The notes under the pieces: generated by a model | The model's database searches: none | Seen by the model: only the letters and a program-made list of their open reading frames with translations | What the model was told of the DNA's origin: nothing | NCBI RefSeq assembly: GCF_014640195.1 | Contig: NZ_BMGM01000008.1 | Coordinates: 1 to 64,000, forward strand | Source: Psychroflexus planctonicus | GTDB taxonomy: Bacteria > Bacteroidota > Bacteroidia > Flavobacteriales > Flavobacteriaceae | Reading direction: 5' to 3' | Length of the DNA stretch: 64,000 nt | Shown here: piece after piece, positions 1 to 64,000 of the stretch | Layout of the letters: each line of letters begins with the position of its first letter | Numbering within the stretch: position 1 is the stretch's first letter | Made by a program: the position numbers and the translations under genes

Positions 1-66
1 ACAGAGAAGTTAAGCTCATTTGCGCCGATGGTACTGCATTCCGTGGGAGAGTAGGTCGCCGCCTTC
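1..66 (+). rRNA. rrf: 5S ribosomal RNA, 3' portion
   Basis: The first bases match the conserved 3' half of bacterial 5S rRNA, with the GAAGTTAAGC segment, the CCGATGGTACTGC helix region and a closing GGGAGAGTAGGTCGCCGCC. The 5' part lies outside the window, so an rrn operon presumably ends here. The 3' end is approximate. A strong terminator follows within ten bases. Confidence 0.93.
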
Positions 67-73
67 CTTATAC

Positions 74-115
74 TAAAAGTCCTTTTAGCAATCACGCTGA
101 AAGGACTTTTTTTTT
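74..115 (+). terminator. rrn operon terminator
   Basis: An inverted repeat (AAAAGTCCTTT / AAAGGACTTTT) is separated by a short loop and followed by a long T run. It sits directly after the 5S gene and is a textbook intrinsic terminator for the rRNA operon. Confidence 0.9.
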
Positions 116-239
116 GTTACTTTTTTCTCTTCCTTAAGATACTGATTCATGTTTGAGCGTCTAGTTAAAAAATATTCGCCATCTTTTAAATACTATCAAA
201 GATTACAAAATAGCTTTTAAATACTCACAAACAACAAAA

Positions 240-261
240 GCCCTACTTTTTCAAGTAGAGC
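240..261 (-). terminator. Probable terminator of the hemD-side minus-strand unit
   Basis: A nine-base stem (GCCCTACTT / AAGTAGAGC) lies just beyond the minus-strand stop at 308. The one imperfect pair becomes a G-U wobble in minus-strand RNA but is a mismatch in plus-strand RNA. This favours use by the minus strand, where a short T-rich tail follows. Confidence 0.55.
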
Positions 262-307
262 CATTTTAGCCTATACAATACCCGCTAGCATTAAAACGTG
301 AGTATAT

Positions 308-1048
308 TTATTTGTGTTTTTTGATATATTTTTCTAAAGCCATTGTCATAGATGGTGTCTCTGGAGTAGGAGCTTTTATATTTACATTTAATCCATGGTC
401 TTTTGCTGCTTTGATTGTAGTGTTACCAAACACAGCTATTTTCGTATCTTTTTGTTCAAAATCTGGAAAATTTTCAAACAAAGATTTAATTCCACTTGGA
501 CTAAAGAATACTAATATATCATAAGTAACATCTTTAAGATGAGATAAATCACTTACCACTGTTCTGTATAAAATAGCTCTAGACCAATTGATGCCCAACT
601 TATCAAGCTGTTTAGGAACAGTTGGTTTTAAAACATCTGAAGAAGGCAAAAGAAAAGACTCTGATTTATGCTTTTTAAGAATATCTATTAAATCTTGGAA
701 TGTTCTCTTAGCTACGTAGATCTTTCTTTTTCTGTAAACTACATATTTTTGTAAATAAAACGCAACAGCTTCACTTTGACAAAAATATTTTAATGTATCT
801 GGCACTTCATAGCGCATCTCTTCAGCAATTCTGAAAAAATTATCAACAGCATTTCTACTAGTTAAGATTATTGCAGAAAATTTCTTCAGATCGATTTTTT
901 GTTGACGCACTTCTTTAGTATCAACGCCTTCAACATGAATAAAAGGAATAAAGTCGATTTTTACTTTAAGTTTGTCTTCTAGTTCAGCATAAGGTGAATT
1001 TTCAACTTTGGGTTCAGGTTGTGAAATTAAAATAGTTTTCACTTTCAT
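308..1048 (-). CDS. hemD: Uroporphyrinogen-III synthase
   Basis: The 246-residue protein resembles the HemD family, which closes and isomerises hydroxymethylbilane to uroporphyrinogen III in haem and sirohaem synthesis in the cytoplasm. The two-lobed pattern is visible: an N-terminal ILISQP start, an AIILTSRNAVDNFF segment near residues 58-72, and in the second half LVFFSPSGIKSLFE followed by IAVFGNTTIKAAK, matching the family's conserved S-G and G-T-T-x-A motifs. The family is poorly conserved in sequence, so the call rests on these motifs and on length. It lies 28 bases downstream of a DUF4271 gene on the same strand, a pairing I recall as common in Flavobacteriia. The start is ATG. Confidence 0.85.
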   Translation of the reverse strand: MKVKTILISQPEPKVENSPYAELEDKLKVKIDFIPFIHVEGVDTKEVRQQKIDLKKFSAIILTSRNAVDNFFRIAEEMRYEVPDTLKYFCQSEAVAFYLQKYVVYRKRKIYVAKRTFQDLIDILKKHKSESFLLPSSDVLKPTVPKQLDKLGINWSRAILYRTVVSDLSHLKDVTYDILVFFSPSGIKSLFENFPDFEQKDTKIAVFGNTTIKAAKDHGLNVNIKAPTPETPSMTMALEKYIKKHK

Positions 1049-1076
1049 AGACTAGGATTTAGTACTTTTTAAAGAC

Positions 1077-1721
1077 CTATTTCATATACCATATTAGCAG
1101 AAATATAGGTAATATTTCAAAGCTGCAAATGTACAAAATAAAATAGAACAAATGATTTGATATTAAACTTCTTGATTTTAAATAAAATAATATAATACGT
1201 ATGACGTAAAAGCTAGTCAGTATAACAATAAAAATATTAATATAAAGTTCTGATAAATCTGAATAAACTAGAAGTATGAGAGGAATGTAGCTTAATATAC
1301 TTGCGTAATATAGCAAGCTAAATTTAAAACATAAATATTGGGTAATTATCTTATCAATTTGAAATATGAAGCCTATAAACTTTTGAGTTAAAAATCTAAA
1401 AATAAGATATGATGATATTAAAATCAACACTTTTAGTAATAATTCGAAATTAATTTCGTTTACATTTCCTAAGTAATTTGTATAATAGGTGATAAAAAAG
1501 AGGGCAACACAAAAGCTAGATAAAACAACTAGTAATCCAGAAAAGTAAAAATCACTTTTCGGCGAGCTAAGCACATGTTTAATGTATTGGTTAGACCAGC
1601 CTAATTTGAAAAGATTGGTAAATCTATATGAATTAATTTGCTTTAAAGCAACAATTGCAACAAATACGCCAATTAAAATGTATGTTAGCCAAATGTCTGA
1701 ATTTGAAAATCTTTCAAGCAT
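1077..1721 (-). CDS. DUF4271 family membrane protein
   Basis: This is a 214-residue integral membrane protein with about six hydrophobic segments and basic, aromatic-rich loops (for example KQINSYRFTNLFKLGW), matching the Bacteroidota DUF4271 family. Its function is unknown. The frame extends upstream to a TTG at 1784, but a minus-strand -7 box (CAAATGTA on the plus strand at 1740-1747) lies between that TTG and the ATG at 1721. The upstream codons would therefore not be transcribed from this promoter, and I place the start at 1721. It is followed closely by hemD and probably co-transcribed with it. Confidence 0.82.
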   Translation of the reverse strand: MLERFSNSDIWLTYILIGVFVAIVALKQINSYRFTNLFKLGWSNQYIKHVLSSPKSDFYFSGLLVVLSSFCVALFFITYYTNYLGNVNEINFELLLKVLILISSYLIFRFLTQKFIGFIFQIDKIITQYLCFKFSLLYYASILSYIPLILLVYSDLSELYINIFIVILTSFYVIRIILFYLKSRSLISNHLFYFILYICSFEILPIFLLIWYMK

Positions 1722-1739
1722 TAATCTTCTATATAGCTG

Positions 1740-1747
1740 CAAATGTA
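1740..1747 (-). promoter_or_regulatory. -7 promoter box TACATTTG for the DUF4271-hemD unit
   Basis: Read on the minus strand this is TACATTTG, a perfect match to the Bacteroidota TAnnTTTG box. It lies 18 bases before the ATG at 1721 and decides that start. Confidence 0.6.
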
Positions 1748-1789
1748 AACTATTCAAAAGATTAGTGTAAGACTTTTGTTCCAAAAAGT

Positions 1790-1797
1790 TACCTTTG
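1790..1797 (+). promoter_or_regulatory. -7 promoter box TACCTTTG for the glycosyltransferase unit
   Basis: A perfect TAnnTTTG box. The TTG at 1795-1797 is part of this box, so it cannot be the start codon of a transcript initiated a few bases downstream. The next in-frame initiator is TTG at 1813. Confidence 0.6.
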
Positions 1798-1812
1798 CAA
1801 AAATTTAAAATA

Positions 1813-2541
1813 TTGAACTTAGTTGTTATTCCAACGTATAATGAATACGAAAATATCTCGAAAATAATAAACGGGGTACTTTCAAGATATGAAGACTTTC
1901 ATATCCTTGTAGTGGATGATAACAGTCCAGATGGAACTGGTGAGCTTGTAGAAAAACTAATTGCTGAAAAAGCTAATTTTGAAAGATTACACTTATTAAA
2001 AAGAGCTAAAAAAGAAGGTCTTGGTGTAGCATATATTTCTGGATTTAGATGGGCGCTTCAACGCAACTATGAATATATTTTTGAAATGGATGCAGATTTT
2101 TCACATCATCCAAAAGACCTAAAGCAATTGCTTTCAGCTTGTAGAGATGAAGGGTATGATATGTCTATCGGGTCAAGATATGTTAAAGGAGTAAACGTTG
2201 TGAATTGGCCCATGAAACGCATCTTGATTTCGTGGTTTGCTTCAAAATACGTTAAATTTTTAATGCGTATACCTATTAACGATAGTACCGCAGGCTATGT
2301 TTGCTACCGTAAAGAAGTTCTTGAAAAAATTAATCTAGATAAAATTCAATTTATAGGTTATGCCTTTCAAATAGAAATGAAATTTAAAGCTTTGGCCTTA
2401 GGTTTTCAATTAAAGGAAGTTCCTGTTATATTTACCGAACGAAAACATGGCAAATCAAAAATGGATGGAAGAATTATTTATGAAGCTGTTTTTGGTGTTA
2501 TAAAATTGAAATTGAAAAGTATATTTGGAAAAATACAATGA
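1813..2541 (+). CDS. Polyprenol monophosphomannose synthase-like family 2 glycosyltransferase
   Basis: The protein has a GT-A family 2 fold with a nucleotide-sugar binding start (LVVIPTYNEYENI), the DDNSPDGTG motif, an acidic metal-binding EMDADFSHHP and a later IGSRYVKG, all typical of dolichyl/polyprenyl-phosphate mannosyl (or glucosyl) transferases. It would transfer a sugar from a nucleotide donor to polyprenyl phosphate at the inner face of the cytoplasmic membrane. No C-terminal membrane domain is present, as in the short soluble DPM1-like class. The start is uncertain: the upstream TTG at 1795 sits inside the -7 promoter box, so I use TTG at 1813, giving 242 residues. The stop overlaps the ATG of the next gene (ATGA), so the two are translationally coupled. 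Confidence 0.85.
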   Translation: MNLVVIPTYNEYENISKIINGVLSRYEDFHILVVDDNSPDGTGELVEKLIAEKANFERLHLLKRAKKEGLGVAYISGFRWALQRNYEYIFEMDADFSHHPKDLKQLLSACRDEGYDMSIGSRYVKGVNVVNWPMKRILISWFASKYVKFLMRIPINDSTAGYVCYRKEVLEKINLDKIQFIGYAFQIEMKFKALALGFQLKEVPVIFTERKHGKSKMDGRIIYEAVFGVIKLKLKSIFGKIQ

Positions 2542-3887
2542 AAACATTAATTAAAAATGCTAAAATAGTCAACGAAAATAAAATTTTTGAAGGTGACGTC
2601 TATATTGAAAATGAAATGATAAAAGAAGTTTCAGAATCAATAAGCTTGAAATCTAATACAGTAAAAGTAATTGATGCTGAAGGAAAATACCTTTTACCAG
2701 GTTTAATCGATGATCAAGTTCATTTTAGAGAACCCGGATTAACGCACAAAGAAACTATAAAAACTGGATCTATTGCTGCCGCTGCTGGCGGAATTACTTC
2801 TTTTATAGAAATGCCCAATACACAACCACCAGCAACCACCTTAAATTTGCTAGAAGAAAAATTTGACATTGCTCAAATAGATTCCTTGGTAAATTTTTCA
2901 TTTATGTTTGGTGGCACAAATGCAAATTTATCTGAAATTAAAAAGATAAATCCAAAAGAAATTGCTGGTTTAAAGTTGTTTTTAGGTTCTTCAACAGGAA
3001 ATATGCTGGTTGATGATGAAAAAGCTTTAGAAGAAATTTTTAAAAATTCACCTGTAATTATTTCTACTCATTGTGAAGATGAAGATACCATTAGAAAAAA
3101 CACACAAGCTTATATCGAAAAATATGGTGAAGACAATATTCCAATTGAAGCTCATCCAGAAATTAGAAGCGAAGAAGCCTGTTATTTATCATCGTCTAAA
3201 GCCATAAAATTAGCCAAGAAAACAGGAGCGAGATTGCATGTTTTTCACCTTTCTACAGCAAAAGAATTAGCGCAGTTTTCAAATAAAAAACCTTTAAAAA
3301 ATAAAAAAATAACAGCAGAAGTCTGTATACATCATTTATGGTTTAATGATAGTGATTACGCAGAAAAGGGAACGAAGATTAAATGGAATCCAGCAGTTAA
3401 AACTAAAAAAGACCAAGATGCTTTGCTGAAAGCTTTAAACGAAGATTTTATTGATGTCCTTGCTACTGACCACGCTCCACACACTATAGACGAAAAAAAT
3501 AACCCCTACTTAAAAGCACCAAGTGGTGGCCCACTTGTACAACATGCGTTGGTTGCTTTATTAGAAATGTATCATCAACGGAAAATTACGCTAACCAAAA
3601 TTGTAGAAAAAGCTTGCCACAATCCTGCAATTTTGTTTGAAATAAATAAACGCGGATATATAAGAGAAGGATATTTCGCAGATTTGGTTCTAGTAGATTT
3701 AAATGCACCTTGGACCGTTCAAAAAGAAAATATTTATAGCAAGTGTGGCTGGTCTCCTTTTGAAGGAAACACATTTCGATCTCGTGTAACACATACTTTT
3801 GTCAATGGAAATTTAGTGTATGAAAACTTTAATTTTCCTAAATTAGATAAAAACTATAAGGCAAAACGGCTTACATTCAATAGATAA
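2538..3887 (+). CDS. pyrC: Dihydroorotase (Bacteroidota type)
   Basis: This 449-residue cyclic amidohydrolase catalyses ring closure of carbamoyl aspartate to dihydroorotate in pyrimidine synthesis. Visible motifs are LLPGLIDDQVHFREPGLTHK (residues 52-71), GLKLFLGSSTGNML, a metal-site STHCED, HVFHLSTAKE and the catalytic LATDHAPHT. The first histidine of the usual D-x-H-x-H metal motif is glutamine here (Q60, then H62). I recall the same DDQVHFRE form in other Bacteroidota dihydroorotases, so it is probably lineage-typical rather than inactivating. The start overlaps the glycosyltransferase stop, and a DUF4296 lipoprotein gene follows two bases later. Confidence 0.88.
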   Translation: MKTLIKNAKIVNENKIFEGDVYIENEMIKEVSESISLKSNTVKVIDAEGKYLLPGLIDDQVHFREPGLTHKETIKTGSIAAAAGGITSFIEMPNTQPPATTLNLLEEKFDIAQIDSLVNFSFMFGGTNANLSEIKKINPKEIAGLKLFLGSSTGNMLVDDEKALEEIFKNSPVIISTHCEDEDTIRKNTQAYIEKYGEDNIPIEAHPEIRSEEACYLSSSKAIKLAKKTGARLHVFHLSTAKELAQFSNKKPLKNKKITAEVCIHHLWFNDSDYAEKGTKIKWNPAVKTKKDQDALLKALNEDFIDVLATDHAPHTIDEKNNPYLKAPSGGPLVQHALVALLEMYHQRKITLTKIVEKACHNPAILFEINKRGYIREGYFADLVLVDLNAPWTVQKENIYSKCGWSPFEGNTFRSRVTHTFVNGNLVYENFNFPKLDKNYKAKRLTFNR

Positions 3888-3889
3888 TA

Positions 3890-4309
3890 ATGTTTAGAAA
3901 TATACTCATCATTTTCATCCTGTTAGTTTTTGGATCTTGCCAAGATGTACAACTTGCTCAAAAACCAAACAACTTACTTAGTCCAGAAGAAATGGAGAAT
4001 GTCTTAACAGATATGGTTCTTTTAGATGCTATGATTAGTGTAAATAATTTTAGAATAGATAAACATAAAATTGATGTTCGTAATTTTGTCTTTGATAAAT
4101 ATGAAATCGATAGTTTAACGCTATCAAAAAATATTGAATACTACAACGAGCAATATGAAGTTAATACTGAAATATATAAAAATGTAAAGACCAAAATTGA
4201 AGAGTTAAAACTACGAGTTGAAAATGATAAAAAGCTTCAAGATAGTATAGAACGAGTTAAAAAAGAAGCCAAAAGATCTACCGATACTTTGTTGAAAAGG
4301 AACAGATAA
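3890..4309 (+). CDS. DUF4296 family lipoprotein
   Basis: The 139-residue protein begins with a lipoprotein signal (hydrophobic IIFILLVFG followed by the lipobox SC), so it is likely anchored in the periplasm or outer membrane. The rest is a mostly helical domain with the MENVLTDMVLLDAM segment of the Bacteroidota DUF4296 family, ending in a charged helix with likely coiled-coil character (about residues 90-135). Function is unknown. It is the last gene of a tight three-gene unit after the glycosyltransferase and dihydroorotase genes. Confidence 0.8.
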   Translation: MFRNILIIFILLVFGSCQDVQLAQKPNNLLSPEEMENVLTDMVLLDAMISVNNFRIDKHKIDVRNFVFDKYEIDSLTLSKNIEYYNEQYEVNTEIYKNVKTKIEELKLRVENDKKLQDSIERVKKEAKRSTDTLLKRNR

Positions 4310-4312
4310 AAT

Positions 4313-5323
4313 CTACTTTTTATAGTCTTTACAACATTCTTTTATTACTTTTTTTATGGGTGTAAATGCTAAACTTAATTCGGTTTTTATTTTTTCATTG
4401 CTGTAGGCTCTATCTTCCAATAAAGTTGGAATAACATCAAAGCTTAGCTTCCTTTTTTTTCGAGTTAACAAACCAATAACTACATCAAAAAACCAATACA
4501 AATAGAGCATCCATTTTTTTAGTGTAATTTTTGGTTGCTGTACACCAAGATTTTTGGCTATTTCTATTTGTACTTCACTCATTTTTAAATTTTCACTAAC
4601 AAGAATAAAACGTTGATTTTTAACTTTGCTTTCCATCCCAACCAACATTGCATCAACTACATCTTGTACTCCTATAAATCCAGTTTGTTTATTTATTTTA
4701 AAAGGAAAACCATTTGCAGCTTGTTTAAATAGTTCACCTGAGCCATCTTCATAGAAGCCTTGGCCTAAAATTACACCAGGGTTTATAACAAGTACATCTA
4801 AGCCTTCCTGGGAACCACGCCAAGCTTCCATCTCACCACCATACTTTGCTATACTATAATAACTAGAATTATTTAAATTTTCTCGATAAGAATCTTCATT
4901 TACAATGCCATTGTCTTTGCTTTTTCCTAAGGTAGCAATAGAACTTACATGGCAAAATTTATTTACATTGTACTCTATAGCTAGGTTAACAACATTGGCT
5001 GTGCCTTCAATATTTACTTTTCTTAAAATACTTCGCATAGAAGGGCTATTGCTTATTAAACCAGCGCAATGGTAAACAAATTCAATATTTTTAAATGCTT
5101 TTTCTAGCTCAGGAATTTCCAGAATATCTGCTTTTTGCCATTCAATATCTAGTGCTAAATCGGCAATTTTTTTACCATAAACCCGATCAATTATAGCTAT
5201 GCTAAAATCTTTTTTTTCTGAAGACCTAAAAATTCCCCGAATTTGACTAGGTTTCGTTTTTTCTAGCAATTTTGCTAACAAATGAGTGCCTACTAAACCA
5301 GTAGTTCCTGTAATTAAAATCAT
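4313..5323 (-). CDS. NAD-dependent epimerase/dehydratase family protein
   Basis: This is an extended short-chain dehydrogenase of 336 residues. The N-terminal Rossmann motif TGTTGLVGTHLL, a DILEIPELEKAF segment in the acidic-loop position, and the catalytic YxxxK in YYSIAKYGGE are all visible, and the serine before it (SSIATLG) completes the active site. The substrate cannot be read from sequence. Related bacterial proteins act on nucleotide sugars, sterol-like or dihydroflavonol-like substrates. It converges with the DUF4296 gene and is divergent from tyrS. Confidence 0.82.
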   Translation of the reverse strand: MILITGTTGLVGTHLLAKLLEKTKPSQIRGIFRSSEKKDFSIAIIDRVYGKKIADLALDIEWQKADILEIPELEKAFKNIEFVYHCAGLISNSPSMRSILRKVNIEGTANVVNLAIEYNVNKFCHVSSIATLGKSKDNGIVNEDSYRENLNNSSYYSIAKYGGEMEAWRGSQEGLDVLVINPGVILGQGFYEDGSGELFKQAANGFPFKINKQTGFIGVQDVVDAMLVGMESKVKNQRFILVSENLKMSEVQIEIAKNLGVQQPKITLKKWMLYLYWFFDVVIGLLTRKKRKLSFDVIPTLLEDRAYSNEKIKTELSLAFTPIKKVIKECCKDYKK

Positions 5324-5370
5324 TCTGTAAATATAATTAATTCACCACCCTGAAAGAACAAGCTTTATAA

Positions 5371-5378
5371 TATCTTTG
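5371..5378 (+). promoter_or_regulatory. -7 promoter box TATCTTTG of tyrS
   Basis: A perfect TAnnTTTG box. Its final TTG (5376-5378) opens the longest frame of tyrS but cannot be translated from a transcript starting just after it. The ATG at 5397 is the first usable start and leaves a leader of roughly 15 bases. Confidence 0.65.
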
Positions 5379-5396
5379 CACGAAAATTTGAAATCG

Positions 5397-6689
5397 ATGA
5401 AAAAAGATTTTTTTGAAGAAGTAAACTGGCGTGGAATGGTTCACGATGTAATGCCCGGATTACAAGAACATTTAAATGAAAATATGCGAACTGCCTATGT
5501 TGGTATTGACCCAACAGCAGACTCTTTACATATAGGTCACTTAGTTGGGGTTATGCTTTTGAAGCATTTTCAACTTTCGGGACACAAACCCATAGCTTTA
5601 ATAGGCGGTGCAACAGGAATGATTGGCGATCCATCTGGGAAATCTAAAGAACGTAATTTGTTAGATGAAGAAATCTTACAGCACAACCAAAATCAAATTA
5701 AAAATCAATTACAGAAGTTTTTAGATTTCAATGCTGAAAATAATGCTGCCTTAGTAGTTAATAATTACGACTGGATGAAAGATTTCAGTTTTATTGATTT
5801 TATTCGTGATATTGGTAAGCACATTACAGTAAATTATATGATGGCTAAAGATTCAGTTAAGAAAAGACTTTCTTCAGAATCTACCGAAGGTATGAGCTTC
5901 ACAGAATTCACCTACCAATTAGTGCAAGGCTATGATTTTGTTCATTTAAACCAAACCCAAAAATGTACTTTACAAATGGGTGGAAGCGATCAGTGGGGAA
6001 ATATTACAACTGGAACAGAAATGCTTCGGAAAATACACAACCAAAAAGCATTCGCTTTAACTTGCCCGTTAATAACCAAGGCAGACGGAACAAAATTTGG
6101 TAAAACCGAAGGTGGTAATATTTGGCTTGACCCTAATCGAACTTCACCCTATAAATTTTACCAATATTGGTTGAATGTTTCAGATGAAGATGCTGCCAAA
6201 TTCATTAAAATATTTACGCTTTTAGATAAAAAACAAGTTTCAGATTTAATAAGCGAACACAATGAAGAGCCGCATTTAAGGAAGTTGCAGAATGTTTTAG
6301 CAGAAGAAGTAACTTTAATGGTTCACTCTAAGGAAGCTTTAGATAATGCTAAAGATGCATCTAAGGTGTTGTTTGGAAAAAGTACATCTAAGGATATTGA
6401 AGCTTTAGATGAAAATACATTTTTAGAAATTTTTGAAGGAATACCGCAAGCTAAAATTTCCAAATCTGAATTTGCTCAAGGAATTGACATGGTAGGTGCA
6501 CTAGCTGCAAAAACTTCTTTTTTGCCATCCAATTCAGAAGCAATTCGAGCGCTAAAAGCCAATTCTATTTCAGTAAACAAGAATAAAGTTACACAAGATT
6601 ATAACTTATCAGATACCGACTTGCTAAACCAGAAGTATGTTTTAATAAATAAAGGAAAGAAAAATACGTACTTAATTATAGTAGAATAA
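5397..6689 (+). CDS. tyrS: Tyrosyl-tRNA synthetase
   Basis: This class I aminoacyl-tRNA synthetase charges tRNA-Tyr with tyrosine. The 430-residue protein shows the HIGH signature (HIGH at 45-48), the tyrosine-binding GGSDQWGNI segment, the KMSKS-equivalent KFGKT and a C-terminal S4-like RNA-binding domain over roughly the last 75 residues ([18 protein letters not shown]). Its length fits bacterial TyrS. The start was moved to ATG 5397 because the upstream TTG lies in the promoter box. It is transcribed alone. Confidence 0.97.
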
Positions 6690-6704
6690 AGCAAGGGATT
6701 CTTA

Positions 6705-6778
6705 TAAAAACAAAAGCCCAAACTATAAAGTTTGGGCTTTTGCATTAACTAACCAATCTATATGAAAAATTCATATGC
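6705..6778 (-). ncRNA. Candidate small RNA 1 (tandem pair)
   Basis: On the minus strand a perfect -7 box (TATATTTG) is followed by about 74 bases ending in a terminator with U5. The predicted RNA has a first hairpin (ATATGAA-loop-TTCATAT, plus-strand 6760-6776), a conserved single-stranded TAGATTGGTTAG, then the terminator hairpin with a perfect 13-base stem (6711-6723 / 6730-6742). The promoter, first hairpin and linker closely match candidate RNA 2. Single-base length differences between the copies break any shared reading frame, which argues for RNA rather than peptide conservation. Ends are inferred. The terminator hairpin may also serve tyrS from the other strand. Confidence 0.6.
6711..6742 (-). 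terminator. Terminator of candidate small RNA 1; possibly bidirectional with tyrS
   Basis: A perfect 13-base stem (CAAAAGCCCAAAC with its complement) has a six-base loop. On the minus strand it runs into GTTTTTATAAG, while the plus side has only the four T of the arm. It therefore fits minus-strand termination better, though it lies 21 bases after the tyrS stop. Confidence 0.75.
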
Positions 6779-6780
6779 TG

Positions 6781-6788
6781 CAAATATA
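6781..6788 (-). promoter_or_regulatory. -7 promoter box TATATTTG of candidate small RNA 1
   Basis: A perfect TAnnTTTG on the minus strand, with no protein gene downstream before the terminator at 6711-6742. Confidence 0.6.
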
Positions 6789-6853
6789 GTTTTAATGTTG
6801 TTCTGTTTGTAATAAGTGGGGTTAAAATACCTATAATGTTATATAAAAGTACC

Positions 6854-6921
6854 TAAAAAAAGAAAGCTCTGAACGAGCGTTCAGAGCTTTCTAACCAATC
6901 TATTATGAAAAACTTCATCCA
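6854..6921 (-). ncRNA. Candidate small RNA 2 (tandem pair)
   Basis: The unit has the same organisation as candidate RNA 1. A minus-strand TATATTTG box is followed by an ATGAA-loop-TTCAT hairpin, the shared TAGATTGGTTAG linker and a terminator with a stem of at least 13 bases and U7. A TTG lies exactly 19 bases upstream of the -7 box, the expected -33 element and spacing for Bacteroidota sigma factor. A 21-codon ATG frame exists in this copy only and is not preserved in copy 1. The predicted length is about 68 bases. I do not recognise the family. Confidence 0.65.
6861..6892 (-). terminator. Terminator of candidate small RNA 2
   Basis: A perfect stem (AGAAAGCTCTGAAC with its complement) closes a tight GC-rich loop. 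On the minus strand seven T follow, while on the plus strand there is no T run. It is therefore a minus-strand terminator with no protein gene of its own. Confidence 0.85.
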
Positions 6922-6924
6922 CTA

Positions 6925-6932
6925 CAAATATA
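6925..6932 (-). promoter_or_regulatory. -7 promoter box TATATTTG of candidate small RNA 2
   Basis: A perfect TAnnTTTG on the minus strand with TTG 19 bases upstream, matching the -33/-7 layout of the phylum. Confidence 0.65.
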
Positions 6933-7001
6933 AAACTGATTTTGAATTTACCAACATGATGACTGTTAAACAAAAGTTAAAAATAAATTCCATTTAAAAA
7001 A

Positions 7002-7031
7002 ATAAGCTTCAAATATTAGTTTGAAGCTTAT
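7002..7031 (-). terminator. Terminator of the CBM48 gene
   Basis: A perfect 12-base stem (ATAAGCTTCAAA with its complement) has a six-base loop. It is followed on the minus strand by a run of T, and lies about 85 bases past the minus-strand stop at 7117. Confidence 0.75.
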
Positions 7032-7116
7032 AAATCATATTGTTATATAAATTTATTCTTTTGTAAAAATCTGATATTTGTTTCAACTAATCCCGAGTTG
7101 AATACCTAGCTAAATA

Positions 7117-7410
7117 TTATAAAACAAGTATGCTATTTTCTGTTGCATATTCATTAAATACTTTTGCATCTGCTTCATCATCGTTAGCCCAGTGCCCATC
7201 AATTATGTATTTAAATTCGTATTCTTTGTCCTTTTCAAGATTAATAGATCCTTTAAAGACACCATTTTTTAACTTTCTTAATTCAAAGCTGTTTTCATTC
7301 CAATTGTTAAAATCTCCAGCAACTACTACTTTCTCAGCTTCTCGTTGAGTAACATGAAAAGTTACTTTACAAATTGGTTTTGTCTTTAAATATTGTTTTT
7401 TAATTGCCAT
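7117..7410 (-). CDS. Stand-alone CBM48 / AMPK-type glycogen-binding domain protein
   Basis: The 97-residue protein is essentially one isoamylase N-terminal early-set domain (CBM48). Visible family features are VTFHVTQ, the sugar-contacting GDFNNWN, a K-G-V-F-K-G-S strand, and YEFKYIIDGHWANDDEAD with its conserved Y-I-I-D-G-x-W. Such domains bind alpha-glucans and are normally attached to branching or debranching enzymes. Here the domain is alone and no glycogen gene is nearby, so its partner is unknown. It has its own terminator and is probably monocistronic. Confidence 0.85.
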   Translation of the reverse strand: MAIKKQYLKTKPICKVTFHVTQREAEKVVVAGDFNNWNENSFELRKLKNGVFKGSINLEKDKEYEFKYIIDGHWANDDEADAKVFNEYATENSILVL

Positions 7411-7612
7411 AATTTTTGGTGTTTAATTACGACACAAAAATAAATCTATAAATCACTAAAACAAACAAAATAAATAACTTAGCTTAATTTTTATGAAATT
7501 AAAAACAATATGCATTTAGGATTGAATTAAAGGAAATACGAAAACGTTATACCAATTGTACTTAGTAATCAATTAGCAAAATAATTATTTTCAAAAATCT
7601 ATTTTTCTAAAT

Positions 7613-8704
7613 TTATTGGTCTAAACAGTTTAGTAAATTTGCTAAATCTGCCTGGTTATTAAAATATTGAAACCCAACTCGAATACCATCACCACGTTTT
7701 GCACATATTATTTTTTGTTGCAGTAATCTTTCTAAAATTAGTTCATCTCCATTTATATTGAATATACAGGAATGTATTTTCCTATTTTGCACATCACTGC
7801 TCAATAAGTTTCGACTTGAAAATTGTTTTTTTGCCAAAGCAGAAATACTTTTTATTTGTTTTTCAATTCTATGAATTCCAATATCACTATAATGGAAATC
7901 TAGTGCAACTTCCAAACTTTTTAATGAATGCATATCAAAATGTCCAGGTTCTAAAAATCCAATTTTTCGTTCAGGTCCATCTGGTTTAGAAATTAAAGAA
8001 TTACTTCCTAAAGATTTTGGCTTTAACCCTTCTATGAAATCTGGCTTGAGCATAAAAAAAGCGTTGCCAGTCCCTGCATTAAACCATTTGTATCCACTGC
8101 TTCCTATTACCGAAAATGCAGATTCATCAAAGTTGAAATCTTCCGTCCCAAGATATTGTGTTGCATCTCCTATAATGTGAATATTTGGGTATTTAGTTTT
8201 TAGTTCTTTCAAAAAATTAAAATCAATCAAAATTCCACTGATAAACTGAACAAGACTTAAAGCGATGAAATCCGGTTTAAAAGCTTCTACTTTTTGTAGG
8301 ATGTTTTGCTCTAGATGTTCATTGATTTCTGCATAGCACAATTCAAATTTTCGATGTGTAAACGGATAGTTTACCGATGGATAATCACCTTCTAATAAAA
8401 GTATCTTCGAATTTTCAGGAAGCGCTTCTACTATTAAATTCATTCCTGTCGAAAAGTTGGCTAGTAAGGCAACTTCAGCTGTTTTAGCATAAAAATAAAG
8501 TTGTATTTTATCTCGTAAAACATTAATTTTTTCATCTTCCAGATAATCAATTTTAGTGTAATCATGATGTATACCTTCATTATATTCTCTCCTAAATTCT
8601 AGTACTTTTTTAGAAATTAATCCTGAAGATGGTGTATTAAAGTAAGAGCAGGTTTGCAGAATAGGGAAGGAGTTGCTCAATAATTTTTGAAAATCGATAG
8701 ACAT
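7613..8704 (-). CDS. Class V aminotransferase-fold PLP-dependent enzyme
   Basis: This 363-residue protein has the fold type I layout of the class V (cysteine desulfurase/isopenicillin epimerase-like) group. YFNTPSSGLI is at the N terminus, LLLEGDYPSVNYPF in the middle, GDATQYLG holds the cofactor-contacting Asp, and SSGYKWFNAGTG contains the Schiff-base lysine (K206). Pyridoxal phosphate chemistry on an amino acid or amine is expected, but the substrate is not evident. No cysteine stands in the position typical of desulfurases. A minus-strand -7 box at 8719-8726 supports the ATG at 8704. Confidence 0.82.
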   Translation of the reverse strand: MSIDFQKLLSNSFPILQTCSYFNTPSSGLISKKVLEFRREYNEGIHHDYTKIDYLEDEKINVLRDKIQLYFYAKTAEVALLANFSTGMNLIVEALPENSKILLLEGDYPSVNYPFTHRKFELCYAEINEHLEQNILQKVEAFKPDFIALSLVQFISGILIDFNFLKELKTKYPNIHIIGDATQYLGTEDFNFDESAFSVIGSSGYKWFNAGTGNAFFMLKPDFIEGLKPKSLGSNSLISKPDGPERKIGFLEPGHFDMHSLKSLEVALDFHYSDIGIHRIEKQIKSISALAKKQFSSRNLLSSDVQNRKIHSCIFNINGDELILERLLQQKIICAKRGDGIRVGFQYFNNQADLANLLNCLDQ

Positions 8705-8718
8705 AAAAACATTTTTAC

Positions 8719-8726
8719 CAAATGTA
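8719..8726 (-). promoter_or_regulatory. -7 promoter box TACATTTG of the PLP enzyme gene
   Basis: A perfect TAnnTTTG on the minus strand, 14 bases ahead of the ATG at 8704. Confidence 0.6.
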
Positions 8727-8802
8727 CAAAAAGCCTTTATCCGTTTGAGCTTTTCTTGTTTTTTTAGCGAATAATTTAGCTGTTTTCTTACAGTAAAATC
8801 TG

Positions 8803-8810
8803 TACTTTTG
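8803..8810 (+). promoter_or_regulatory. -7 promoter box TACTTTTG of folA
   Basis: A perfect TAnnTTTG, 17 bases ahead of the folA ATG. It is divergent from the PLP-enzyme promoter about 80 bases away. Confidence 0.6.
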
Positions 8811-8827
8811 ATTTTTTAAACTAAGTT

Positions 8828-9319
8828 ATGAGTCAGAAAATAAGTATGATTGCGGCAGCTTCAGAAAACAATGGATTAGGTAAAAACAACGAATTAGTGT
8901 GGCATTTACCAGACGATTTTAAACGTTTTAAGCAAATTACATCAGGACACTACATTATCATGGGGCGCAAAACCTTTGAGTCTTTTCCCAAACCTTTGCC
9001 CAACCGAACGCATATTATTATTACTCGTGATAAAAAGTATACCGCAGAAAACTGCTTGATTGCTCACTCACTTGATGAAGCTTTCGTTTTGGCAAAAGCA
9101 GATAAAAATCCGTTTGTTATTGGTGGTGGCGAAATTTATCATTTGGCTTTACCTTATGCCGATGAAATTGAGCTTACCCGAGTACACACAAAAGTAGAAG
9201 CTGATGCTTTCTTTCCTGAAATTCCAGAAAATGAATGGGAATTAGTTGCTGAAGAATTTCATCCAGAAGATGAAAGACACAAACATAGTTTTACATACCA
9301 AACTTTCAAACGAATTTAA
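8828..9319 (+). CDS. folA: Dihydrofolate reductase
   Basis: The 163-residue enzyme reduces dihydrofolate to tetrahydrofolate with NADPH in the cytoplasm. It shows the classical chromosomal-DHFR motifs: MIAAASENNGLGKNNELVWHLP with the catalytic acidic residue in LPDDFKRFK, the NADPH-binding IMGRKTFESF, the IITRD strand and the FVIGGGEIYHLALP glycine motif. The length is normal. Translation starts at ATG shortly after a -7 box. A fructosamine kinase-like gene follows nine bases later and is probably in the same transcript. Confidence 0.96.
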   Translation: MSQKISMIAAASENNGLGKNNELVWHLPDDFKRFKQITSGHYIIMGRKTFESFPKPLPNRTHIIITRDKKYTAENCLIAHSLDEAFVLAKADKNPFVIGGGEIYHLALPYADEIELTRVHTKVEADAFFPEIPENEWELVAEEFHPEDERHKHSFTYQTFKRI

Positions 9320-9328
9320 ACCAGTTAA

Positions 9329-10174
9329 ATGCAACTTTTATTTGAAATTGCTGAACAAGAACATTTTCAACTAAAAGGCTACCGAAGATTAACAGGTGGC
9401 GATATTAATGCTGTTTTTTTGTTAGAAACTCCAACTGAAAACTGGGTTATTAAACTCAACGATAAATCTGCTTTTCCAGGCATGTTTCAAAAAGAAGCTT
9501 TTGCACTTGAAGAATTAACAAAAACGAATAGTTTTAGGATCCCAAAAGTAGTTTGTTCAAGTGAACTAAATAATCATGCTTGTTTAATTCTAGAATACAT
9601 TGAAACTGGTACAGAAAATGCTAAATTCTGGAAAGATTTTGGTGTTTGTTTGGCAAACTTACACAAAAGTACAAAGCTTCATTTTGGTTGGAAAAGCAAA
9701 AATTACATCGGTAGTTTAACACAATACAATTCCTATTGCGAAAGTTCTGCTGAGTTTTATATTTCTCAACGCTTACTGCCGCAATTTAAATTAGCCAGCC
9801 AAAATGGATTTCGTTTTCTAAACTTAGATTCTTTTTTTAAAAATGTAAGTGAGCTTATTCCCAAAGCTGAAAAGCCAGCGCTTATTCATGGCGATTTATG
9901 GTCTGGTAATTATATGGTAGATGCTCACCAAACTCCCGTTTTAATAGATCCTGCCATTTGTTTTGCATCCCGCGAAATGGATTTGGCTATGATGCAACTT
10001 TTTGGTGGTTTTCCAACAGAAGTCTTTGATGTTTATCAAACGCATTTTACATTAGAACCCAATTGGAAATCTCGCATTAAACTATACCAACTCTATTATT
10101 TGTTAGTGCACCTAAATTTGTTCGGGAAATCCTATCTAAATAGTGTTCAGCAAATTATCAGGAATTATACCTAA
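9329..10174 (+). CDS. Fructosamine kinase family protein
   Basis: This 281-residue protein kinase-like enzyme resembles the fructosamine/ketosamine-3-kinase family, which phosphorylates sugar adducts on proteins or small amines so that they decompose. Features are the N-terminal LTGGDINAVFLLET, an ATP-binding WVIKLNDK lysine, the FQKEAFALEEL helix, the catalytic LIHGDLWSGNYM and the metal-binding LIDPAICFASREMDLAMMQLFGGF. These motifs are all intact, so the enzyme is probably active. It converges tail-to-tail with the M3 peptidase gene, with no gap. Confidence 0.9.
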   Translation: MQLLFEIAEQEHFQLKGYRRLTGGDINAVFLLETPTENWVIKLNDKSAFPGMFQKEAFALEELTKTNSFRIPKVVCSSELNNHACLILEYIETGTENAKFWKDFGVCLANLHKSTKLHFGWKSKNYIGSLTQYNSYCESSAEFYISQRLLPQFKLASQNGFRFLNLDSFFKNVSELIPKAEKPALIHGDLWSGNYMVDAHQTPVLIDPAICFASREMDLAMMQLFGGFPTEVFDVYQTHFTLEPNWKSRIKLYQLYYLLVHLNLFGKSYLNSVQQIIRNYT

Positions 10175-12205
10175 CTAATCTACTTTTTCAAGTAATCCAG
10201 CACGTTTCAATAAAGCATCTGGATCAGGTTCTTTTCCACGGAAAGCTTTGTACAATTCCATCGGGTCTTTAGTGCCACCTTGGGTTAAGATATTGTTTTT
10301 GAATTTTTGCGCTACTTCTTCATTAAAAATTCCTTTTTCTTTAAAGAAAGCAAAAGCATCTGCATCTAAGACTTCTGCCCATTTATAAGAATAATATCCA
10401 GAAGAATAGCCTCCTTGAAAAATATGGCTGAAAGCTGTGCTCATACAATTTTCAGCTACACTAGGACACAACTGTGTTCCTTCAAAAGCTTCATCTTCAA
10501 ATTGTTTGACACCTTCAATATGTTTTGGGTCATTACTGTGCCAAGCCATATCTAATTTTCCAAAACTCAATTGGCGTAGAGTTTGCATTCCTTCTTGAAA
10601 ATTAGCACTCGCTTTTATCTTTTCAATAAATGCTTTTGGAATTTTTTCGCCAGACTCAAAATGCGTTGCAAACAAAGCTAAAGCTTCATCTTCATAACAC
10701 CAGTTTTCTAATAATTGACTAGGGAGTTCTACAAAATCCCAATACACATTGGCTCCAGATAAACTTGCATAAGTAGTGTTGGCTAACATTCCGTGTAATG
10801 CATGACCAAATTCGTGAAACAAGGTAGTTACTTCGTTAAAAGTAAGCAAGGAAGGTTTGCTAGAAGTTGGTCTAGTGAAATTGCAAACTATAGAAATATG
10901 CGGCCGTTCATTATTACCGTTTTTAATTTTCTGATTTTTATAAATAGTCATCCAAGCGCCATCTCGTTTTCCAGGTCTCGGATGAAAATCTGCATAAAAA
11001 ATAGCAACTAAATTTCCTTTTTGGTCGGTTACTTTATAGGTTTCAACTTCTTTGTGATATACATCAATATCCGTTACTTTTTCAAAATTGAGTTGATATA
11101 GTTTTTGGGCAATAGTAAACACACCGTCAACTACTTTGGTCAATTCAAAATAAGGTTTGAGTTGCTCTTCATCTAAATCAAATTTTTTCTGCTTCAATTT
11201 TTCTGAATAGTAAGCAACATCCCATTTTTGTAATTGGTCTATTCTGTCTAATTCTTTAGCAAATTGGCTAAGTTCTTCAAATTCTTTTTCAGCCGCAGGT
11301 TTTGCTTTTTCCAACAATTCATTTAAAAAAGAATGTACTTTTTCTGGGTTTTTTGCCATGCGTTGTTCCAAAACAAAATCGGCATGTGTTGTGTAACCTA
11401 ATAAATTTGCTCTTTCGTGTCTTAGTTTTACAATTTCCAACACAATGCTTTCGTTGTTGTTTTTGTTCTCTTGAAATCCTTTTGCTCCAAAAGCTAAAGC
11501 CATTTTTTTACGCAACTCCCTGTTTTTGGCATATTTCATAAAAGGTAAATAGCTAGGATAATGCAAACTAAATAAGTAGCCTTTTTTATTCTCATTTTGT
11601 GCTAATTGCGCTGCTGCTTCTTTGCTGCTTTCAGGCAAGCCTTCTACATCTTCTTCTTTAGTAATATGCAATTGAAATGCGTTGGTTTCAGCTAAAACAT
11701 GTTCGCCAAATTGAAGCGAAAGCTTAGCCATCTCTTGATCTATTTCACGTAAACGAGTTTGTTTGTCTTCTGGAAGATTGGCTCCATTTCGAGTAAAATT
11801 TTGATAAGTTTCATTTAATAAACGCTCATCTTCTTCGGTTAAGCTGAAGTTTTCTTTGCTTTTGAAAACTGATTTAATTCGATTAAATAAAGCTTTATTC
11901 AACATTAAATCGTTGCTGAATTCACTCAGTTTTGGTGAAATGATTTGCGTTATTTGTTGAATTTCTTCATTGGTTTCAGCAGAATTCAAATTGAATAAAA
12001 TGCTTGAAATTCGGTTGAGTTGCTCGGCAGATTCATCTAAGGCAGCAAGCGTATTTTTGAAACTGGGCTTTTCTTCATTTTGTGTAATAGCATCAATTTC
12101 TGCTCTAGCTTCAGCTAAAGCATTTTCAAATGCTGGTTCAAAATGTTCATTTTTTATTTCTGAAAAAGGTGCAGTATCAAATTTTTGCAATAATGGATTT
12201 GCCAT
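10175..12205 (-). CDS. dcp: M3 family metallopeptidase (peptidyl-dipeptidase Dcp-like)
   Basis: The 676-residue zinc peptidase belongs to the thimet/oligopeptidase A/Dcp family, which degrades short peptides. The HExxH motif is in TLFHEFGHALHGML (H464 and H468) and the third ligand follows in the family-typical WDFVELPSQLLENW region. PRPGKRDGAWM and the C-terminal FQGGYSSGYYSYKWAEVLDADAF are strong family signatures. No signal peptide is visible, so it is probably cytoplasmic. The longest frame starts at a TTG (12226) that is part of a -7 box, so I use the ATG at 12205. Confidence 0.93.
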   Translation of the reverse strand: MANPLLQKFDTAPFSEIKNEHFEPAFENALAEARAEIDAITQNEEKPSFKNTLAALDESAEQLNRISSILFNLNSAETNEEIQQITQIISPKLSEFSNDLMLNKALFNRIKSVFKSKENFSLTEEDERLLNETYQNFTRNGANLPEDKQTRLREIDQEMAKLSLQFGEHVLAETNAFQLHITKEEDVEGLPESSKEAAAQLAQNENKKGYLFSLHYPSYLPFMKYAKNRELRKKMALAFGAKGFQENKNNNESIVLEIVKLRHERANLLGYTTHADFVLEQRMAKNPEKVHSFLNELLEKAKPAAEKEFEELSQFAKELDRIDQLQKWDVAYYSEKLKQKKFDLDEEQLKPYFELTKVVDGVFTIAQKLYQLNFEKVTDIDVYHKEVETYKVTDQKGNLVAIFYADFHPRPGKRDGAWMTIYKNQKIKNGNNERPHISIVCNFTRPTSSKPSLLTFNEVTTLFHEFGHALHGMLANTTYASLSGANVYWDFVELPSQLLENWCYEDEALALFATHFESGEKIPKAFIEKIKASANFQEGMQTLRQLSFGKLDMAWHSNDPKHIEGVKQFEDEAFEGTQLCPSVAENCMSTAFSHIFQGGYSSGYYSYKWAEVLDADAFAFFKEKGIFNEEVAQKFKNNILTQGGTKDPMELYKAFRGKEPDPDALLKRAGLLEKVD

Positions 12206-12223
12206 AGAAGTTAACTTTTTTCG

Positions 12224-12231
12224 CAAAAATA
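12224..12231 (-). promoter_or_regulatory. -7 promoter box TATTTTTG of the M3 peptidase gene
   Basis: A perfect TAnnTTTG on the minus strand. Its last three bases are the spurious TTG start, and the ATG at 12205 lies 18 bases further on. Confidence 0.65.
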
Positions 12232-12288
12232 AGTAACTTCTTATGAGAAAGCTTTAAAGTTTTGTTGAATTATCTTTTTTCTGAAAAA

Positions 12289-15200
12289 CTACTTTTTTAC
12301 AATCTTTTTAGTGCTGATTAAATTGCCATTTTCGTTGAAAGCCACCACAAAATAAAGTCCAGCAGTTAAGTTGTTTACGTTAATTTCTAAGTGTTCACTA
12401 TCAACTTCTATTTGTTTTAGTTTTTTTCCTGTAATATCAAAAAGTTGTATGTTTTTAACTTGTAAGACAACAAAATCAATTTGAATTTCTTTTTCTACTG
12501 GATTTGGAAAAATTCGCATTTGGTTATTGTCTTCAAATGCATCTAAACTTAAGGTGTTAATTTCAACTTCTTCACAAAATTCTGTTGTTCCACAAGAGTT
12601 AGTTACACTAAGGCAAACTTCAAAAGTTCCAGTTTCGGTGTAAAAAATGTCAGGATTTTCTTCATTTGAAGTGCTTTCGTTTCCAAAATCCCATGTGTAA
12701 ATAATATCATCTTCGCTATAGTCAGTCAAGTTTTCAAAACTTACTAAATTGTCTACTTGGGTAAATTCGAAATTTGCTTCTGGAGCTTCTTCAGTAGTAA
12801 TTTCAAAACTCATGTTTTTTACACAGCCATTACTGTCTATAATGTTCACGTTGTAATTTCCTTCTTCTAAATCGGTCAATGTAGTTTCTGTAGATTCATC
12901 ATCCCATAAAATACTTGCTTCATCTGCTATAATTTGGTCTGCAAAATCTAACGAAATGCTACCTAAAGTTCCATCGCAAGCAATTGGGTTTACATTACCA
13001 ACTACATCTATATCGCAATCTGAACCAATGTTAACACAATAGTCTTCCACTTCCCCGTACGTGAAATTTTCACAAGCTTCTGCAGGTGGAGAAGGGAAAA
13101 AGCCTTCGCTAAAATATTTCATGGCAACACGCATTCGTGTAGTTCCGTTTAGAGCATTTTCTGGGATTTCTATTTGACCATTAAATGTTGATGTTATTGG
13201 GTTTCCAGGGTCTACTAATAATTCTTCTTCTGTAAATTCTCCATCTTGGTTAAAATCTATCCAGATTCTTGGATATTCATCATATTCATCGTTTGAGTAG
13301 CCAGGAGTAATACTAATATCAAATTCATCTCCCTTGGTTAAAAACAATACTGGATTTCCAGTAAAGTCCCCGTAGCCACCATTGTTTCCAGAATTATTTG
13401 TAAAATCGCCCACGGAGAAACTTTCAATCCATTCTTCAGAAGAGTTGCTTGCACTTGCATCGCAGTAGTTTAAGCTTGTACACACATCACAACCAGCTGA
13501 TGTAAAGTTGAAGCTTTCTGAAAATTCTGGAAGTTCGTTTGCTGCACAAATAGTTTGAATTTGAACTTCGTAAGTTTCACAAGAACCTAAATTTTCTAAA
13601 GAAAAATCAAGTTCGCTTAAGTTTTCTTCTAAGATCCAGTTTTCATCGCCTTCTAACCTGTATCTTAAATTATAAGCTTCAGCTGCCAAGATGCTACTCC
13701 AGCCAATTTCAACGCTACTATCTCCAAAATTAAAAGCTTCAATTTCTTCCTTTTCAGGAGAAACACAACATCCATCAGTTGTAAATAATTCTATTTCATT
13801 ATCCTGATTTTCTGTGTCTGCACAAATGGCTCTTACAAAATATTCATAGCTGGTGCAAGCTGAAAGGTTTTCAAAATTGAAATTGTTTTCATCTATATTT
13901 TCAATTGTCCAATCGGTTTCTCCTTCAACCCGGTAATGAACTTCCCAAGCATCTTCTAGCCCAAAATCTATCCAGCTTAGGTCAGCTTCAGTATCGGTTA
14001 TATTAGTTAATTGCACATCTGTTGGAGCTAAACAATCTTCATCACTACAAAAGTTTTCTAATAAATAGTCTATTGCTGCTTCTGCATTTAGTCTCCCACC
14101 TGTAATAAAAAAATCTTGTAATTGTGGTTTTTGGTCAACGGAGTTTAGTAATGCGTCGCGAACTAAATCTGCCCCGAGTTGCGGATTGTTATTTACAATA
14201 GATATAAAACTTGGACACGGAACAGAGTACATTAAGCCAATTACTCCGGCTGTTAATGGGCTTGAAAAAGAAGTTCCAGTTGTTGTAGTATAACCATTAT
14301 TGCTTGCTGTAGTTCTCACATTTATTCCTGGAGAAACCAAATCTATAGTATTTAAGCCATACCCGCCAGCAAAGTTGTCGTTGTGATCTGAGCGGCCAAC
14401 ACCAATCATATACGGACTTTCGCAAGCTGTTGGTAAATCGCCTTGGGTGTCTACATTTACATTTGAATTGCTTGTTGCACCGCAATTTAAAATTCCAGCT
14501 TCTCCCAAAGTGTTATAAAAATCACACCAAATAGGAGCATCTTCAGGGTTTCCACCGTCTAAACCCCAAGATGCGTTAGTTGCTACCACAAAAGCACCAC
14601 TATTTCCATTAGTGTCATTATACAATTGACGCATGGTTAACGGATAAGAATAGGCTTCTATAACAGCGGCTTCTTGTAAGCTGTAACCTGCCACAACCAT
14701 TATTTTAACGTCCCAGTTTGCTCCCGCAACACCTTGGTTATTATTTCCTTTTGCGCCTATCATACCGGCAACACTTGTGCCGTGACCACTAGGAGCCATG
14801 CCAATATTATCGTTGTTTTGTTGAATATTCCAACCTTCATAATCGTCTACATAACCGTTGTTGTCATCATCAATTCCATTAGGTGTTTGGCTTTCTGAAG
14901 TGTTAACCCATTTGTTATCTACTAAATCAGGGTGGTCTAAATCTGCGCTTTCAATTACACAAACTACAACTTCATCTCCAAAAGCAGTAAGACCGCCGGT
15001 GGTAACTTCCCAAGCATTTTCAATTGAAGTGTCTGCTCCAGTGGTTCCGTTGGTTTGTCCAGTGTTTTTATGATGCCACTGTTGTGTGTATTGTGGATCG
15101 TCTGGAGAAACTTCATCTCGCATATAAACTTTATGATTGTTTTGAGCGTATTTTATTCCATTTAGTTTGTTTAAGGATCTCAAAACTTCTTCGTGCGTAA

Positions 15201-15435
15201 AATGATCTGAATTGAATTTTGCTAACCAAATGTTCACAGGTTTAGATAATTCTTTTTCTAAGTTTAATCCGTAGTTTGTTGAAAGTTGATTTAAAACAGT
15301 TTCAGGTGAAGCATTTTTTTCGAATTGAATAATTACATCACCTTGTATAAAAGGACTCTCTTCGGTTACTCGATTATTTTGTGCGGTTAGAGAAAATGTG
15401 ATGAAAATTGAAAAAAGGAATATTATTTTATGCAT
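12289..15435 (-). CDS. Secreted subtilisin-like serine protease with type IX sorting domain
   Basis: This 1048-residue multidomain protein has a signal peptide (about 1-19), an N-terminal inhibitor-like region (30-105), an S8 peptidase domain (115-460), two fibronectin type III-like domains (470-650), a GEVED-type domain (660-810, with YGEVEDYCVNI), a PKD-like domain (880-960, YTWDFGNES) and a C-terminal T9SS type A sorting domain (from IFPNPVEKEIQ). Catalytic His (SGHGTSVAG, H218) and Ser (GTSFSSP, S389) are present. The position of the catalytic Asp, normally in V-I-D-T-G, reads VIESAD with Glu at 162. It is predicted to cross the outer membrane by the T9SS. It is monocistronic. Confidence 0.9.
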   Translation of the reverse strand: MHKIIFLFSIFITFSLTAQNNRVTEESPFIQGDVIIQFEKNASPETVLNQLSTNYGLNLEKELSKPVNIWLAKFNSDHFTHEEVLRSLNKLNGIKYAQNNHKVYMRDEVSPDDPQYTQQWHHKNTGQTNGTTGADTSIENAWEVTTGGLTAFGDEVVVCVIESADLDHPDLVDNKWVNTSESQTPNGIDDDNNGYVDDYEGWNIQQNNDNIGMAPSGHGTSVAGMIGAKGNNNQGVAGANWDVKIMVVAGYSLQEAAVIEAYSYPLTMRQLYNDTNGNSGAFVVATNASWGLDGGNPEDAPIWCDFYNTLGEAGILNCGATSNSNVNVDTQGDLPTACESPYMIGVGRSDHNDNFAGGYGLNTIDLVSPGINVRTTASNNGYTTTTGTSFSSPLTAGVIGLMYSVPCPSFISIVNNNPQLGADLVRDALLNSVDQKPQLQDFFITGGRLNAEAAIDYLLENFCSDEDCLAPTDVQLTNITDTEADLSWIDFGLEDAWEVHYRVEGETDWTIENIDENNFNFENLSACTSYEYFVRAICADTENQDNEIELFTTDGCCVSPEKEEIEAFNFGDSSVEIGWSSILAAEAYNLRYRLEGDENWILEENLSELDFSLENLGSCETYEVQIQTICAANELPEFSESFNFTSAGCDVCTSLNYCDASASNSSEEWIESFSVGDFTNNSGNNGGYGDFTGNPVLFLTKGDEFDISITPGYSNDEYDEYPRIWIDFNQDGEFTEEELLVDPGNPITSTFNGQIEIPENALNGTTRMRVAMKYFSEGFFPSPPAEACENFTYGEVEDYCVNIGSDCDIDVVGNVNPIACDGTLGSISLDFADQIIADEASILWDDESTETTLTDLEEGNYNVNIIDSNGCVKNMSFEITTEEAPEANFEFTQVDNLVSFENLTDYSEDDIIYTWDFGNESTSNEENPDIFYTETGTFEVCLSVTNSCGTTEFCEEVEINTLSLDAFEDNNQMRIFPNPVEKEIQIDFVVLQVKNIQLFDITGKKLKQIEVDSEHLEINVNNLTAGLYFVVAFNENGNLISTKKIVKK

Positions 15436-15522
15436 TTTTTAAATTTTCGTTCGAAAATATAGAAAATCATGAAATAAATTGAATTCTTACTGAAAAATTT
15501 CACTTGAAAATGCAATTACATC

Positions 15523-15945
15523 TTATTGTACAGGTATAACTTTGGTAGGAATTTCATAAGATGCAATAAAATTATCAAGGTCGTCTTGGCTTGTTTCGTC
15601 TAAAAACATGGCTTCTATTCTAATTTCTTTATTGTTAAAAACAAAGCTAACATCGCCAGCAAATTTCTTTACGTATTTTGCTTTGGTTAAATCTGTTTGT
15701 GAAGCAAACCAGCGATTTTTTTTAAACATGCCATTCTTGATTGTGGCAAACACATGAGATTCTATATTGAGCGCTATTACATGTGAAATTCCAAATATGA
15801 TGCTATACCAACCCAATTCATTTAGCGTGTTTTCAGTAATAATCTGAATGACAACCATAATCAACCAAAATAATCCCATGTATTTAAAATACTTATGGGT
15901 GCCATTAACAGCTTCAGGCTTATATTTTAATTTTACATTCTGCAT
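15523..15945 (-). CDS. Small membrane protein of unknown function
   Basis: The 140-residue protein has two hydrophobic segments near residues 25-45 and 48-65 separated by a short loop, followed by a soluble basic domain ending with VSFVFNNKEIRIEAMFLDETSQDDL. This layout resembles small bacterial proteins with a PH-like or YcxB-like C-terminal domain, but I cannot name a family. The frame extends to a TTG at 15951 that lies in a -7 box, so the ATG at 15945 is used. That leaves only three bases between the box and the start, so the mRNA is likely leaderless. Confidence 0.7.
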   Translation of the reverse strand: MQNVKLKYKPEAVNGTHKYFKYMGLFWLIMVVIQIITENTLNELGWYSIIFGISHVIALNIESHVFATIKNGMFKKNRWFASQTDLTKAKYVKKFAGDVSFVFNNKEIRIEAMFLDETSQDDLDNFIASYEIPTKVIPVQ

Positions 15946-15948
15946 ACA

Positions 15949-15956
15949 CAAATGTA
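15949..15956 (-). promoter_or_regulatory. -7 promoter box TACATTTG, start-adjacent
   Basis: A perfect TAnnTTTG on the minus strand ending three bases before the ATG at 15945. The TTG inside it explains the longer frame. Confidence 0.6.
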
Positions 15957-16129
15957 CTCTAAATTTGAAAAATTGAAAATTTTCTGTTTGTCTTTTGAAA
16001 TGAAGCTAGAATAGATGCCATATAACTTTATGCTTTATTCTATCCTAGTTTTCCCTATTTTAAGGCAAGAAAATATGCTGATTTTAGCATTATTTCAATG
16101 AAAGTATTTACAAATTAGATATAAAAAAT

Positions 16130-16160
16130 CACCCCCAAACAAAAATTTTGTTTGGGGGTG
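16130..16160 (-). terminator. Terminator of the M61 peptidase gene
   Basis: A perfect 15-base stem starts with CACCCCCAAAC and is followed on the minus strand by six T. It lies 26 bases after the minus-strand stop at 16186. Confidence 0.88.
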
Positions 16161-16185
16161 AAAAGCTAATGCAATTTAAAAATAC

Positions 16186-18045
16186 TTAGTTTTTCAACCA
16201 GGCTTGTCTTAGTTGGTAGCGTTCATCAGTTTCTTCTAAATCCATTGCTTGTAGACTTGTTTTAACCGTGGTTGGCTGAGTTGTAGTTCCTGTGAATTCT
16301 ATTTTTTCACTATCACGTTCAATTACTAAACTCAAATCTTCACCTTCTGTCCAAGCCATAGAAGCTGAAATTAAACTATAAATATTATCTAAATTATATT
16401 CAGTTCCATTTACTTTTTTAATAACATCGCCTGGCTGGATTCCCATTTCTGCAAATGTAGAATTTACAGGCATTCCTTTTCTAAAAAAGACTTCTTTTGT
16501 AGAAGGATTAGCATCAATAAATGGAGTTTGGCCATCAATAAAATAACCTGTTTTGGTTTCTTTTTCTTGCATTTCGATGCCTACTTGCTTAAAATATTCT
16601 TCGTAAGGTATTGGTGAGCTTCCAGCTACATAAGTTTCAAAAAAGTCATTTATTTCTGGATAGGTTTTTTCAACAATTACATCAAATAATTCATCGTCTT
16701 CAAATGGTTTGTCTACTCCGTATTCTTCAATTAAGGCTTTCATTAAATCTAAAACGCCCATTTTACCTTCGCTTAATTTTCGTAGTTCAATATCTAATGC
16801 CATACCGATTAATGCACCTTTTAGGTATACATTGTAATAGCTTGGCGAATATTTTTCATCTAAAATATTTTCACTCATTACGGTAAACGGCATGGTATCA
16901 TCGAAAGCTTTAGCCGTTTCAATTTTTTCATTGATGCGTTGGTAAAATTCGTCTTCGCTAATTAAACCTTGGTGAATTTGAAATAAATTGGCAAAATATT
17001 CAGTCACTCCTTCATACATCCATAAATGTTTAGACATTTTAGGTTCGTTATAATCAAAGTAATGTACTTCTTCAGAATGAACATTTAGCGGAGTAATTAT
17101 ATGGAAAAACTCATGCGAAACTACATCGGTCATCGTGCTTTCTAAATCTGCAATTGGCATACTTTCGGGTAAAACCACAACGGTAGAAGTGTGATGTTCT
17201 AAAGCTCCAAATCCACGTGCGTCGGTTTCTTCCATGTCCGATAAATACAGTAAAATAGCGTAAACATTGGTATTATCAATTTCTCCTAAGAAGTTTTTCT
17301 GTGCGTTTACCATTTTTTCAATAGCAGGTTTTAAATCTGCTGTACTATGAACATTGTTCGGCGAATACACACTTAAAACTACTTGCATTCCTGAGATGTC
17401 GAAATTGATCATGTCTGGTTCTGCATACATAATAGGATGATCAATTACTCCAAAATAGCGATTGGTGTAAAATTGATCTACAACATAGCTTTCTTCTTCG
17501 GTTTGCTTGGTGATAGGTAAAGATGTACTTGCCACAAGTTGTGTAGGGCGTTTGATTTCAATTTGGTAGGCTTCTTCTTTTTTGCCTTCAAAATAACCTA
17601 CAAATCCGTGTAAATTCAATACAAAATTTTCTCCTTTTTCAATATTTGTTCCAGCTGGCGAAAATACTTCGCCTTCTCCTTCAATATCAAAAGTGTCATT
17701 GCTGTAATAGCTCAGTTTATCAAAATTTGTAGCATCATAAATTTCCCAAGTATTTTCGTCAATTCGTGATGCATTCATGGTATTTCCCTTGTAATCGTAT
17801 GCTACTAAGTCTTCAGAAAATTGACCGTATGAGTTTAAAGCATAAGTTCCAGGAACGGTTTTAGGAATGTAAAATCGTAAAGTGTCTTTTGATATTTTAC
17901 CTGGATCAACTTCAACTTTAATCCGGTCGTTTTCTACATTTACTAAATCTAAATGAGCAAGCACATAATCTTGTTCTGCTTGCTGAGTGGGTTTACAGCC
18001 AAATAATAAGGTAATTATACTAAGGCTTATCCAAATTTTTTTCAT
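16186..18045 (-). CDS. M61 family metallopeptidase with PDZ domain, lipoprotein
   Basis: The 619-residue protein is of the glycyl aminopeptidase-like M61 family. The signal sequence ends in a lipobox (LLFGC), so it is membrane-anchored on the periplasmic side. An N-terminal beta-rich domain (25-180) precedes the gluzincin core with VVSHEFFHIITPLN (H311 as first zinc ligand) and the later LWMYEGVTEYFANL holding the glutamate ligand. A PDZ domain occupies about residues 500-600 (GIQPGDVIKKVNG). All catalytic positions are present, so aminopeptidase activity on periplasmic peptides is expected. It is transcribed alone. Confidence 0.9.
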   Translation of the reverse strand: MKKIWISLSIITLLFGCKPTQQAEQDYVLAHLDLVNVENDRIKVEVDPGKISKDTLRFYIPKTVPGTYALNSYGQFSEDLVAYDYKGNTMNASRIDENTWEIYDATNFDKLSYYSNDTFDIEGEGEVFSPAGTNIEKGENFVLNLHGFVGYFEGKKEEAYQIEIKRPTQLVASTSLPITKQTEEESYVVDQFYTNRYFGVIDHPIMYAEPDMINFDISGMQVVLSVYSPNNVHSTADLKPAIEKMVNAQKNFLGEIDNTNVYAILLYLSDMEETDARGFGALEHHTSTVVVLPESMPIADLESTMTDVVSHEFFHIITPLNVHSEEVHYFDYNEPKMSKHLWMYEGVTEYFANLFQIHQGLISEDEFYQRINEKIETAKAFDDTMPFTVMSENILDEKYSPSYYNVYLKGALIGMALDIELRKLSEGKMGVLDLMKALIEEYGVDKPFEDDELFDVIVEKTYPEINDFFETYVAGSSPIPYEEYFKQVGIEMQEKETKTGYFIDGQTPFIDANPSTKEVFFRKGMPVNSTFAEMGIQPGDVIKKVNGTEYNLDNIYSLISASMAWTEGEDLSLVIERDSEKIEFTGTTTQPTTVKTSLQAMDLEETDERYQLRQAWLKN

Positions 18046-18168
18046 AAAATTTAATTTTTTGATAAGTCTGCAATTTCTAAAAATTGTTACAAAATGAAGT
18101 CTTACTTTTCCTAATTGCTAATAGATTAGTTTAAAAAAGCTATAAAATAATGTGAGCTCAGGAAAAAA

Positions 18169-18193
18169 GTCTTATATTTGAAGACAAATGTCT
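18169..18193 (+). promoter_or_regulatory. Promoter/operator of the Xre/RES toxin-antitoxin pair
   Basis: The -7 box TATATTTG (18173-18180) is bracketed by GTCT and AAGAC, and immediately followed by the palindrome AGACAAATGTCT (18182-18193). The three alternating AGAC/GTCT half-sites over the promoter look like a binding site for the Xre-type antitoxin and fit the autoregulation usual for such pairs. The first possible ATG lies inside the palindrome. Confidence 0.5.
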
Positions 18194-18715
18194 AGAGTTA
18201 TGGAAGTAGAAAAATATGAAGAATATACCACAAATTTAAAAGGTGTAAATGAAGCAATGCTGAGTTACGTTCTGCAAATTGATAACTCTTCTAAAAAACA
18301 CATCAACGTAGAAGAATTTAATTATTCAAATTTTTTTGAAGACAAAATGCTTATTATACAAGCTATCAAGAAAGGAATTACCTATTCGTTGTTTAATAAA
18401 ATAAAAAGAATTACTCCTTTTACTGAAGATGATTGGGCGAGTTACTTAAACGTTTCAAAAAAAACATTACAAAGGCACAGCAATGATGATGATTATATTT
18501 TTAAACCAATTCACACCGAAAAAATTATCGAGTTAGCCGAAGTAAATCATTTCGGAAATGAAGTTTTTGATACCAAAGATCAATTTTATCTATGGCTCAG
18601 TTCTCCTTCCTTCGCTTTAGGGAATTTAAAACCTGCTGAACTTTTAACTAATTCTTACGGTAAAGAATTAGTCATGGCCGAGTTAAACCGTATAGACCAC
18701 GGAATTTTTGTATAA
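18188..18715 (+). CDS. Xre/ParS-type antitoxin with DUF2384 toxin-binding domain
   Basis: This 175-residue antitoxin belongs to the Xre-RES type II toxin-antitoxin class. A helical N-terminal domain with an HTH-like segment (TEDDWASYLNVSKKTLQRH, about 80-98) precedes the C-terminal DUF2384/MbcA-ParS domain (about 120-175), recognisable by WLSSPSFALGNLKPAELL and the closing ELNRIDHGIFV that inserts into the RES partner. It neutralises the toxin and probably represses the operon. The stop overlaps the toxin ATG by one base. The ATG at 18200 is an alternative start because the first ATG is only eight bases from the -7 box. Confidence 0.9.
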   Translation: MSRVMEVEKYEEYTTNLKGVNEAMLSYVLQIDNSSKKHINVEEFNYSNFFEDKMLIIQAIKKGITYSLFNKIKRITPFTEDDWASYLNVSKKTLQRHSNDDDYIFKPIHTEKIIELAEVNHFGNEVFDTKDQFYLWLSSPSFALGNLKPAELLTNSYGKELVMAELNRIDHGIFV

Positions 18716-19173
18716 TGAAGGTTTTTAGATTGTCTAGAAAAAAATATGTGAAAGAGTTTAATGGTCGTGGCGCTTCAAAGTTTGGAAATCGGTGGAATTC
18801 TAAAGGAATTGAAGTTATTTATACTGCAGAAAGTAGAGCTTTAGCAATGGCAGAAGTTGCTGTACATCTCAACCTAGCCACATTACCATCTGATTTTATG
18901 ATGTTAGAAATCTATATTCCTGATGAAATTGAAATAGAAAAATTAAGCTTGAAAAGATTAAGCAAAGGTTGGAATATGCATCCGCATTATTTGGAAACCC
19001 AAAAACTTGGTGACGAATTTATCAATTCATTAGAAACTTGTATTTTAAAAGTTCCTTCTGCGGTTGTAAAAGGAGATTTTAATTATTTACTCAACCCACA
19101 TCATCCAGATTTTAAAAAGATTGATATTGCAAGTGTATCCTATTTTCCTTTTGATAAAAGATTGTTTAAGTAA
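18715..19173 (+). CDS. RES domain toxin (NAD+ degrading)
   Basis: The 152-residue protein is a RES domain. In characterised members it depletes NAD+ by phosphorolysis or hydrolysis and stops growth. The three hallmark residues are visible in context: Arg in the N-terminal VFRLSR and GNRW segments, Glu in ALAMAEVAVHL, and Ser in the C-terminal ASVSYFPF. The GRGASKFGNRW and VIYTAES motifs are intact, so the toxin is probably functional. It is translationally coupled to the antitoxin and has full family length. Confidence 0.92.
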   Translation: MKVFRLSRKKYVKEFNGRGASKFGNRWNSKGIEVIYTAESRALAMAEVAVHLNLATLPSDFMMLEIYIPDEIEIEKLSLKRLSKGWNMHPHYLETQKLGDEFINSLETCILKVPSAVVKGDFNYLLNPHHPDFKKIDIASVSYFPFDKRLFK

Positions 19174-19246
19174 AATACCTTTTTGGCTTAAAACTTGAAT
19201 GCAACTGAAATAATAAATAGAATAATAATGGGTTATTAAAACGCAA

Positions 19247-20356
19247 ATGAATAATCAAATAAGTAAACTATTGAAGCCTAAAAAACAGAGAAAAAAGATA
19301 TCAAAATCAACTAAAATTTGGGTCTACGCTTTTCCTATTTTTTTAGTATTTGTACAAGTTTTATCGAAGTTTCCTGTTGCAGTTGAAGCTTTTTACAGCC
19401 AAACTTTATTTGTAGGAATCCGAAATATACTACATTTTTTATTGAGCTGGATTCCATTTTCTGTAGGTGATGTTTTTTACATTTCGTTAGTCTTGTATGT
19501 TGTGTTTTTTCTTTCGAAGCTAATTCGAAATAAATTTAGCAATTGGAAAAAAAGTCTAGTTTGTAGCATTGCGTTTGTTTCCAAGATCTATATTCTTTTT
19601 CATTTGCTTTGGGGCTTAAACTATTATCGTGTTCCAATGCATGAGCAACTTCAAATTGAAGATGATTATAGCACTTTTGAGTTGATTGACTTTACTGAAA
19701 AAGTAATTGTAAAAACCAATCAGTTGCATTTGAATTTAAAAGAAAACGATTCACTTCCTGTAAATTTCAAGTATAATGACCAAGAAATTTCAGATTTGAT
19801 TTTTGATGGAATTGAAGATGTCAACGAACCCAAATTAAATCTTGATTACGGTAGGAGAAATTTAAAAAAATCTCTTTTTTCAGTTCCACTTACTTATGGT
19901 GGTTTTGGCGGTTACCTCAATCTGTTTAGTTTGGAAGCACAATACAATAACAATATCCCGCTATTTAAATGGCCAACCACCTTAACCCACGAAGTAGCAC
20001 ATCAAATGGGCTTTGCTAAAGAAAATGAAGCCAACTTTATAGCTTGTTTGGTAGGAATGAATCATAAAGATGAAACATTTAGATATGCCACTCATGGTTT
20101 TGTATTGAAGCAATGTTTAAATGAAATTTTTAGAAGAGAACCAGCCTATTTTGAAGAGTTGAAACAGTGTGTAAATTATGGAGTTATTGAAAATTATAGA
20201 GAGCTTCAAGAGTTTTGGAAAGACTACCACAATCCCATTGAACCAATTTTAAAAGTGGTTTACGGTTCGTATCTAAATGTAAACAACCAACCCGAAGGAA
20301 TGGCCAGTTATTCCTATGTGGTTGCTTTATTAGTGAATTACGATTTTAAATTATAA
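19247..20356 (+). CDS. DUF3810 family membrane protein with metalloprotease-like motif
   Basis: The 369-residue protein has a basic N terminus, three hydrophobic segments in the first 130 residues and a large extracytoplasmic domain. A zincin-like LTHEVAHQMGFAKENEANF motif (about 248-266) gives an HExxH with a downstream E-x-x-N-F helix. This fits the DUF3810 family of Firmicutes and Bacteroidota. Function is unknown, but the HEVAH motif suggests a membrane-tethered metallopeptidase. It follows the RES toxin by 73 bases and there is no sign that it belongs to that unit. Confidence 0.83.
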   Translation: MNNQISKLLKPKKQRKKISKSTKIWVYAFPIFLVFVQVLSKFPVAVEAFYSQTLFVGIRNILHFLLSWIPFSVGDVFYISLVLYVVFFLSKLIRNKFSNWKKSLVCSIAFVSKIYILFHLLWGLNYYRVPMHEQLQIEDDYSTFELIDFTEKVIVKTNQLHLNLKENDSLPVNFKYNDQEISDLIFDGIEDVNEPKLNLDYGRRNLKKSLFSVPLTYGGFGGYLNLFSLEAQYNNNIPLFKWPTTLTHEVAHQMGFAKENEANFIACLVGMNHKDETFRYATHGFVLKQCLNEIFRREPAYFEELKQCVNYGVIENYRELQEFWKDYHNPIEPILKVVYGSYLNVNNQPEGMASYSYVVALLVNYDFKL

Positions 20357-20463
20357 ATCAATTAATTTTCACAATTAAAATTAATGACAAAATAAGTCAT
20401 AGGTCTTACTTTTAAACCATTTTCATTTACTTTAGTCGAAAATAGAAATCAATACATCATTTT

Positions 20464-23400
20464 ATGCGTAAAATTATTTTATTAATTACGCTGTGTTTTG
20501 CATCTACAACTTGGGCCCAGGATTATTTCCCTACCAATTCAGGTGTTAAAGCTACAGCTTCTGGACCCGTTGCTTTTACCGAAGCAACAATACATGTTCA
20601 TGCCAATCAAGTGCTTGAAAACGCGACTTTACTTGTAAAAGACGGGAAAGTTGTGGAAGTTGGGACAAATGTGAAAATTCCAAAAAATGCAGTGGAATTC
20701 AACTTAAACGGGAAACACATTTATCCTTCGTTTATCGATTTGTATTCCGATTTTGGTATGAAAGAAGTAGAAAAAGCTTCGTCTGGTCCGCAATACGAAC
20801 CCAACCGAAAAGGTTATTATTGGAACGACCACATCCGGCCTGAACAACAAGCGGTAAATCACTTCACATTTGATGAGAAAAAGGCAAAAGCCATGCGTGA
20901 AGCAGGATTCGGGATGGTCAACTCGCATGTACAAGATGGTGTAATCCGCGGAACTTCGGCTTTAATTGCCTTGGCTGAAGACGAAAACAACCCCAACAAA
21001 ACCATTGTTAATGGAACAACAGCACAGTATTTAGGTTTTTCAAAAAGCAAGCAAACACGGCAATCTTATCCGAGTTCCATTATGGGAATGACCGCTCTTT
21101 TGCGCCAAACTTATAACGATGCCAATTGGTATGCTAAAGGCAATATGAAGCAGAAAGACTTGGCTTTAGAAGCGCTGAATGCACAACAAAATTTACCACA
21201 AATCATTCATGCGGGAGATTATTTGAATGTGTTGCGCGCGGATGATGTGGGAGATCAATTCAACATACAATATACCATTGTAGGTGGTGGCGATGAATAC
21301 AAACGTATTGATGAAATAAAAGCAACTCAAGCCAGATTTATTCTTCCGGTTAATTTTCCAGATGCTTACGATGTTGAAGATCCATTTATGGCGAACTACG
21401 TGAGTTTAGAAGAAATGAAACACTGGCAACATGCACCACGAAATTTACAATACTTAGCTGAAGCAGGTGTAGAATTCGCCCTAACTACAGACGAATTAAA
21501 GTCGCCTAAAGAACTGCATAAGAAACTGCAATTAGCGATTGAAAAAGGCTTAGACCCAAAAATAGCTTTACGCGCATTAACGGAAATTCCAGCGCAGATA
21601 TTGGGTATGGAAAACCAAATTGGAAGTTTGAAAAAAGGAAGTTTAGCCAATTTCATCATCACTTCAGGCGATGTGTTTGATAAGGAGTCCAACATTTACG
21701 AAAACTGGATTCAAGGACAAAGAAACATCATCAAAGATGAAGATTTACCAAAAATTGAAGGCGCTTATGAGTTGCGTTTTTCAGATTTAGCAATTGAAAT
21801 CAAAATCAAAGAAAAGTCAGGAAAATACAGCTTAGAAGCCAAAAAGGATAGTTTGAAACTTGGAACTAAAATCACTTTTGAGAAAAACTGGTTGAGTTTT
21901 ATGTTGACGGAAACCGATTCAGCTTCCACTAAAATGAATCGTTTTAGTGCCTACGTTCCAGATGCTTCAGATGAAATAAAAGGGAAAGTGATTTTGTTTA
22001 ATGGAAATGAAACCCAATTCACCGCTACCAAAATAAAAGCTGAAAAGAAAGATAGTGAAGATGAAGCTTCAGAAGAAGAAGAAGATTCAGAAAAAGAAGA
22101 AGATTCCGAAGAAGACCATAATAAAGAAGAATATTTAAGTGAAATTTCTTTTCCCAACATGGCATTTGGAAGAAGTACTGCAAATCCTGAGCCAGAGCAA
22201 ATGCTTATTAAAAATGCAACGGTTATTACTGGTGAAGATGAAGGAACTTTAGAAAATACGGATGTGCTCCTACGTGATGGGAAAATCTACAAAATAGGTA
22301 AATCCTTAAGCGACAAAAATGCGAAAGTAATTGATGGAACTGGAAAATATTTAACCGCAGGAATTATCGATGAACATTCGCATATTGCAGCTAGTTCGGT
22401 AAACGAAGGCGGACACAATTCGTCTGCTGAGGTAACCATGGAAGATGTGGTTAATCCAGACGATATTTCCATTTATCGTGCTTTGGCGGGTGGCGTTACT
22501 ACCACACAATTGTTACATGGTTCAGCTAATCCAATTGGTGGTAAATCGGCTATTTTGAAAATGAAATGGGGCGCTTCACCCAAAGACATGATTTACGAAG
22601 ACAGTCCGAAATTTATCAAATTTGCTTTGGGTGAAAACGTAAAGCAATCCAATTGGGGCAATCGTTCTCGTTTTCCACAAACTAGAATGGGAGTGGAGCA
22701 AGTGTTTATGGATTACTTTTCCAGAGCAAAAGCCTATGGTGAGAAAAAAGCTTCAGGGAAAGCTTATCGTTATGATGAGGAAATGGAAACCTTGTTGGAA
22801 ATCATCAATGGCGAACGCTTCATTTCGTGTCACTCATATGTGCAAAGCGAAATCAATATGTTGATGAAAGTCGCTGAACATTTCGGTTTTACGGTGAATA
22901 CCTTTACTCACATTTTAGAAGGTTACAAAGTTGCCGATAAAATGAAGGAACATGGCGCTGGCGGTTCAACCTTTTCAGATTGGTGGGCGTATAAATACGA
23001 AGTGAATGATGCCATACCTTACAATGCTGTTTTAATGCACAATGAAGGAGTAGTTACTGCCATCAATTCAGATGATGGTGAAATGATTAGAAGACTGAAC
23101 CAAGAAGCAGCAAAAAGCATGAAATACGGCGGAATGAGCGCTGAGGATGCTTGGAAAATGGTGACTTTAAATCCTGCTAAATTGTTGCACATCGACCACC
23201 GAGTAGGTTCAATAAAAGAAGGAAAAGAAGCTGATTTGGTGTTGTGGAGTCATCACCCGCTTTCCATTTATACCAAAGCAGAGCAAACCTTGATTGGCGG
23301 AGTAGTTTATTTTGACTTAGAAGAAGACAAAAAACAACGCCAAACTTTAAAAGAAGACCGAGCCAGATTAATTGCAGAACTTTTGAAAGCCAAAAACAAA

Positions 23401-23508
23401 GGAATGAAAACGCAAGCTGTTGTCAAGAAAAAAGGGCGCGATTTGCATTGCGATAGCCTAGATTCGTTTTTAGAAGGCAATTTTACCGAAACCCAACACC
23501 ATCACTAA
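20464..23508 (+). CDS. Secreted two-domain amidohydrolase-family protein
   Basis: The 1014-residue protein has a signal peptide (1-18) and two amidohydrolase-type TIM-barrel halves. The N-terminal half (about 25-430) has the surrounding scaffold, but its metal motif reads FIDLYSDFG: residues 94 and 96 are Tyr and Asp where the family has H-x-H. The C-terminal half (about 590-1010) keeps the motif IIDEHSH (H638, H640), later histidines (CHSYVQSE, FTHILEG) and NSDDGE, and is probably the active one. A very acidic Glu/Asp/Ser/Lys linker (roughly 535-560) joins them. The substrate is unknown. A companion gene follows one base later. Confidence 0.88.
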   Translation: MRKIILLITLCFASTTWAQDYFPTNSGVKATASGPVAFTEATIHVHANQVLENATLLVKDGKVVEVGTNVKIPKNAVEFNLNGKHIYPSFIDLYSDFGMKEVEKASSGPQYEPNRKGYYWNDHIRPEQQAVNHFTFDEKKAKAMREAGFGMVNSHVQDGVIRGTSALIALAEDENNPNKTIVNGTTAQYLGFSKSKQTRQSYPSSIMGMTALLRQTYNDANWYAKGNMKQKDLALEALNAQQNLPQIIHAGDYLNVLRADDVGDQFNIQYTIVGGGDEYKRIDEIKATQARFILPVNFPDAYDVEDPFMANYVSLEEMKHWQHAPRNLQYLAEAGVEFALTTDELKSPKELHKKLQLAIEKGLDPKIALRALTEIPAQILGMENQIGSLKKGSLANFIITSGDVFDKESNIYENWIQGQRNIIKDEDLPKIEGAYELRFSDLAIEIKIKEKSGKYSLEAKKDSLKLGTKITFEKNWLSFMLTETDSASTKMNRFSAYVPDASDEIKGKVILFNGNETQFTATKIKAEKKDSEDEASEEEEDSEKEEDSEEDHNKEEYLSEISFPNMAFGRSTANPEPEQMLIKNATVITGEDEGTLENTDVLLRDGKIYKIGKSLSDKNAKVIDGTGKYLTAGIIDEHSHIAASSVNEGGHNSSAEVTMEDVVNPDDISIYRALAGGVTTTQLLHGSANPIGGKSAILKMKWGASPKDMIYEDSPKFIKFALGENVKQSNWGNRSRFPQTRMGVEQVFMDYFSRAKAYGEKKASGKAYRYDEEMETLLEIINGERFISCHSYVQSEINMLMKVAEHFGFTVNTFTHILEGYKVADKMKEHGAGGSTFSDWWAYKYEVNDAIPYNAVLMHNEGVVTAINSDDGEMIRRLNQEAAKSMKYGGMSAEDAWKMVTLNPAKLLHIDHRVGSIKEGKEADLVLWSHHPLSIYTKAEQTLIGGVVYFDLEEDKKQRQTLKEDRARLIAELLKAKNKGMKTQAVVKKKGRDLHCDSLDSFLEGNFTETQHHH

Positions 23509-23509
23509 A

Positions 23510-24823
23510 ATGAGAAAAATGACAAAATTATATATCACGCTTTGTACGCTGTTTTTTAGCTTACTAAGTGTTGCGCAGCAAACCCCTGCGCCAGCTCAGG
23601 AACAAGAAATTATTATTGTAGGTGCCACAGCACACATCGGCAATGGAGAAGTAATTGAAAATGCGGTAATCGCCTTCAAAGATGGAAAAATTACGGAAGT
23701 AGCATCCGCTTCTGAAAAGAACTTAGATGCATCTAATGCAAAAGTGATTTACGCCGAAGGAAAGCATGTTTATCCTGGTTTTATTGCACCCAATTCTACT
23801 TTAGGTTTGGTGGAAGTTGACGCTGTGCGTGCCAGTGACGACGAAGATGAAATAGGAAGTTTTTTACCTCATATCCGAAGCATTATTGCTTACAATACTG
23901 AAAGTAAAATAGTAGAAAGTATGCGACCCAACGGAGTTTTACTGGCGCAAGTTACGCCACGCGGTGGTCGTATTTCAGGAACATCTTCTGTGGTTCAATT
24001 AGATGCTTGGAATTGGGAAGATGCTATTGTAAAAGAAGACGATGGAATCCATTTGAACTGGCCAAATCGTTTTGTGAAAAAAGGAGCTTGGTACGACCCA
24101 AAAGTAGGCTACAAAGCCGATGAAAAATACGATGAAAAAGTGCAAGAAATCTTGAGTTTTTTTAAACAAGCAAAAGCCTTTTCAAAAGAAGGAAGTTCCG
24201 CATTAAACATTCCATTGGAAGCGATGAAAGGGGTTTTTAGCGGAGAAAAAACTGTTTTCATTCATGTAGATGCTGAAAAAGATATTTTAGATGTACTGCA
24301 TTTTAAAACGGAAATGCAACTTGGAAATGTAGTGATAGTAGGTGGAAAATATGCACACCAAGTAGCAGACGAATTAGTAAAACACGAAGTCCCAGTTTTG
24401 GTAGGAAGAGTACACGCTACACCAGAAGCAGACGATGACGATTATGATTTACCATACAAATTACCTAGGTTACTTCATGAAGCCGGTGTTTTGGTAGGTT
24501 TGGAAAACAGCGGACAAATGGAACGCATGAACGCTAGAAATCTTCCTTTTTACGCAGGAACAGTCGCTGCACACGGTTTGAATAAAGAAACCGCTTTGCA
24601 ATTGATTACCTTGAATGCGGCTAAAATTTTAGGGGTAGACCAAAATTTAGGTAGTTTAGAAGTTGGTAAAGATGCTACTTTGTTTATTAGTGAAGGTGAT
24701 GCTTTAGATATGATGGGCAATGTGTTAACCCACGCATTTATCAATGGAAGAGAAGTTAGCTTAGAAACGCATCAAACTCGACTTTATGAGCGGTATAAGG
24801 AAAAGTATGCGGAGCAGGAGTAG
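23510..24823 (+). CDS. Secreted amidohydrolase-family protein lacking the metal motif
   Basis: The 437-residue protein has a signal peptide (about 1-22) and the beta-sandwich plus TIM-barrel outline of imidazolonepropionase-like amidohydrolases. AHIGNGEVIENAVIAFKDGKI and the C-terminal GSLEVGKDATLFISEGD are typical. The metal-binding D-x-H-x-H position reads FIAPNST (residues 91-97), with no His, so the protein is unlikely to be catalytic in the usual way. It is one base downstream of the two-domain protein, strongly suggesting co-translation and complex formation. A second ATG at 23519 is an alternative start. Confidence 0.86.
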   Translation: MRKMTKLYITLCTLFFSLLSVAQQTPAPAQEQEIIIVGATAHIGNGEVIENAVIAFKDGKITEVASASEKNLDASNAKVIYAEGKHVYPGFIAPNSTLGLVEVDAVRASDDEDEIGSFLPHIRSIIAYNTESKIVESMRPNGVLLAQVTPRGGRISGTSSVVQLDAWNWEDAIVKEDDGIHLNWPNRFVKKGAWYDPKVGYKADEKYDEKVQEILSFFKQAKAFSKEGSSALNIPLEAMKGVFSGEKTVFIHVDAEKDILDVLHFKTEMQLGNVVIVGGKYAHQVADELVKHEVPVLVGRVHATPEADDDDYDLPYKLPRLLHEAGVLVGLENSGQMERMNARNLPFYAGTVAAHGLNKETALQLITLNAAKILGVDQNLGSLEVGKDATLFISEGDALDMMGNVLTHAFINGREVSLETHQTRLYERYKEKYAEQE

Positions 24824-24845
24824 TTTTAGTTTGAGATGAATAAGC

Positions 24846-24878
24846 AAACCAGCAAGGTTTTTGAAACCTTGCTGGTTT
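24846..24878 (+). terminator. Terminator of the amidohydrolase operon
   Basis: A perfect 15-base stem (AAACCAGCAAGGTTT with its complement) has a three-base loop and is followed by T residues. It lies just after the stop at 24823. Confidence 0.9.
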
Positions 24879-24996
24879 TTTGGTAAAATTTAATACAAAA
24901 TCCGAACAAATTGCGTAGAAATATATCTTTTTTGCTCTTTTTATATTGTTTTTTTTTAAAACAATATTGCATCTAAAATGTTTTTTATCAAAACAA

Positions 24997-25893
24997 TCAA
25001 GCCCTGGGATGATATTTCAATACGGTTTCTTTTAAGTGCGAAGTATCCAAATGCATGTAAATTTCGGTAGTGGTAATGCTTTCGTGTCCCAACATTTGTT
25101 GGATGGCACGTAAGTCGGCTCCATTTTCTAATAAATGTGTAGCAAAAGAATGTCGGAAGGTGTGTGGACTGATTTTCTTGTTGATATTGGCTTCCTTGGC
25201 TAAGTTTTTCACAATGGTAAAAATCATAGCACGGGTGAGTGGTTTTCCGCGTCGGTTCAAAAACAATACATCTGAAGCCGATTTGGCAATGTCTTGGTGT
25301 ACCCGAATTTCGTTTCGGTAGATGTTGATGTATTTTACCGTGTGGTCGCTAATGGGTACCAAACGTTGTTTGTTTCCTTTTCCAGTGACGCTGATAAAGC
25401 CTTCATCAAAATACAAATCTGAAAGTTTCATCGTTATGAGTTCGCTAACTCGCAAACCGCAAGCGTAAAGCGTTTCGATAATGGCGCGGTTGCGTTCTCC
25501 TTGTGGATGGCTTAAATCAATGGCTGCTACCAATTGGTCGATTTCTTGGGTAGATAAGGTGTCGGGTAATTTTCTGCCAATCTTAGGCGTTTCGATTAAC
25601 TCCGCCGGATTATCTGTTCTAAAATCTTCGATGAGTAAATATTCAAAAAAACTTTTTATTCCGGAGATAATTCGGGCTTGACTACGGGCATTTACTGCTT
25701 TCGACAGTTCATGAACAAATTCGTAAAGTTGTTTAGAGTTGATGCTTAACGGACTAGCTTCAATTTGGTAATCTTTTAAAAAGTGAATGAGCTTCAATAA
25801 ATCTAAGCCGTAATTATTAACCGTGTTTTCAGCTAAACCACGTTCGATGCGCAAGTAATTCTGAAATTCTTTTTGAGCCTGATTCCAATTCAT
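24997..25893 (-). CDS. xerD: Tyrosine recombinase XerD
   Basis: The 298-residue site-specific recombinase resolves chromosome dimers at dif together with XerC. It has the N-terminal SAM-like core-binding domain (1-100) and a catalytic domain with all signature residues: R148 in CGLRVSEL, K172 in TGKGNKQR, H244 and R247 in HTFRHSFATHLL, H270 in LGHESITTTEIY and the nucleophile Y279. The length and the lack of mobile-element neighbours favour the housekeeping XerD rather than an integrase. It is divergent from aroQ. Confidence 0.93.
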   Translation of the reverse strand: MNWNQAQKEFQNYLRIERGLAENTVNNYGLDLLKLIHFLKDYQIEASPLSINSKQLYEFVHELSKAVNARSQARIISGIKSFFEYLLIEDFRTDNPAELIETPKIGRKLPDTLSTQEIDQLVAAIDLSHPQGERNRAIIETLYACGLRVSELITMKLSDLYFDEGFISVTGKGNKQRLVPISDHTVKYINIYRNEIRVHQDIAKSASDVLFLNRRGKPLTRAMIFTIVKNLAKEANINKKISPHTFRHSFATHLLENGADLRAIQQMLGHESITTTEIYMHLDTSHLKETVLKYHPRA

Positions 25894-25970
25894 TCTTTAT
25901 AATATATCAACAAAGAAACAGATTCATATTAAATTATTTTCTATTTTTATGAAATATAAAGCAGCTTCAC

Positions 25971-26384
25971 ATGAAAATTCATATAATTAATGGACCTAAC
26001 TTAAACATGTTGGGAATTAGAGAACCTGAAATTTACGGAAAGACTTCGTTTAAAGACTTTTTTTCAGAATTGCAGTTTCAGTTTAAAGATATTGAATTGT
26101 CTTATTTTCAATCTAATATAGAAGGAGAATTGATTTCTGAAATTCATGAAGCCAATGATAACGTAGATGGAATTGTTTTGAATGCTGCTGCTTACACGCA
26201 TACTTCCATAGCTTTAGCCGATGCGATTAAAATTTTAGATATTCCTGTTGTTGAAGTGCATATTTCTAATGTGTACGCTAGAGAAAATTTCAGAAAACAC
26301 TCCTATATCGCACCACATGCTTTAGGAGTAATTTCAGGTTTTGGCTTACAAAGTTATGCGTTGGCCATTCAAAGTTTTATTTAA
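25971..26384 (+). CDS. aroQ: Type II 3-dehydroquinate dehydratase
   Basis: The 137-residue enzyme dehydrates 3-dehydroquinate to 3-dehydroshikimate in the shikimate pathway. It contains the type II signature INGPNLNMLGIREPEIYG with the catalytic Tyr, QSNIEGELISEIHEA, the LNAAAYTHTSIALADAI segment and EVHISNVYARENFRKHS with the active-site His and Arg. The length is typical of the small dodecameric enzyme. A short hairpin lies just after the stop. Confidence 0.96.
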   Translation: MKIHIINGPNLNMLGIREPEIYGKTSFKDFFSELQFQFKDIELSYFQSNIEGELISEIHEANDNVDGIVLNAAAYTHTSIALADAIKILDIPVVEVHISNVYARENFRKHSYIAPHALGVISGFGLQSYALAIQSFI

Positions 26385-26385
26385 T

Positions 26386-26403
26386 TGTAGATGTAAATCT
26401 ACA
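26386..26403 (+). terminator. Possible terminator after aroQ
   Basis: A seven-base stem (TGTAGAT / ATCTACA) with a four-base loop is followed by a T-rich tail. The stem is short, so confidence is modest. Confidence 0.5.
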
Positions 26404-26469
26404 GTTTTGAATTTTTAAAATTTTAAATATTGTCTATCATTGTTGCTATCAATCCACAACAATATAAAC

Positions 26470-26997
26470 ATGAAATATGCTAAAATTGCTATTATTCTTA
26501 TTCTATTAATCACTTCATGTACGGCCAAAAAAATAACTGAATTTGAAAATGGAATAATAAGCTTTAGAAATTGTCCTGATGGAGGAATGTGCAATGTAGA
26601 ACAAATTAGAGATTCACAAATTAGCTTACAAGAAGATACAACAGGCCAGATGTATCCAAAAATAGATAAATCAAACACCTATCATTTATACAAACTAACG
26701 TTTACTAAAGAAGTTAAAGAAGATGTTATGGATGCTGAATACCAAGAAGTAATTTATTTTCAAATTGAAAAAAGTAAAACATTTAGAAAATTAAATAACA
26801 AGGCATTAGATCGTGCAAAAGTAATTTACGGAAGACAGTGTCATTGCCCTGGAGAAACAGGCTTTGAAGCTATTTTGTCTGGTAGTTTACTTTTTGAAAC
26901 TTTTAGGCAAGTTACCGAAATACATCTTGAAATTAAACCTGATACTTTACCTGTTGAGATGAATAAAGCACTAACTAAAGTTACTTTTCACGACTAA
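26470..26997 (+). CDS. Lipoprotein of unknown function
   Basis: The 175-residue protein has a lipoprotein signal (IAIILILLITSC, lipobox Cys about residue 17). The mature part has four more cysteines, two in NCPDGGMCN and two in GRQCHCPGETG, which could form disulfides or bind a ligand. The chain is beta-rich and otherwise unfamiliar to me. I start at ATG 26470 because the longer frame (26440) adds residues ahead of the signal peptide. It stands alone between aroQ and purM. Confidence 0.7.
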   Translation: MKYAKIAIILILLITSCTAKKITEFENGIISFRNCPDGGMCNVEQIRDSQISLQEDTTGQMYPKIDKSNTYHLYKLTFTKEVKEDVMDAEYQEVIYFQIEKSKTFRKLNNKALDRAKVIYGRQCHCPGETGFEAILSGSLLFETFRQVTEIHLEIKPDTLPVEMNKALTKVTFHD

Positions 26998-27046
26998 TTA
27001 GTTCAGATTAATCTTACTAACTTTATTTAGTTTACTCGGCTTGATG

Positions 27047-27054
27047 TATTTTTG
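27047..27054 (+). promoter_or_regulatory. -7 promoter box TATTTTTG of purM
   Basis: A perfect TAnnTTTG located 17 bases before the purM ATG. Confidence 0.6.
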
Positions 27055-27071
27055 CAGCGAAATTCTGTATC

Positions 27072-28253
27072 ATGAGTCAACAACCTAAAGAGCGTTACGC
27101 CCAACGAGGCGTTTCTGCACAAAAGCAAGATGTACATCAGGCTATAAAAAATATAGACAAAGGTTTATTTCCTAAAGCTTTTTGTAAGATAATTCCCGAT
27201 TATTTAACGCAAAGCGATGCGCATTGTGTTGTAATGCATGCAGATGGTGCAGGAACTAAATCTTCTTTAGCTTACATGTATTGGAAAGAAACCGGAGATG
27301 TTTCAGTTTGGAAAGGCATTGCACAAGATGCACTGATTATGAATATTGACGATTTGCTTTGTGTGGGTGCAACCAATTCTATTTTACTTTCTTCTACCAT
27401 TGGTAGAAATAAAAATTTGATTCCAGGTGAAGTTATTTCAGCTATTATTAACGGCACAGAAGAGTTATTAGCCGATTTAAAAAAATACGGAGTAGAAATT
27501 TTTTCTACTGGTGGCGAAACAGCCGATGTTGGCGATTTGGTAAGAACTATTATTGTAGATTCTACCGTAACTGCCCGAATGAAGCGCGAAGATGTAATTG
27601 ATAATGCTAATATTCAAGAAGGCGATGTTATTGTAGGTTTAGCATCTTTTGGACAAGCTACTTACGAAAAGCAGTACAATGGCGGAATGGGAAGCAACGG
27701 ATTGACATCTGCAAGACATGATGTGCTTCATAAAAGTTTAAAAGAAAAATATCCTGAGAGCTTTGATCATGCTATACCAGAAGATTTAACTTATTCTGGA
27801 AGTAAAAATTTAACCGATTCAATTGAAAACGTGGACCTAAACGTTGGGAAGCTTATTTTATCTCCAACTCGAACTTACGCACCAATCATAGCCGAAATTT
27901 TTAAGCAATTGGAGCGAAAGAATATTCATGGAATGGTGCATTGTTCTGGTGGTGCACAAACTAAAATTTTACATTTCATAGATTCGCTTCATATTATTAA
28001 AGACAATTTGTTTCCAACACCACCACTTTTTGAATTGATACAAAAGGAAAGTCAAACCGATTGGAAAGAAATGTACCAAGTTTTTAATATGGGACACCGA
28101 ATGGAATTGTATGTGAAAGAAGATGTAGCTAAAAGCATCATTGCAATATCTGAATCATTTGGAGTTGAAGCTCAAATTGTTGGACGTGTTGAAGCTTCAA
28201 AAGAAAAAAAGTTGACAATAAATTCTAATCATGGAAGTTTTAGCTATCAGTAG
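27072..28253 (+). CDS. purM: Phosphoribosylformylglycinamidine cyclo-ligase (AIR synthase)
   Basis: This 393-residue ATP-dependent enzyme makes aminoimidazole ribonucleotide from FGAM in purine synthesis. Family features include the N-terminal YAQRGVSAQKQDVHQAI, the HADGAGTKSSLAYMYWKE motif, DALIMNIDDLLCVGA, the FSTGGETADVGD motif and C-terminal FNMGHRMELYV. It is about 45 residues longer than the E. coli enzyme, which I recall as usual in Bacteroidota. The downstream DUF3078 gene begins nine bases later and is likely co-transcribed. Confidence 0.93.
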   Translation: MSQQPKERYAQRGVSAQKQDVHQAIKNIDKGLFPKAFCKIIPDYLTQSDAHCVVMHADGAGTKSSLAYMYWKETGDVSVWKGIAQDALIMNIDDLLCVGATNSILLSSTIGRNKNLIPGEVISAIINGTEELLADLKKYGVEIFSTGGETADVGDLVRTIIVDSTVTARMKREDVIDNANIQEGDVIVGLASFGQATYEKQYNGGMGSNGLTSARHDVLHKSLKEKYPESFDHAIPEDLTYSGSKNLTDSIENVDLNVGKLILSPTRTYAPIIAEIFKQLERKNIHGMVHCSGGAQTKILHFIDSLHIIKDNLFPTPPLFELIQKESQTDWKEMYQVFNMGHRMELYVKEDVAKSIIAISESFGVEAQIVGRVEASKEKKLTINSNHGSFSYQ

Positions 28254-28262
28254 CGGTAGTCT

Positions 28263-29318
28263 ATGAAAAAGTTGTTATTTTTTATTTTATTTATTCTGGG
28301 GGTACAAGAAAGTATTTCCCAGCGTAATCCGCTTTTTTTTAAAGAAAGGCCACTTCGCGTTTTTTTACGTAAAAGTCAACCCATTAAAATGGTAAAGGAC
28401 TACACGGATCGAGATTATACAATTAATCACGTAACAGAATTATTGCCCATAGAAGCACCAGTTACTTTTTGGAAAAAAATAAACCGCTATTCAGTAGATT
28501 TTACTCAAGTTTCTTTTACCAATTGGAATGCTGGTGGACAAAGCTCTATATCAGGCTTAACCGATTTTCTTTTCAGAAGAACTTATGATAAGGGCTTTGT
28601 ACGTTGGAATAACGAAATGTTGATACGTTACGGAATTACTAAACAAGAAGGTCAGCGACTGCGAAAAACAGATGACGATTTTGAATTGGTTTCAACTTTT
28701 GGTTATAAATTCAGTAAAAACTCCAAATGGTATTATACCGTAAGGTCTAGTTTTAAAACACAGCTAACACCTGGTTATAATTACCCTAACCGTGATGAAA
28801 GCATTTCACAATTTATGGCACCAGGTTATTTCTTTCTAGGAGCTGGTGCTGAATTTTCTGAACCTAAAAAAGAATTGATTTTTTATGCATCACCATTAAC
28901 CCAAAAAACGACATTGGTATTAAACCAACGGCTTGCTAATCAGGGTTCTTTTGGTGTTAGGGCAGCAGAACTTGATGCAGATGGCAATATAATTAGAAAA
29001 GGAAGTCAGGTAAGAAATGAAGTAGGTATTTTCTTAAAAAATGAATTTAGAAAAGAAGTTTTAGACGATGTAATTTTATTTAGTAGAATTAGTCTTTTTA
29101 CAGATTACATCAATAATTTTGGGAATATTGATGTAGATTGGGAAGTAGTTCTAGATTTTAAAATAAATGAATTTATAAAAGTTAGACTTGGTTCACATCT
29201 AAGGTATGATGATGATATTAAAGTTAATATTACAAATGAAGAAGGCGAAGAAGTAGATGGAGGTCCAAGCATTCAATGGAAACAACAATTGGGCGTAGGA
29301 ATCTTAATTGAATTGTAA
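28263..29318 (+). CDS. DUF3078 family outer-membrane protein
   Basis: This 351-residue protein with a signal peptide (ending at about SISQ) matches the Bacteroidota DUF3078 family through NRYSVDFTQVSFTNWNAGGQSSISGL near residues 75-100. The rest alternates short amphipathic strands with aromatic residues and charged turns (KNSKWYYTVRSSFKTQL, IKVRLGSHLRYDDD), as expected for a small outer-membrane beta-barrel. Function is unknown. It is nine bases after purM. Confidence 0.83.
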   Translation: MKKLLFFILFILGVQESISQRNPLFFKERPLRVFLRKSQPIKMVKDYTDRDYTINHVTELLPIEAPVTFWKKINRYSVDFTQVSFTNWNAGGQSSISGLTDFLFRRTYDKGFVRWNNEMLIRYGITKQEGQRLRKTDDDFELVSTFGYKFSKNSKWYYTVRSSFKTQLTPGYNYPNRDESISQFMAPGYFFLGAGAEFSEPKKELIFYASPLTQKTTLVLNQRLANQGSFGVRAAELDADGNIIRKGSQVRNEVGIFLKNEFRKEVLDDVILFSRISLFTDYINNFGNIDVDWEVVLDFKINEFIKVRLGSHLRYDDDIKVNITNEEGEEVDGGPSIQWKQQLGVGILIEL

Positions 29319-29349
29319 CTCCACTTGCAGCAATGTCTGTTTATTTACG

Positions 29350-29357
29350 TAAATTTG
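29350..29357 (+). promoter_or_regulatory. -7 promoter box TAAATTTG of prfA-pyrF
   Basis: A perfect TAnnTTTG placed 17 bases ahead of the prfA ATG. Confidence 0.6.
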
Positions 29358-29374
29358 CCAGATAAATTAATTTC

Positions 29375-30454
29375 ATGTTAGACAAACTTAATATTGTAAA
29401 ACAACGTTTCGACGAGGTAAACGACTTGATTATTCAACCCGAAATAATTAGCGATCAAAAGCGCTATGTAGATCTTTCTAAAGAATACAAAGACTTGAAA
29501 GATTTGATGGTCAAACGAGATGAATATCTTACGCTTACTAACAATATTGAAGAAGCAGAAGAAATTATTAAAGATGGCAGCGATCCAGAAATGACTGATA
29601 TGGCAAAACTTCAGATGGAAGAAGCCAAAGAAAGATTGCCAATTCTGGAAGAAGAAGTAAGAATGATGCTTATTCCTAAAGATCCAGAAGATAGTAAAAA
29701 TGCAGTAGTTGAAGTTAGAGCCGGAACAGGCGGAGACGAAGCCAGTATTTTTGCGGGTGATATTTTTAGAATGCTAACCAAATATTGCGAAGGCAAAGGC
29801 TGGAGTGTAAGTACAGTAGATTATAGCGAAGGCACAAATGGTGGCTACAAAGAAATTCAATTTGAAGTTTCTGGCCAAGATGTGTATGGAACACTAAAAT
29901 ACGAAGCTGGAGTGCATCGTGTACAACGTGTCCCACAAACCGAAACTCAAGGAAGAGTGCACACCAGTGCGGCAACCGTTATGGTTTTTCCAGAAGCAGA
30001 AGAATTTGACGTAGAAGTAGATCCAAAAGATGTAAGAATAGATTATTTCTGTTCATCTGGTCCAGGTGGCCAATCGGTAAATACCACTTATTCTGCAGTG
30101 CGCTTAACACACGAACCAACTGGAATTGTAGCCCAATGTCAAGATCAAAAATCGCAACATAAAAATAAAGAAAAAGCATTTAAAGTATTGCGTTCCCGTT
30201 TATATGAAATGGAATTGGCTAAAAAGCAAGCTGAAGATGCTGAAAAACGTGGAAATATGGTTACTTCAGGAGACCGAAGTGCGAAAATTAGAACTTACAA
30301 TTATCCCCAAGGTAGAGTAACCGATCACCGCATCAACCTGACTTTATACGATTTAGATAATATTATTAATGGTGGTGAAATACAAAAGATTATCGATGAG
30401 TTAAAACTAGTTGATAATACAGAGAAAATGAAGCAACTATCTGATTCTTTGTAA
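29375..30454 (+). CDS. prfA: Peptide chain release factor 1
   Basis: The 359-residue class I release factor terminates translation at UAA and UAG. The N-terminal helical domain (1-110) precedes [15 protein letters not shown]. The universally conserved GGQ lies in [20 protein letters not shown] (G231-G232-Q233) and contacts the peptidyl-transferase centre, and Q233 is the residue methylated by PrmC. The C-terminal [22 protein letters not shown] is a strong RF1/RF2 signature, and no frameshift site is present, which favours RF1. pyrF follows two bases later in the same unit. Confidence 0.95.
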
Positions 30455-30456
30455 AA

Positions 30457-31296
30457 ATGCAAATCCAAGATTTAGTAAAACACATCAAAGAAAAAAAATC
30501 GTTTTTATGCGTTGGCTTAGATCCAGATTTAGACAAGATGCCAAGCCATTTAACGGATTCACCCAATGCTATTTTTGAATTTAATAAACAAATTATAGAT
30601 GCTACTCATACATTTTGCGTAGCATACAAACCCAATATGGCTTTTTATGAAGCACATGGAATTGAAGGACATGTTGCTTTACAAAAAACCATTTCTTATT
30701 TAAACGAAACCTATCCTAAACATTTTACAATTGCAGATGCTAAACGTGGCGATATTGGAAATACTTCCAGAATGTATGCAAAAGCTTTTTTAGAAGATTT
30801 AGATTTTGATTCTATTACCGTTGCACCTTATATGGGAATTGATTCTGTTGAACCTTTTTTGAAAGTGGATAATAAGTTTACTATTTTGTTAGCATTAACA
30901 TCTAACGAAGGCGCTAAGGACTTTCAGTTGAAGCAAATGCAATCTAGAAACAAGAATTCGATTGACTTTGAAGAAATAAGCTTGTTTGAACAAGTTATAA
31001 AAACATCTCAGACTTGGAGTAACGCTCATCGATTAATGTATGTAGTTGGGGCTACTCAAACTGAGCATATTCAATCGGTTAGAAATTTAGCGCCGGATGC
31101 TTTTTTATTGGTTCCAGGAGTTGGAGCGCAAGGAGGAAGCCTAAGCCAAGTTTGTAAATATGGTTTAAATGAAAATATCGGTTTGCTGGTAAATTCTTCC
31201 CGTGGTATTTTGTATGCTTCTAAAGGCAAAGATTTTGCTGATGCAGCTGCGGCTCAAGCGCAAAAACTTCAACTAGAAATGGCAGATTTTTTATAA
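30457..31296 (+). CDS. pyrF: Orotidine 5'-phosphate decarboxylase
   Basis: The 279-residue enzyme decarboxylates OMP to UMP, the last step of de novo pyrimidine synthesis. The catalytic D-x-K-x-x-D tetrad is in IADAKRGDIGNTS, preceded by VAYKPNMAFYEAHG. The phosphate-binding VPGVGAQGG and the LVNSSRGILYAS segment are also visible. The length matches the longer group 2 enzymes. It is translated right after prfA and converges with the YkvA-like gene. Confidence 0.95.
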   Translation: MQIQDLVKHIKEKKSFLCVGLDPDLDKMPSHLTDSPNAIFEFNKQIIDATHTFCVAYKPNMAFYEAHGIEGHVALQKTISYLNETYPKHFTIADAKRGDIGNTSRMYAKAFLEDLDFDSITVAPYMGIDSVEPFLKVDNKFTILLALTSNEGAKDFQLKQMQSRNKNSIDFEEISLFEQVIKTSQTWSNAHRLMYVVGATQTEHIQSVRNLAPDAFLLVPGVGAQGGSLSQVCKYGLNENIGLLVNSSRGILYASKGKDFADAAAAQAQKLQLEMADFL

Positions 31297-31713
31297 TTAA
31301 GCCGTTTCAGATTCTTCGTTTTCATTAATAAAGTCTTGCTTTTCTTTCCATAATAGATATGATTCTATATCATTGCCAACCATTTTTAAGGTTAAAGCAA
31401 GAACACTAGCATCGTCTAAATAGCCAACAAAAGGAATAAAATCAGGAACAAGGTCTAATGGGTTTAATACGTAAAGCAAGGCAAAGCCAATGGCTGCAAT
31501 GCTTAACCAAGGTGTTTCGGTGTATTTTTTACTTCTGTAATCTTTCAGCATTTGAAAAAGTGTAAAAACACGATCTTTTAACTTAACAAGATGCTTCAAC
31601 TTTTGCTTGATGGCCGTTTCATTATCAAAAACGCGATCAATATCTTCGTCTTTAATATTTTTTACATTTTCGTCTATGTAATCTTCGTCTATTTCTTTAG
31701 ATGACTTTTTCAT
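31297..31713 (-). CDS. YkvA-like DUF1232 membrane protein
   Basis: The 138-residue protein has a charged N-terminal half and a DUF1232 core: YVLNPLDLVPDFIPFVGYLDDASVLALTLKMV near residues 80-112. This N-P-x-D-L-x-P-D-x-I-P motif is the family hallmark and is probably membrane-associated. Function is unknown. I use the ATG at 31713 rather than an upstream TTG at 31722. The gene overlaps the end of the AI-2E family gene by 17 bases, so the two are coupled. Confidence 0.85.
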   Translation of the reverse strand: MKKSSKEIDEDYIDENVKNIKDEDIDRVFDNETAIKQKLKHLVKLKDRVFTLFQMLKDYRSKKYTETPWLSIAAIGFALLYVLNPLDLVPDFIPFVGYLDDASVLALTLKMVGNDIESYLLWKEKQDFINENEESETA

Positions 31714-32740
31714 GTTCTGCAATGCTAGATTTTTCTCCGTATTCTTCTTTATAAATTTTTACCACTAACAAAAATAAGGATATTAATAGAGGACCAAAAA
31801 TCAATCCTATAAAACCAAATAGCGGAACACCTATTATAACACCAATTAATGTGATTAAAGGATGTTCATTAGACATTTTTTTTAGTATATATAATCTAAT
31901 TAAATTGTCACTTGCACCAACCACAACAGCTCCGTATATTAAAATTCCAATTCCTGATGCAGTTGCGCCATCTGCAAAAAGGATAATACTTACTGGAATA
32001 ATTCCTAATGCTGTACCAACAAAAGGTAAAATAGAACCTACAGCGGTAATAACAAACCAAAACCAAGGATTAGAAACGCCAAATATCCAAAATCCAATTA
32101 AGGCTATAATACCTTGAAATAAAGCTACCATAGGTATACCAATGGCATTTGCTCTAACTTTTTGATATGCTTCCCGGCCTATTCTTTTAAAATTTTTAAT
32201 TCCAATAGGAACATAAGCTTCTAGAGTTGTTTCTAGCTTTTTATGGTTAATAAGCATGTAGTATAACAAAAAGTACATAATGGTTAAAGCTATAAAAACA
32301 TCAAAGGTTCCAACGGCTAGGTTTTGAAGACTTTTAGAAACCCAATCTGTTATAGAACTAGCATCTATCTGAGAAGACAAGTTGTATCCTAAGTAATCTT
32401 CTACTATACTGAGTTGGTTTTTAAGTGCATTGACCAATTGTTCAGAATTTTTTACAGCTTGACCAATTTTACTCGTTAATAAATAAACAATCAAAAAAAT
32501 GGGTAATACAATGAGTAAAGTCGAGATTAAAAGTATGATAGAACTAGCTAAATTAGAATTCCAATTTCGTTCTTTCATCTTCACCATACTTTTTTTAAAA
32601 ATAACAAACAAAGTAATGGCACCTAAGACTCCAGAAAAATAGGGTAGTGTTTTGCTTAAAATTAATCCACCTAAAACAAAAATGAGCAGCAATATAAAAA
32701 CTTGCCGTATTAAAGAAGTACTTATTTTTTGTCCTTTCAT
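31697..32740 (-). CDS. AI-2E family transporter
   Basis: The 347-residue integral membrane protein has about seven to eight hydrophobic segments in the AI-2E/PerM/TqsA family pattern. A short N-terminal pair of segments (LILLIFVLGGLILSK) precedes a long amphipathic region (85-140). The C-terminal bundle contains FGVSNPWFWFVITAVGSILPFVGTALG and the family signature LIGVIIGVPLFGFIGLIFGPLL. The family exports signals, ions or other small solutes, and the substrate here is unknown. It overlaps the VOC protein gene upstream by four bases. Confidence 0.9.
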   Translation of the reverse strand: MKGQKISTSLIRQVFILLLIFVLGGLILSKTLPYFSGVLGAITLFVIFKKSMVKMKERNWNSNLASSIILLISTLLIVLPIFLIVYLLTSKIGQAVKNSEQLVNALKNQLSIVEDYLGYNLSSQIDASSITDWVSKSLQNLAVGTFDVFIALTIMYFLLYYMLINHKKLETTLEAYVPIGIKNFKRIGREAYQKVRANAIGIPMVALFQGIIALIGFWIFGVSNPWFWFVITAVGSILPFVGTALGIIPVSIILFADGATASGIGILIYGAVVVGASDNLIRLYILKKMSNEHPLITLIGVIIGVPLFGFIGLIFGPLLISLFLLVVKIYKEEYGEKSSIAEHEKVI

Positions 32741-33162
32741 TTTGCAAAAATTTGTCGTTCATCTTTAAAAGCTTTAAATTCTAAAGCATTTCCTGATGGA
32801 TCGTAAAAAAACATAGTTGCTTGTTCGCCTACTTGTCCTTCAAAGCGAATATAAGGTTCTACTTGAAATTTTATATTTTTAATGCGAAGCATTTCTGCAA
32901 AATTATGAAACTCTTTCCAATCTAGTACTATTCCATAATGCGGTATGGGAACGGTTTTGCCATCAACAATATTGCCAACTTTTGAGTTGTGGTGCGAGTT
33001 TTGGTCTTCATGTACAACTAACTGATGACCAAAAAAATCGAAATCTACCCATAGTTGATCACTTCTGCCTTCGGGGAGTTCTAAAATTTCACGATAAAAA
33101 TAACGGGCTTCATCTAAACGATGAACAGGTATTGCCAAATGAAAAGGGCGAAGATTTCGCAT
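32737..33162 (-). CDS. VOC family (glyoxalase/dioxygenase-like) protein
   Basis: The 141-residue protein is built as two beta-alpha-beta-beta-beta modules of the vicinal oxygen chelate superfamily. Typical features are FHLAIPVHRLDEARYFYREILELPEGR with a metal-ligand His, HYGIVLDWKEF in the second module and the C-terminal FFYDPSGNALEFKAF with the metal-ligand Glu. Ligands are present, so an enzymatic role is plausible, but the substrate cannot be assigned. It is the first gene of a coupled trio with the AI-2E and DUF1232 genes. Confidence 0.88.
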   Translation of the reverse strand: MRNLRPFHLAIPVHRLDEARYFYREILELPEGRSDQLWVDFDFFGHQLVVHEDQNSHHNSKVGNIVDGKTVPIPHYGIVLDWKEFHNFAEMLRIKNIKFQVEPYIRFEGQVGEQATMFFYDPSGNALEFKAFKDERQIFAK

Positions 33163-33197
33163 ACTTGTAGTTTTGATTTACAAATTACAACAAAGTT

Positions 33198-33917
33198 TTA
33201 GTTTTTTCTGGCTAAAATAGATTTTAGGCGTTCAACTTCTTTTGGGTTCAATTCTCTGTATTCGCCTTGAGGAATATCCAATAGCAAATGCATGATTCTA
33301 ATTCGCTTTAGTGCAACAACTTTATAATTTAAGGCTTCACACATTCTTCTAATTTGTCTATTTAATCCTTGTGTAAGCACAATTTTAAACCTGTAATTAT
33401 CTACTTTCTCTACTTTACAAGGTTGAGTAACGGTATCTAAAATAGGTACTCCACTTCCCATTTTGGATAGGAATTCGTCTGTTAAAATTTGATCTACTTT
33501 TACTAGATATTCTTTTTCATTTTTATGTTTTGCGCGTAAAATCTGGTTTACAATATCGCCATCGTTGGTTAACATGATTAAACCTTCACTCATTTTATCT
33601 AGCCTACCTATTGGGAAAATCCGTTTGGGATAATTAATAAAATCAATAATATTATCTTTTTCTACTCGAGTATCTGTAGTACATACAATTCCCTTGGGTT
33701 TATTGAGAATAATGTAAACGTGTTCGTTTTCTTTTTGTTGAATAGGCATGTTATCTACCAGAATTTCTTGACCGGGTATAATTTTAGTTCCTAATTCAGG
33801 TACTTTGCCTTCAATTTTTATTCTTCCTTGGTTAAGTAAGTCGTCTGCTTTTCTTCTAGAACAATATCCTATCTGGCTTAAGTATTTATTTATTCTTACG
33901 GGTTTATTTTCTTCCAT
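33198..33917 (-). CDS. rluF: 23S rRNA pseudouridine synthase, RluF/RluB group
   Basis: The 239-residue enzyme has an N-terminal S4 RNA-binding domain (RINKYLSQIGYCSRRKADDLL, residues 7-27) and the RsuA-family catalytic domain with the aspartate in IFPIGRLDKMSEGLIMLTNDGD. The closing RQIRRMCEALNYKVVALKRIRI is typical of the family. It isomerises a uridine in 23S rRNA. RluF fits best by length, although RluB or another RsuA-type target is possible. The start at 33917 was chosen because the longer frame would overlap the upstream gene and lacks family similarity. Confidence 0.87.
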   Translation of the reverse strand: MEENKPVRINKYLSQIGYCSRRKADDLLNQGRIKIEGKVPELGTKIIPGQEILVDNMPIQQKENEHVYIILNKPKGIVCTTDTRVEKDNIIDFINYPKRIFPIGRLDKMSEGLIMLTNDGDIVNQILRAKHKNEKEYLVKVDQILTDEFLSKMGSGVPILDTVTQPCKVEKVDNYRFKIVLTQGLNRQIRRMCEALNYKVVALKRIRIMHLLLDIPQGEYRELNPKEVERLKSILARKN

Positions 33918-33927
33918 TGTGTAATTT

Positions 33928-34767
33928 TTATCTAGCCAAAAAATCAATGATATGTTGATGGATGTAATCTCTGTTTAGTGAATGTCCAGCGCCTTCAGTT
34001 TCAATAAAATTTGAGTTGGGAAGTTGTTGGTGTAAAGCTTTTCCAGCTTCAAAAGGAACTACCTTATCGTATTTATCATGAATAATTAAGCATTCTTGAT
34101 GAACTGATTTTACAAAATTTTGGGTGGCAAAATCAACAAACTTATATTCAAATTTGTCTGTGAAATATTCTTCTACATCCTTCATTAGTTTCGGCTTCAA
34201 GCCTAATATTTTTTGTAAATCGTCTATAATTTTTTTCATTTCAGCAGGAGCACCTAAACTTACAATTTTTTCAACAGAATTCGATTTTTGTTGGTGTTCA
34301 TTAAAAAATATACTCATGCCGCCCATGGAATGACCTACTAAAAATTTTGGTTTATACATTTTTATCATCTTAGCAACGCACTTGGAATAAAGCGGAACAT
34401 TTAAAAGTTTTCCGCCAGAATATCCTTGCGCAGGAGCATCAAAAGCAATGATATTAAAATTTTGTTTATTCAATAATTCAATCAAATCTTTCCATCTGCT
34501 AGTGTTGCTATCCCAACCGTGAATTAATAAAAGCGTTGGTCCGTCATTTTTCCAGTGGTATGTTTGTAGTTGTATGCTTCCGTGATTAATTTTAGTTGCT
34601 TTTGCGTTTCTAAGGAAGAGTTCTTGATTTGGCTTTACTTTACCGCCACGTGGAGTACAGAAAATTCGGTACACTTTTATAACCGCCTTTTTCTTGTTGA
34701 TACGGTAGAGAGAATTCAACTGAATTCCAATGATTTTGGGTAAATATTTATTGATTAATTTTTTCAT
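33928..34767 (-). CDS. Alpha/beta hydrolase
   Basis: The 279-residue alpha/beta-hydrolase-fold protein has the oxyanion-loop motif LLIHGWDSNTSRW, the nucleophile elbow in VGHSMGGMSIFF, an acidic residue in LIIHDKYDKVVPFE and the catalytic His near the end in GAGHSLNRD. The triad Ser-Asp-His is complete, so it is an active esterase, lipase or peptidase of unknown specificity. No signal peptide is evident, and the basic N terminus (KYLPKIIGIQ) may associate with membranes. It is five bases downstream of the lipoprotein gene. Confidence 0.88.
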   Translation of the reverse strand: MKKLINKYLPKIIGIQLNSLYRINKKKAVIKVYRIFCTPRGGKVKPNQELFLRNAKATKINHGSIQLQTYHWKNDGPTLLLIHGWDSNTSRWKDLIELLNKQNFNIIAFDAPAQGYSGGKLLNVPLYSKCVAKMIKMYKPKFLVGHSMGGMSIFFNEHQQKSNSVEKIVSLGAPAEMKKIIDDLQKILGLKPKLMKDVEEYFTDKFEYKFVDFATQNFVKSVHQECLIIHDKYDKVVPFEAGKALHQQLPNSNFIETEGAGHSLNRDYIHQHIIDFLAR

Positions 34768-34771
34768 ATGC

Positions 34772-35314
34772 TTATAAAGCCTTATTTATCTTCCACTCCA
34801 AATAATCTTCATCATACCAAATCAATTTAGATTTTAAAGTTCCATCAGGAATTTCAAATTTATGTTGAAGCTTATTTTTTAATTCTCTATGGTTTAGTAC
34901 AAAATCTTCAAAATTGGTTATATTGGAGTTTACATCTGCATAAACATGCCAGTCTATGGTATGTTTTTCTGTTTTTAACCTAGCCAAAGCAATGGGTGTT
35001 GTGCTTACTATGCTACCTGTTTTGCTGGTTTCTCCAAGTACAATAGCTTGGTGTAAAGCTTTTTTTCCAGCTATGTAACCTGTGTTCGCAATGCTGTTTA
35101 ATGAGTACTTTTTTTCGGTTTTAATAAATTGCTGACTCACTGAATCAAATGCAATAAAAGTTTTGTTTTGGGATGGAGTACTTACTAAAATCTGAATATT
35201 TCCATTCATATCTTTGGTTGAAATATCAGGAATATGAATCCTTTTTTTTTGGCATGAAATAAAACCTATTACCAAAACAGAAATTGAAATAATCAGGTAT
35301 TTATTTTTCTTCAT
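34772..35314 (-). CDS. Lipoprotein resembling a degenerate inorganic pyrophosphatase
   Basis: The 180-residue protein starts with a lipoprotein signal (SVLVIGFISC). The mature chain aligns by eye with family I inorganic pyrophosphatases: an IQILVSTPSQNKTFIAF strand pair, NTGYIAGKK where enzymes have the G-x-I-P region, an AIVLGETSKTGSIVSTTPIALARL core, then DWHVYADVNSN and a terminal WYDEDYLEWKI. The aspartates of the normal D-x-D-P-x-D metal site are missing, since that region reads ALHQAIVLGE. A non-catalytic or repurposed protein is likely. The similarity is from memory of the fold, not a search. It overlaps the preceding lipoprotein gene by 14 bases. Confidence 0.55.
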   Translation of the reverse strand: MKKNKYLIISISVLVIGFISCQKKRIHIPDISTKDMNGNIQILVSTPSQNKTFIAFDSVSQQFIKTEKKYSLNSIANTGYIAGKKALHQAIVLGETSKTGSIVSTTPIALARLKTEKHTIDWHVYADVNSNITNFEDFVLNHRELKNKLQHKFEIPDGTLKSKLIWYDEDYLEWKINKAL

Positions 35315-35870
35315 CTAGCGTAAAATTCATCCAAAAATGTTGGATTTTAGCATCATCAGGAATTTGGCTTGCTCTAATTTCAATTTCAGAACCTGTTCTT
35401 AATTGTTCAGGAAGTTGTTTCTTATTAATACTAACAAAAGCATCGATACCTTCAATGCTAATTAAAACAGACATAAATGTATTTTGAATCTTTCCAATTT
35501 CATAATTTTCATATATGTCTTTAAAAGTAGAGTCAGGGCCTAAACCTTTTTCAGTTTTAAAATTAGCATGTACTACTTGTACTTGCTTAAAATTAGCTGT
35601 AGAATCTTTTTCTTTTCTAGGTTCTAAAACCATTAATTTTTCTCCTTCAGTATTGTAAATTTCTAAATCTTGTACCTGTGTTCTAAATCTGTCCTCTAAA
35701 TTCATTCTTACAACAGAATCACTTTCAAACAAAGCATCTATTTCATGTACTTGGGTGTTTGCGTTTACCAGTCCAACTTGATTTTTAGCAAGTAAAAACT
35801 TATCTTTTTTAGCATCTGAACAAGATGTCAAGCCAATAAATGCAACTAGAATTAAAAATGTATATTTCAT
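35301..35870 (-). CDS. Lipoprotein of unknown function
   Basis: The 189-residue protein has a clear lipoprotein signal (LILVAFIGLTSC, lipobox near residue 17). The mature part appears to be a beta-rich periplasmic domain (VVRMNLEDRFRTQVQDLEIYN, FMSVLISIEGIDAFVSINKKQLP). I do not recognise a family. The start at 35870 is supported by a minus-strand -7 box at 35892-35899, because the longer frame begins upstream of that box. It is the first gene of a unit with the pyrophosphatase-like lipoprotein and the alpha/beta hydrolase. Confidence 0.72.
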   Translation of the reverse strand: MKYTFLILVAFIGLTSCSDAKKDKFLLAKNQVGLVNANTQVHEIDALFESDSVVRMNLEDRFRTQVQDLEIYNTEGEKLMVLEPRKEKDSTANFKQVQVVHANFKTEKGLGPDSTFKDIYENYEIGKIQNTFMSVLISIEGIDAFVSINKKQLPEQLRTGSEIEIRASQIPDDAKIQHFWMNFTLDEEK

Positions 35871-35891
35871 AAAGTATATTTTTTCGTTTTG

Positions 35892-35899
35892 CAAAAATA
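35892..35899 (-). promoter_or_regulatory. -7 promoter box TATTTTTG of the lipoprotein-hydrolase unit
   Basis: A perfect TAnnTTTG on the minus strand, 21 bases before the ATG at 35870. Confidence 0.6.
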
Positions 35900-35969
35900 A
35901 GAATTGCATACGGGTAACTCGGTTTCTTTTTGCTAAATCTTATCGCTTTTGTATACAGATATGAAGTAG

Positions 35970-35977
35970 TATCTTTG
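35970..35977 (+). promoter_or_regulatory. -7 promoter box TATCTTTG of queE
   Basis: A perfect TAnnTTTG ending six bases before the queE ATG at 35984, so any leader is only a few bases long. Confidence 0.62.
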
Positions 35978-35983
35978 CAAGCT

Positions 35984-36616
35984 ATGAATAAAGAAAAAAT
36001 TGAAGCGCTTGTTCAGGAAGGTAAAATGCTACCTTTAATGGAAGCATTCTACACCATACAAGGCGAAGGTCATCATACTGGCACTTCTGCTTATTTTGTT
36101 AGAATTGGAGGTTGCGACGTAGGCTGCCATTGGTGTGATGTAAAAGAAAGTTGGGATGCAGAAAAACATCCGCCAACGGTAACAGAAAAAATAGTAGACG
36201 AAGTAATAAAGTATAGCGACACAGTTGTGGTTACTGGTGGCGAGCCTTTAACTTGGGACATGACTTACTTAACCCAGATGCTAAAGCAAAAACAAGTAAA
36301 AATACATATTGAAACTTCTGGAGCTTATCCTTTCTCTGGAATTTGGGATTGGGTTTGCCTTTCTCCAAAAAAAAATAAACTACCTACAAAAGAAGCTTAC
36401 CAAAAAGCGCAGGAATTAAAAGTAATAATTTTTAATAAACACGATTTTAAATTTGCTGAAGAACAAGCCAAACAAGTAAATGAAGATTGTTTGCTTTATT
36501 TACAACCGGAATGGAGTGTTAGAGAAAAAATGATTCCATTAATTGTAGACTATGTAATGAAAAATCCAAAGTGGAAAATTTCATTACAAACCCATAAATA
36601 TCTAAGAATACCTTAA
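35984..36616 (+). CDS. queE: 7-carboxy-7-deazaguanine synthase
   Basis: The 210-residue radical SAM enzyme converts 6-carboxytetrahydropterin to 7-carboxy-7-deazaguanine on the way to queuosine. Motifs are EAFYTIQGEGHHTGTSAYFVRIGGC and the cluster-binding C44-x3-C48-x2-C51 (CDVGCHWC), followed by VVTGGEPLTWD and IETSGAYPF. The length matches QueE. The start was set at 35984 because a -7 promoter box lies inside the longer frame just upstream. No other queuosine genes are adjacent. Confidence 0.93.
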   Translation: MNKEKIEALVQEGKMLPLMEAFYTIQGEGHHTGTSAYFVRIGGCDVGCHWCDVKESWDAEKHPPTVTEKIVDEVIKYSDTVVVTGGEPLTWDMTYLTQMLKQKQVKIHIETSGAYPFSGIWDWVCLSPKKNKLPTKEAYQKAQELKVIIFNKHDFKFAEEQAKQVNEDCLLYLQPEWSVREKMIPLIVDYVMKNPKWKISLQTHKYLRIP

Positions 36617-36658
36617 ATGTTACTATAATTAGGCTTCAGTTGTTAAAAAACGTTAATT

Positions 36659-36687
36659 GTTCACATTATCGTTTTGTTAAAGTGAAC
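36659..36687. promoter_or_regulatory. Inverted repeat upstream of the CHRD lipoprotein gene
   Basis: GTTCAC at 36659-36664 and GTGAAC at 36682-36687 form a six-base inverted repeat with 17 bases between. It lies about 50 bases ahead of the ATG at 36739 in a region without a perfect TAnnTTTG box. It could be an operator, but the evidence is only the symmetry. Confidence 0.3.
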
Positions 36688-36738
36688 CATCAACCTAATT
36701 TCTTACGTAACTATGTTGAACATAAAAACATAAAAACT

Positions 36739-38676
36739 ATGAAATTATTAAAATTAAGTTTACTAATGGCAATTATCACCTTATTTGTGAATTGCTCTAG
36801 CGACGACGACAATACTCCTGTCGGTCCAATTGATCCAGATACCAAGATGTATACGCTGGCCGAAGTTGGAGATTCGGGCGTTTCTGGCTTAGTTCTATTA
36901 GAAGATCAACAAGACGGAAGTACAAAAATTACTTTAGAATTAGATGGAACACTTTCAGGTGAAACTCATCCATCACACATTCACATGAATTCTGCTGCTG
37001 AAGGTGGAGATATTTTAATTTCATTGGCTCCTGTAGATGGTTCCACTGGAGTTAGCTCTACCATAGTAAGCGAAACTAATGGAGGGAATGCCATTTCTTA
37101 TGACGATTTGCTTTTTGTAGATGGTTACATTAATGTACATCTAAGCGATAGTCAACTTGATGTAGTTGTAGCGCAAGGCGATATAGGCCAAAATGAGTTA
37201 ACGGGAGAATCTAAATCTTATACCTTAGAAGAACGTGCTGTTCTAGGAATCAGTGGTAGTGTGTTATTTGAAGAACGTCTTAACGGTGAAGCTTTAGCTA
37301 CCATTCAATTAGATGGAACACCAAACGATGGTATGCACCCAGCACACATTCATATGAATACTGCTGCAGAAGGTGGTGATATTTTATTCACATTTAACCC
37401 AGTTAACGGTGCTACAGGAATGAGTAAAACCAACGTTGGAGAGCTTGATGGCGGTTCATCATTTTCTTATAGCGATGTGCTGAATGTTGACGGTTACGTA
37501 AATGTGCACTTAAGTGCAGACGATTTAGGAACCATTGTAGCTCAAAACGATATCGGTCAAAATGAATTGACTGGCGAAATGAAAACCTACAACTTAGACG
37601 AACGAGCTGTACCAGGAATTAGCGGAGAAGTTACTTTTGAAGAGCGAGTAAACGGAGAAGCGCTTGCTACTATTAGTTTGATGGGAACTCCAGCAGATGG
37701 TGAGCACCCAGCACACATTCACATGAATACCGCTGCAGAAGGTGGTGGAATTTTATTCACTTTTAATCCAGTTAATGGAGAAACAGGAATGAGCATGACC
37801 AATGTAAGTATGTTAGATGATGATTCTAATTTTGGTTATGAAGATGTATTAGCTGTAGACGGTTATGTAAATGTACACTTAAGTGCAGATGAATTAGGAA
37901 CAATTGTAGCACAAGGCGATATTGGTCAAAATGAGTTGACTGGCGAAATGAAATCGTATAACTTAGACGAAAGAGCAGTGCCTGGCATTAGTGGTGATGT
38001 TACTTTTGAAGAGCGAGTAAACGGAGAAGCACTTGCAACTATAAGTTTGATGGGGACTCCAGCAGATGGTGAACACCCAGCGCACATTCACATGAATACC
38101 GCTGCAGAAAGTGGTGGAATTTTATTCACTTTTAATCCAGTAAATGGAGAAACAGGAATGAGTATGACCAATGTTAGCATGTTAAATGATGATTCTAGTT
38201 TTGGTTATGAAGATGTATTAGCTGTAGATGGTTACGTAAATGTACATTTAAGTGCAGATGAACTAGGAACAATTGTAGCACAAGGCGATATTGGTCAAAA
38301 TGAATTGACAGGTGAAAGTACGACGTATCCTTTAGGAGAATTAGATGTGCCTGGCATTAGTGGCGACGTTACTTTTGAAGAAAGAGTAAACGGTGAAGCA
38401 CTTGCTACTATAAGTTTAATGGGAACTCCAGCAGATGGTGAACACCCAGCGCATATTCACATGAATACCGCTGCTGAAGGTGGAGATATTTTATTCACTT
38501 TTACTCCTGTAAATGGAGAAACAGGAATGAGTATGACCAATGTTAGCATGCTAGATGACGATACCAGTTTTGGTTATGAAGATGTGTTGTCTGTAAATGG
38601 TTATGTAAATGTACACTTAAGTGTGGAAGACCTAGCAACCATTGTAGCACAAGGAGATATTGGAATGAATTTCTAA
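36739..38676 (+). CDS. Lipoprotein with five tandem CHRD domains
   Basis: The 645-residue protein has a lipoprotein signal (LMAIITLFVNC followed by SSDDD, a sequence seen in surface-exported Bacteroidota lipoproteins). After a short linker the entire chain is five consecutive CHRD domains of exactly 123 residues each. Each carries HPAHIHMNTAAEGG (first copy HPSHIHMN), VNGETGMS, GYVNVHLS and IVAQGDIGQNELTG motifs. CHRD domains are known from chordin and many bacterial envelope proteins. Their function is unclear, and the conserved histidines suggest metal or ligand binding. Copies 3-5 are nearly identical. The start at 36739 gives a proper signal peptide. Confidence 0.9.
   Translation: MKLLKLSLLMAIITLFVNCSSDDDNTPVGPIDPDTKMYTLAEVGDSGVSGLVLLEDQQDGSTKITLELDGTLSGETHPSHIHMNSAAEGGDILISLAPVDGSTGVSSTIVSETNGGNAISYDDLLFVDGYINVHLSDSQLDVVVAQGDIGQNELTGESKSYTLEERAVLGISGSVLFEERLNGEALATIQLDGTPNDGMHPAHIHMNTAAEGGDILFTFNPVNGATGMSKTNVGELDGGSSFSYSDVLNVDGYVNVHLSADDLGTIVAQNDIGQNELTGEMKTYNLDERAVPGISGEVTFEERVNGEALATISLMGTPADGEHPAHIHMNTAAEGGGILFTFNPVNGETGMSMTNVSMLDDDSNFGYEDVLAVDGYVNVHLSADELGTIVAQGDIGQNELTGEMKSYNLDERAVPGISGDVTFEERVNGEALATISLMGTPADGEHPAHIHMNTAAESGGILFTFNPVNGETGMSMTNVSMLNDDSSFGYEDVLAVDGYVNVHLSADELGTIVAQGDIGQNELTGESTTYPLGELDVPGISGDVTFEERVNGEALATISLMGTPADGEHPAHIHMNTAAEGGDILFTFTPVNGETGMSMTNVSMLDDDTSFGYEDVLSVNGYVNVHLSVEDLATIVAQGDIGMNF
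36850..38676 (+). repeat. Five tandem 369-base repeats encoding CHRD domains
   Basis: Equivalent positions (the Tyr codon opening each unit) fall at 36850, 37219, 37588, 37957 and 38326, spaced exactly 369 bases with no insertions or deletions. Units 3, 4 and 5 are most alike in DNA and differ mainly at silent positions, while units 1 and 2 are more diverged. The last unit is truncated by the stop. Confidence 0.95.
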
Positions 38677-38706
38677 GGAAATACAATCAATAGCTTATTA
38701 AATTTT

Positions 38707-38734
38707 AAAGCTGCTTCAATTTTGAAGCAGCTTT
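38707..38734 (+). terminator. Terminator of the CHRD gene (probably bidirectional)
   Basis: A perfect 13-base stem (AAAGCTGCTTCAA with its complement) has a two-base loop followed by seven T. It lies 30 bases after the CHRD stop and next to the convergent PNPOx gene. Confidence 0.88.
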
Positions 38735-38736
38735 TT

Positions 38737-39276
38737 TTATGGATTTAAAAATTTGCCTTCCCAATTGTCATTTGCAGAAAATAGCGCGCGAATATGATGA
38801 GGTCTTTTTAATTGTAAATATTCAATTTCAGTGGGAACTAATTTTAAAAGACAAAAGTGATGTTTATCATCTAAAAATTCCACATCATCTGGATTTTTAA
38901 GTTGGGTGCCAGGTGCTTTTTCCGTAATAAAATCTTTTCTAGATTTGCCTTGAATTTTACTCCAATACTCTTCATATACTTTTCCAGATGTCACTATTTT
39001 CATTTTGCCCATGACTTTAATTTGCAAAAGTTTTTTGGGGTGATAAAACAAAACACTCGCATTTGGGTTGTGTATAAAATCTTCAATTTTATTACTTCGT
39101 TCATCGGTGTAAAAAATCAACTCAAAATCGGTTGTGGTATCTCTTAATACAACTGTTCGTTGATTCGGAAAATCTTTTGTAAGGCTTGCTAAAGAAGGAT
39201 AACGGAACGGATGTTTTTTCTTGAGGTAGCCAAATTTAATTTCTTGTTTGGCTTCTTGTAAAATGTCGTTTAGCAT
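38737..39276 (-). CDS. Pyridoxamine 5'-phosphate oxidase-like flavin protein
   Basis: The 179-residue split-barrel protein belongs to the PNPOx-like superfamily. FMN-contacting features include RTVVLRDTTTDFELIFYTDERSNKIEDF, NASVLFYHPKKLLQIKVMGKM and the C-terminal FCLLKLVPTEIEYLQL. The helix after the Ser/Thr/Arg FMN patch resembles the family that lacks the true PdxH C-terminal signature (R-x-H/P-R), so a general flavin reductase or haem-related role is as likely as pyridoxal synthesis. It stands alone, between the CHRD gene and guaA. Confidence 0.8.
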   Translation of the reverse strand: MLNDILQEAKQEIKFGYLKKKHPFRYPSLASLTKDFPNQRTVVLRDTTTDFELIFYTDERSNKIEDFIHNPNASVLFYHPKKLLQIKVMGKMKIVTSGKVYEEYWSKIQGKSRKDFITEKAPGTQLKNPDDVEFLDDKHHFCLLKLVPTEIEYLQLKRPHHIRALFSANDNWEGKFLNP

Positions 39277-39334
39277 TTTTATTTCAAATGTCTAAAAATA
39301 GGTGATTAAAATGCTTAATTTTAGCGTAAATTTT

Positions 39335-39342
39335 TACTTTTG
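39335..39342 (+). promoter_or_regulatory. -7 promoter box TACTTTTG of guaA
   Basis: A perfect TAnnTTTG ending three bases before the guaA ATG. The TTG inside it (39340-39342) is a spurious in-frame start. Confidence 0.65.
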
Positions 39343-39345
39343 CGC

Positions 39346-40875
39346 ATGCAAAAAAACCTTCTCATTCTCGATTTTGGATCTCAGTATACGCAGTTGATTG
39401 CTAGACGTGTTAGAGAACTCAATATTTATTGTGAAATTCACCCCTTTCACAAAATACCCAAAAATTTAAACGAATTTAAAGCGGTAATTTTATCAGGAAG
39501 TCCATTTTCAGTTCGTGCTGAAGATGCTCCAGAACCCGATTTAAGTTCAATAAAAGGCAAACTTCCCGTTTTGGCAGTATGCTTTGGAGCGCAATACATC
39601 GCTCATCATTTTGGTGGCGAAGTGGCTCCGTCTAACACACGCGAATTTGGTAGAGCCAAATTGAGTGTGATTAAAGATGCGGAAACATTGTTTAAAAACG
39701 TAAAGGAAGGTTCTCAGGTTTGGATGTCGCACAGCGATAGCATCAAAGAATTACCTTCAAAAGCAGTTCGTTTAGCTAGTACAGAAGACGTTTTAAACGC
39801 AGCTTACCGTATTGAAGGCGAAGATACCTTTGGACTGCAATTTCATCCTGAAGTATATCACACCAAAGATGGTGCTCAAATTTTAAAAAACTTTTTAGTA
39901 GAAATTGCCGGTGTGCCACAAACCTGGACGCCAGCCCGATTTGTAGATTTAACCGTTGCCGAACTCAAAGAAAAAATTGGAAATCAAAAAGTAGTCCTTG
40001 GTTTAAGTGGTGGTGTAGATTCTAGCGTTGCCGCCGTATTGCTTCATCAAGCCATCGGTGAAAACCTGTATTGCATTTTTGTAAACAATGGTTTGTTACG
40101 TAAAGACGAATTTAGTTCTGTTTTAGAACAATACAAAGGCATGGGATTAAACGTGAAAGGAGTAGATGCTTCTTCACGATTTTTAGATGCTTTAGCAGGA
40201 ATTAGCGACCCAGAAACCAAACGTAAAAAAATAGGAAACACATTTATAGATGTTTTTGACGATGAAGCTCATCAAATTCAAGAGGTAAGTTTTTTAGCAC
40301 AAGGCACAATTTATCCAGATGTAATTGAATCGGTTTCGGTAAACGGACCATCGGTTACCATCAAGTCGCATCACAACGTAGGTGGCTTACCTGATTTTAT
40401 GAAACTAAAAGTGGTAGAGCCTTTACGTATGTTATTTAAAGACGAAGTACGCAGAGTAGGAGCAGAATTGGGCATTTCTAATAAATTATTAGGTAGACAT
40501 CCATTTCCTGGACCGGGTTTAGCAATCCGAATTTTGGGTGATATTACTCCAGAAAAAGTCCGCATTTTACAAGAAGTAGATGCCATTTTTATCAACGGAC
40601 TCAGAAAATGGGATTTATATGATCAAGTTTGGCAAGCTGGAGCCATGTTGTTGCCTGTTTCTTCTGTTGGAGTAATGGGAGACGAAAGAACTTACGAAAA
40701 AGTTGTAGCTTTACGAGCAGTGGAGTCTACAGATGGAATGACCGCAGATTGGGTAGATTTACCCTATGCATTTTTGCAGGAAACTTCCAATAAAATTATA
40801 AATCAGGTTAAAGGAGTAAATCGCGTTGTGTACGATATTAGCTCAAAACCACCAGCAACAATAGAATGGGAATAA
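39346..40875 (+). CDS. guaA: GMP synthase (glutamine-hydrolysing)
   Basis: The 509-residue enzyme aminates XMP to GMP using glutamine and ATP. It has an N-terminal class I glutamine amidotransferase domain ([15 protein letters not shown]; nucleophile C79 in AVCFGAQ; catalytic His-Glu in [10 protein letters not shown]), the ATP-pyrophosphatase domain with the P-loop [11 protein letters not shown], and the C-terminal dimerisation domain ending in [11 protein letters not shown]. The ATG at 39346 is used because the TTG upstream belongs to the promoter box. The mRNA probably starts at or next to the ATG, making it nearly leaderless. Confidence 0.97.
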
Positions 40876-40877
40876 AG

Positions 40878-42815
40878 ATGATGAACTTTTTGATAGGAAT
40901 ATTTTTTTTAAGCCTTACGCAATTTTCTCTTGCTCAAGAATATGTTGCTCACCCAGTACAAGAAGGAGAAACCATTTCTAGTATTGCCAAAAAATACAAT
41001 ATTCAAGAAAGTGCAATTCTGAACCTAAATCCCGATGTAAAAAAGGGAAAAGAAATCAATGTACCTAAACTAATTATTCCGGTAAAGAAAGTTCCTGAAG
41101 GAGCTAAAAAAGTAGATTTTACTTTATATGATGTGAGCCCTAAAGAAACTTTATACAGCATTTCTCGATCCTTTGGTATTTCTATAGATGAAGTAAAAAA
41201 GTACAATCCATATCTATATGAAAGAGAATTAGATATGAATGATGAACTTCGGATTCCGGTGACTAAACTATCTGAAAATGAAGAAGAACACATCACTAAA
41301 AATTTCAACCAAAGTGTGACCAATTCATCATTTTCTAAGTTGAAGCATTTGGTTTTACCAAAAGAAACCAAGTTTAGTATAGCTAAAAAATATGGTATTA
41401 CTATAGCGGAATTAGATAGCCTAAATCCTGATATAGAAACCTTACAAGCTGGACAATTTGTGAATATAGATCGTTCTAAAAACAAAAAAGAAAAAGGCGA
41501 AATAGAGAAGGCCGATATTAGAAAAGAAGAAATTAAATATTACGTAGTTCCAAGACGTGAATCCCTGGCTTCAATTTTAAAGAAAAATGAATTTAGCAGA
41601 GAACGCCTAGAAGCTTTAAATCCAGCTTTGCGCTATGGCGGTCTTTCTGAAGGAATGGTGTTGAAGCTGCCTACTAAAAGAAAATCTTTATTGCTACCAG
41701 GTGAAAAATCCATCAATTTAGAAAACTTTATCGATAAAGATATTACCGAAGAAATCAACTTGAGTTTGTTGCTTCCATTCAATTTAAAAGCTTTTGAAAA
41801 CGATTCTATTGATAAGGAATTGTTGTTGAGAAGAAGCCAACTTACCAGAATAGCAATCGATTTTTACACTGGTGTAGAAATGGCAGTAGATTCGGCTAAA
41901 GCTAAAAACATCCCAGTTAATTTACAGGTTCATGATATTGAACAACGCAATGCAGGCAAAATAGAATCTGTATTTAACGGCAATTCATTTTCATCAACCC
42001 ATGCGTTTATTGGGCCTTTATTAGAAAGTCAAATTCAAATGGTTTTAAATGAAATTGATAATCAGGAAACCTTGCTTTTTTCACCTTTAGTTAATCCTGA
42101 TTTTTTTCATAAAAACTTGGTTAAAACCGTTCCGAGTAACGATTTAAAGCAAGAAGTAATCATTACCTATATAGATAGTATTATTTCAGATGAAATCAAT
42201 TTAGTTGCTTTAACCGATTCAACAGGTCTAGAAATGCGCGACAAATTGAAATATACTTTTCAAGATGTAAAATTTGTTGAATTAACAGAAGATTATTTAC
42301 AAAAGGATGATATAAAGCCAAAGCTCAATAAAAATAAAATGAATTGGTTTTTATTAGAAACTACCAATTATGGTAAAATTGAAACAGCAATTGCTAATTT
42401 AATTTCGCTACAAAAAGAAGATTATAACATACGTTTATTTACTTCCAATCGAAGCAGTTTTTTTGAAGATGAAATTTCTAATGCCTATTTGAGTTCACTT
42501 AATTTTACATTTGTTAGTGCTTCAAAAGAATTAATTCAACCAGCTCCAGAAAGTTTCTCTGAAGCCTACAAAGAAAAACATGGTTATTATCCAAATCGTT
42601 TTGTAGTTCGCGGATTCGACTTGGCTTACGATTTAATTTTGCGTTTGGCTTACTCCGAAAATAATTTTCAAAAAACCCTAGACTTAGAAGCCCAAACCGA
42701 ATATTTTGAGAGTAAATTCAATTACCATGCTTTCGATTTGTCGGAAGGCTATTACAACGATTCTCTTTTCCTGATACAGTATCTTGATAATTTAGAAACA
42801 GAAGTAATCGATTGA
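40878..42815 (+). CDS. LysM repeat protein fused to a periplasmic-binding-like domain
   Basis: The 645-residue exported protein has a signal peptide (about 1-20, ending SLAQ) followed by four LysM modules (about 21-275). Repeated landmarks are GETISSIAKKYNI, KETLYSISRSFGI, ETKFSIAKKYGI and RESLASILKKNEF, each followed by an N-P motif. The C-terminal 340 residues resemble a type 1 periplasmic-binding protein (INLSLLLPFNLKAF, GVEMAVDSAK, HAFIGPLLESQI). It probably binds peptidoglycan and a ligand in the periplasm. A frame from 40866 overlaps guaA by ten bases. I start at ATG 40878, directly after the guaA stop, because it gives a cleaner signal peptide. Confidence 0.86.
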   Translation: MMNFLIGIFFLSLTQFSLAQEYVAHPVQEGETISSIAKKYNIQESAILNLNPDVKKGKEINVPKLIIPVKKVPEGAKKVDFTLYDVSPKETLYSISRSFGISIDEVKKYNPYLYERELDMNDELRIPVTKLSENEEEHITKNFNQSVTNSSFSKLKHLVLPKETKFSIAKKYGITIAELDSLNPDIETLQAGQFVNIDRSKNKKEKGEIEKADIRKEEIKYYVVPRRESLASILKKNEFSRERLEALNPALRYGGLSEGMVLKLPTKRKSLLLPGEKSINLENFIDKDITEEINLSLLLPFNLKAFENDSIDKELLLRRSQLTRIAIDFYTGVEMAVDSAKAKNIPVNLQVHDIEQRNAGKIESVFNGNSFSSTHAFIGPLLESQIQMVLNEIDNQETLLFSPLVNPDFFHKNLVKTVPSNDLKQEVIITYIDSIISDEINLVALTDSTGLEMRDKLKYTFQDVKFVELTEDYLQKDDIKPKLNKNKMNWFLLETTNYGKIETAIANLISLQKEDYNIRLFTSNRSSFFEDEISNAYLSSLNFTFVSASKELIQPAPESFSEAYKEKHGYYPNRFVVRGFDLAYDLILRLAYSENNFQKTLDLEAQTEYFESKFNYHAFDLSEGYYNDSLFLIQYLDNLETEVID

Positions 42816-42858
42816 TTTTGTTCGTCTAGCTCAGCCAAGCTTTTTCCTATTGCTCAGC

Positions 42859-42945
42859 AAAGTCTGAGACTTCGCTATACAAAGCAGTTGTACTATTTTT
42901 GAAGCAGACTTATATCAGTTGCAGCCAAGTTTTAAACTTTGCTAT
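42859..42945. repeat. Two imperfect copies of a short palindromic motif
   Basis: AAAGTCTGAGACTTCGCTAT at 42859-42878 and AAGTTTTAAACTTTGCTAT at 42927-42945 share the pattern of a small hairpin followed by YGCTAT, and both are preceded by CAGC. A similar motif occurs at 58591-58611. They may be remnants of a dispersed intergenic element. Confidence 0.35.
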
Positions 42946-42976
42946 GCTTAGTTATTATTGGGAATAGAAAAAAAAC

Positions 42977-43009
42977 ACCCCTGCAAGCGTTTTAAACGCT
43001 TGCAGGGGT
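42977..43009 (-). terminator. Terminator of the cco operon (probably bidirectional)
   Basis: A stem of at least 15 bases (ACCCCTGCAAGCGTT with its complement) is followed on the minus strand by a long T run. It lies 34 bases after the ccoG stop and may also serve the LysM gene on the other strand. Confidence 0.88.
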
Positions 43010-43042
43010 TTAATTTAAGAATAGAAACTTATAAAAACGAAA

Positions 43043-44455
43043 CTAAAAAGTTTTGGGTCCCATAAAATTAGCGGTAGTTGTTTCCAGGAGTTCTCCTCTG
43101 CTGTAAATGCCTATTTTCACTTTGTTTTTATGTCCGTCTAATTCCATTGGATGGATGTTGATAAACAAACTTCCTTTGTCCAAATCTTGAGCGGGAACTA
43201 TTGTAAAATAATTTTTCACCAGTTTGATTTCTCCTTTATGCGAAAGCAATTTAAAATATACGGAGTCTTTTTCTATATTGGTTTTGTTTACCAGTTTGTA
43301 GGTGTATACATTTCTAAGTTCGCCACTTTCGGTGGTTTCGTACAAGTTTCCAGGTAATCTTAAAATACGTGCTTCTACATCACTTCTAATAAATAATAAA
43401 CCGATTAAAATTCCTATTAAAATAGTTAATACTCCAGTGTAAGCTTTCATTCTTGCCGTGAACTTAAACTTGGCTTTCTTTTCAATATTTTCTTCGGAAG
43501 CATAACGAATTAAGCCTTTTGGAAGATTTACTTTTTCCATGATATCATCACACTCGTCTATACAAGCAGTACAGTTTACGCATTCCAATTGGGTTCCGTT
43601 TCGGATATCAATTCCGGTAGGGCAAACGTGTACACATTGTTTACAGTCAATACAGTCTCCGTAACCAAGTGCATCTCGATCTTCGTTTTTTCTGAATTTT
43701 TTTCTTCCGTTTTCGGCTTCACCACGTTTATGGTCATAGGCAACTACAACTGATTTTTTATCAAGTAAAACGCCTTGTAATCTTCCATATGGGCAAGCGA
43801 TAATACAAACTTGTTCTCTAAACCACGCAAATACAAAATAGAAAACAAGGGTAAATATCAGTAAAGGAATAAAAGTGCCTAAGTTGGCTGTTGGTCCTTC
43901 GGTAATATAAAGTAAAAGCCGGTCGCTTCCTATTAAATACGCCAAGAACACATTGGCTATTAAAAATGAAATGAAGGCAAAAACCGCCCATTTACTTCCT
44001 TTTTTAATAATTTTTTCTTTGTTCCATGGCATCCGATCGAGTTTCATTTGTTTGTTTCGGTCGCCTTCAATAGCATATTCAATTCTTCTAAAAACCATTT
44101 CCATAAAAATAGTTTGAGGGCAAATCCAACCACAAAAAACACGTCCAAAAGCTACAGTAAACAATGCCAATAAGACGATTAACGTAATCATAGAAATAAC
44201 AAACAAGTAAAAGTCTTGTGGCCAAAACGAAAACCCAAAAATGTTGAATTTACGCTCTAGTACATTGAACATCAAGAATTGATTTCCATTGATTTTGATA
44301 AACGGCGAAGCAAATAAAAACAACAATAAGAAGTAGCTTACCCACTTTCTGTATTTGTAAAAAACACCAGATGGTTTTTTAGGATAAACCCAAGCTCGCT
44401 TGCCTTGGTCATCCATAGTGCCAATACTATCTCTAAAGTTTTCTTGATCGCTCAT
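43043..44455 (-). CDS. ccoG: Cytochrome c oxidase accessory protein CcoG
   Basis: The 470-residue membrane iron-sulfur protein is involved in assembly of cbb3 oxidase, probably through copper handling. It has about five hydrophobic segments, an N-terminal CGWICPQTIF, CIIACPYGRLQ and a ferredoxin-type region with CIDCKQCVHVCPTGID and CVNCTACIDECD that would hold two 4Fe-4S clusters. The C-terminal part (about 370-470) is a periplasmic immunoglobulin-like domain ending in FMGPKTF. It is the last gene of the cco unit, 105 bases after ccoP. Confidence 0.93.
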   Translation of the reverse strand: MSDQENFRDSIGTMDDQGKRAWVYPKKPSGVFYKYRKWVSYFLLLFLFASPFIKINGNQFLMFNVLERKFNIFGFSFWPQDFYLFVISMITLIVLLALFTVAFGRVFCGWICPQTIFMEMVFRRIEYAIEGDRNKQMKLDRMPWNKEKIIKKGSKWAVFAFISFLIANVFLAYLIGSDRLLLYITEGPTANLGTFIPLLIFTLVFYFVFAWFREQVCIIACPYGRLQGVLLDKKSVVVAYDHKRGEAENGRKKFRKNEDRDALGYGDCIDCKQCVHVCPTGIDIRNGTQLECVNCTACIDECDDIMEKVNLPKGLIRYASEENIEKKAKFKFTARMKAYTGVLTILIGILIGLLFIRSDVEARILRLPGNLYETTESGELRNVYTYKLVNKTNIEKDSVYFKLLSHKGEIKLVKNYFTIVPAQDLDKGSLFINIHPMELDGHKNKVKIGIYSRGELLETTTANFMGPKTF

Positions 44456-44560
44456 TTTTATACTTTTCTATATGGTTAAGCAAAAGCTAGTTTTATTTTT
44501 TTTGATAGATGAACATGGAATGCTCGACGCTAACTAAAACCTAAATACACAATGAAACTT

Positions 44561-45448
44561 CTACTCTTCTTGTTCGCCTTCCCAAATTTCTCCTTCCGGC
44601 GCTTTTCCATCTGCAGGATTGTTTTCCTGTAAGGTTAATACATAAGAAGCGGCTTGTTGCATTTCTTTAGCTGTTAAATCGGACTTCCAAGAAACCATTC
44701 CTTTTCCAGGTCTACCGCCTTCGCTAATGGTTTTAAACACATTTTTAATTCCACCGCCTAAAATCCAATGTTCATCGGTTAGGTTCGGACCAATTCCACC
44801 GCCACCATCGGCTCTATGGCAAGCCACACAATTGGTAGCATAAATTTTTTCTCCAGCTTTTAAATCGCTTGGTTCTTCTAAAGCTACAACTGTTTCGTAA
44901 TCGATTATATTTTCTGCTGTGGCTAAATATTCTTCAATCTCTTTATCGGCTTGAGCTACTTCTTGCTGATATTCTTCTGCTTGGGTATAGTCTCCAATAA
45001 CATGGAAACGTACTAAATATACCACTGCAAAAACAATGGTAGCGTAGAAACCGTATAGCCACCATGGCGGAAGTTTGTTGTCTAATTCCTTGATTCCATC
45101 ATAATTATGGTCTAATATTATTTCATGTTCTTCTTCCACTTCTTTAGACTTGGTCATATCTTGTAAGAAGCCTTCAATTTTTTCTCCTATTTTGCTTGCT
45201 CTTGCTGCTTCAGCTTCATCAAACTTTTTCTGAGCTTCTTCCGAAAGGCTCATGTATAAAATATTTTTTAACGAGCTGATGGAAGCTTCAATAGCCAATG
45301 CAAATAAAAACACGATGCCAATGAAAATTCCTGCAAAAGGATATTCTAAAATAGCCCATTGACCCGGTTCAGTTTCGGTTAAGTATTCTGTGCCTAGCCA
45401 GGCTAAACCAACCAATACAATAATTCTGATGTAGGATTGTGTCTTCAT
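44561..45448 (-). CDS. ccoP: cbb3-type cytochrome c oxidase subunit CcoP (single haem)
   Basis: The 295-residue subunit has two N-terminal hydrophobic segments, a charged helical stretch (60-130), a membrane segment with the CcoP hallmark LPPWWLYGFYATIVFAVVYLVRF, and one cytochrome c domain. Only one CxxCH site is present (CVACH, C207-H211), with the distal Met in GKGMVSWK, whereas proteobacterial CcoP has two haem c sites. It delivers electrons to the CcoNO core. The start overlaps ccoQ by four bases. Confidence 0.92.
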   Translation of the reverse strand: MKTQSYIRIIVLVGLAWLGTEYLTETEPGQWAILEYPFAGIFIGIVFLFALAIEASISSLKNILYMSLSEEAQKKFDEAEAARASKIGEKIEGFLQDMTKSKEVEEEHEIILDHNYDGIKELDNKLPPWWLYGFYATIVFAVVYLVRFHVIGDYTQAEEYQQEVAQADKEIEEYLATAENIIDYETVVALEEPSDLKAGEKIYATNCVACHRADGGGGIGPNLTDEHWILGGGIKNVFKTISEGGRPGKGMVSWKSDLTAKEMQQAASYVLTLQENNPADGKAPEGEIWEGEQEE

Positions 45449-45636
45449 AATTTACTTGTGTTTTCAGTTTCTTCATCGGTTAATGGAATGTCACTCATCT
45501 TTTGGATGTAATCTTTTTTGGCGGTAAAGACCCACCAAAAAAGAATTACAAAAAAGCTAAAGAATATCAAAAGCGAAATAATTGGATAAAGCTCAATTCC
45601 TTCTATGGTTTCTAAATATTGTTTTGCGAATTTCAT
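45445..45636 (-). CDS. ccoQ: cbb3-type oxidase small subunit CcoQ-like
   Basis: The 63-residue single-span membrane protein (hydrophobic IISLLIFFSFFVILFWWVF, then a charged tail) lies in the ccoQ position between ccoNO and ccoP. The length and the W-x-F near the membrane exit match the family. It probably stabilises the oxidase complex. Confidence 0.85.
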   Translation of the reverse strand: MKFAKQYLETIEGIELYPIISLLIFFSFFVILFWWVFTAKKDYIQKMSDIPLTDEETENTSKL

Positions 45637-45648
45637 GATTTCAAAAGT

Positions 45649-47850
45649 TTAGTTAGAAGATGCTGATGCTTCTTCGGGTTGAACAATTTTAATATCGGTT
45701 CCTAGGCGTTGTAGGTAAGCAATTACTGCAGTAATTTCTCTATTTCTCATTTCAACAAAATCCATGTTGTTTTCTTCCGCATACTTTTTAGCCGCTTCGT
45801 AAGATTTTACAAAATCTGGATCGTTGTACAAGTTTTGTTCGATTTCTATTCCTTGTTCCAACATGCTTTGTTGTGCATTAGCGATTTCTTCGTCAGAGTA
45901 TGGAACGCCAAGCTTAGCCATTGTCTCGAGTTTAGCTTCTGTTGAAGATTTGTCTAATTCATTTTCAATAAGCCATTGGTATGCTGGCATAATAGAACCT
46001 GAACTCGTGCTTTGTGGATCGTACATGTGGTTAAAGTGCCAGTTATCTGAATATTTTCCACCTATACGCAATAAGTCTGGTCCGGTACGTTTACTTCCCC
46101 AAAGGAAAGGACGGTCGTACACATATTCTCCACCTTTTGCATATTCTCCATAGCGTTCTACTTCCGAACGGAAAGGACGCACCATTTGTGAGTGACAACC
46201 TACACAACCTTCACGGATGTAGATGTCTCTACCTTCTAATTCTAAAGGAGTGTAAGGCGTAACGCTACTTATGGTTGGTACATTTGATTTCACCAATAAA
46301 GTAGGAACAATTTGAACCACACCACCAATTAAAATGGCAATGGTAGCCAAAATGGTTAATTGAATCGGCTTACGCTCTAACCAAGAGTGGAACGCTTCAC
46401 CAGCAACTCTACCACTTTTAACACGTTGTAGTGGAGCAGCTTCAGCTAATTCATCAGTAACTGGTGAACCTGCACGAATGGTCATAACTACGTTATAGAG
46501 TAAAAGGAACATTCCTGAAATGTACATTGTTCCACCAATGGCTCGCATCCAGTACATGGGCATAATTTCAGAAACGGTTTCTAAAAAGTTACCATATACC
46601 AAAGTTCCGTCTGGGTTAAAGTCTTTCCACATTAGTGCTTGTACAAAACCAGCCACATATAAAGGTAAAGAATATAAAACTATACCTAAAGTTCCTACCC
46701 AAAAGTGAGCGTTGGCTAGACCAACCGAATGCAATTTGGTTTTAAATAGTCTTGGTACTAAAAAGTAAATCATACCAAAAGTTAAGAAGCCGTTCCAAGC
46801 TAAGGCACCTACATGAACGTGTGCAATAATCCAGTCGGTAAAGTGAGCAATAGCATTAACATTCTTAAGCGAAAGCATTGGTCCTTCAAAAGTAGCCATA
46901 CCGTATCCGGTAATTGCAACTACCATAAATTTAAGCACAGGATTGGTTCTTACTTTATCCCAAGCACCTCGAAGCGTTAGTAAACCGTTAATCATTCCAC
47001 CCCAAGATGGCATAATGAGCATTACCGAAAAAGTAACTCCTAAATTTTGAGCCCAATCTGGTAAAGCGGAATACAATAAGTGGTGAGGTCCAGCCCAGAT
47101 GTAAATGAATATGAGCGACCAAAAGTGAATAATGGATAGTTTATATGAATATACAGGTCGATTGGCTGCCTTAGGAACAAAGTAATACATTAAACCTAAA
47201 AACGGAGTAGTTAAGAAAAAGGCAACTGCATTGTGTCCGTACCACCATTGTACCAAAGCATCTTGAACACCGGCATAAGCCGAATATGATTTTAATGCTG
47301 AAACTGGTAGCGCTAAGGAATTAAAAATGTGTAATACGGCAACTGTTACAAACGTAGCTAAGTAAAACCAAATGGCAACATACAGGTGGCGCTGTCTACG
47401 TTTTAAGATAGTACCGATTAAGTTCCACCCAAAAGCTACCCAAATTATAGCAATAGCAATGTCTATCGGCCATTCTAATTCAGCATATTCTTTAGAACTA
47501 GTGAAACCAAGTGGAAGTGTAATTGCAGCCGCAACAATAATGAGCTGCCAACCCCAAAAGTTAATGTTACTTAAGGCATCGCTGAACATTCTGGCTTTTA
47601 ATAGTCGTTGCGAAGAATAATATACTCCAGCAAAAATGGCATTACCAACAAATGCAAAAATTACGGCATTGGTGTGCAATGGTCTTAAACGGCCAAAGCT
47701 CAACCAAGAAATTCCGTCGGTGAGTTGAGGAAAAATAAACATAAAAGCGAGCAAAAGCCCAACGGTCATTCCGATTATGCCCCAAAAGATGGTGGCATAT
47801 AAGAATTTTTTTACGATTTTATTATCGTAATGAAACTGCTGTACATCCAT
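45649..47850 (-). CDS. ccoN: Fused cbb3 cytochrome oxidase subunits I and II (CcoN-CcoO)
   Basis: The 733-residue fusion has CcoN over the first ~480 residues, with twelve or so membrane spans and the haem/copper ligands in RPLHTNAVIFAF, WYGHNAVAFFLTTPFLG, GPHHLLYSALPDW and IAHVHVGALAWNGF. After a linker and one hydrophobic segment comes CcoO, with the haem c site GCVGCHSQMVRPF (C549-H553) and FLWGSKRTGPDLLRIGGKYSDNWH. It is the catalytic core of the high-affinity terminal oxidase in the inner membrane. The fusion is known in Bacteroidota. Both halves appear complete. Confidence 0.95.
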   Translation of the reverse strand: MDVQQFHYDNKIVKKFLYATIFWGIIGMTVGLLLAFMFIFPQLTDGISWLSFGRLRPLHTNAVIFAFVGNAIFAGVYYSSQRLLKARMFSDALSNINFWGWQLIIVAAAITLPLGFTSSKEYAELEWPIDIAIAIIWVAFGWNLIGTILKRRQRHLYVAIWFYLATFVTVAVLHIFNSLALPVSALKSYSAYAGVQDALVQWWYGHNAVAFFLTTPFLGLMYYFVPKAANRPVYSYKLSIIHFWSLIFIYIWAGPHHLLYSALPDWAQNLGVTFSVMLIMPSWGGMINGLLTLRGAWDKVRTNPVLKFMVVAITGYGMATFEGPMLSLKNVNAIAHFTDWIIAHVHVGALAWNGFLTFGMIYFLVPRLFKTKLHSVGLANAHFWVGTLGIVLYSLPLYVAGFVQALMWKDFNPDGTLVYGNFLETVSEIMPMYWMRAIGGTMYISGMFLLLYNVVMTIRAGSPVTDELAEAAPLQRVKSGRVAGEAFHSWLERKPIQLTILATIAILIGGVVQIVPTLLVKSNVPTISSVTPYTPLELEGRDIYIREGCVGCHSQMVRPFRSEVERYGEYAKGGEYVYDRPFLWGSKRTGPDLLRIGGKYSDNWHFNHMYDPQSTSSGSIMPAYQWLIENELDKSSTEAKLETMAKLGVPYSDEEIANAQQSMLEQGIEIEQNLYNDPDFVKSYEAAKKYAEENNMDFVEMRNREITAVIAYLQRLGTDIKIVQPEEASASSN

Positions 47851-47852
47851 AA

Positions 47853-48044
47853 TTAATCTTGTTTTTGTTCTTGGGTAGATGATTTTTTAGAGTCGTCTTT
47901 TACTAACTCATCATCAAATAGCATGCGTACCGAAGGCGTATAACTATCGTCATATTGTCCGCTTTTCACCGAAAAAATAAAAACGATAAGGAATACAAGT
48001 GCTACTAAAATGCTAATGGTAAGAAGTCCGTAAATTACACTCAT
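47853..48044 (-). CDS. ccoS: cbb3-type oxidase assembly protein CcoS
   Basis: The 63-residue single-span protein has the hydrophobic ISILVALVFLIVFIF stretch, then SGQYDDSYTPSVRMLFDDELV. The D-D-x-x-x-P-x-x-R-M-L-F-D-D tail is the CcoS signature. It is needed for cofactor insertion during oxidase maturation. It is the first gene of the operon, two bases before ccoNO, behind a -7 box at 48061-48068. Confidence 0.9.
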   Translation of the reverse strand: MSVIYGLLTISILVALVFLIVFIFSVKSGQYDDSYTPSVRMLFDDELVKDDSKKSSTQEQKQD

Positions 48045-48060
48045 GATTCAAAATTTCCCA

Positions 48061-48068
48061 CAAATGTA
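48061..48068 (-). promoter_or_regulatory. -7 promoter box TACATTTG of the cco operon
   Basis: A perfect TAnnTTTG on the minus strand, 16 bases before the ccoS ATG. I see no clear FNR-type palindrome beside it. Confidence 0.6.
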
Positions 48069-48180
48069 AATGCGAAGTTAAAATTGAAAAATGACGATAA
48101 TCAGGTTTGATAGACTAAAATAGAATTCGGTAAAATTAAGTTGATTTTATGGGAGATAATTTTTTTTTCAACAAAATAAA

Positions 48181-48210
48181 TGACTAAATTTGTCATGAAA
48201 TAATTTGTCA
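48181..48210 (+). promoter_or_regulatory. Promoter/operator of the HTH-Fic gene
   Basis: The near-perfect palindrome TGACTAAATTTGTCA (48181-48195) contains the -7 box TAAATTTG (48185-48192). Its right half TTTGTCA recurs at 48204-48210, 15 bases further on and just before the ATG at 48214. Overlap of symmetric sites with the promoter suggests autoregulation by the encoded Xre domain. Confidence 0.5.
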
Positions 48211-48213
48211 ATA

Positions 48214-49278
48214 ATGAAATTAGTTAGTGCCAAACGAAAAGAATTAAATCTGAAAATCTGTGATTTAGCACAGCAAGTAGGTATTGACTCAAGTTTAATG
48301 AGCAGAATTATTTCAGGTAAACGTCATCCTACTTTACCACAGTTGAAAAAAATTAGCGAAGCAGTAGGCTTAGATTATTATGAGCTTCTCAAAGAATTTT
48401 TAAGTAATCAGGTAGTCGATTTGTTAAGTTCATACCCTACTGTAGCCGAAGATGTTATTGCAGCTGCTGAAGAACGCATTGCTTACCTTACTGGTAAAGA
48501 AAAGTTTAAAGTCATTGAACTTGATCAACAAGTAACTAAATTATTGAATGAAGCAGATCAACTTCATAAAAAGTGGCAAAGCAAAAAACCTTTAGATGGT
48601 TTACAAGTTCAGAAAATGCAAGAATTCTTCCATACTGCATACACTTATGAAAGTAACCGTATTGAAGGAAACACCTTAACTTTAAGTGAAACACACCTTG
48701 TTATTAACGATGGAATTACCATCGGCGGAAAAAGTATGCGCGAGCATTTAGAGCTTATCAATCATAAAGAAGCAATTGATTTAGTTCAGGATTTTGTGAA
48801 AAATAAAATTCATTTTAATGCTTTTTATTTGAAGCAAATTCATCAATTGGTTTTAAAGGGCGTCGATAAAAAAAATGCAGGTGTTTATCGTTCAGTTCCT
48901 GTACGGATTTCAGGTAGTGCACATTTCCCACCTGAGCCGTATAAGATTGATAAATTAATGGAAGATTATTTTCTGTTTTATGAAATGCAAAAGAAAGTTT
49001 TGCACCCCATAGTTCTCGCTGCCGAAATGCATGAGCGATTAGTTTCTATTCATCCATTTATAGATGGTAATGGAAGAACATCGCGCTTGGTAATGAATTT
49101 AATTTTGCTTCAACACGGCTACACGCTGGTTAATTTAAAAGGCGATCCTGATCAAAAAGAAAATTACTTTAAAGCGCTTGAAGCTGTTCAGGTAAATCAT
49201 GAAAATAAACATTTTCACAAATTAATTGCCGAATGTGCCATTTCATCGCTTCAAGAGCACGTTCATTTAGCTGGATAA
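48214..49278 (+). CDS. Fic family protein with N-terminal Xre DNA-binding domain
   Basis: The 354-residue protein begins with an Xre helix-turn-helix (about 5-60, CDLAQQVGIDSSLMSRIISGKRHPTLPQL), followed by a helical linker and a Fic domain. The catalytic motif is intact in IHPFIDGNGRTSR (H280), and an upstream SNRIEGN (S147 to N153) matches the auto-inhibitory [S/T]xxxE[G/N] helix of class II Fic proteins. It is predicted to AMP-modify a target protein and to bind DNA, probably its own promoter. The longer frame starts at a TTG (48205), but ATG 48214 aligns with the Xre domain start. Confidence 0.9.
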   Translation: MKLVSAKRKELNLKICDLAQQVGIDSSLMSRIISGKRHPTLPQLKKISEAVGLDYYELLKEFLSNQVVDLLSSYPTVAEDVIAAAEERIAYLTGKEKFKVIELDQQVTKLLNEADQLHKKWQSKKPLDGLQVQKMQEFFHTAYTYESNRIEGNTLTLSETHLVINDGITIGGKSMREHLELINHKEAIDLVQDFVKNKIHFNAFYLKQIHQLVLKGVDKKNAGVYRSVPVRISGSAHFPPEPYKIDKLMEDYFLFYEMQKKVLHPIVLAAEMHERLVSIHPFIDGNGRTSRLVMNLILLQHGYTLVNLKGDPDQKENYFKALEAVQVNHENKHFHKLIAECAISSLQEHVHLAG

Positions 49279-49627
49279 ATAAAGTTGCTTCATTTTTTGG
49301 AGCAACTTTTTAGTTTTGCTGCTTTAGTTAAATGGGAAGTAAATATGAGAATTGACTCGTGTTCTAAAAACTAATTATCTTGATGCTAAACTGAAAAACT
49401 CAGTAGAGTAAGCTCTCAATTCAAATAATTCTGTGCAAGCGGGGATGCCTTTTCATTATTTTTTTACGGGAATTATGCTATGTGTTTTTAAACAATACTA
49501 AATTTTTAACACTTTAATAATGAGTAACTAATTGATTATTATTTTATGTTTACATCAAAAAAATTGTGTAAAAATTATTCAATTTTCAAATATTGAAAAC
49601 TGTTATAGTCTATTTTAAATCAACAAT
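49279..49627. other. Intergenic region, mostly featureless
   Basis: Apart from the terminator at 49281-49309 and a small inverted repeat (TTTTCAA / TTGAAAA at 49583-49599) about 30 bases before the next ATG, these 349 AT-rich bases show no gene, no perfect TAnnTTTG box and no recognisable remnant. Confidence 0.6.
49281..49309 (+). terminator. Terminator of the HTH-Fic gene
   Basis: A stem AAAGTTGCTTC / GGAGCAACTTT has one G-U pair and is followed by TTAG with a short T run. It lies directly after the stop at 49278. Confidence 0.75.
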
Positions 49628-50839
49628 ATGAAAAAAGTAATTGTCCTTTTTGTACTAATTTGTGTGTGTACCATAAATGCACAAACTTCTACACCTGTTT
49701 TGTTCCATCAAAATGTAGCAGATTATGAAGTTTACCCACGTTCTATAGCTTACTATAATGGTGAAATTTATATCCCAGATTTTTCTAATAATCGTATCCT
49801 AAAAACTTCAGCTACATCATCTAATGCAGCAGTTATAGAGGTTTTAACCAACATTCAATTTCCTTCAAGCTTGACTATTATAGGAGATGAATTATTTTTC
49901 TTGCAATCTATCACCACTGCAAACCCAACCAACAACTCAGGAAAATTATCTAAAATTGACTTAACTCAAACCAACCCAAGTGTGGTTGATGTCTTAACAG
50001 GTCTTAATCTTCCATTAGTTTTAGCAGGAAACGCTAACGAATTATTTGTCACGGAAATAATAGGAAATTTCTCTTCAAATAACTTTGATGATTTCAATAT
50101 ACAAAGCACCAGCATTAGTAAAATCGATTTAACTGGAACGCCTTCCAAAACAGTTTTACTTCAAAATCGAGAGTTTATTTTGGATATGAAATGGGGTGAT
50201 TCAAACTTGTATTGGTTAGAAGAATTTGATGACTCAGATGAGATTATTAAATATCAAACAAATGGTCCTTCTGTGCCACCAGAAACAATTTACGCTTTCA
50301 ATTATAATGAAGATGATGAGTTTGCTGAACGGCTTTTTATTTACAATGACCAATTGTTGTATACCAGTGCAGAATTTGATGGTATTGTTGAATATGGAAG
50401 AGTTAAATCTATTGATTTAAACAACAGCCAGAACGTTTCTGAAGTTTCAACTCCATTTGTTTTTGCTTCTAATGAAGTGTATGCAACCGCCATGACTATT
50501 CATAATAATGAGTTATTTGTTTCTGCTACAAGTTATAATTTTAACACAGGTAATGAAAATGAATTGTTATACACAGTAGATATTTCTACACTTTCAACCC
50601 AAGAAATTAATGAACCCAATTTTGGTATAAGTTTCTATCCTAATCCTGCTGAATTTCAAATAGAATTCAACCGCGAATTAGAAGAATTATCCGTTTTTGA
50701 TCTAGCAGGTAAACAAGTAGCTTTTTTTGAAGAAAGGTCAACTACATTTAATGTTTCTCAATTGTCTGAAGGTATTTACATGTTAAAGGGAAGAACTACG
50801 GCTAACAAATTCCTTCATCAGAAATTGATCAAGAAATAA
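49628..50839 (+). CDS. Secreted beta-propeller-like protein with type IX sorting domain
   Basis: The 403-residue protein has a signal peptide (1-18, ending INAQ). The body (25-320) repeats short segments such as YYNGEIYIPDFSNNRILK, IGDELFFLQS, GNANELFVTE, YNDQLLYTS and HNNELFVSAT, which look like blades of a six- or seven-bladed beta-propeller. The last 75 residues are a T9SS type A sorting domain (ISFYPNPAEFQIEF and ending KLIKK). It would be exported across the outer membrane and may bind a surface ligand. No enzymatic motif is seen. It is transcribed alone. Confidence 0.85.
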   Translation: MKKVIVLFVLICVCTINAQTSTPVLFHQNVADYEVYPRSIAYYNGEIYIPDFSNNRILKTSATSSNAAVIEVLTNIQFPSSLTIIGDELFFLQSITTANPTNNSGKLSKIDLTQTNPSVVDVLTGLNLPLVLAGNANELFVTEIIGNFSSNNFDDFNIQSTSISKIDLTGTPSKTVLLQNREFILDMKWGDSNLYWLEEFDDSDEIIKYQTNGPSVPPETIYAFNYNEDDEFAERLFIYNDQLLYTSAEFDGIVEYGRVKSIDLNNSQNVSEVSTPFVFASNEVYATAMTIHNNELFVSATSYNFNTGNENELLYTVDISTLSTQEINEPNFGISFYPNPAEFQIEFNRELEELSVFDLAGKQVAFFEERSTTFNVSQLSEGIYMLKGRTTANKFLHQKLIKK

Positions 50840-50961
50840 GGAAATTTCATGTTAGTTAAAAAGTGAAAAACCTGCTAGTGTAAACAAAGTCATTTAGTTA
50901 AAAACAGTACACGTTAAATTTTATTGCTGATAGAAAAACAAACAACTATAAGGATATAGCT

Positions 50962-50969
50962 TAGGTTTG
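50962..50969 (+). promoter_or_regulatory. -7 promoter box TAGGTTTG of the M1 peptidase gene
   Basis: A perfect TAnnTTTG whose last bases form the in-frame TTG at 50967. The ATG at 50994 is the usable start. Confidence 0.6.
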
Positions 50970-50993
50970 TTTATATTTATCAAAAAAATATCC

Positions 50994-52649
50994 ATGCCCA
51001 AGTTTTTTGTTTTTTTACTATTTTATTCATTATCCTTTTTTTCAATTGAAGCACAAATCTTAAAAGATACTTCTTCATTTACAGAAAAAGATAGTTTGCG
51101 CGGAAGTCTACGCCCAGAACGATCCAACTTTAATGTCCTGCATTACGATTTAGAAGTGAAGGTTAATCCAAATGAGCGATTCATCAGTGGAAAAAACAGC
51201 ATCCGTTTTGAAACCTTAGATAAGTTGCCTAAAATGCAATTGGATCTATATGAAAACATGCAAATTGACTCCATTATTTCTGGAAGTCGAAAATTGACTT
51301 ATGAGCGCAAATTCAATGCTTTCTTTATCACTTTTGATGAAGCTTTAGGGGCTAAAGAAGAACATTTAATCAGTATTTATTTTAGTGGAAATCCCATTGT
51401 AGCAAAACAAGCGCCTTGGGATGGTGGTTTTGTTTTTAAAAAAGACCAGAACGGAAAACCCTGGATTGGCGTAGCTGTACAAGGCGATGGTGCTAGTTTG
51501 TGGTTTCCAAACAAAGACCATTTAAGTGATGAACCCGATGAAGGAGCAGATATAAAAGTAAGTGTTCCCAACGGATTGATGAACGTTTCCAATGGAAAAT
51601 TAATTGCTGAAACCCCACAAGAAAATGGCTATACACAATGGCATTGGCGTACTGTAAATCCGATTAATAATTACAATATTACTTTGAATATTGGCGATTA
51701 TGTTCATTTTGAAGATCAGTTTCAAGATTTAAGCCTGGATTATTATGTTTTACTTTATCATTTAGAAAAAGCCAAAAATCAATTTGAACAAGTAAAACCC
51801 ATGATGCAATGTTTTTATGAAAAAATGGGCGAGTATCCTTTTACAGAAGATGGCTTTAAATTAGTAGAAACTCCATATTTGGGAATGGAGCACCAAAGTG
51901 CTGTTGCTTATGGCAATCAGTTTATGAATGGTTATCTAGGAACCGATTTATCAGGAACGGGATACGGATTAACTTGGGATTTTATCATCATTCACGAGTC
52001 GGCTCACGAGTGGTTTGGAAACAGTATTTCGGTAGCAGATATCGCCGATTTGTGGATTCATGAAGGCTTTACCACCTATGCAGAATCTATTTTTGTAGAA
52101 TGTACTCAAGGTAAAGATGCAGCCTTGTCTTATTTATATGGAATTCGGAAAAACATTAAAAATAAGCGGCCTTTAATTGGAAATTATGGCGTAAATCATT
52201 CTGGTCCTAACGATATTTATTACAAAGGAGCAAACCTACTAGGCACACTTAGAAGCATTGTTAATGACGATGAACTATGGTGGCAAACCATCAAGTCTTT
52301 TGTTGAAGATTTTAAACACCGCGTTACCAACACAGAAGAAGTTGTTGCTTATTTTAATGAAAAATTAGAAGCTGATTATACTTCTTTTTTCAATCAGTAT
52401 CTTAATTACGCTAAAATTCCTGTTCTTGAATTTAGGAAAAACAATAAAAGAGTAGATGCGCGTTGGAAAGCTGAAGCCAAGAACTTTGAAATGCCAATAG
52501 ATGTTGGTTTTGTTGGCGACGACCAAGCTTATAGATTACATTTAACTAACAATTGGATAAAAACCAATTTACGAATGAAAGATTTAGAAAACTTAAAAAT
52601 TGATATCTTTCATTTTTATATCGATTTTGAGTTCTTAGATGAAGAATAA
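50994..52649 (+). CDS. M1 family metallopeptidase, exported
   Basis: The 551-residue zinc aminopeptidase of the M1 family has a signal peptide (KFFVFLLFYSLSFFSIEAQ). The N-terminal beta-domain (30-220) is followed by the substrate-anchoring YLGMEHQSAVAYG, which stands where other M1 enzymes have G-x-M-E-N, and the catalytic IIHESAHEWFGN (H334, H338) with the third ligand in LWIHEGFTTYAES. It is shorter than aminopeptidase N, lacking the large C-terminal helical domain. Periplasmic peptide degradation is expected. The start is ATG 50994 rather than the promoter-embedded TTG at 50967. Confidence 0.92.
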   Translation: MPKFFVFLLFYSLSFFSIEAQILKDTSSFTEKDSLRGSLRPERSNFNVLHYDLEVKVNPNERFISGKNSIRFETLDKLPKMQLDLYENMQIDSIISGSRKLTYERKFNAFFITFDEALGAKEEHLISIYFSGNPIVAKQAPWDGGFVFKKDQNGKPWIGVAVQGDGASLWFPNKDHLSDEPDEGADIKVSVPNGLMNVSNGKLIAETPQENGYTQWHWRTVNPINNYNITLNIGDYVHFEDQFQDLSLDYYVLLYHLEKAKNQFEQVKPMMQCFYEKMGEYPFTEDGFKLVETPYLGMEHQSAVAYGNQFMNGYLGTDLSGTGYGLTWDFIIIHESAHEWFGNSISVADIADLWIHEGFTTYAESIFVECTQGKDAALSYLYGIRKNIKNKRPLIGNYGVNHSGPNDIYYKGANLLGTLRSIVNDDELWWQTIKSFVEDFKHRVTNTEEVVAYFNEKLEADYTSFFNQYLNYAKIPVLEFRKNNKRVDARWKAEAKNFEMPIDVGFVGDDQAYRLHLTNNWIKTNLRMKDLENLKIDIFHFYIDFEFLDEE

Positions 52650-52681
52650 GCGGTTTTTTTATCTTCTAGGTCAATACCAAT

Positions 52682-54418
52682 TTAAAACGATGTATTAAAA
52701 TTAAGCGTTAAACCAGAACTTTCAGGAACAAACCTACAAACTCCTCCAACACAAACTAAACCGCCACGTTGTCGACCATAATTTAATGCTATTCGGTAGG
52801 CTCCAATTCGATAAGCGCCACCTAAGTTGATGTAATGTACTTGTTCACTTTCTTTTTTACTACCATAGTTCCAAATATCCCATAGGTAAACAGATAAGTT
52901 TTCATTAAAGTTAAATTCAATTGTTCCGCCAACCCAGTCTTCACGGTCGCCAACTGCCCACATTTTTTCCAATTCAACACGTATAGATTGTTTAGAATTG
53001 AAGTTGTAGGTGGCTTCAGAAGTTATAATATCAGCTCTAACCAAATCGCCACCACCCAATAAGCGTTGGTCATAATATTGATTGATGTAGTTGAAGCCTA
53101 AGTGCCAAGAATCATCTACTTTCTTTTTAATTTCGATGCTATAATCCGAGAAATATTTATTTCCTCTTCCAAAGAAGTCAACATCATAATCAGGAGGATT
53201 ATAGGTATACACGCCAGGTAAATTATACCAACTCGAAAAGTTGAGGTAAACATGTGTTCCATATTTTCCTCCTAAAAAGCTATCTTCTTTAAATTTATAA
53301 AAAAAATCAATTTGTCCTCCAGTTTCGCCAGCACGCATAACTTGAGCATCTTCAAAAAGTGTATTTTGCTGAGCTTGAAAAACATAGATATTAGCCAACA
53401 AAGAATGGTGTTGTTTAGTAAGTGCAGGAGTAAAGTTTACAAATGTGTCTAGGTAATCAAAACTAGTGGAGAGTTCTCCTTGAAAGTCAGTAAATACAGA
53501 AGGTTCACGTTGTGAATAAAAACCCATGTTTTCCATTCGGCGTAAGCTTACATCTACTCCTAAACCTGATTGAGAGTAACCAAAATTGAAAGTAACGGCA
53601 TTTCCAGAACGAGCAGAATTATCAGACAATCTGTTCTGAATGTTTAAAATACCATCTTTAGATTTATAATTAACTTCGGCATTAGCATAAAAAGACCCAA
53701 TTAAGTAATCAGCACGAAGTGAATAAGCGTTTGTTAGTTCGTCAAAACTTGGATTTTGAAGTTGCGGATATTCCTCAAAAGATTCATGTCTTCCTAAATA
53801 ACTAAAACCTAAACTTAAATCTTGATTTTTTTCATATAAGTTTAAATATTCTGCTAAAAATATATTTGCATCAAATCCAAATAAATCTCCAGATGTTACA
53901 CTAAAACCAGAACGTTGTCTTCCGTAAAAAGCGGTAAAATCTATATTATAGTTTGGGCTAAACTTCACTTTTGCTCCACGAACAGCAGAATTTATACCTA
54001 AAGCTCTATCTTCCCAAGCTCTAAAAATCATGCCGTTACCAAACTGTTCATAGAAATGTCCAATGGTAATATCCCATTTTTCATCTTTATAGTTAAGGTA
54101 GTATATGCCTAAATCTGTTCCTTTAAATTGTGGATTGTAATTAAGGAGTGCATTTGGTTCGTAGGCTTCAACTTGAATACCTGCAGTCCATCTTTTATAA
54201 TTGTAATTAGCATAGAGATAATTGTTCGAACGAAACGGATTATCAGGTACAATGGCGCTTTCAAGACCATCATCTTCTACATAATACTGCATGTTAGATT
54301 CAAGGCCACCATAAAATCTACCGTAATCTTTTTTTTCTTCTGAAGTTTTTTGCGCATGCAAAAAAGTGAAGTTAACTAAGACAAATAAAATACTTGTCTT
54401 GGCGAAATTTATACTCAT
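52682..54418 (-). CDS. Outer-membrane beta-barrel candidate, DUF6029-like
   Basis: The 578-residue protein has a signal peptide (about 1-22, ending LHAQ) and a chain of alternating amphipathic strands rich in aromatic residues (YANYNYKRWTAGIQVEAYEP, YLNLGGAYRIGAYRIALNYGRQRGG), ending in a strand closed by F, as in outer-membrane barrels. The opening FYGGLESNMQYYVEDDG resembles the Bacteroidota DUF6029 family. Two cysteines sit near the C terminus (VCVGGVCRF). It starts one base after the tlpA stop and is surely co-transcribed with it, linking it to thiol chemistry. Confidence 0.75.
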   Translation of the reverse strand: MSINFAKTSILFVLVNFTFLHAQKTSEEKKDYGRFYGGLESNMQYYVEDDGLESAIVPDNPFRSNNYLYANYNYKRWTAGIQVEAYEPNALLNYNPQFKGTDLGIYYLNYKDEKWDITIGHFYEQFGNGMIFRAWEDRALGINSAVRGAKVKFSPNYNIDFTAFYGRQRSGFSVTSGDLFGFDANIFLAEYLNLYEKNQDLSLGFSYLGRHESFEEYPQLQNPSFDELTNAYSLRADYLIGSFYANAEVNYKSKDGILNIQNRLSDNSARSGNAVTFNFGYSQSGLGVDVSLRRMENMGFYSQREPSVFTDFQGELSTSFDYLDTFVNFTPALTKQHHSLLANIYVFQAQQNTLFEDAQVMRAGETGGQIDFFYKFKEDSFLGGKYGTHVYLNFSSWYNLPGVYTYNPPDYDVDFFGRGNKYFSDYSIEIKKKVDDSWHLGFNYINQYYDQRLLGGGDLVRADIITSEATYNFNSKQSIRVELEKMWAVGDREDWVGGTIEFNFNENLSVYLWDIWNYGSKKESEQVHYINLGGAYRIGAYRIALNYGRQRGGLVCVGGVCRFVPESSGLTLNFNTSF

Positions 54419-54419
54419 A

Positions 54420-54896
54420 TTAAAGTGCTTTCAAGGATTGGTATAACTCATCTTCTGCACCTTGACTGTAGCCATTAAAAATCAGCTCAATTTTTTGATT
54501 TTTCACAACTACCATATACGGTATATTAACAATAGATAAAGCTCTTTTTAGTTTTTGATTGGTGTCCATTAAAACACGATATGGCCAATTTTTTCCATTT
54601 AAAAGCGGTCTAACTCTTCTTTGTGTTCTAGAATCGTCAGTTGAAACTGCAATTAATTCCATATTTAATTCTTCAGACCAATCTTGATAATGTTCGCTTA
54701 TGGCTTCCAATTCACTTATACATGGAGCGCACCATGTAGCCCAAAATGAAAAAACATAAATTTTGTCAGTTTCGTTAAAATCATTAACAATATGTATAGG
54801 TTTATTCTTCAGATCTTTAATGCTAATATTAGGCATTTTTTCTTGCGAAAATGATTGAATACTGATAATGAGAAAAATGAAAAGGATAAATCGCAT
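54420..54896 (-). CDS. TlpA-type periplasmic thioredoxin
   Basis: The 158-residue protein has a signal peptide (about 1-18) and a thioredoxin fold of the TlpA/ResA group. The active site is WCAPC (C56, C59) in FWATWCAPCISELEAI, with the cis-proline in VNIPYMVVV. It is a periplasmic disulfide reductase or isomerase. It is divergent from the Omp28 gene unit and precedes the barrel gene in the same transcript. Confidence 0.9.
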   Translation of the reverse strand: MRFILFIFLIISIQSFSQEKMPNISIKDLKNKPIHIVNDFNETDKIYVFSFWATWCAPCISELEAISEHYQDWSEELNMELIAVSTDDSRTQRRVRPLLNGKNWPYRVLMDTNQKLKRALSIVNIPYMVVVKNQKIELIFNGYSQGAEDELYQSLKAL

Positions 54897-54971
54897 ATAA
54901 GTTTTGTGTTTAATTACAAATTAAGTTAAATTTTATTTTTTCAAATTAACTAAAATTTAATAATAAAATCC

Positions 54972-54979
54972 TACTTTTG
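54972..54979 (+). promoter_or_regulatory. -7 promoter box TACTTTTG of the Omp28 unit
   Basis: A perfect TAnnTTTG, 29 bases before the ATG at 55009, in the divergent region with tlpA. Confidence 0.6.
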
Positions 54980-55008
54980 ATGATAATTAAATCAAAAAAT
55001 CATTAAAC

Positions 55009-56724
55009 ATGCTTAAAAAACTACTTACAAGTTGTGCAGTGTTCGCTTTTGCTTTTTCTGCTTTTAGTCAAACTATGGTTAGTACTACACCAGAAAACAA
55101 AAATGTAATTTTAGAAGAATTTACGGGTATTAACTGCCAATTTTGTCCTCAGGGACATGCCATTGCCCAAGGTATTCAGGAAAATAATCCAGGTGACGTA
55201 TTTTTAATTAACATCCACGTTGGAGGTTTTGCTACACCAGGTCCTAGTCAACCTGATTTTCGAACTCCTTTTGGTACTGCTATAGATAGTCAAGCCGATG
55301 TTTCGGGTTATCCTGCAGGTACGATTAATCGCGCTTTATTTCCATCATTCTCCCAAAATCCTGGCGGCACATCTATGGGAAGACAGCACTGGGTTAATGC
55401 AAGTAATCAAGTTTTAGGTCAATCTTCTTACGTAAATGTAGCCACAGAAGCTGAAATAGATATAAACACCAATCAGATAACAGTTCATGTAGAAGCATAT
55501 TATACAGGTAATAGTCCAGAAGATTCAAACAAGTTGAATGTGGCTTTGTTACAAAATAATACCTTAGGACCCCAATCTGGTGGAGGTATGGGAGACAACT
55601 ATGTTCACATGCATAGATTAGTACACATGCTAACTGGACAATGGGGAGTTGATATTAACACAACCACACAAGGCAGTTTTATAGACCAAACTTTTACATA
55701 TACAATTCCTGAAAATTACAATGGTATTTCAGCTGATGTATTTGAAGGTGAGTTTGAAGTTGTAGCTTTCATCACAGAAACACAAGAAAATATAATTAGT
55801 GGTAGTGGAGCAAGTGCTTCCTTAACAGGTTTTGCTAACAGTAATGATGCAGTTATAAAATCTGTTGACGAATTTGATAATCTATGTGTTGATAGCGTTG
55901 CTCCATCTTTTGAAATTTTAAACTTTGGTTCCAACCCTTTAACTTCTGTAGATGTTGAGTATGATATAAACGGTGGTACAACAGAAGTATATACTTGGAC
56001 TGGAAATCTTGCTCCTGGTGAATTTGAAAAAATTGATCTACCAGAAATGGAATTCACTCTTTTAGAAACAAATGAATTCAATATTAATTTGTCTGATGAT
56101 GACGATAATTCAAATAACTCGTATTCCTTTAATTTTGATGCTTCTGAAATTTTTGAAACAAATACTGTTGAGTTGAATATTCAATTAGATCAATACCCAG
56201 AAGAAACCACTTGGAATATTACCAATTCTGCTGGTGGTGTTGTTCATTCAGGCGGACCTTATAATGGTCAACAAAATCAAAGCGTACAGCAGACATTAAA
56301 CTTAACAGAGAATGATTGTTATACCTTTACTATTATGGATGCCTATGGTGATGGTATTTGCTGCGATTGGGGGGATGGGTCGTATAGCTTAGAAACTTCA
56401 GATGGAACAGTTATTATTCAAGGTGGAAGTTTTGGATCTCAAGAATCTAAAACTTATAGCAACTACAATTCGCTTTCTGTTCCAAATTTTGATGTTTACA
56501 ACTTTAGTATGTACCCAAACCCTACAAGCGGAAAAATAAATTTATCTGCCAACGAGAATTTTGGATATGAAGTGTTTACACTTCAAGGTAAAAAAATACT
56601 GACTGGCGAATCTAAAAACATGCTCTCAAATCAATTAGATTTGTCTAATTTTACAAGTGGAGTTTACCTGATTAAAGTGAATATCAACGGAGCTTCTAGA
56701 ACACAAAAAATAATTTTAAAATAA
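55009..56724 (+). CDS. Omp28-related protein with type IX sorting domain
   Basis: The 571-residue protein has a signal peptide (1-20). The N-terminal Omp28 domain is thioredoxin-like, with VILEEFTGINCQFCPQGHAIAQ carrying a CxxC (C43, C46) and later VSGYPAGTINR. A central beta-rich region (about 290-480) contains a cysteine cluster in DGICCDWGDGSYSL. The C-terminal sorting domain starts at FSMYPNPTSGKINL and ends KIILK, so the protein is secreted through T9SS. The Omp28 family includes a Porphyromonas adhesin. The CxxC suggests redox activity or disulfide stability. It heads a unit with two more exported genes. Confidence 0.88.
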   Translation: MLKKLLTSCAVFAFAFSAFSQTMVSTTPENKNVILEEFTGINCQFCPQGHAIAQGIQENNPGDVFLINIHVGGFATPGPSQPDFRTPFGTAIDSQADVSGYPAGTINRALFPSFSQNPGGTSMGRQHWVNASNQVLGQSSYVNVATEAEIDINTNQITVHVEAYYTGNSPEDSNKLNVALLQNNTLGPQSGGGMGDNYVHMHRLVHMLTGQWGVDINTTTQGSFIDQTFTYTIPENYNGISADVFEGEFEVVAFITETQENIISGSGASASLTGFANSNDAVIKSVDEFDNLCVDSVAPSFEILNFGSNPLTSVDVEYDINGGTTEVYTWTGNLAPGEFEKIDLPEMEFTLLETNEFNINLSDDDDNSNNSYSFNFDASEIFETNTVELNIQLDQYPEETTWNITNSAGGVVHSGGPYNGQQNQSVQQTLNLTENDCYTFTIMDAYGDGICCDWGDGSYSLETSDGTVIIQGGSFGSQESKTYSNYNSLSVPNFDVYNFSMYPNPTSGKINLSANENFGYEVFTLQGKKILTGESKNMLSNQLDLSNFTSGVYLIKVNINGASRTQKIILK

Positions 56725-56732
56725 AAAACAAT

Positions 56733-57275
56733 ATGAAAATTAAATCAAACCTTTTCTTTCTTACATTTCTAATTACCGCTGGTTTAATATTTACATCCTG
56801 TAGCAGTGACGATGACACTCAGGGAGAAACCGGAGAAGATTCTAGAGTGTTGAACGTAGAAAAAGCTGATGGAACTTTATACTCAGATGGTGAAGTAATT
56901 ACCTTCAATAAAGCTGGAGGTAATGGCACTCGTCCTGAAGATGTTCAATTAAAATACTATTTAAAGAATGTTGGTAGTGAAGACATTAATGTTAAAATAG
57001 AAGTATTAGAATTTAGAGGAACAGATGGATCTGATTTCACTTTTTGTGTGCAACCACTTTGTATTTTTGAAGTAACCGAAGGGCAATCGTATCCTCCAAA
57101 TGGTACGGTAATTTCACCGGGTGAATATAATAGTCAAGATGATTATTTCATTAATAATGATATTGGTGATGAAAACACAACATCTATTGAGTATGATATG
57201 CGTTTTTATGTAGAAGATGACAATGGTAATCAAACTAACGATTTGACTATTACTTATCAATACATGCCAAACTAG
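56733..57275 (+). CDS. Lipoprotein of unknown function in the Omp28 cluster
   Basis: The 180-residue protein has a lipoprotein signal (FLITAGLIFTSC followed by SSDDD, a surface-export type sequence). The mature region looks like one beta-sandwich domain (LNVEKADGTLYSDGEVITFN through DLTITYQYMPN) with a CVQPLC cysteine pair in the middle. I recognise no family. It follows the first Omp28 gene by eight bases. A terminator separates it from the next gene. Confidence 0.72.
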   Translation: MKIKSNLFFLTFLITAGLIFTSCSSDDDTQGETGEDSRVLNVEKADGTLYSDGEVITFNKAGGNGTRPEDVQLKYYLKNVGSEDINVKIEVLEFRGTDGSDFTFCVQPLCIFEVTEGQSYPPNGTVISPGEYNSQDDYFINNDIGDENTTSIEYDMRFYVEDDNGNQTNDLTITYQYMPN

Positions 57276-57355
57276 TTCATGCCTCATAAACCAATTTCAC
57301 ACTAATTGGTAGATATTCTTTTAAACAATGTAAATTGTAAAGAAAAATGAAAAGA

Positions 57356-57387
57356 GAAGAATCCTTGGATTTCCAATGTGATTCTTC
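57356..57387 (+). terminator. Terminator after the cluster lipoprotein
   Basis: An eight-base stem (GAAGAATC / GATTCTTC) with a 16-base internal region is followed by CTTTTTT. It lies between the lipoprotein and the second Omp28 gene. Confidence 0.65.
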
Positions 57388-57437
57388 CTTTTTTAAGTTA
57401 TAATAACATGTAATTGTGTTTATAAAATTCATTAAAA

Positions 57438-58484
57438 ATGAAAATTAAAAGTCCTAGTTGTATACTCATGATGCTCCTATTAATTTTTGTGAGTTGTAGT
57501 GAGAAATATGAGATAAATGTAGGAGAATCTGGAATTTTTGCAATCCACAATGCAAGCACTAGAGTAGTAGGTGAAGAAACACTTATCCGTGTGTTTACAG
57601 AAGAAGGAACAGAAGTTACCAGCGAATCTGTTATTTATGTAAATGGAGAAGAAATTCAGGATAACAGCTTTGTTGCAAACGAAACTGGTTTTTATGAAGT
57701 AGTTGCTAAGTATTTTAACTTAGAGTCTACTCAACTTTTTGTTGAATATCAAGATGGAAGCCAAACCAACTACAGAAAAAGAGTTCTTGTTGAAGATTAT
57801 ACAGGTACTTGGTGCGGTTGGTGTCCTAGAGTTGCTGAAGGCATGAAGTTAGTAGGTGATATTTCTGAAGATATTGTTTTTGTAGCCATACATAGAGCGC
57901 CTGTAGGAACTGCAGACCCTTATAATTATACCAACGCAGAATCGCTAGAGCAATTAATCAATACACCTGGTTATCCAAAAGGTTTTATCAATAGAATAAA
58001 TCAGTGGGAATTCCCCGAACCTTTTAACATTGATCAAGTGTTAGCGTACACCCAAGGGAGTAATCCTAGATTAGGCTTAGCTTTAAATTCATCTGTAAGT
58101 AACAATAAAATAAACGTAGATGTAAAAGTTGGGTTTGCAAAAGATTTCCAAAATTTAAAATTAGTAGTTCAAGTGTTGGAAAACGGATTGGTTTGGCCAC
58201 AAGTAAACTATACAGAGTATTACGACGGATTAAATCCAGTAGAAAATTATGTGCACGATTACACGCTTCGCACAACACTCACGGATATTTTAGGAGATGA
58301 AATTCCTAATGCCGAATCAAGACTAGATAATACCTGGGTTAAAAGTATTGCATATGATATTCCAGACTTTATTGAAGATGTGTCTCAAGTAGATATTGTA
58401 GCTTTTGTAGTTGATGAAAGCGGGGAAGTGGTAAATGTTAGAAAGTCAAGTTTAGGCGAAAATCAAGAATTTGAAATGCAATAA
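57438..58484 (+). CDS. Omp28-related lipoprotein
   Basis: The 348-residue lipoprotein (lipobox LIFVSC, Cys20) has an N-terminal Ig-like domain (25-110) and an Omp28 thioredoxin-like domain beginning KRVLVEDYTGTWCGWCPRVAEGM with CxxC at C126-C129, then NTPGYPKGFINR and a beta-rich tail. Unlike the first Omp28 protein it lacks a T9SS domain and is instead lipid-anchored. A role in binding or folding at the envelope is likely. The intact CGWC suggests redox function. Confidence 0.88.
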   Translation: MKIKSPSCILMMLLLIFVSCSEKYEINVGESGIFAIHNASTRVVGEETLIRVFTEEGTEVTSESVIYVNGEEIQDNSFVANETGFYEVVAKYFNLESTQLFVEYQDGSQTNYRKRVLVEDYTGTWCGWCPRVAEGMKLVGDISEDIVFVAIHRAPVGTADPYNYTNAESLEQLINTPGYPKGFINRINQWEFPEPFNIDQVLAYTQGSNPRLGLALNSSVSNNKINVDVKVGFAKDFQNLKLVVQVLENGLVWPQVNYTEYYDGLNPVENYVHDYTLRTTLTDILGDEIPNAESRLDNTWVKSIAYDIPDFIEDVSQVDIVAFVVDESGEVVNVRKSSLGENQEFEMQ

Positions 58485-58514
58485 AAATACTTTAAGCATT
58501 CCATTTTAAAACAA

Positions 58515-58547
58515 AAAAATCCTGCTTTCAATTGAAGCAGGATTTTT
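58515..58547 (+). terminator. Terminator of the second Omp28 gene
   Basis: A perfect 13-base stem (AAAAATCCTGCTT with its complement) has a seven-base loop. It lies 31 bases after the stop and probably also ends minus-strand transcription from the CoA transferase gene. Confidence 0.88.
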
Positions 58548-58590
58548 CATTTTAAGCTTTCTTTGTGTTGTCAAGAGCTCATGTTTGTCG

Positions 58591-58611
58591 AAGTTTAGAA
58601 CTTTGACGCAT
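58591..58611. repeat. Third copy of the short palindromic motif
   Basis: AAGTTTAGAACTTTGACGCAT resembles the two motifs at 42859-42945 (small AAGTTT/AACTT palindrome followed by a G-x-x-A-T tail). It is a weak match on its own. Confidence 0.25.
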
Positions 58612-58650
58612 AACTTTTCAAGTTTAAAATATGTAATCAAATACTTGATT

Positions 58651-59922
58651 TTACATTCCGCCAAAACGTTCAAAAGCTGCTTTTTGCAAGCTTTCACGAT
58701 GCTCTGGATGTGCAATAGAAATCAATGCTTTTGCTCTTTGCTTTAGGTTTTTCCCATATAAATCTACAATGCCAAATTCAGTAGCTACGTGGTGAACGTG
58801 AGCTCGTGTAGTAGTTACTCCAGCACCTTGATTTAAAAATGGAGTAATTTTCGAAATTCCTTTTTTAGTAATTGACGGCATGGCAATAATGGCTTTACCA
58901 CCTTCAGAAAGTGAAGCACCACGAATAAAGTCCATTTGTCCACCAACACCAGAAAATTGCATCTTTCCTATAGTATCTGCACAAACTTGACCTGTTAAAT
59001 CAATTTCTATTGCAGAATTTATAGCAGTTACTTTTGGGTTTCTTCTAATAATGGCAGTATCGTTAGTGTAAGCTGCTTCTTTAAAATGCACTATTGGATT
59101 GTCATCTATAAAGTTGTAAAGTTTTTGTGAACCAACTGCAAAACAAGTTACAATTTTTCCGTTTTTAACCGCTTTATGTTCACCCGTAATCACGCCTTTT
59201 TCAACCAAAGGAAGGATGCCATCAGAAAACATTTCGGTGTGTATTCCCAAACCTTTTCTATCGCCTAAATTATTTAAAACAGCATTGGGTATCGCGCCAA
59301 TTCCCATTTGTAAAGTGGCTCCATCTTCAACTAAACCAGCTATATGTCTTCCAATTTGTTGCTCAGTTTCATTAGGGGTTAAGGCTGCGTGACTATAAAT
59401 ATCGGTTTCAATTTCAACACCAAAATCAATTTCGTTTATGTGTATATTGCCATCACCATGAGATCGTGGAACTTTTGGGTTTATTTGAGCCACAACTATT
59501 TTCGCTTTTTGTACAGCGGCTAAACTAACATCTATAGAAGTTCCTAAAGAGCAAAATCCGTGTTTATCTGGTGGCGAAACATTTATAAATGCTACATCTA
59601 AAGGCAAAATATCATTTTTAAATAACAAGTGAATTTCACTTAAAAAAATAGGAATATAATCGCCAATATTAGAATTTACGGCTTTGCGTACATTACCGCC
59701 AACAAAACAAGAATTGGTTTTAAAAGCGCTAGAGTAAGGTTCTTGCGTGTAAAGCGCTTCGCCTTCGGTGTGCATTTGCACAATCTCTACATCAGAAAGT
59801 TGCTCATAATTTTTACAAAGTCCATCAATTAAATATTTCGGAGTCATTGCGGCACCCTGAAAAAAAATACGGTCGCCTGATTTTACTTTGCTTACGGCTT
59901 CTTGAAGATCTACATAATTCAT
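58651..59922 (-). CDS. Acetyl-CoA hydrolase/transferase family protein
   Basis: The 423-residue CoA transferase of family I is similar to 4-hydroxybutyrate or acetate CoA-transferases. It has two alpha/beta domains. The catalytic glutamate is E230 in GLGIHTEMFSDGILPL, preceded by LQMGIGAIPNAV. A glycine-rich FSGVGGQMDFIRGA segment and a C-terminal VVDLYG-like IVDLYGKNLKQRA follow. It would move CoA between acyl groups or hydrolyse acyl-CoA in the cytoplasm, with the exact acyl unknown. A minus-strand -7 box at 59938-59945 precedes the ATG. Confidence 0.9.
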   Translation of the reverse strand: MNYVDLQEAVSKVKSGDRIFFQGAAMTPKYLIDGLCKNYEQLSDVEIVQMHTEGEALYTQEPYSSAFKTNSCFVGGNVRKAVNSNIGDYIPIFLSEIHLLFKNDILPLDVAFINVSPPDKHGFCSLGTSIDVSLAAVQKAKIVVAQINPKVPRSHGDGNIHINEIDFGVEIETDIYSHAALTPNETEQQIGRHIAGLVEDGATLQMGIGAIPNAVLNNLGDRKGLGIHTEMFSDGILPLVEKGVITGEHKAVKNGKIVTCFAVGSQKLYNFIDDNPIVHFKEAAYTNDTAIIRRNPKVTAINSAIEIDLTGQVCADTIGKMQFSGVGGQMDFIRGASLSEGGKAIIAMPSITKKGISKITPFLNQGAGVTTTRAHVHHVATEFGIVDLYGKNLKQRAKALISIAHPEHRESLQKAAFERFGGM

Positions 59923-59937
59923 ATATCAAATTTTGGG

Positions 59938-59945
59938 CAAAGGTA
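59938..59945 (-). promoter_or_regulatory. -7 promoter box TACCTTTG of the CoA transferase gene
   Basis: A perfect TAnnTTTG on the minus strand, 15 bases ahead of the ATG at 59922. Confidence 0.6.
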
Positions 59946-60037
59946 TAAACTCTTTCAATTATTAACATTGATAATTGTCATCAAAAGGATATACAAAGCT
60001 TAAGCAAATTTTAAAACATGCCAGTCTTTATTATGCT

Positions 60038-60045
60038 TACATTTG
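60038..60045 (+). promoter_or_regulatory. -7 promoter box TACATTTG of the AsmA-like gene
   Basis: A perfect TAnnTTTG, 37 bases before the ATG at 60083. It gives one of the longer leaders in the window. Confidence 0.55.
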
Positions 60046-60082
60046 AAATATAATACCAACTTAATTTTTAAAATTTACTTTC

Positions 60083-62701
60083 ATGAAAAAAGGACTTAAA
60101 ATATTCGGGATTGTAATACTCGTCTTATTAATTATATTAATCGCTGCTCCCTTTTTGTTTAAAGGAAGTATAGAGAAGTTTATTAAAAAAGAAATCAATA
60201 CCAACTTAAATGCAAAGGTAACTTGGGAAGAAGTAGACCTGAGTTTAATTAGAAACTTCCCAAACGCATCGGTTGGTTTACAGCAATTGCTTGTTGAAAA
60301 TAATGCTCCTTTTGAAGGAGACACCCTTTTTTATGCAGAACAATTAAATTTAAAAATGGGGCTGATGCAGCTTTTTAAAAATGAAGGCTACAGCTTAGAT
60401 GAAATTGTTTTAGATGAATCTCTAATTTATCTAAAAACCAATGCTGAAGGGAAATCCAATTGGGACATTGCCAAAGCAACAGAAACAGAAGCTGAAACAG
60501 CAGATGAAACACCTTCGAGTTTTCAACTGGATTTGAAGCATTATGAAATTAATAATTCTGAAATTATTTTTATAGATGAACCAGGCCAAATGGCTTTCAG
60601 TTTAAAAGAACTCAACCATTCAGGAGATGGAGATTTTTCAACTAGTGTATTTAATTTACGAACGCATACCGACTCTAAAGTGAGTTTCGATTTAGAAGGA
60701 ACCAACTATTTATCAGACAATTTTATTCAGTTAGATGCAGAATTGGGAATTGATTTAGATCAGATGAAATTCAGCTTTTTAGAAAACGAAGCCATTATCA
60801 ATCAACTTGCTTTGCGCTTTGATGGATATTACCAAATGAATGAAAAAGATGCCGAAATGGACATCAAATTCAATACACCAACATCCGATTTTAAAAACTT
60901 TTTAGCCTTAATTCCAGAAGCTTACGCCAGTGATTTAGATGGTGTTGAAACTTCAGGAAATTTTGATGTAGACGGTCATGTTTATGGAAAACTAGATGAT
61001 ACATATATTCCGAAATTAGACATTAAAATGAAAAGTGCTGAAGCTTCCTTTAAATATCCAGATTTACCTAAAAAAGTAGAAGATATTTTTATGGACATCC
61101 ATATTTTAAACACTAGCGGTTTAGTTGAAGACACAGAAGTAAAAATAAGCGATGCCCGTTTTAGAATAGATCAAGACCAATTTGCTGGAAAGTTAAATTT
61201 AAGCCGATTAACCACCAATATGTTAATTGATTTAGATGCAAATGGAACATTGAACTTAAGTAAGCTTAACCAAGTGTATCCCATTGAAGGAGATTTAGAT
61301 TTAAACGGAAAACTTCTAGCAGATATCAATGCAAAATTCGATATGAATGCCATTGAAGAAGAACGCTACCAAGATGTGCAAACCAAGGGAAATTTAAAAT
61401 TAACCGGATTTCATTACCAAGATGAAGATTTGCCAAACGCATACGACATTAGCGAAGCAGCTGTTCAATTTTCTACAAACAATATTCAACTGAAGAAGTT
61501 GAATATGAAAACAGGAAGCACAGACCTTTCTGCTCAAGGAAAATTAGACAACCTTATGGGTTTTATACTTAGTGATCAAGCCTTAAAAGGCAGGTTTACT
61601 GCAAGTAGTAAGAACTTTGCCATTTCTGACTTTATGATGAAATCTGAAAATGAAAATGAAGAATCTGATGCTAATGAAAATTCAAAAAACAATACACAAA
61701 CTGAAGAAGCTATTAAAATCCCTGACTTTTTAGATATTGTTTTAGATTTCTCAGCAGATAAAGTTTTATATGACCAAATGCAACTCAGTCAGGCTACAGG
61801 AAGTATGATTATTAAAAACGAGACCGCAAGTTTACAAGATGTTTCAGCAAATTTATTTGGTGGAAGCATTACACTTAACGGGAATGTTTCAACACGAAAT
61901 GCTCAGCCAGATTTTGATATGAAGTTAGGCCTTGCTCAAATAGACATCTCTCAAATTACGCAGCAAATGGAGTTAGCAAAAAGTTTAGCACCAATTGCTT
62001 CAGCCTTGATAGGAAAAGTTTCTACCAACATAGATTTATCAGGAAATTTAACCGCAGATTTTTCTCCAGTTTTAAGCAGTTTAGTAGGTGGTGCACTTGC
62101 GCAAATTAATAGAGCAACGGTAGATCCAAAACAAACGCCTTTACTGAATCAATTGAACCAAAATTTAGATATAATAGATTTCTCTAAAATTAAACTTGAT
62201 GGCTTAAGCACACAAGCTAGTTTCAAAAATGGAAAAATAGATGTAAAACCATTCGACTTTGAAGTAGAAGGAGTAAATGTAAAAGTTAATGGGAGTCATA
62301 ATTTTGATGCCAGTATGAATTATACCTTAGATTTTAAAATACCAGCAAAGAAGTTTGGAAGTAGCTTAGGTAGCCAATTAGCTAAGTTATCAGGTGAAGA
62401 TGTAAACCAGATGTACGTTAACTTGCCAGTAACAGTTGGAGGAAGTTTTACCAATCCAAAACTACAAATGAATATGCAAAATGCAGTTCAAGAATTAACT
62501 GCGCAAATCATTGAAAAGCAAAAACAACAGGTAAAAGATAAAGTAGAAGATAGGATTAAAGATGAAGTTGGAGATTTGTTAGGCGGTAATAATAAAAATG
62601 AGTCCGATTCAACTAAAACAAAAGAAAAAGAAAAGGTCGAAGACCAAGTGAAAGACATTCTAGGTGGAATGTTTGGAGGTAAAAAGGGAGATAAAAAATA
62701 A
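60083..62701 (+). CDS. AsmA-like inner-membrane protein
   Basis: The 872-residue protein has one N-terminal membrane anchor (IVILVLLIILIAAPFLF, residues 10-27). A large periplasmic part has the AsmA/TamB-type repeating pattern: NLNAKVTWEEVDLSLIRNFPNASVGLQQL near the start and the AsmA C-terminal region with SGNLTADFSPVLSSLVGGAL and LNGNVSTRNAQPDF. The end is a charged, lysine/glutamate-rich helix (roughly 800-872). Family members form bridges that move phospholipid between membranes, and that is the likely role here. It is transcribed alone. Confidence 0.88.
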   Translation: MKKGLKIFGIVILVLLIILIAAPFLFKGSIEKFIKKEINTNLNAKVTWEEVDLSLIRNFPNASVGLQQLLVENNAPFEGDTLFYAEQLNLKMGLMQLFKNEGYSLDEIVLDESLIYLKTNAEGKSNWDIAKATETEAETADETPSSFQLDLKHYEINNSEIIFIDEPGQMAFSLKELNHSGDGDFSTSVFNLRTHTDSKVSFDLEGTNYLSDNFIQLDAELGIDLDQMKFSFLENEAIINQLALRFDGYYQMNEKDAEMDIKFNTPTSDFKNFLALIPEAYASDLDGVETSGNFDVDGHVYGKLDDTYIPKLDIKMKSAEASFKYPDLPKKVEDIFMDIHILNTSGLVEDTEVKISDARFRIDQDQFAGKLNLSRLTTNMLIDLDANGTLNLSKLNQVYPIEGDLDLNGKLLADINAKFDMNAIEEERYQDVQTKGNLKLTGFHYQDEDLPNAYDISEAAVQFSTNNIQLKKLNMKTGSTDLSAQGKLDNLMGFILSDQALKGRFTASSKNFAISDFMMKSENENEESDANENSKNNTQTEEAIKIPDFLDIVLDFSADKVLYDQMQLSQATGSMIIKNETASLQDVSANLFGGSITLNGNVSTRNAQPDFDMKLGLAQIDISQITQQMELAKSLAPIASALIGKVSTNIDLSGNLTADFSPVLSSLVGGALAQINRATVDPKQTPLLNQLNQNLDIIDFSKIKLDGLSTQASFKNGKIDVKPFDFEVEGVNVKVNGSHNFDASMNYTLDFKIPAKKFGSSLGSQLAKLSGEDVNQMYVNLPVTVGGSFTNPKLQMNMQNAVQELTAQIIEKQKQQVKDKVEDRIKDEVGDLLGGNNKNESDSTKTKEKEKVEDQVKDILGGMFGGKKGDKK

Positions 62702-62865
62702 TAGAAAATCTTTTAACCTGAGTTCGATTATATTCACAAAGTTAAAATCAATACGAATAGTAGAACTTCGGTTTTAATTAACTTATTGGTTTTCAGTTTT
62801 AGAGAAATTAAAAAAGCTTTGAAAAATAATTTAATAAGCATGGGTTTCATAAATTAATTTATTTC

Positions 62866-62873
62866 TATATTTG
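62866..62873 (+). promoter_or_regulatory. -7 promoter box TATATTTG of rpsU
   Basis: A perfect TAnnTTTG, 37 bases before the rpsU ATG. The transcript would carry a leader of about 34 bases. Confidence 0.62.
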
Positions 62874-62910
62874 CAATTCGAAAAAATAAACTGAACGTAA
62901 ACAATTACAT

Positions 62911-63105
62911 ATGTTAATAATTAAAGTAAAAGATGGTGAAAAGATAGATCGCGCGCTTAAACGCTTAAAAAGAAAATTTCGCGATACTAAAGTTTTACAA
63001 ACCTTGCGTGACAAGAAAGAATTTACAAAGCCTTCTGTGTTAAACAGACAACAGCTTAAAAAGGCGCAGTACATTCAATCCATTAGAGAAAAAGAGAACC
63101 TGTAA
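62911..63105 (+). CDS. rpsU: 30S ribosomal protein S21
   Basis: The 64-residue small-subunit protein matches S21: IIKVKDGEKIDRALKRLKRKFRDTKVLQTLRDKKEF with the family R-A-L-K-R-x-K-R-K and R-x-x-K-E-F motifs, and a basic tail. In Bacteroidota S21 has been implicated in sequestering the anti-Shine-Dalgarno end of 16S rRNA, consistent with the scarcity of Shine-Dalgarno sequences in this window. A strong terminator follows. Confidence 0.96.
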   Translation: MLIIKVKDGEKIDRALKRLKRKFRDTKVLQTLRDKKEFTKPSVLNRQQLKKAQYIQSIREKENL

Positions 63106-63134
63106 ACATTTACAAGTTCAGTTTTTAGATATAT

Positions 63135-63162
63135 AAACCAACACCTTTTTAGGTGTTGGTTT
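63135..63162 (+). terminator. Terminator of rpsU
   Basis: A perfect 12-base stem (AAACCAACACCT with its complement) has a four-base loop followed by a T run. It lies 30 bases after the stop. Confidence 0.92.
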
Positions 63163-63214
63163 TTTTGTTGGATATTTTTAGCTTTTAATTTTATTACAGC
63201 AAATATGAATGCTG

Positions 63215-63222
63215 TATTTTTG
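63215..63222 (+). promoter_or_regulatory. -7 promoter box TATTTTTG of the FMN reductase gene
   Basis: A perfect TAnnTTTG, 11 bases before the first possible ATG (63233) and 17 before the second (63239). Confidence 0.6.
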
Positions 63223-63238
63223 AATTTCAAAAATGTAT

Positions 63239-63784
63239 ATGAAAAAAATATTAGCATTTTCAGGTTCTAATTCTAGCACTTCAATTAACGCAAAATTACT
63301 TCGTCATGTAGTAAAAAAAATTACTAGTCATGAAGTAACTTCAATAGAATTAAGCAACTACGACGTACCAATTTATTCGGCAGATATTGAAAAAACAGCG
63401 GGAATGCCATCACCAAGTGTACAGCTAAAAAACTTGATAGATGAGCACCAAGCTTTGATTATTTCGGTAAATGAACACAATTCAGCACCATCTGCTTTCT
63501 TCAAAAATCACATCGATTGGCTTTCTCGGGTAGATGCTAATTTTTTACAAGGCAAGAAAGTTTTATTAATGAGTACTTCGCCTGGAAAACGAGGTGCTAA
63601 GTCTTCTTTAGAATATGTGAGAGATGTTTTATTTCCACGCTTTGGTGCTCAAATAGTAGAAAGTTTTAGCTTGCCGTCTTTTGGAGAAAATTACGATGAA
63701 ACCAGTAATGAGTTAACTAACGAATTATACGCCTTAGGTTTAACCGATGTGGTAACCAATTTTGAACAAAATTTACTGAATTAA
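63239..63784 (+). CDS. NADPH-dependent FMN reductase family protein
   Basis: The 181-residue flavodoxin-fold protein has the FMN phosphate-binding start ILAFSGSNSSTSINAKLL, the LSNYDVPIYSADIE segment, and IISVNEHNSAPSAFFKNHIDWLSRV holding the usual flavin-ring loop (variant of P-E-Y-N). It is a quinone, azo or chromate-type reductase using NAD(P)H. The ATG at 63239 was preferred over 63233 because it puts the beta-1 strand at the normal distance from the N terminus. The next gene starts right after its stop. Confidence 0.88.
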   Translation: MKKILAFSGSNSSTSINAKLLRHVVKKITSHEVTSIELSNYDVPIYSADIEKTAGMPSPSVQLKNLIDEHQALIISVNEHNSAPSAFFKNHIDWLSRVDANFLQGKKVLLMSTSPGKRGAKSSLEYVRDVLFPRFGAQIVESFSLPSFGENYDETSNELTNELYALGLTDVVTNFEQNLLN

Positions 63785-64000
63785 TTGAGAACGAGTAGAA
63801 AATATACTATTGAAAATCAAACTGATTTTAAACAGTCCTTACTTTCTTGGGCGCAGCAATTTTCTACTTTGGTTTGGTTAGATAGCAATCAATTTCCTAG
63901 TTTGTATGCAGAATACGACGCCATTTTAGCTGTTGAAGAATTTACAGCTATCAAAACCGATTACCACCAAGCATTCGAACAATTAAACGAATACCAGCAA
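63785..64000 (+). CDS. pabB: Aminodeoxychorismate/anthranilate synthase component I, N-terminal part
   Basis: An open frame runs to the end of the window. It begins with TTG immediately after the upstream stop and encodes 72 residues (LRTSRKYTIENQTDF, then LVWLDSNQFPSLYAEYDAILAV). The W-L-D-S-N and Y-x-x-Y-D motifs match the N terminus of Bacteroidota aminodeoxychorismate synthase component I (PabB), which makes a precursor of 4-aminobenzoate from chorismate. The rest of the gene lies outside the window. The TTG start is likely because there is no other initiator nearby and it abuts the previous gene. Confidence 0.65.
   Translation, partial: MRTSRKYTIENQTDFKQSLLSWAQQFSTLVWLDSNQFPSLYAEYDAILAVEEFTAIKTDYHQAFEQLNEYQQ

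Follow-up and report, generated by a model that had tools for sequence, protein, structure and literature searches.

What do the two short minus-strand units that lie between tyrS and a CBM48-type gene of Psychroflexus planctonicus encode, and on what might they act? The window analysed here is a stretch of 64,000 nucleotides (contig NZ_BMGM01000008.1, positions 1 to 64,000), and we found no literature report on this locus. The initial annotation had described two tandem, homologous small RNA genes, 144 bases apart, with, in one unit, a TTG exactly 19 bases upstream of the -7 box. The raw sequence agrees: boxes (144 bases apart), hairpin arms, identical linkers (TAGATTGGTTAG, 142 bases apart) and U-tailed terminators are present in both units, here called A and B, and the TTG belongs to unit B. 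The features of the region are the following.

5376..6689, plus strand: tyrS, conserved convergent neighbour (tblastn, 61-76% identity beside a homologue at about 50 loci)
6706..6776, minus strand: sRNA gene of unit A, predicted transcript of ~70 nt, tail-to-tail with tyrS (R1 model 32.8 bits, E 1.9e-7; synteny)
about 6706..6744, minus strand: intrinsic terminator of unit A, with U run (fold of the whole unit, -26.2 kcal/mol)
6749..6760, minus strand: TAGATTGGTTAG linker, putative seed, of unit A (sequence; identical in 4/4 paralogues)
6760..6776, minus strand: hairpin arms AUAUGAA/UUCAUAU of unit A (sequence)
6781..6788, minus strand: TATATTTG, -7 box of unit A (sequence)
6855..6920, minus strand: sRNA gene of unit B, predicted transcript of ~65 nt (R1 model 36.2 bits, E 1.7e-8)
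about 6855..6891, minus strand: intrinsic terminator of unit B, with seven U (fold; the terminators of homologues covary)
6891..6902, minus strand: TAGATTGGTTAG linker, putative seed, of unit B (identical in 4/4 paralogues, near-invariant among homologues)
6905..6918, minus strand: AUGAA-loop-UUCAU arms of unit B, which include the putative anti-start sequence UUUUUCAU (sequence; fold -2.0 kcal/mol)
6925..6932, minus strand: TATATTTG, -7 box of unit B (sequence; same position in Psychroflexus homologues)
6952..6954, minus strand: TTG, -33 element of the unit B promoter (sequence; exactly 19 bases before the -7 box)
7000..7031, minus strand: separate terminator hairpin 3' of the CBM48-type gene (sequence)
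7117..7410, minus strand: CBM48-type gene (Pfam AMPK1_CBM match)

The terminator hairpin at 7000..7031 follows the CBM48-type gene and isolates unit B from upstream transcription; tyrS may use the terminator of unit A as well, read from the opposite side. The ATGAA-loop-TTCAT hairpin of the earlier description is the one element that stands only in part. Its arms are present, but the hairpin taken by itself folds weakly (-2.0 to -3.3 kcal/mol), and among close homologues, most of which have the AUGAA/UUCAU arms, changes occur on one side only (AUGAA to GUGAA), the arms being missing in others. With so weak a fold and one-sided variation, pairing of the arms is possible, though unproven.

The pair is confirmed, but it belongs to a family of four paralogues at tyrS and luxE, which had gone unseen. 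The 3.11 Mb genome contains five exact matches to the 13-mer ATAGATTGGTTAG, one inside a coding sequence and four in the sRNA architecture, the latter as two tandem pairs, namely units A and B and a pair on contig C6 (copies C and D, at 186710 and 186866, minus strand, span 186704-186893). The contig C6 pair is flanked by a luxE-like gene and by an M42-type peptidase gene, whose product shares 94% identity with its P. salis counterpart. With a sequence-only model of the 5' part, the four copies score 32.8-38.9 bits (E 2e-9 to 2e-7) and the next-best place in the genome 15.1 bits; this gap and the number of 13-mers in the same architecture make the tandem units more than a chance resemblance. 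Every one of the four copies has a TAnnTTTG promoter box. The same 5' model finds three copies in another genome of the genus (G174), two of which form a tandem pair with a spacing of 216 bases, and tandem duplication has arisen independently in G174, in P. aestuariivivens and in an uncultured Psychroflexus.

Outside the genus, the 5' model was run against 249 genomes of Flavobacteriaceae and gave 12 strong matches in seven genomes, plus a tail of weaker ones, some of them diverged copies with a terminator behind them, the others sites antisense to ATGAAAAA gene starts. A scan of named genomes identified terminator-bearing copies in at least Psychroflexus, Mesonia, Salegentibacter, Christiangramia (Gramella), Gillisia, Zhouia and Ulvibacter, and in others. 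Using the TyrRS of the window as tblastn query, we located copies directly 3' of tyrS, in convergent orientation, at about 50 loci. The gene on the other side of the sRNA encodes an acyl-protein synthetase of the LuxE family, and the usual order, tyrS> <sRNA <luxE, is observed in Psychroflexus, Mesonia, Salegentibacter, Christiangramia, Gillisia and many further genera. In the region 3' of tyrS of about 60 further genomes, related elements (GGTTGGTTAGTT plus a terminator) are present in many more genera; none was detected there in the eight genomes of one genus, possibly Flavobacterium, in three Bacteroidaceae or in another family of the same order. The present genome has units B and A at tyrS and the other pair at luxE; in P. 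salis there is still a pair beside luxE, and in P. maritimus each of the two sites holds a single copy. This is most simply explained by an array that once lay between luxE and tyrS and was split by a rearrangement in this clade. The sequence comparisons thus point to a real and conserved multicopy sRNA family of the Flavobacteriaceae. At six loci in other genera, an additional family copy lies 3' of a gene whose protein ends, where readable, in a ..FRNQGDLVEE-like sequence, and this site is a second conserved location for the family.

The family is absent from Rfam 15. At gathering score, neither the window nor 18 homologous loci gave a match to any Rfam model, and phage records gave no match. 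Weaker Rfam matches (MicC, AgvB, ohsC, Thr leader etc.) were rejected as terminator matches far below threshold. The Flavo-1 motif of Rfam occurs in flavobacteria, like the present units, and had been named as a candidate; this suggestion is not supported, since Flavo-1 has no match at gathering score in the window and, even at E<=10, is not among the 33 matches in 6600-7120.

Terminators are present in 36 of the 37 strict homologues: 32 pass an automatic test, which only one of 35 control windows passes, and in four of the five failures a hairpin is plain to see, its U run being short. Among these 37 distinct sequences there are 35 distinct terminator cores. To assess covariation, we aligned 17 copies from Christiangramia, Salegentibacter, Gillisia and relatives; one member supplied the structure, and no covariance model was used to fit the alignment to it. 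In this alignment, 97.9% of the terminator-stem cells are paired, falling to 55-66% when the partner is slid by one column, and nine of the eleven pairs show two-sided changes; the covariation value is 0.686, against 0.280 for shuffled and 0.17 for slid columns. The terminators thus differ in sequence but stay paired, as expected under the structural constraint that had been proposed from the two units of the window. Linker, promoter and diverged but still paired terminators together uphold the reading of two homologous tandem sRNA-type genes.

We propose, with a probability of about 0.62, that units A and B are independent genes, each specifying a trans-acting sRNA of 65-70 nt that blocks translation starts in a FopS-like manner. 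The sRNA would be transcribed, in the Psychroflexus-like clade, from a sigma-A type promoter and would end at the intrinsic terminator, and its conserved 5' region (UUUUUCAU..UAGAUUGGUUAG) would be the base-pairing seed. This putative seed reads as the reverse complement of a Bacteroidota/flavobacterial translation start (CUAACCAAUCUA..AUGAAAAA), so that the RNA would most likely block ribosomes at start codons. The blocked starts would belong to a subset of exported-protein mRNAs, as for FopS in Bacteroides, the candidates being 5' regions of exported-protein genes with AACCAAU/CUAACUAACC near the AUG. The copies presumably derive from duplication of one ancestral gene between luxE and tyrS, and they may act redundantly.

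Bacteroides FopS is an sRNA of about 65-70 nt, encoded in several copies, which pairs at the start codon and blocks SusC translation, a block that RbpB antagonises (PMC11697453). The present units resemble it in predicted length, in multicopy occurrence, in a sigma-A type promoter, in a single intrinsic terminator directly after the putative seed, in the complementarity of this seed to start regions and in the 5' seed blocks UUUUUCAU..AGAUU..GGUUA, which follow in the same order. They differ in that the spacing of the seed blocks is shorter by about three bases, twice, in a weak 5' hairpin arm and in the fixed tyrS-luxE location; moreover, no RRM_1/RbpB gene was found in seven carriers of the family, and no excess of SusC targets was found here. 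In the present units, the seed region is predicted to be partly self-paired.

These likenesses, which the initial annotation had not noted, raise the possibility that the units are true distant members of FopS, descended from a common Bacteroidota ancestor and working in the same circuit, with RbpB and SusC targets. The FopS covariance model (RF04319) aligns end to end with unit B, with the blocks GUUUUUCAU, UAGAUU and GGUUA co-linear with FopS, and its best place in the present genome is paralogue C; the scores, however, are 23.2 and 24.8 bits against a gathering score of 56. This score was not reached in any of 16 genomes, and the top RF04319 matches of the other carriers lie elsewhere. Among 396 genomes of the class, a loose seed pattern repeated with one conserved spacing is seen only in FopS-bearing families and in the present genus, while matches in the other genomes number no more than three, are scattered and have unrelated spacers. 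Nevertheless, the seed similarity to the FopS consensus is marginal in close homologues (10-115 of 4000 shuffles align at least as well) and not significant in the most diverged flavobacterial members. RRM_1 (PF00076) has no match in seven carrier genomes, in a search whose control in Bacteroides was positive, and the tyrS genes of three Bacteroidaceae have no such neighbour. We therefore rejected membership of RF04319 (23-25 bits against 56, and no RbpB-type RRM gene in the seven carriers) and regard common descent within the same circuit as unlikely; convergence on the same kind of target explains the resemblance to FopS as well as common descent does. GibS (RF04182), a Bacteroides sRNA that shares the R1 seed with FopS, has a model that reaches 16.3 bits on the present region, against a gathering score of 115, and covers the 3' half only.

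A role in cis on tyrS was also considered, in which the convergent RNA would bind the tyrS 3' UTR or disturb tyrS transcription, both genes sharing the hairpin as a bidirectional terminator. The tail-to-tail placement beside tyrS, conserved across many genera, speaks for it, but the linker, rather than the part overlapping tyrS, is the most conserved; copies C and D are placed on another contig, far from tyrS, and relatives have further copies elsewhere. In addition, each unit has its own promoter, and in unit B the U run is 3' of the hairpin on the minus strand only, which makes a cis element improbable. Several copies per genome and tandem arrays are also what a dispersed repeat, or a terminator-bearing mobile sequence with no RNA function, would give; we consider this very unlikely, because orthologous location and promoter spacing are conserved, stems covary rather than being copied, no transposase is found among the neighbouring genes and the copies number only three or four. 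A gene for a very short peptide, starting at AUGAA(G/A)UUU and read as MKFFHNRLVS in 11 homologues, can be dismissed, since T-run indels break the frame across 50 homologues into 23 different peptides from a 5' ATG or GTG, with lengths from 4 residues to 12 or more and one of them reading MKFS, and the frames run into the terminator. The same indels sustain the earlier remark that the sole possible peptide frame is broken between the two units, and in relatives it is the linker, not a protein frame, that is near-invariant. Own promoter, own terminator, intergenic position and an unconserved frame, all found here, are the general characteristics of an intrinsic-terminator sRNA.

Regarding the targets of the proposed start-blocking sRNAs, pairing of the linker with 997 start regions, taken from stretches of about 1.2 Mb or some 40% of the present genome, shows no excess over shuffled linkers (top-20 mean -20.5 versus -20.0 +/- 0.5). 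The complement CTAACYAACCA-ATGAAA occurs at 18 gene starts in the 249 genomes, against 11 for the reversed control, which is not a clear excess, and no clear complement was visible by eye at the SusC/TonB-plug gene starts of the present genome. The start-codon half of the seed is missing from some homologues (AAGAAAAAUUAAUUUUUAGUUGGUUGGUUAGUU type). Weak model matches elsewhere are in many cases antisense to exported-protein starts of the ATGAAAAA type. In three lineages, including Aequorivita, the gene start of a twin-arginine exported protein (MKNTTSRRLFMRNSAF..) reads CTAACTAACCAA(A)(A)TTATGAAA. As judged from these letters, this start is nearly the complement of the sRNA linker and would be the best single lead to a target; the protein has no Pfam match, and no orthologue was found within the 40% of the present genome read.

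TAnnTTTG, which we take to be the sigma-A type -7 box of Bacteroidota, is found 17-27 bases upstream of the seed in 19 copies of the Psychroflexus clade, and in seven of these 19 promoters a TTG precedes it by exactly 19 bases, against a background of 3.3%. At the corresponding place upstream of the tyrS-linked sRNAs, many other genera have GTAAG-N15-17-CG[AT]C (eight loci listed), which looks like an ECF-type promoter. The promoter type seems, according to these motifs, to have changed within the family, being ECF-like in other genera and of sigma-A type in the Psychroflexus clade. The Rfp sRNAs of Flavobacterium psychrophilum, such as Rfp11 under the SM6 ECF-type promoter (PMC9723704), are likewise independent flavobacterial sRNAs, and many homologues of the present family carry the ECF-like motif; the two groups are set side by side by description only, and the eight genomes mentioned above, possibly of Flavobacterium, have no such neighbour of tyrS. 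We tentatively suggest, as a broader picture of less than even odds, that widespread multicopy anti-start sRNAs at tyrS-luxE block exported-protein starts in Flavobacteriaceae without RbpB, in parallel with FopS or anciently related to it, and passed from an ECF-type to a housekeeping promoter in the Psychroflexus clade.

To our knowledge, regulatory RNAs are barely known in Bacteroidota outside Bacteroides. The present family offers an exact orthologous locus (tyrS-luxE) in many culturable marine genera and, together with the conserved seed and a set of homologues for a covariance model, this makes its function testable in several organisms together. Most Bacteroidota mRNAs have no Shine-Dalgarno sequences; if the anti-start reading is true, start-codon-directed multicopy sRNAs would be a phylum-wide regulatory habit of such Shine-Dalgarno-less bacteria, and, if the action is FopS-like, controlling translation starts by sRNA would be a solution general to the Bacteroidota. 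The apparent promoter change inside one family would also provide a testable case of sRNA regulon rewiring.

Two further observations were made in related genomes. Three genera share a lipoprotein gene whose short leader, ACCCAAATCTATT, is the same in each; it stands ahead of ATGAAAAA, a TATATTTG box lies a short way upstream, and part of this leader is complementary to the sRNA 5' end. Mesonia, Galbibacter and Salegentibacter have a different conserved intergenic element, in which TTTTCATTGATTGGTTAGTTA is placed inside a long inverted repeat, ACCCGAAAAAAGGAAAG..CTTTCCTTTTTAGGGT, and AAAGTCCTGTAAGGGAAGGGTATTCTTAA comes after the repeat.
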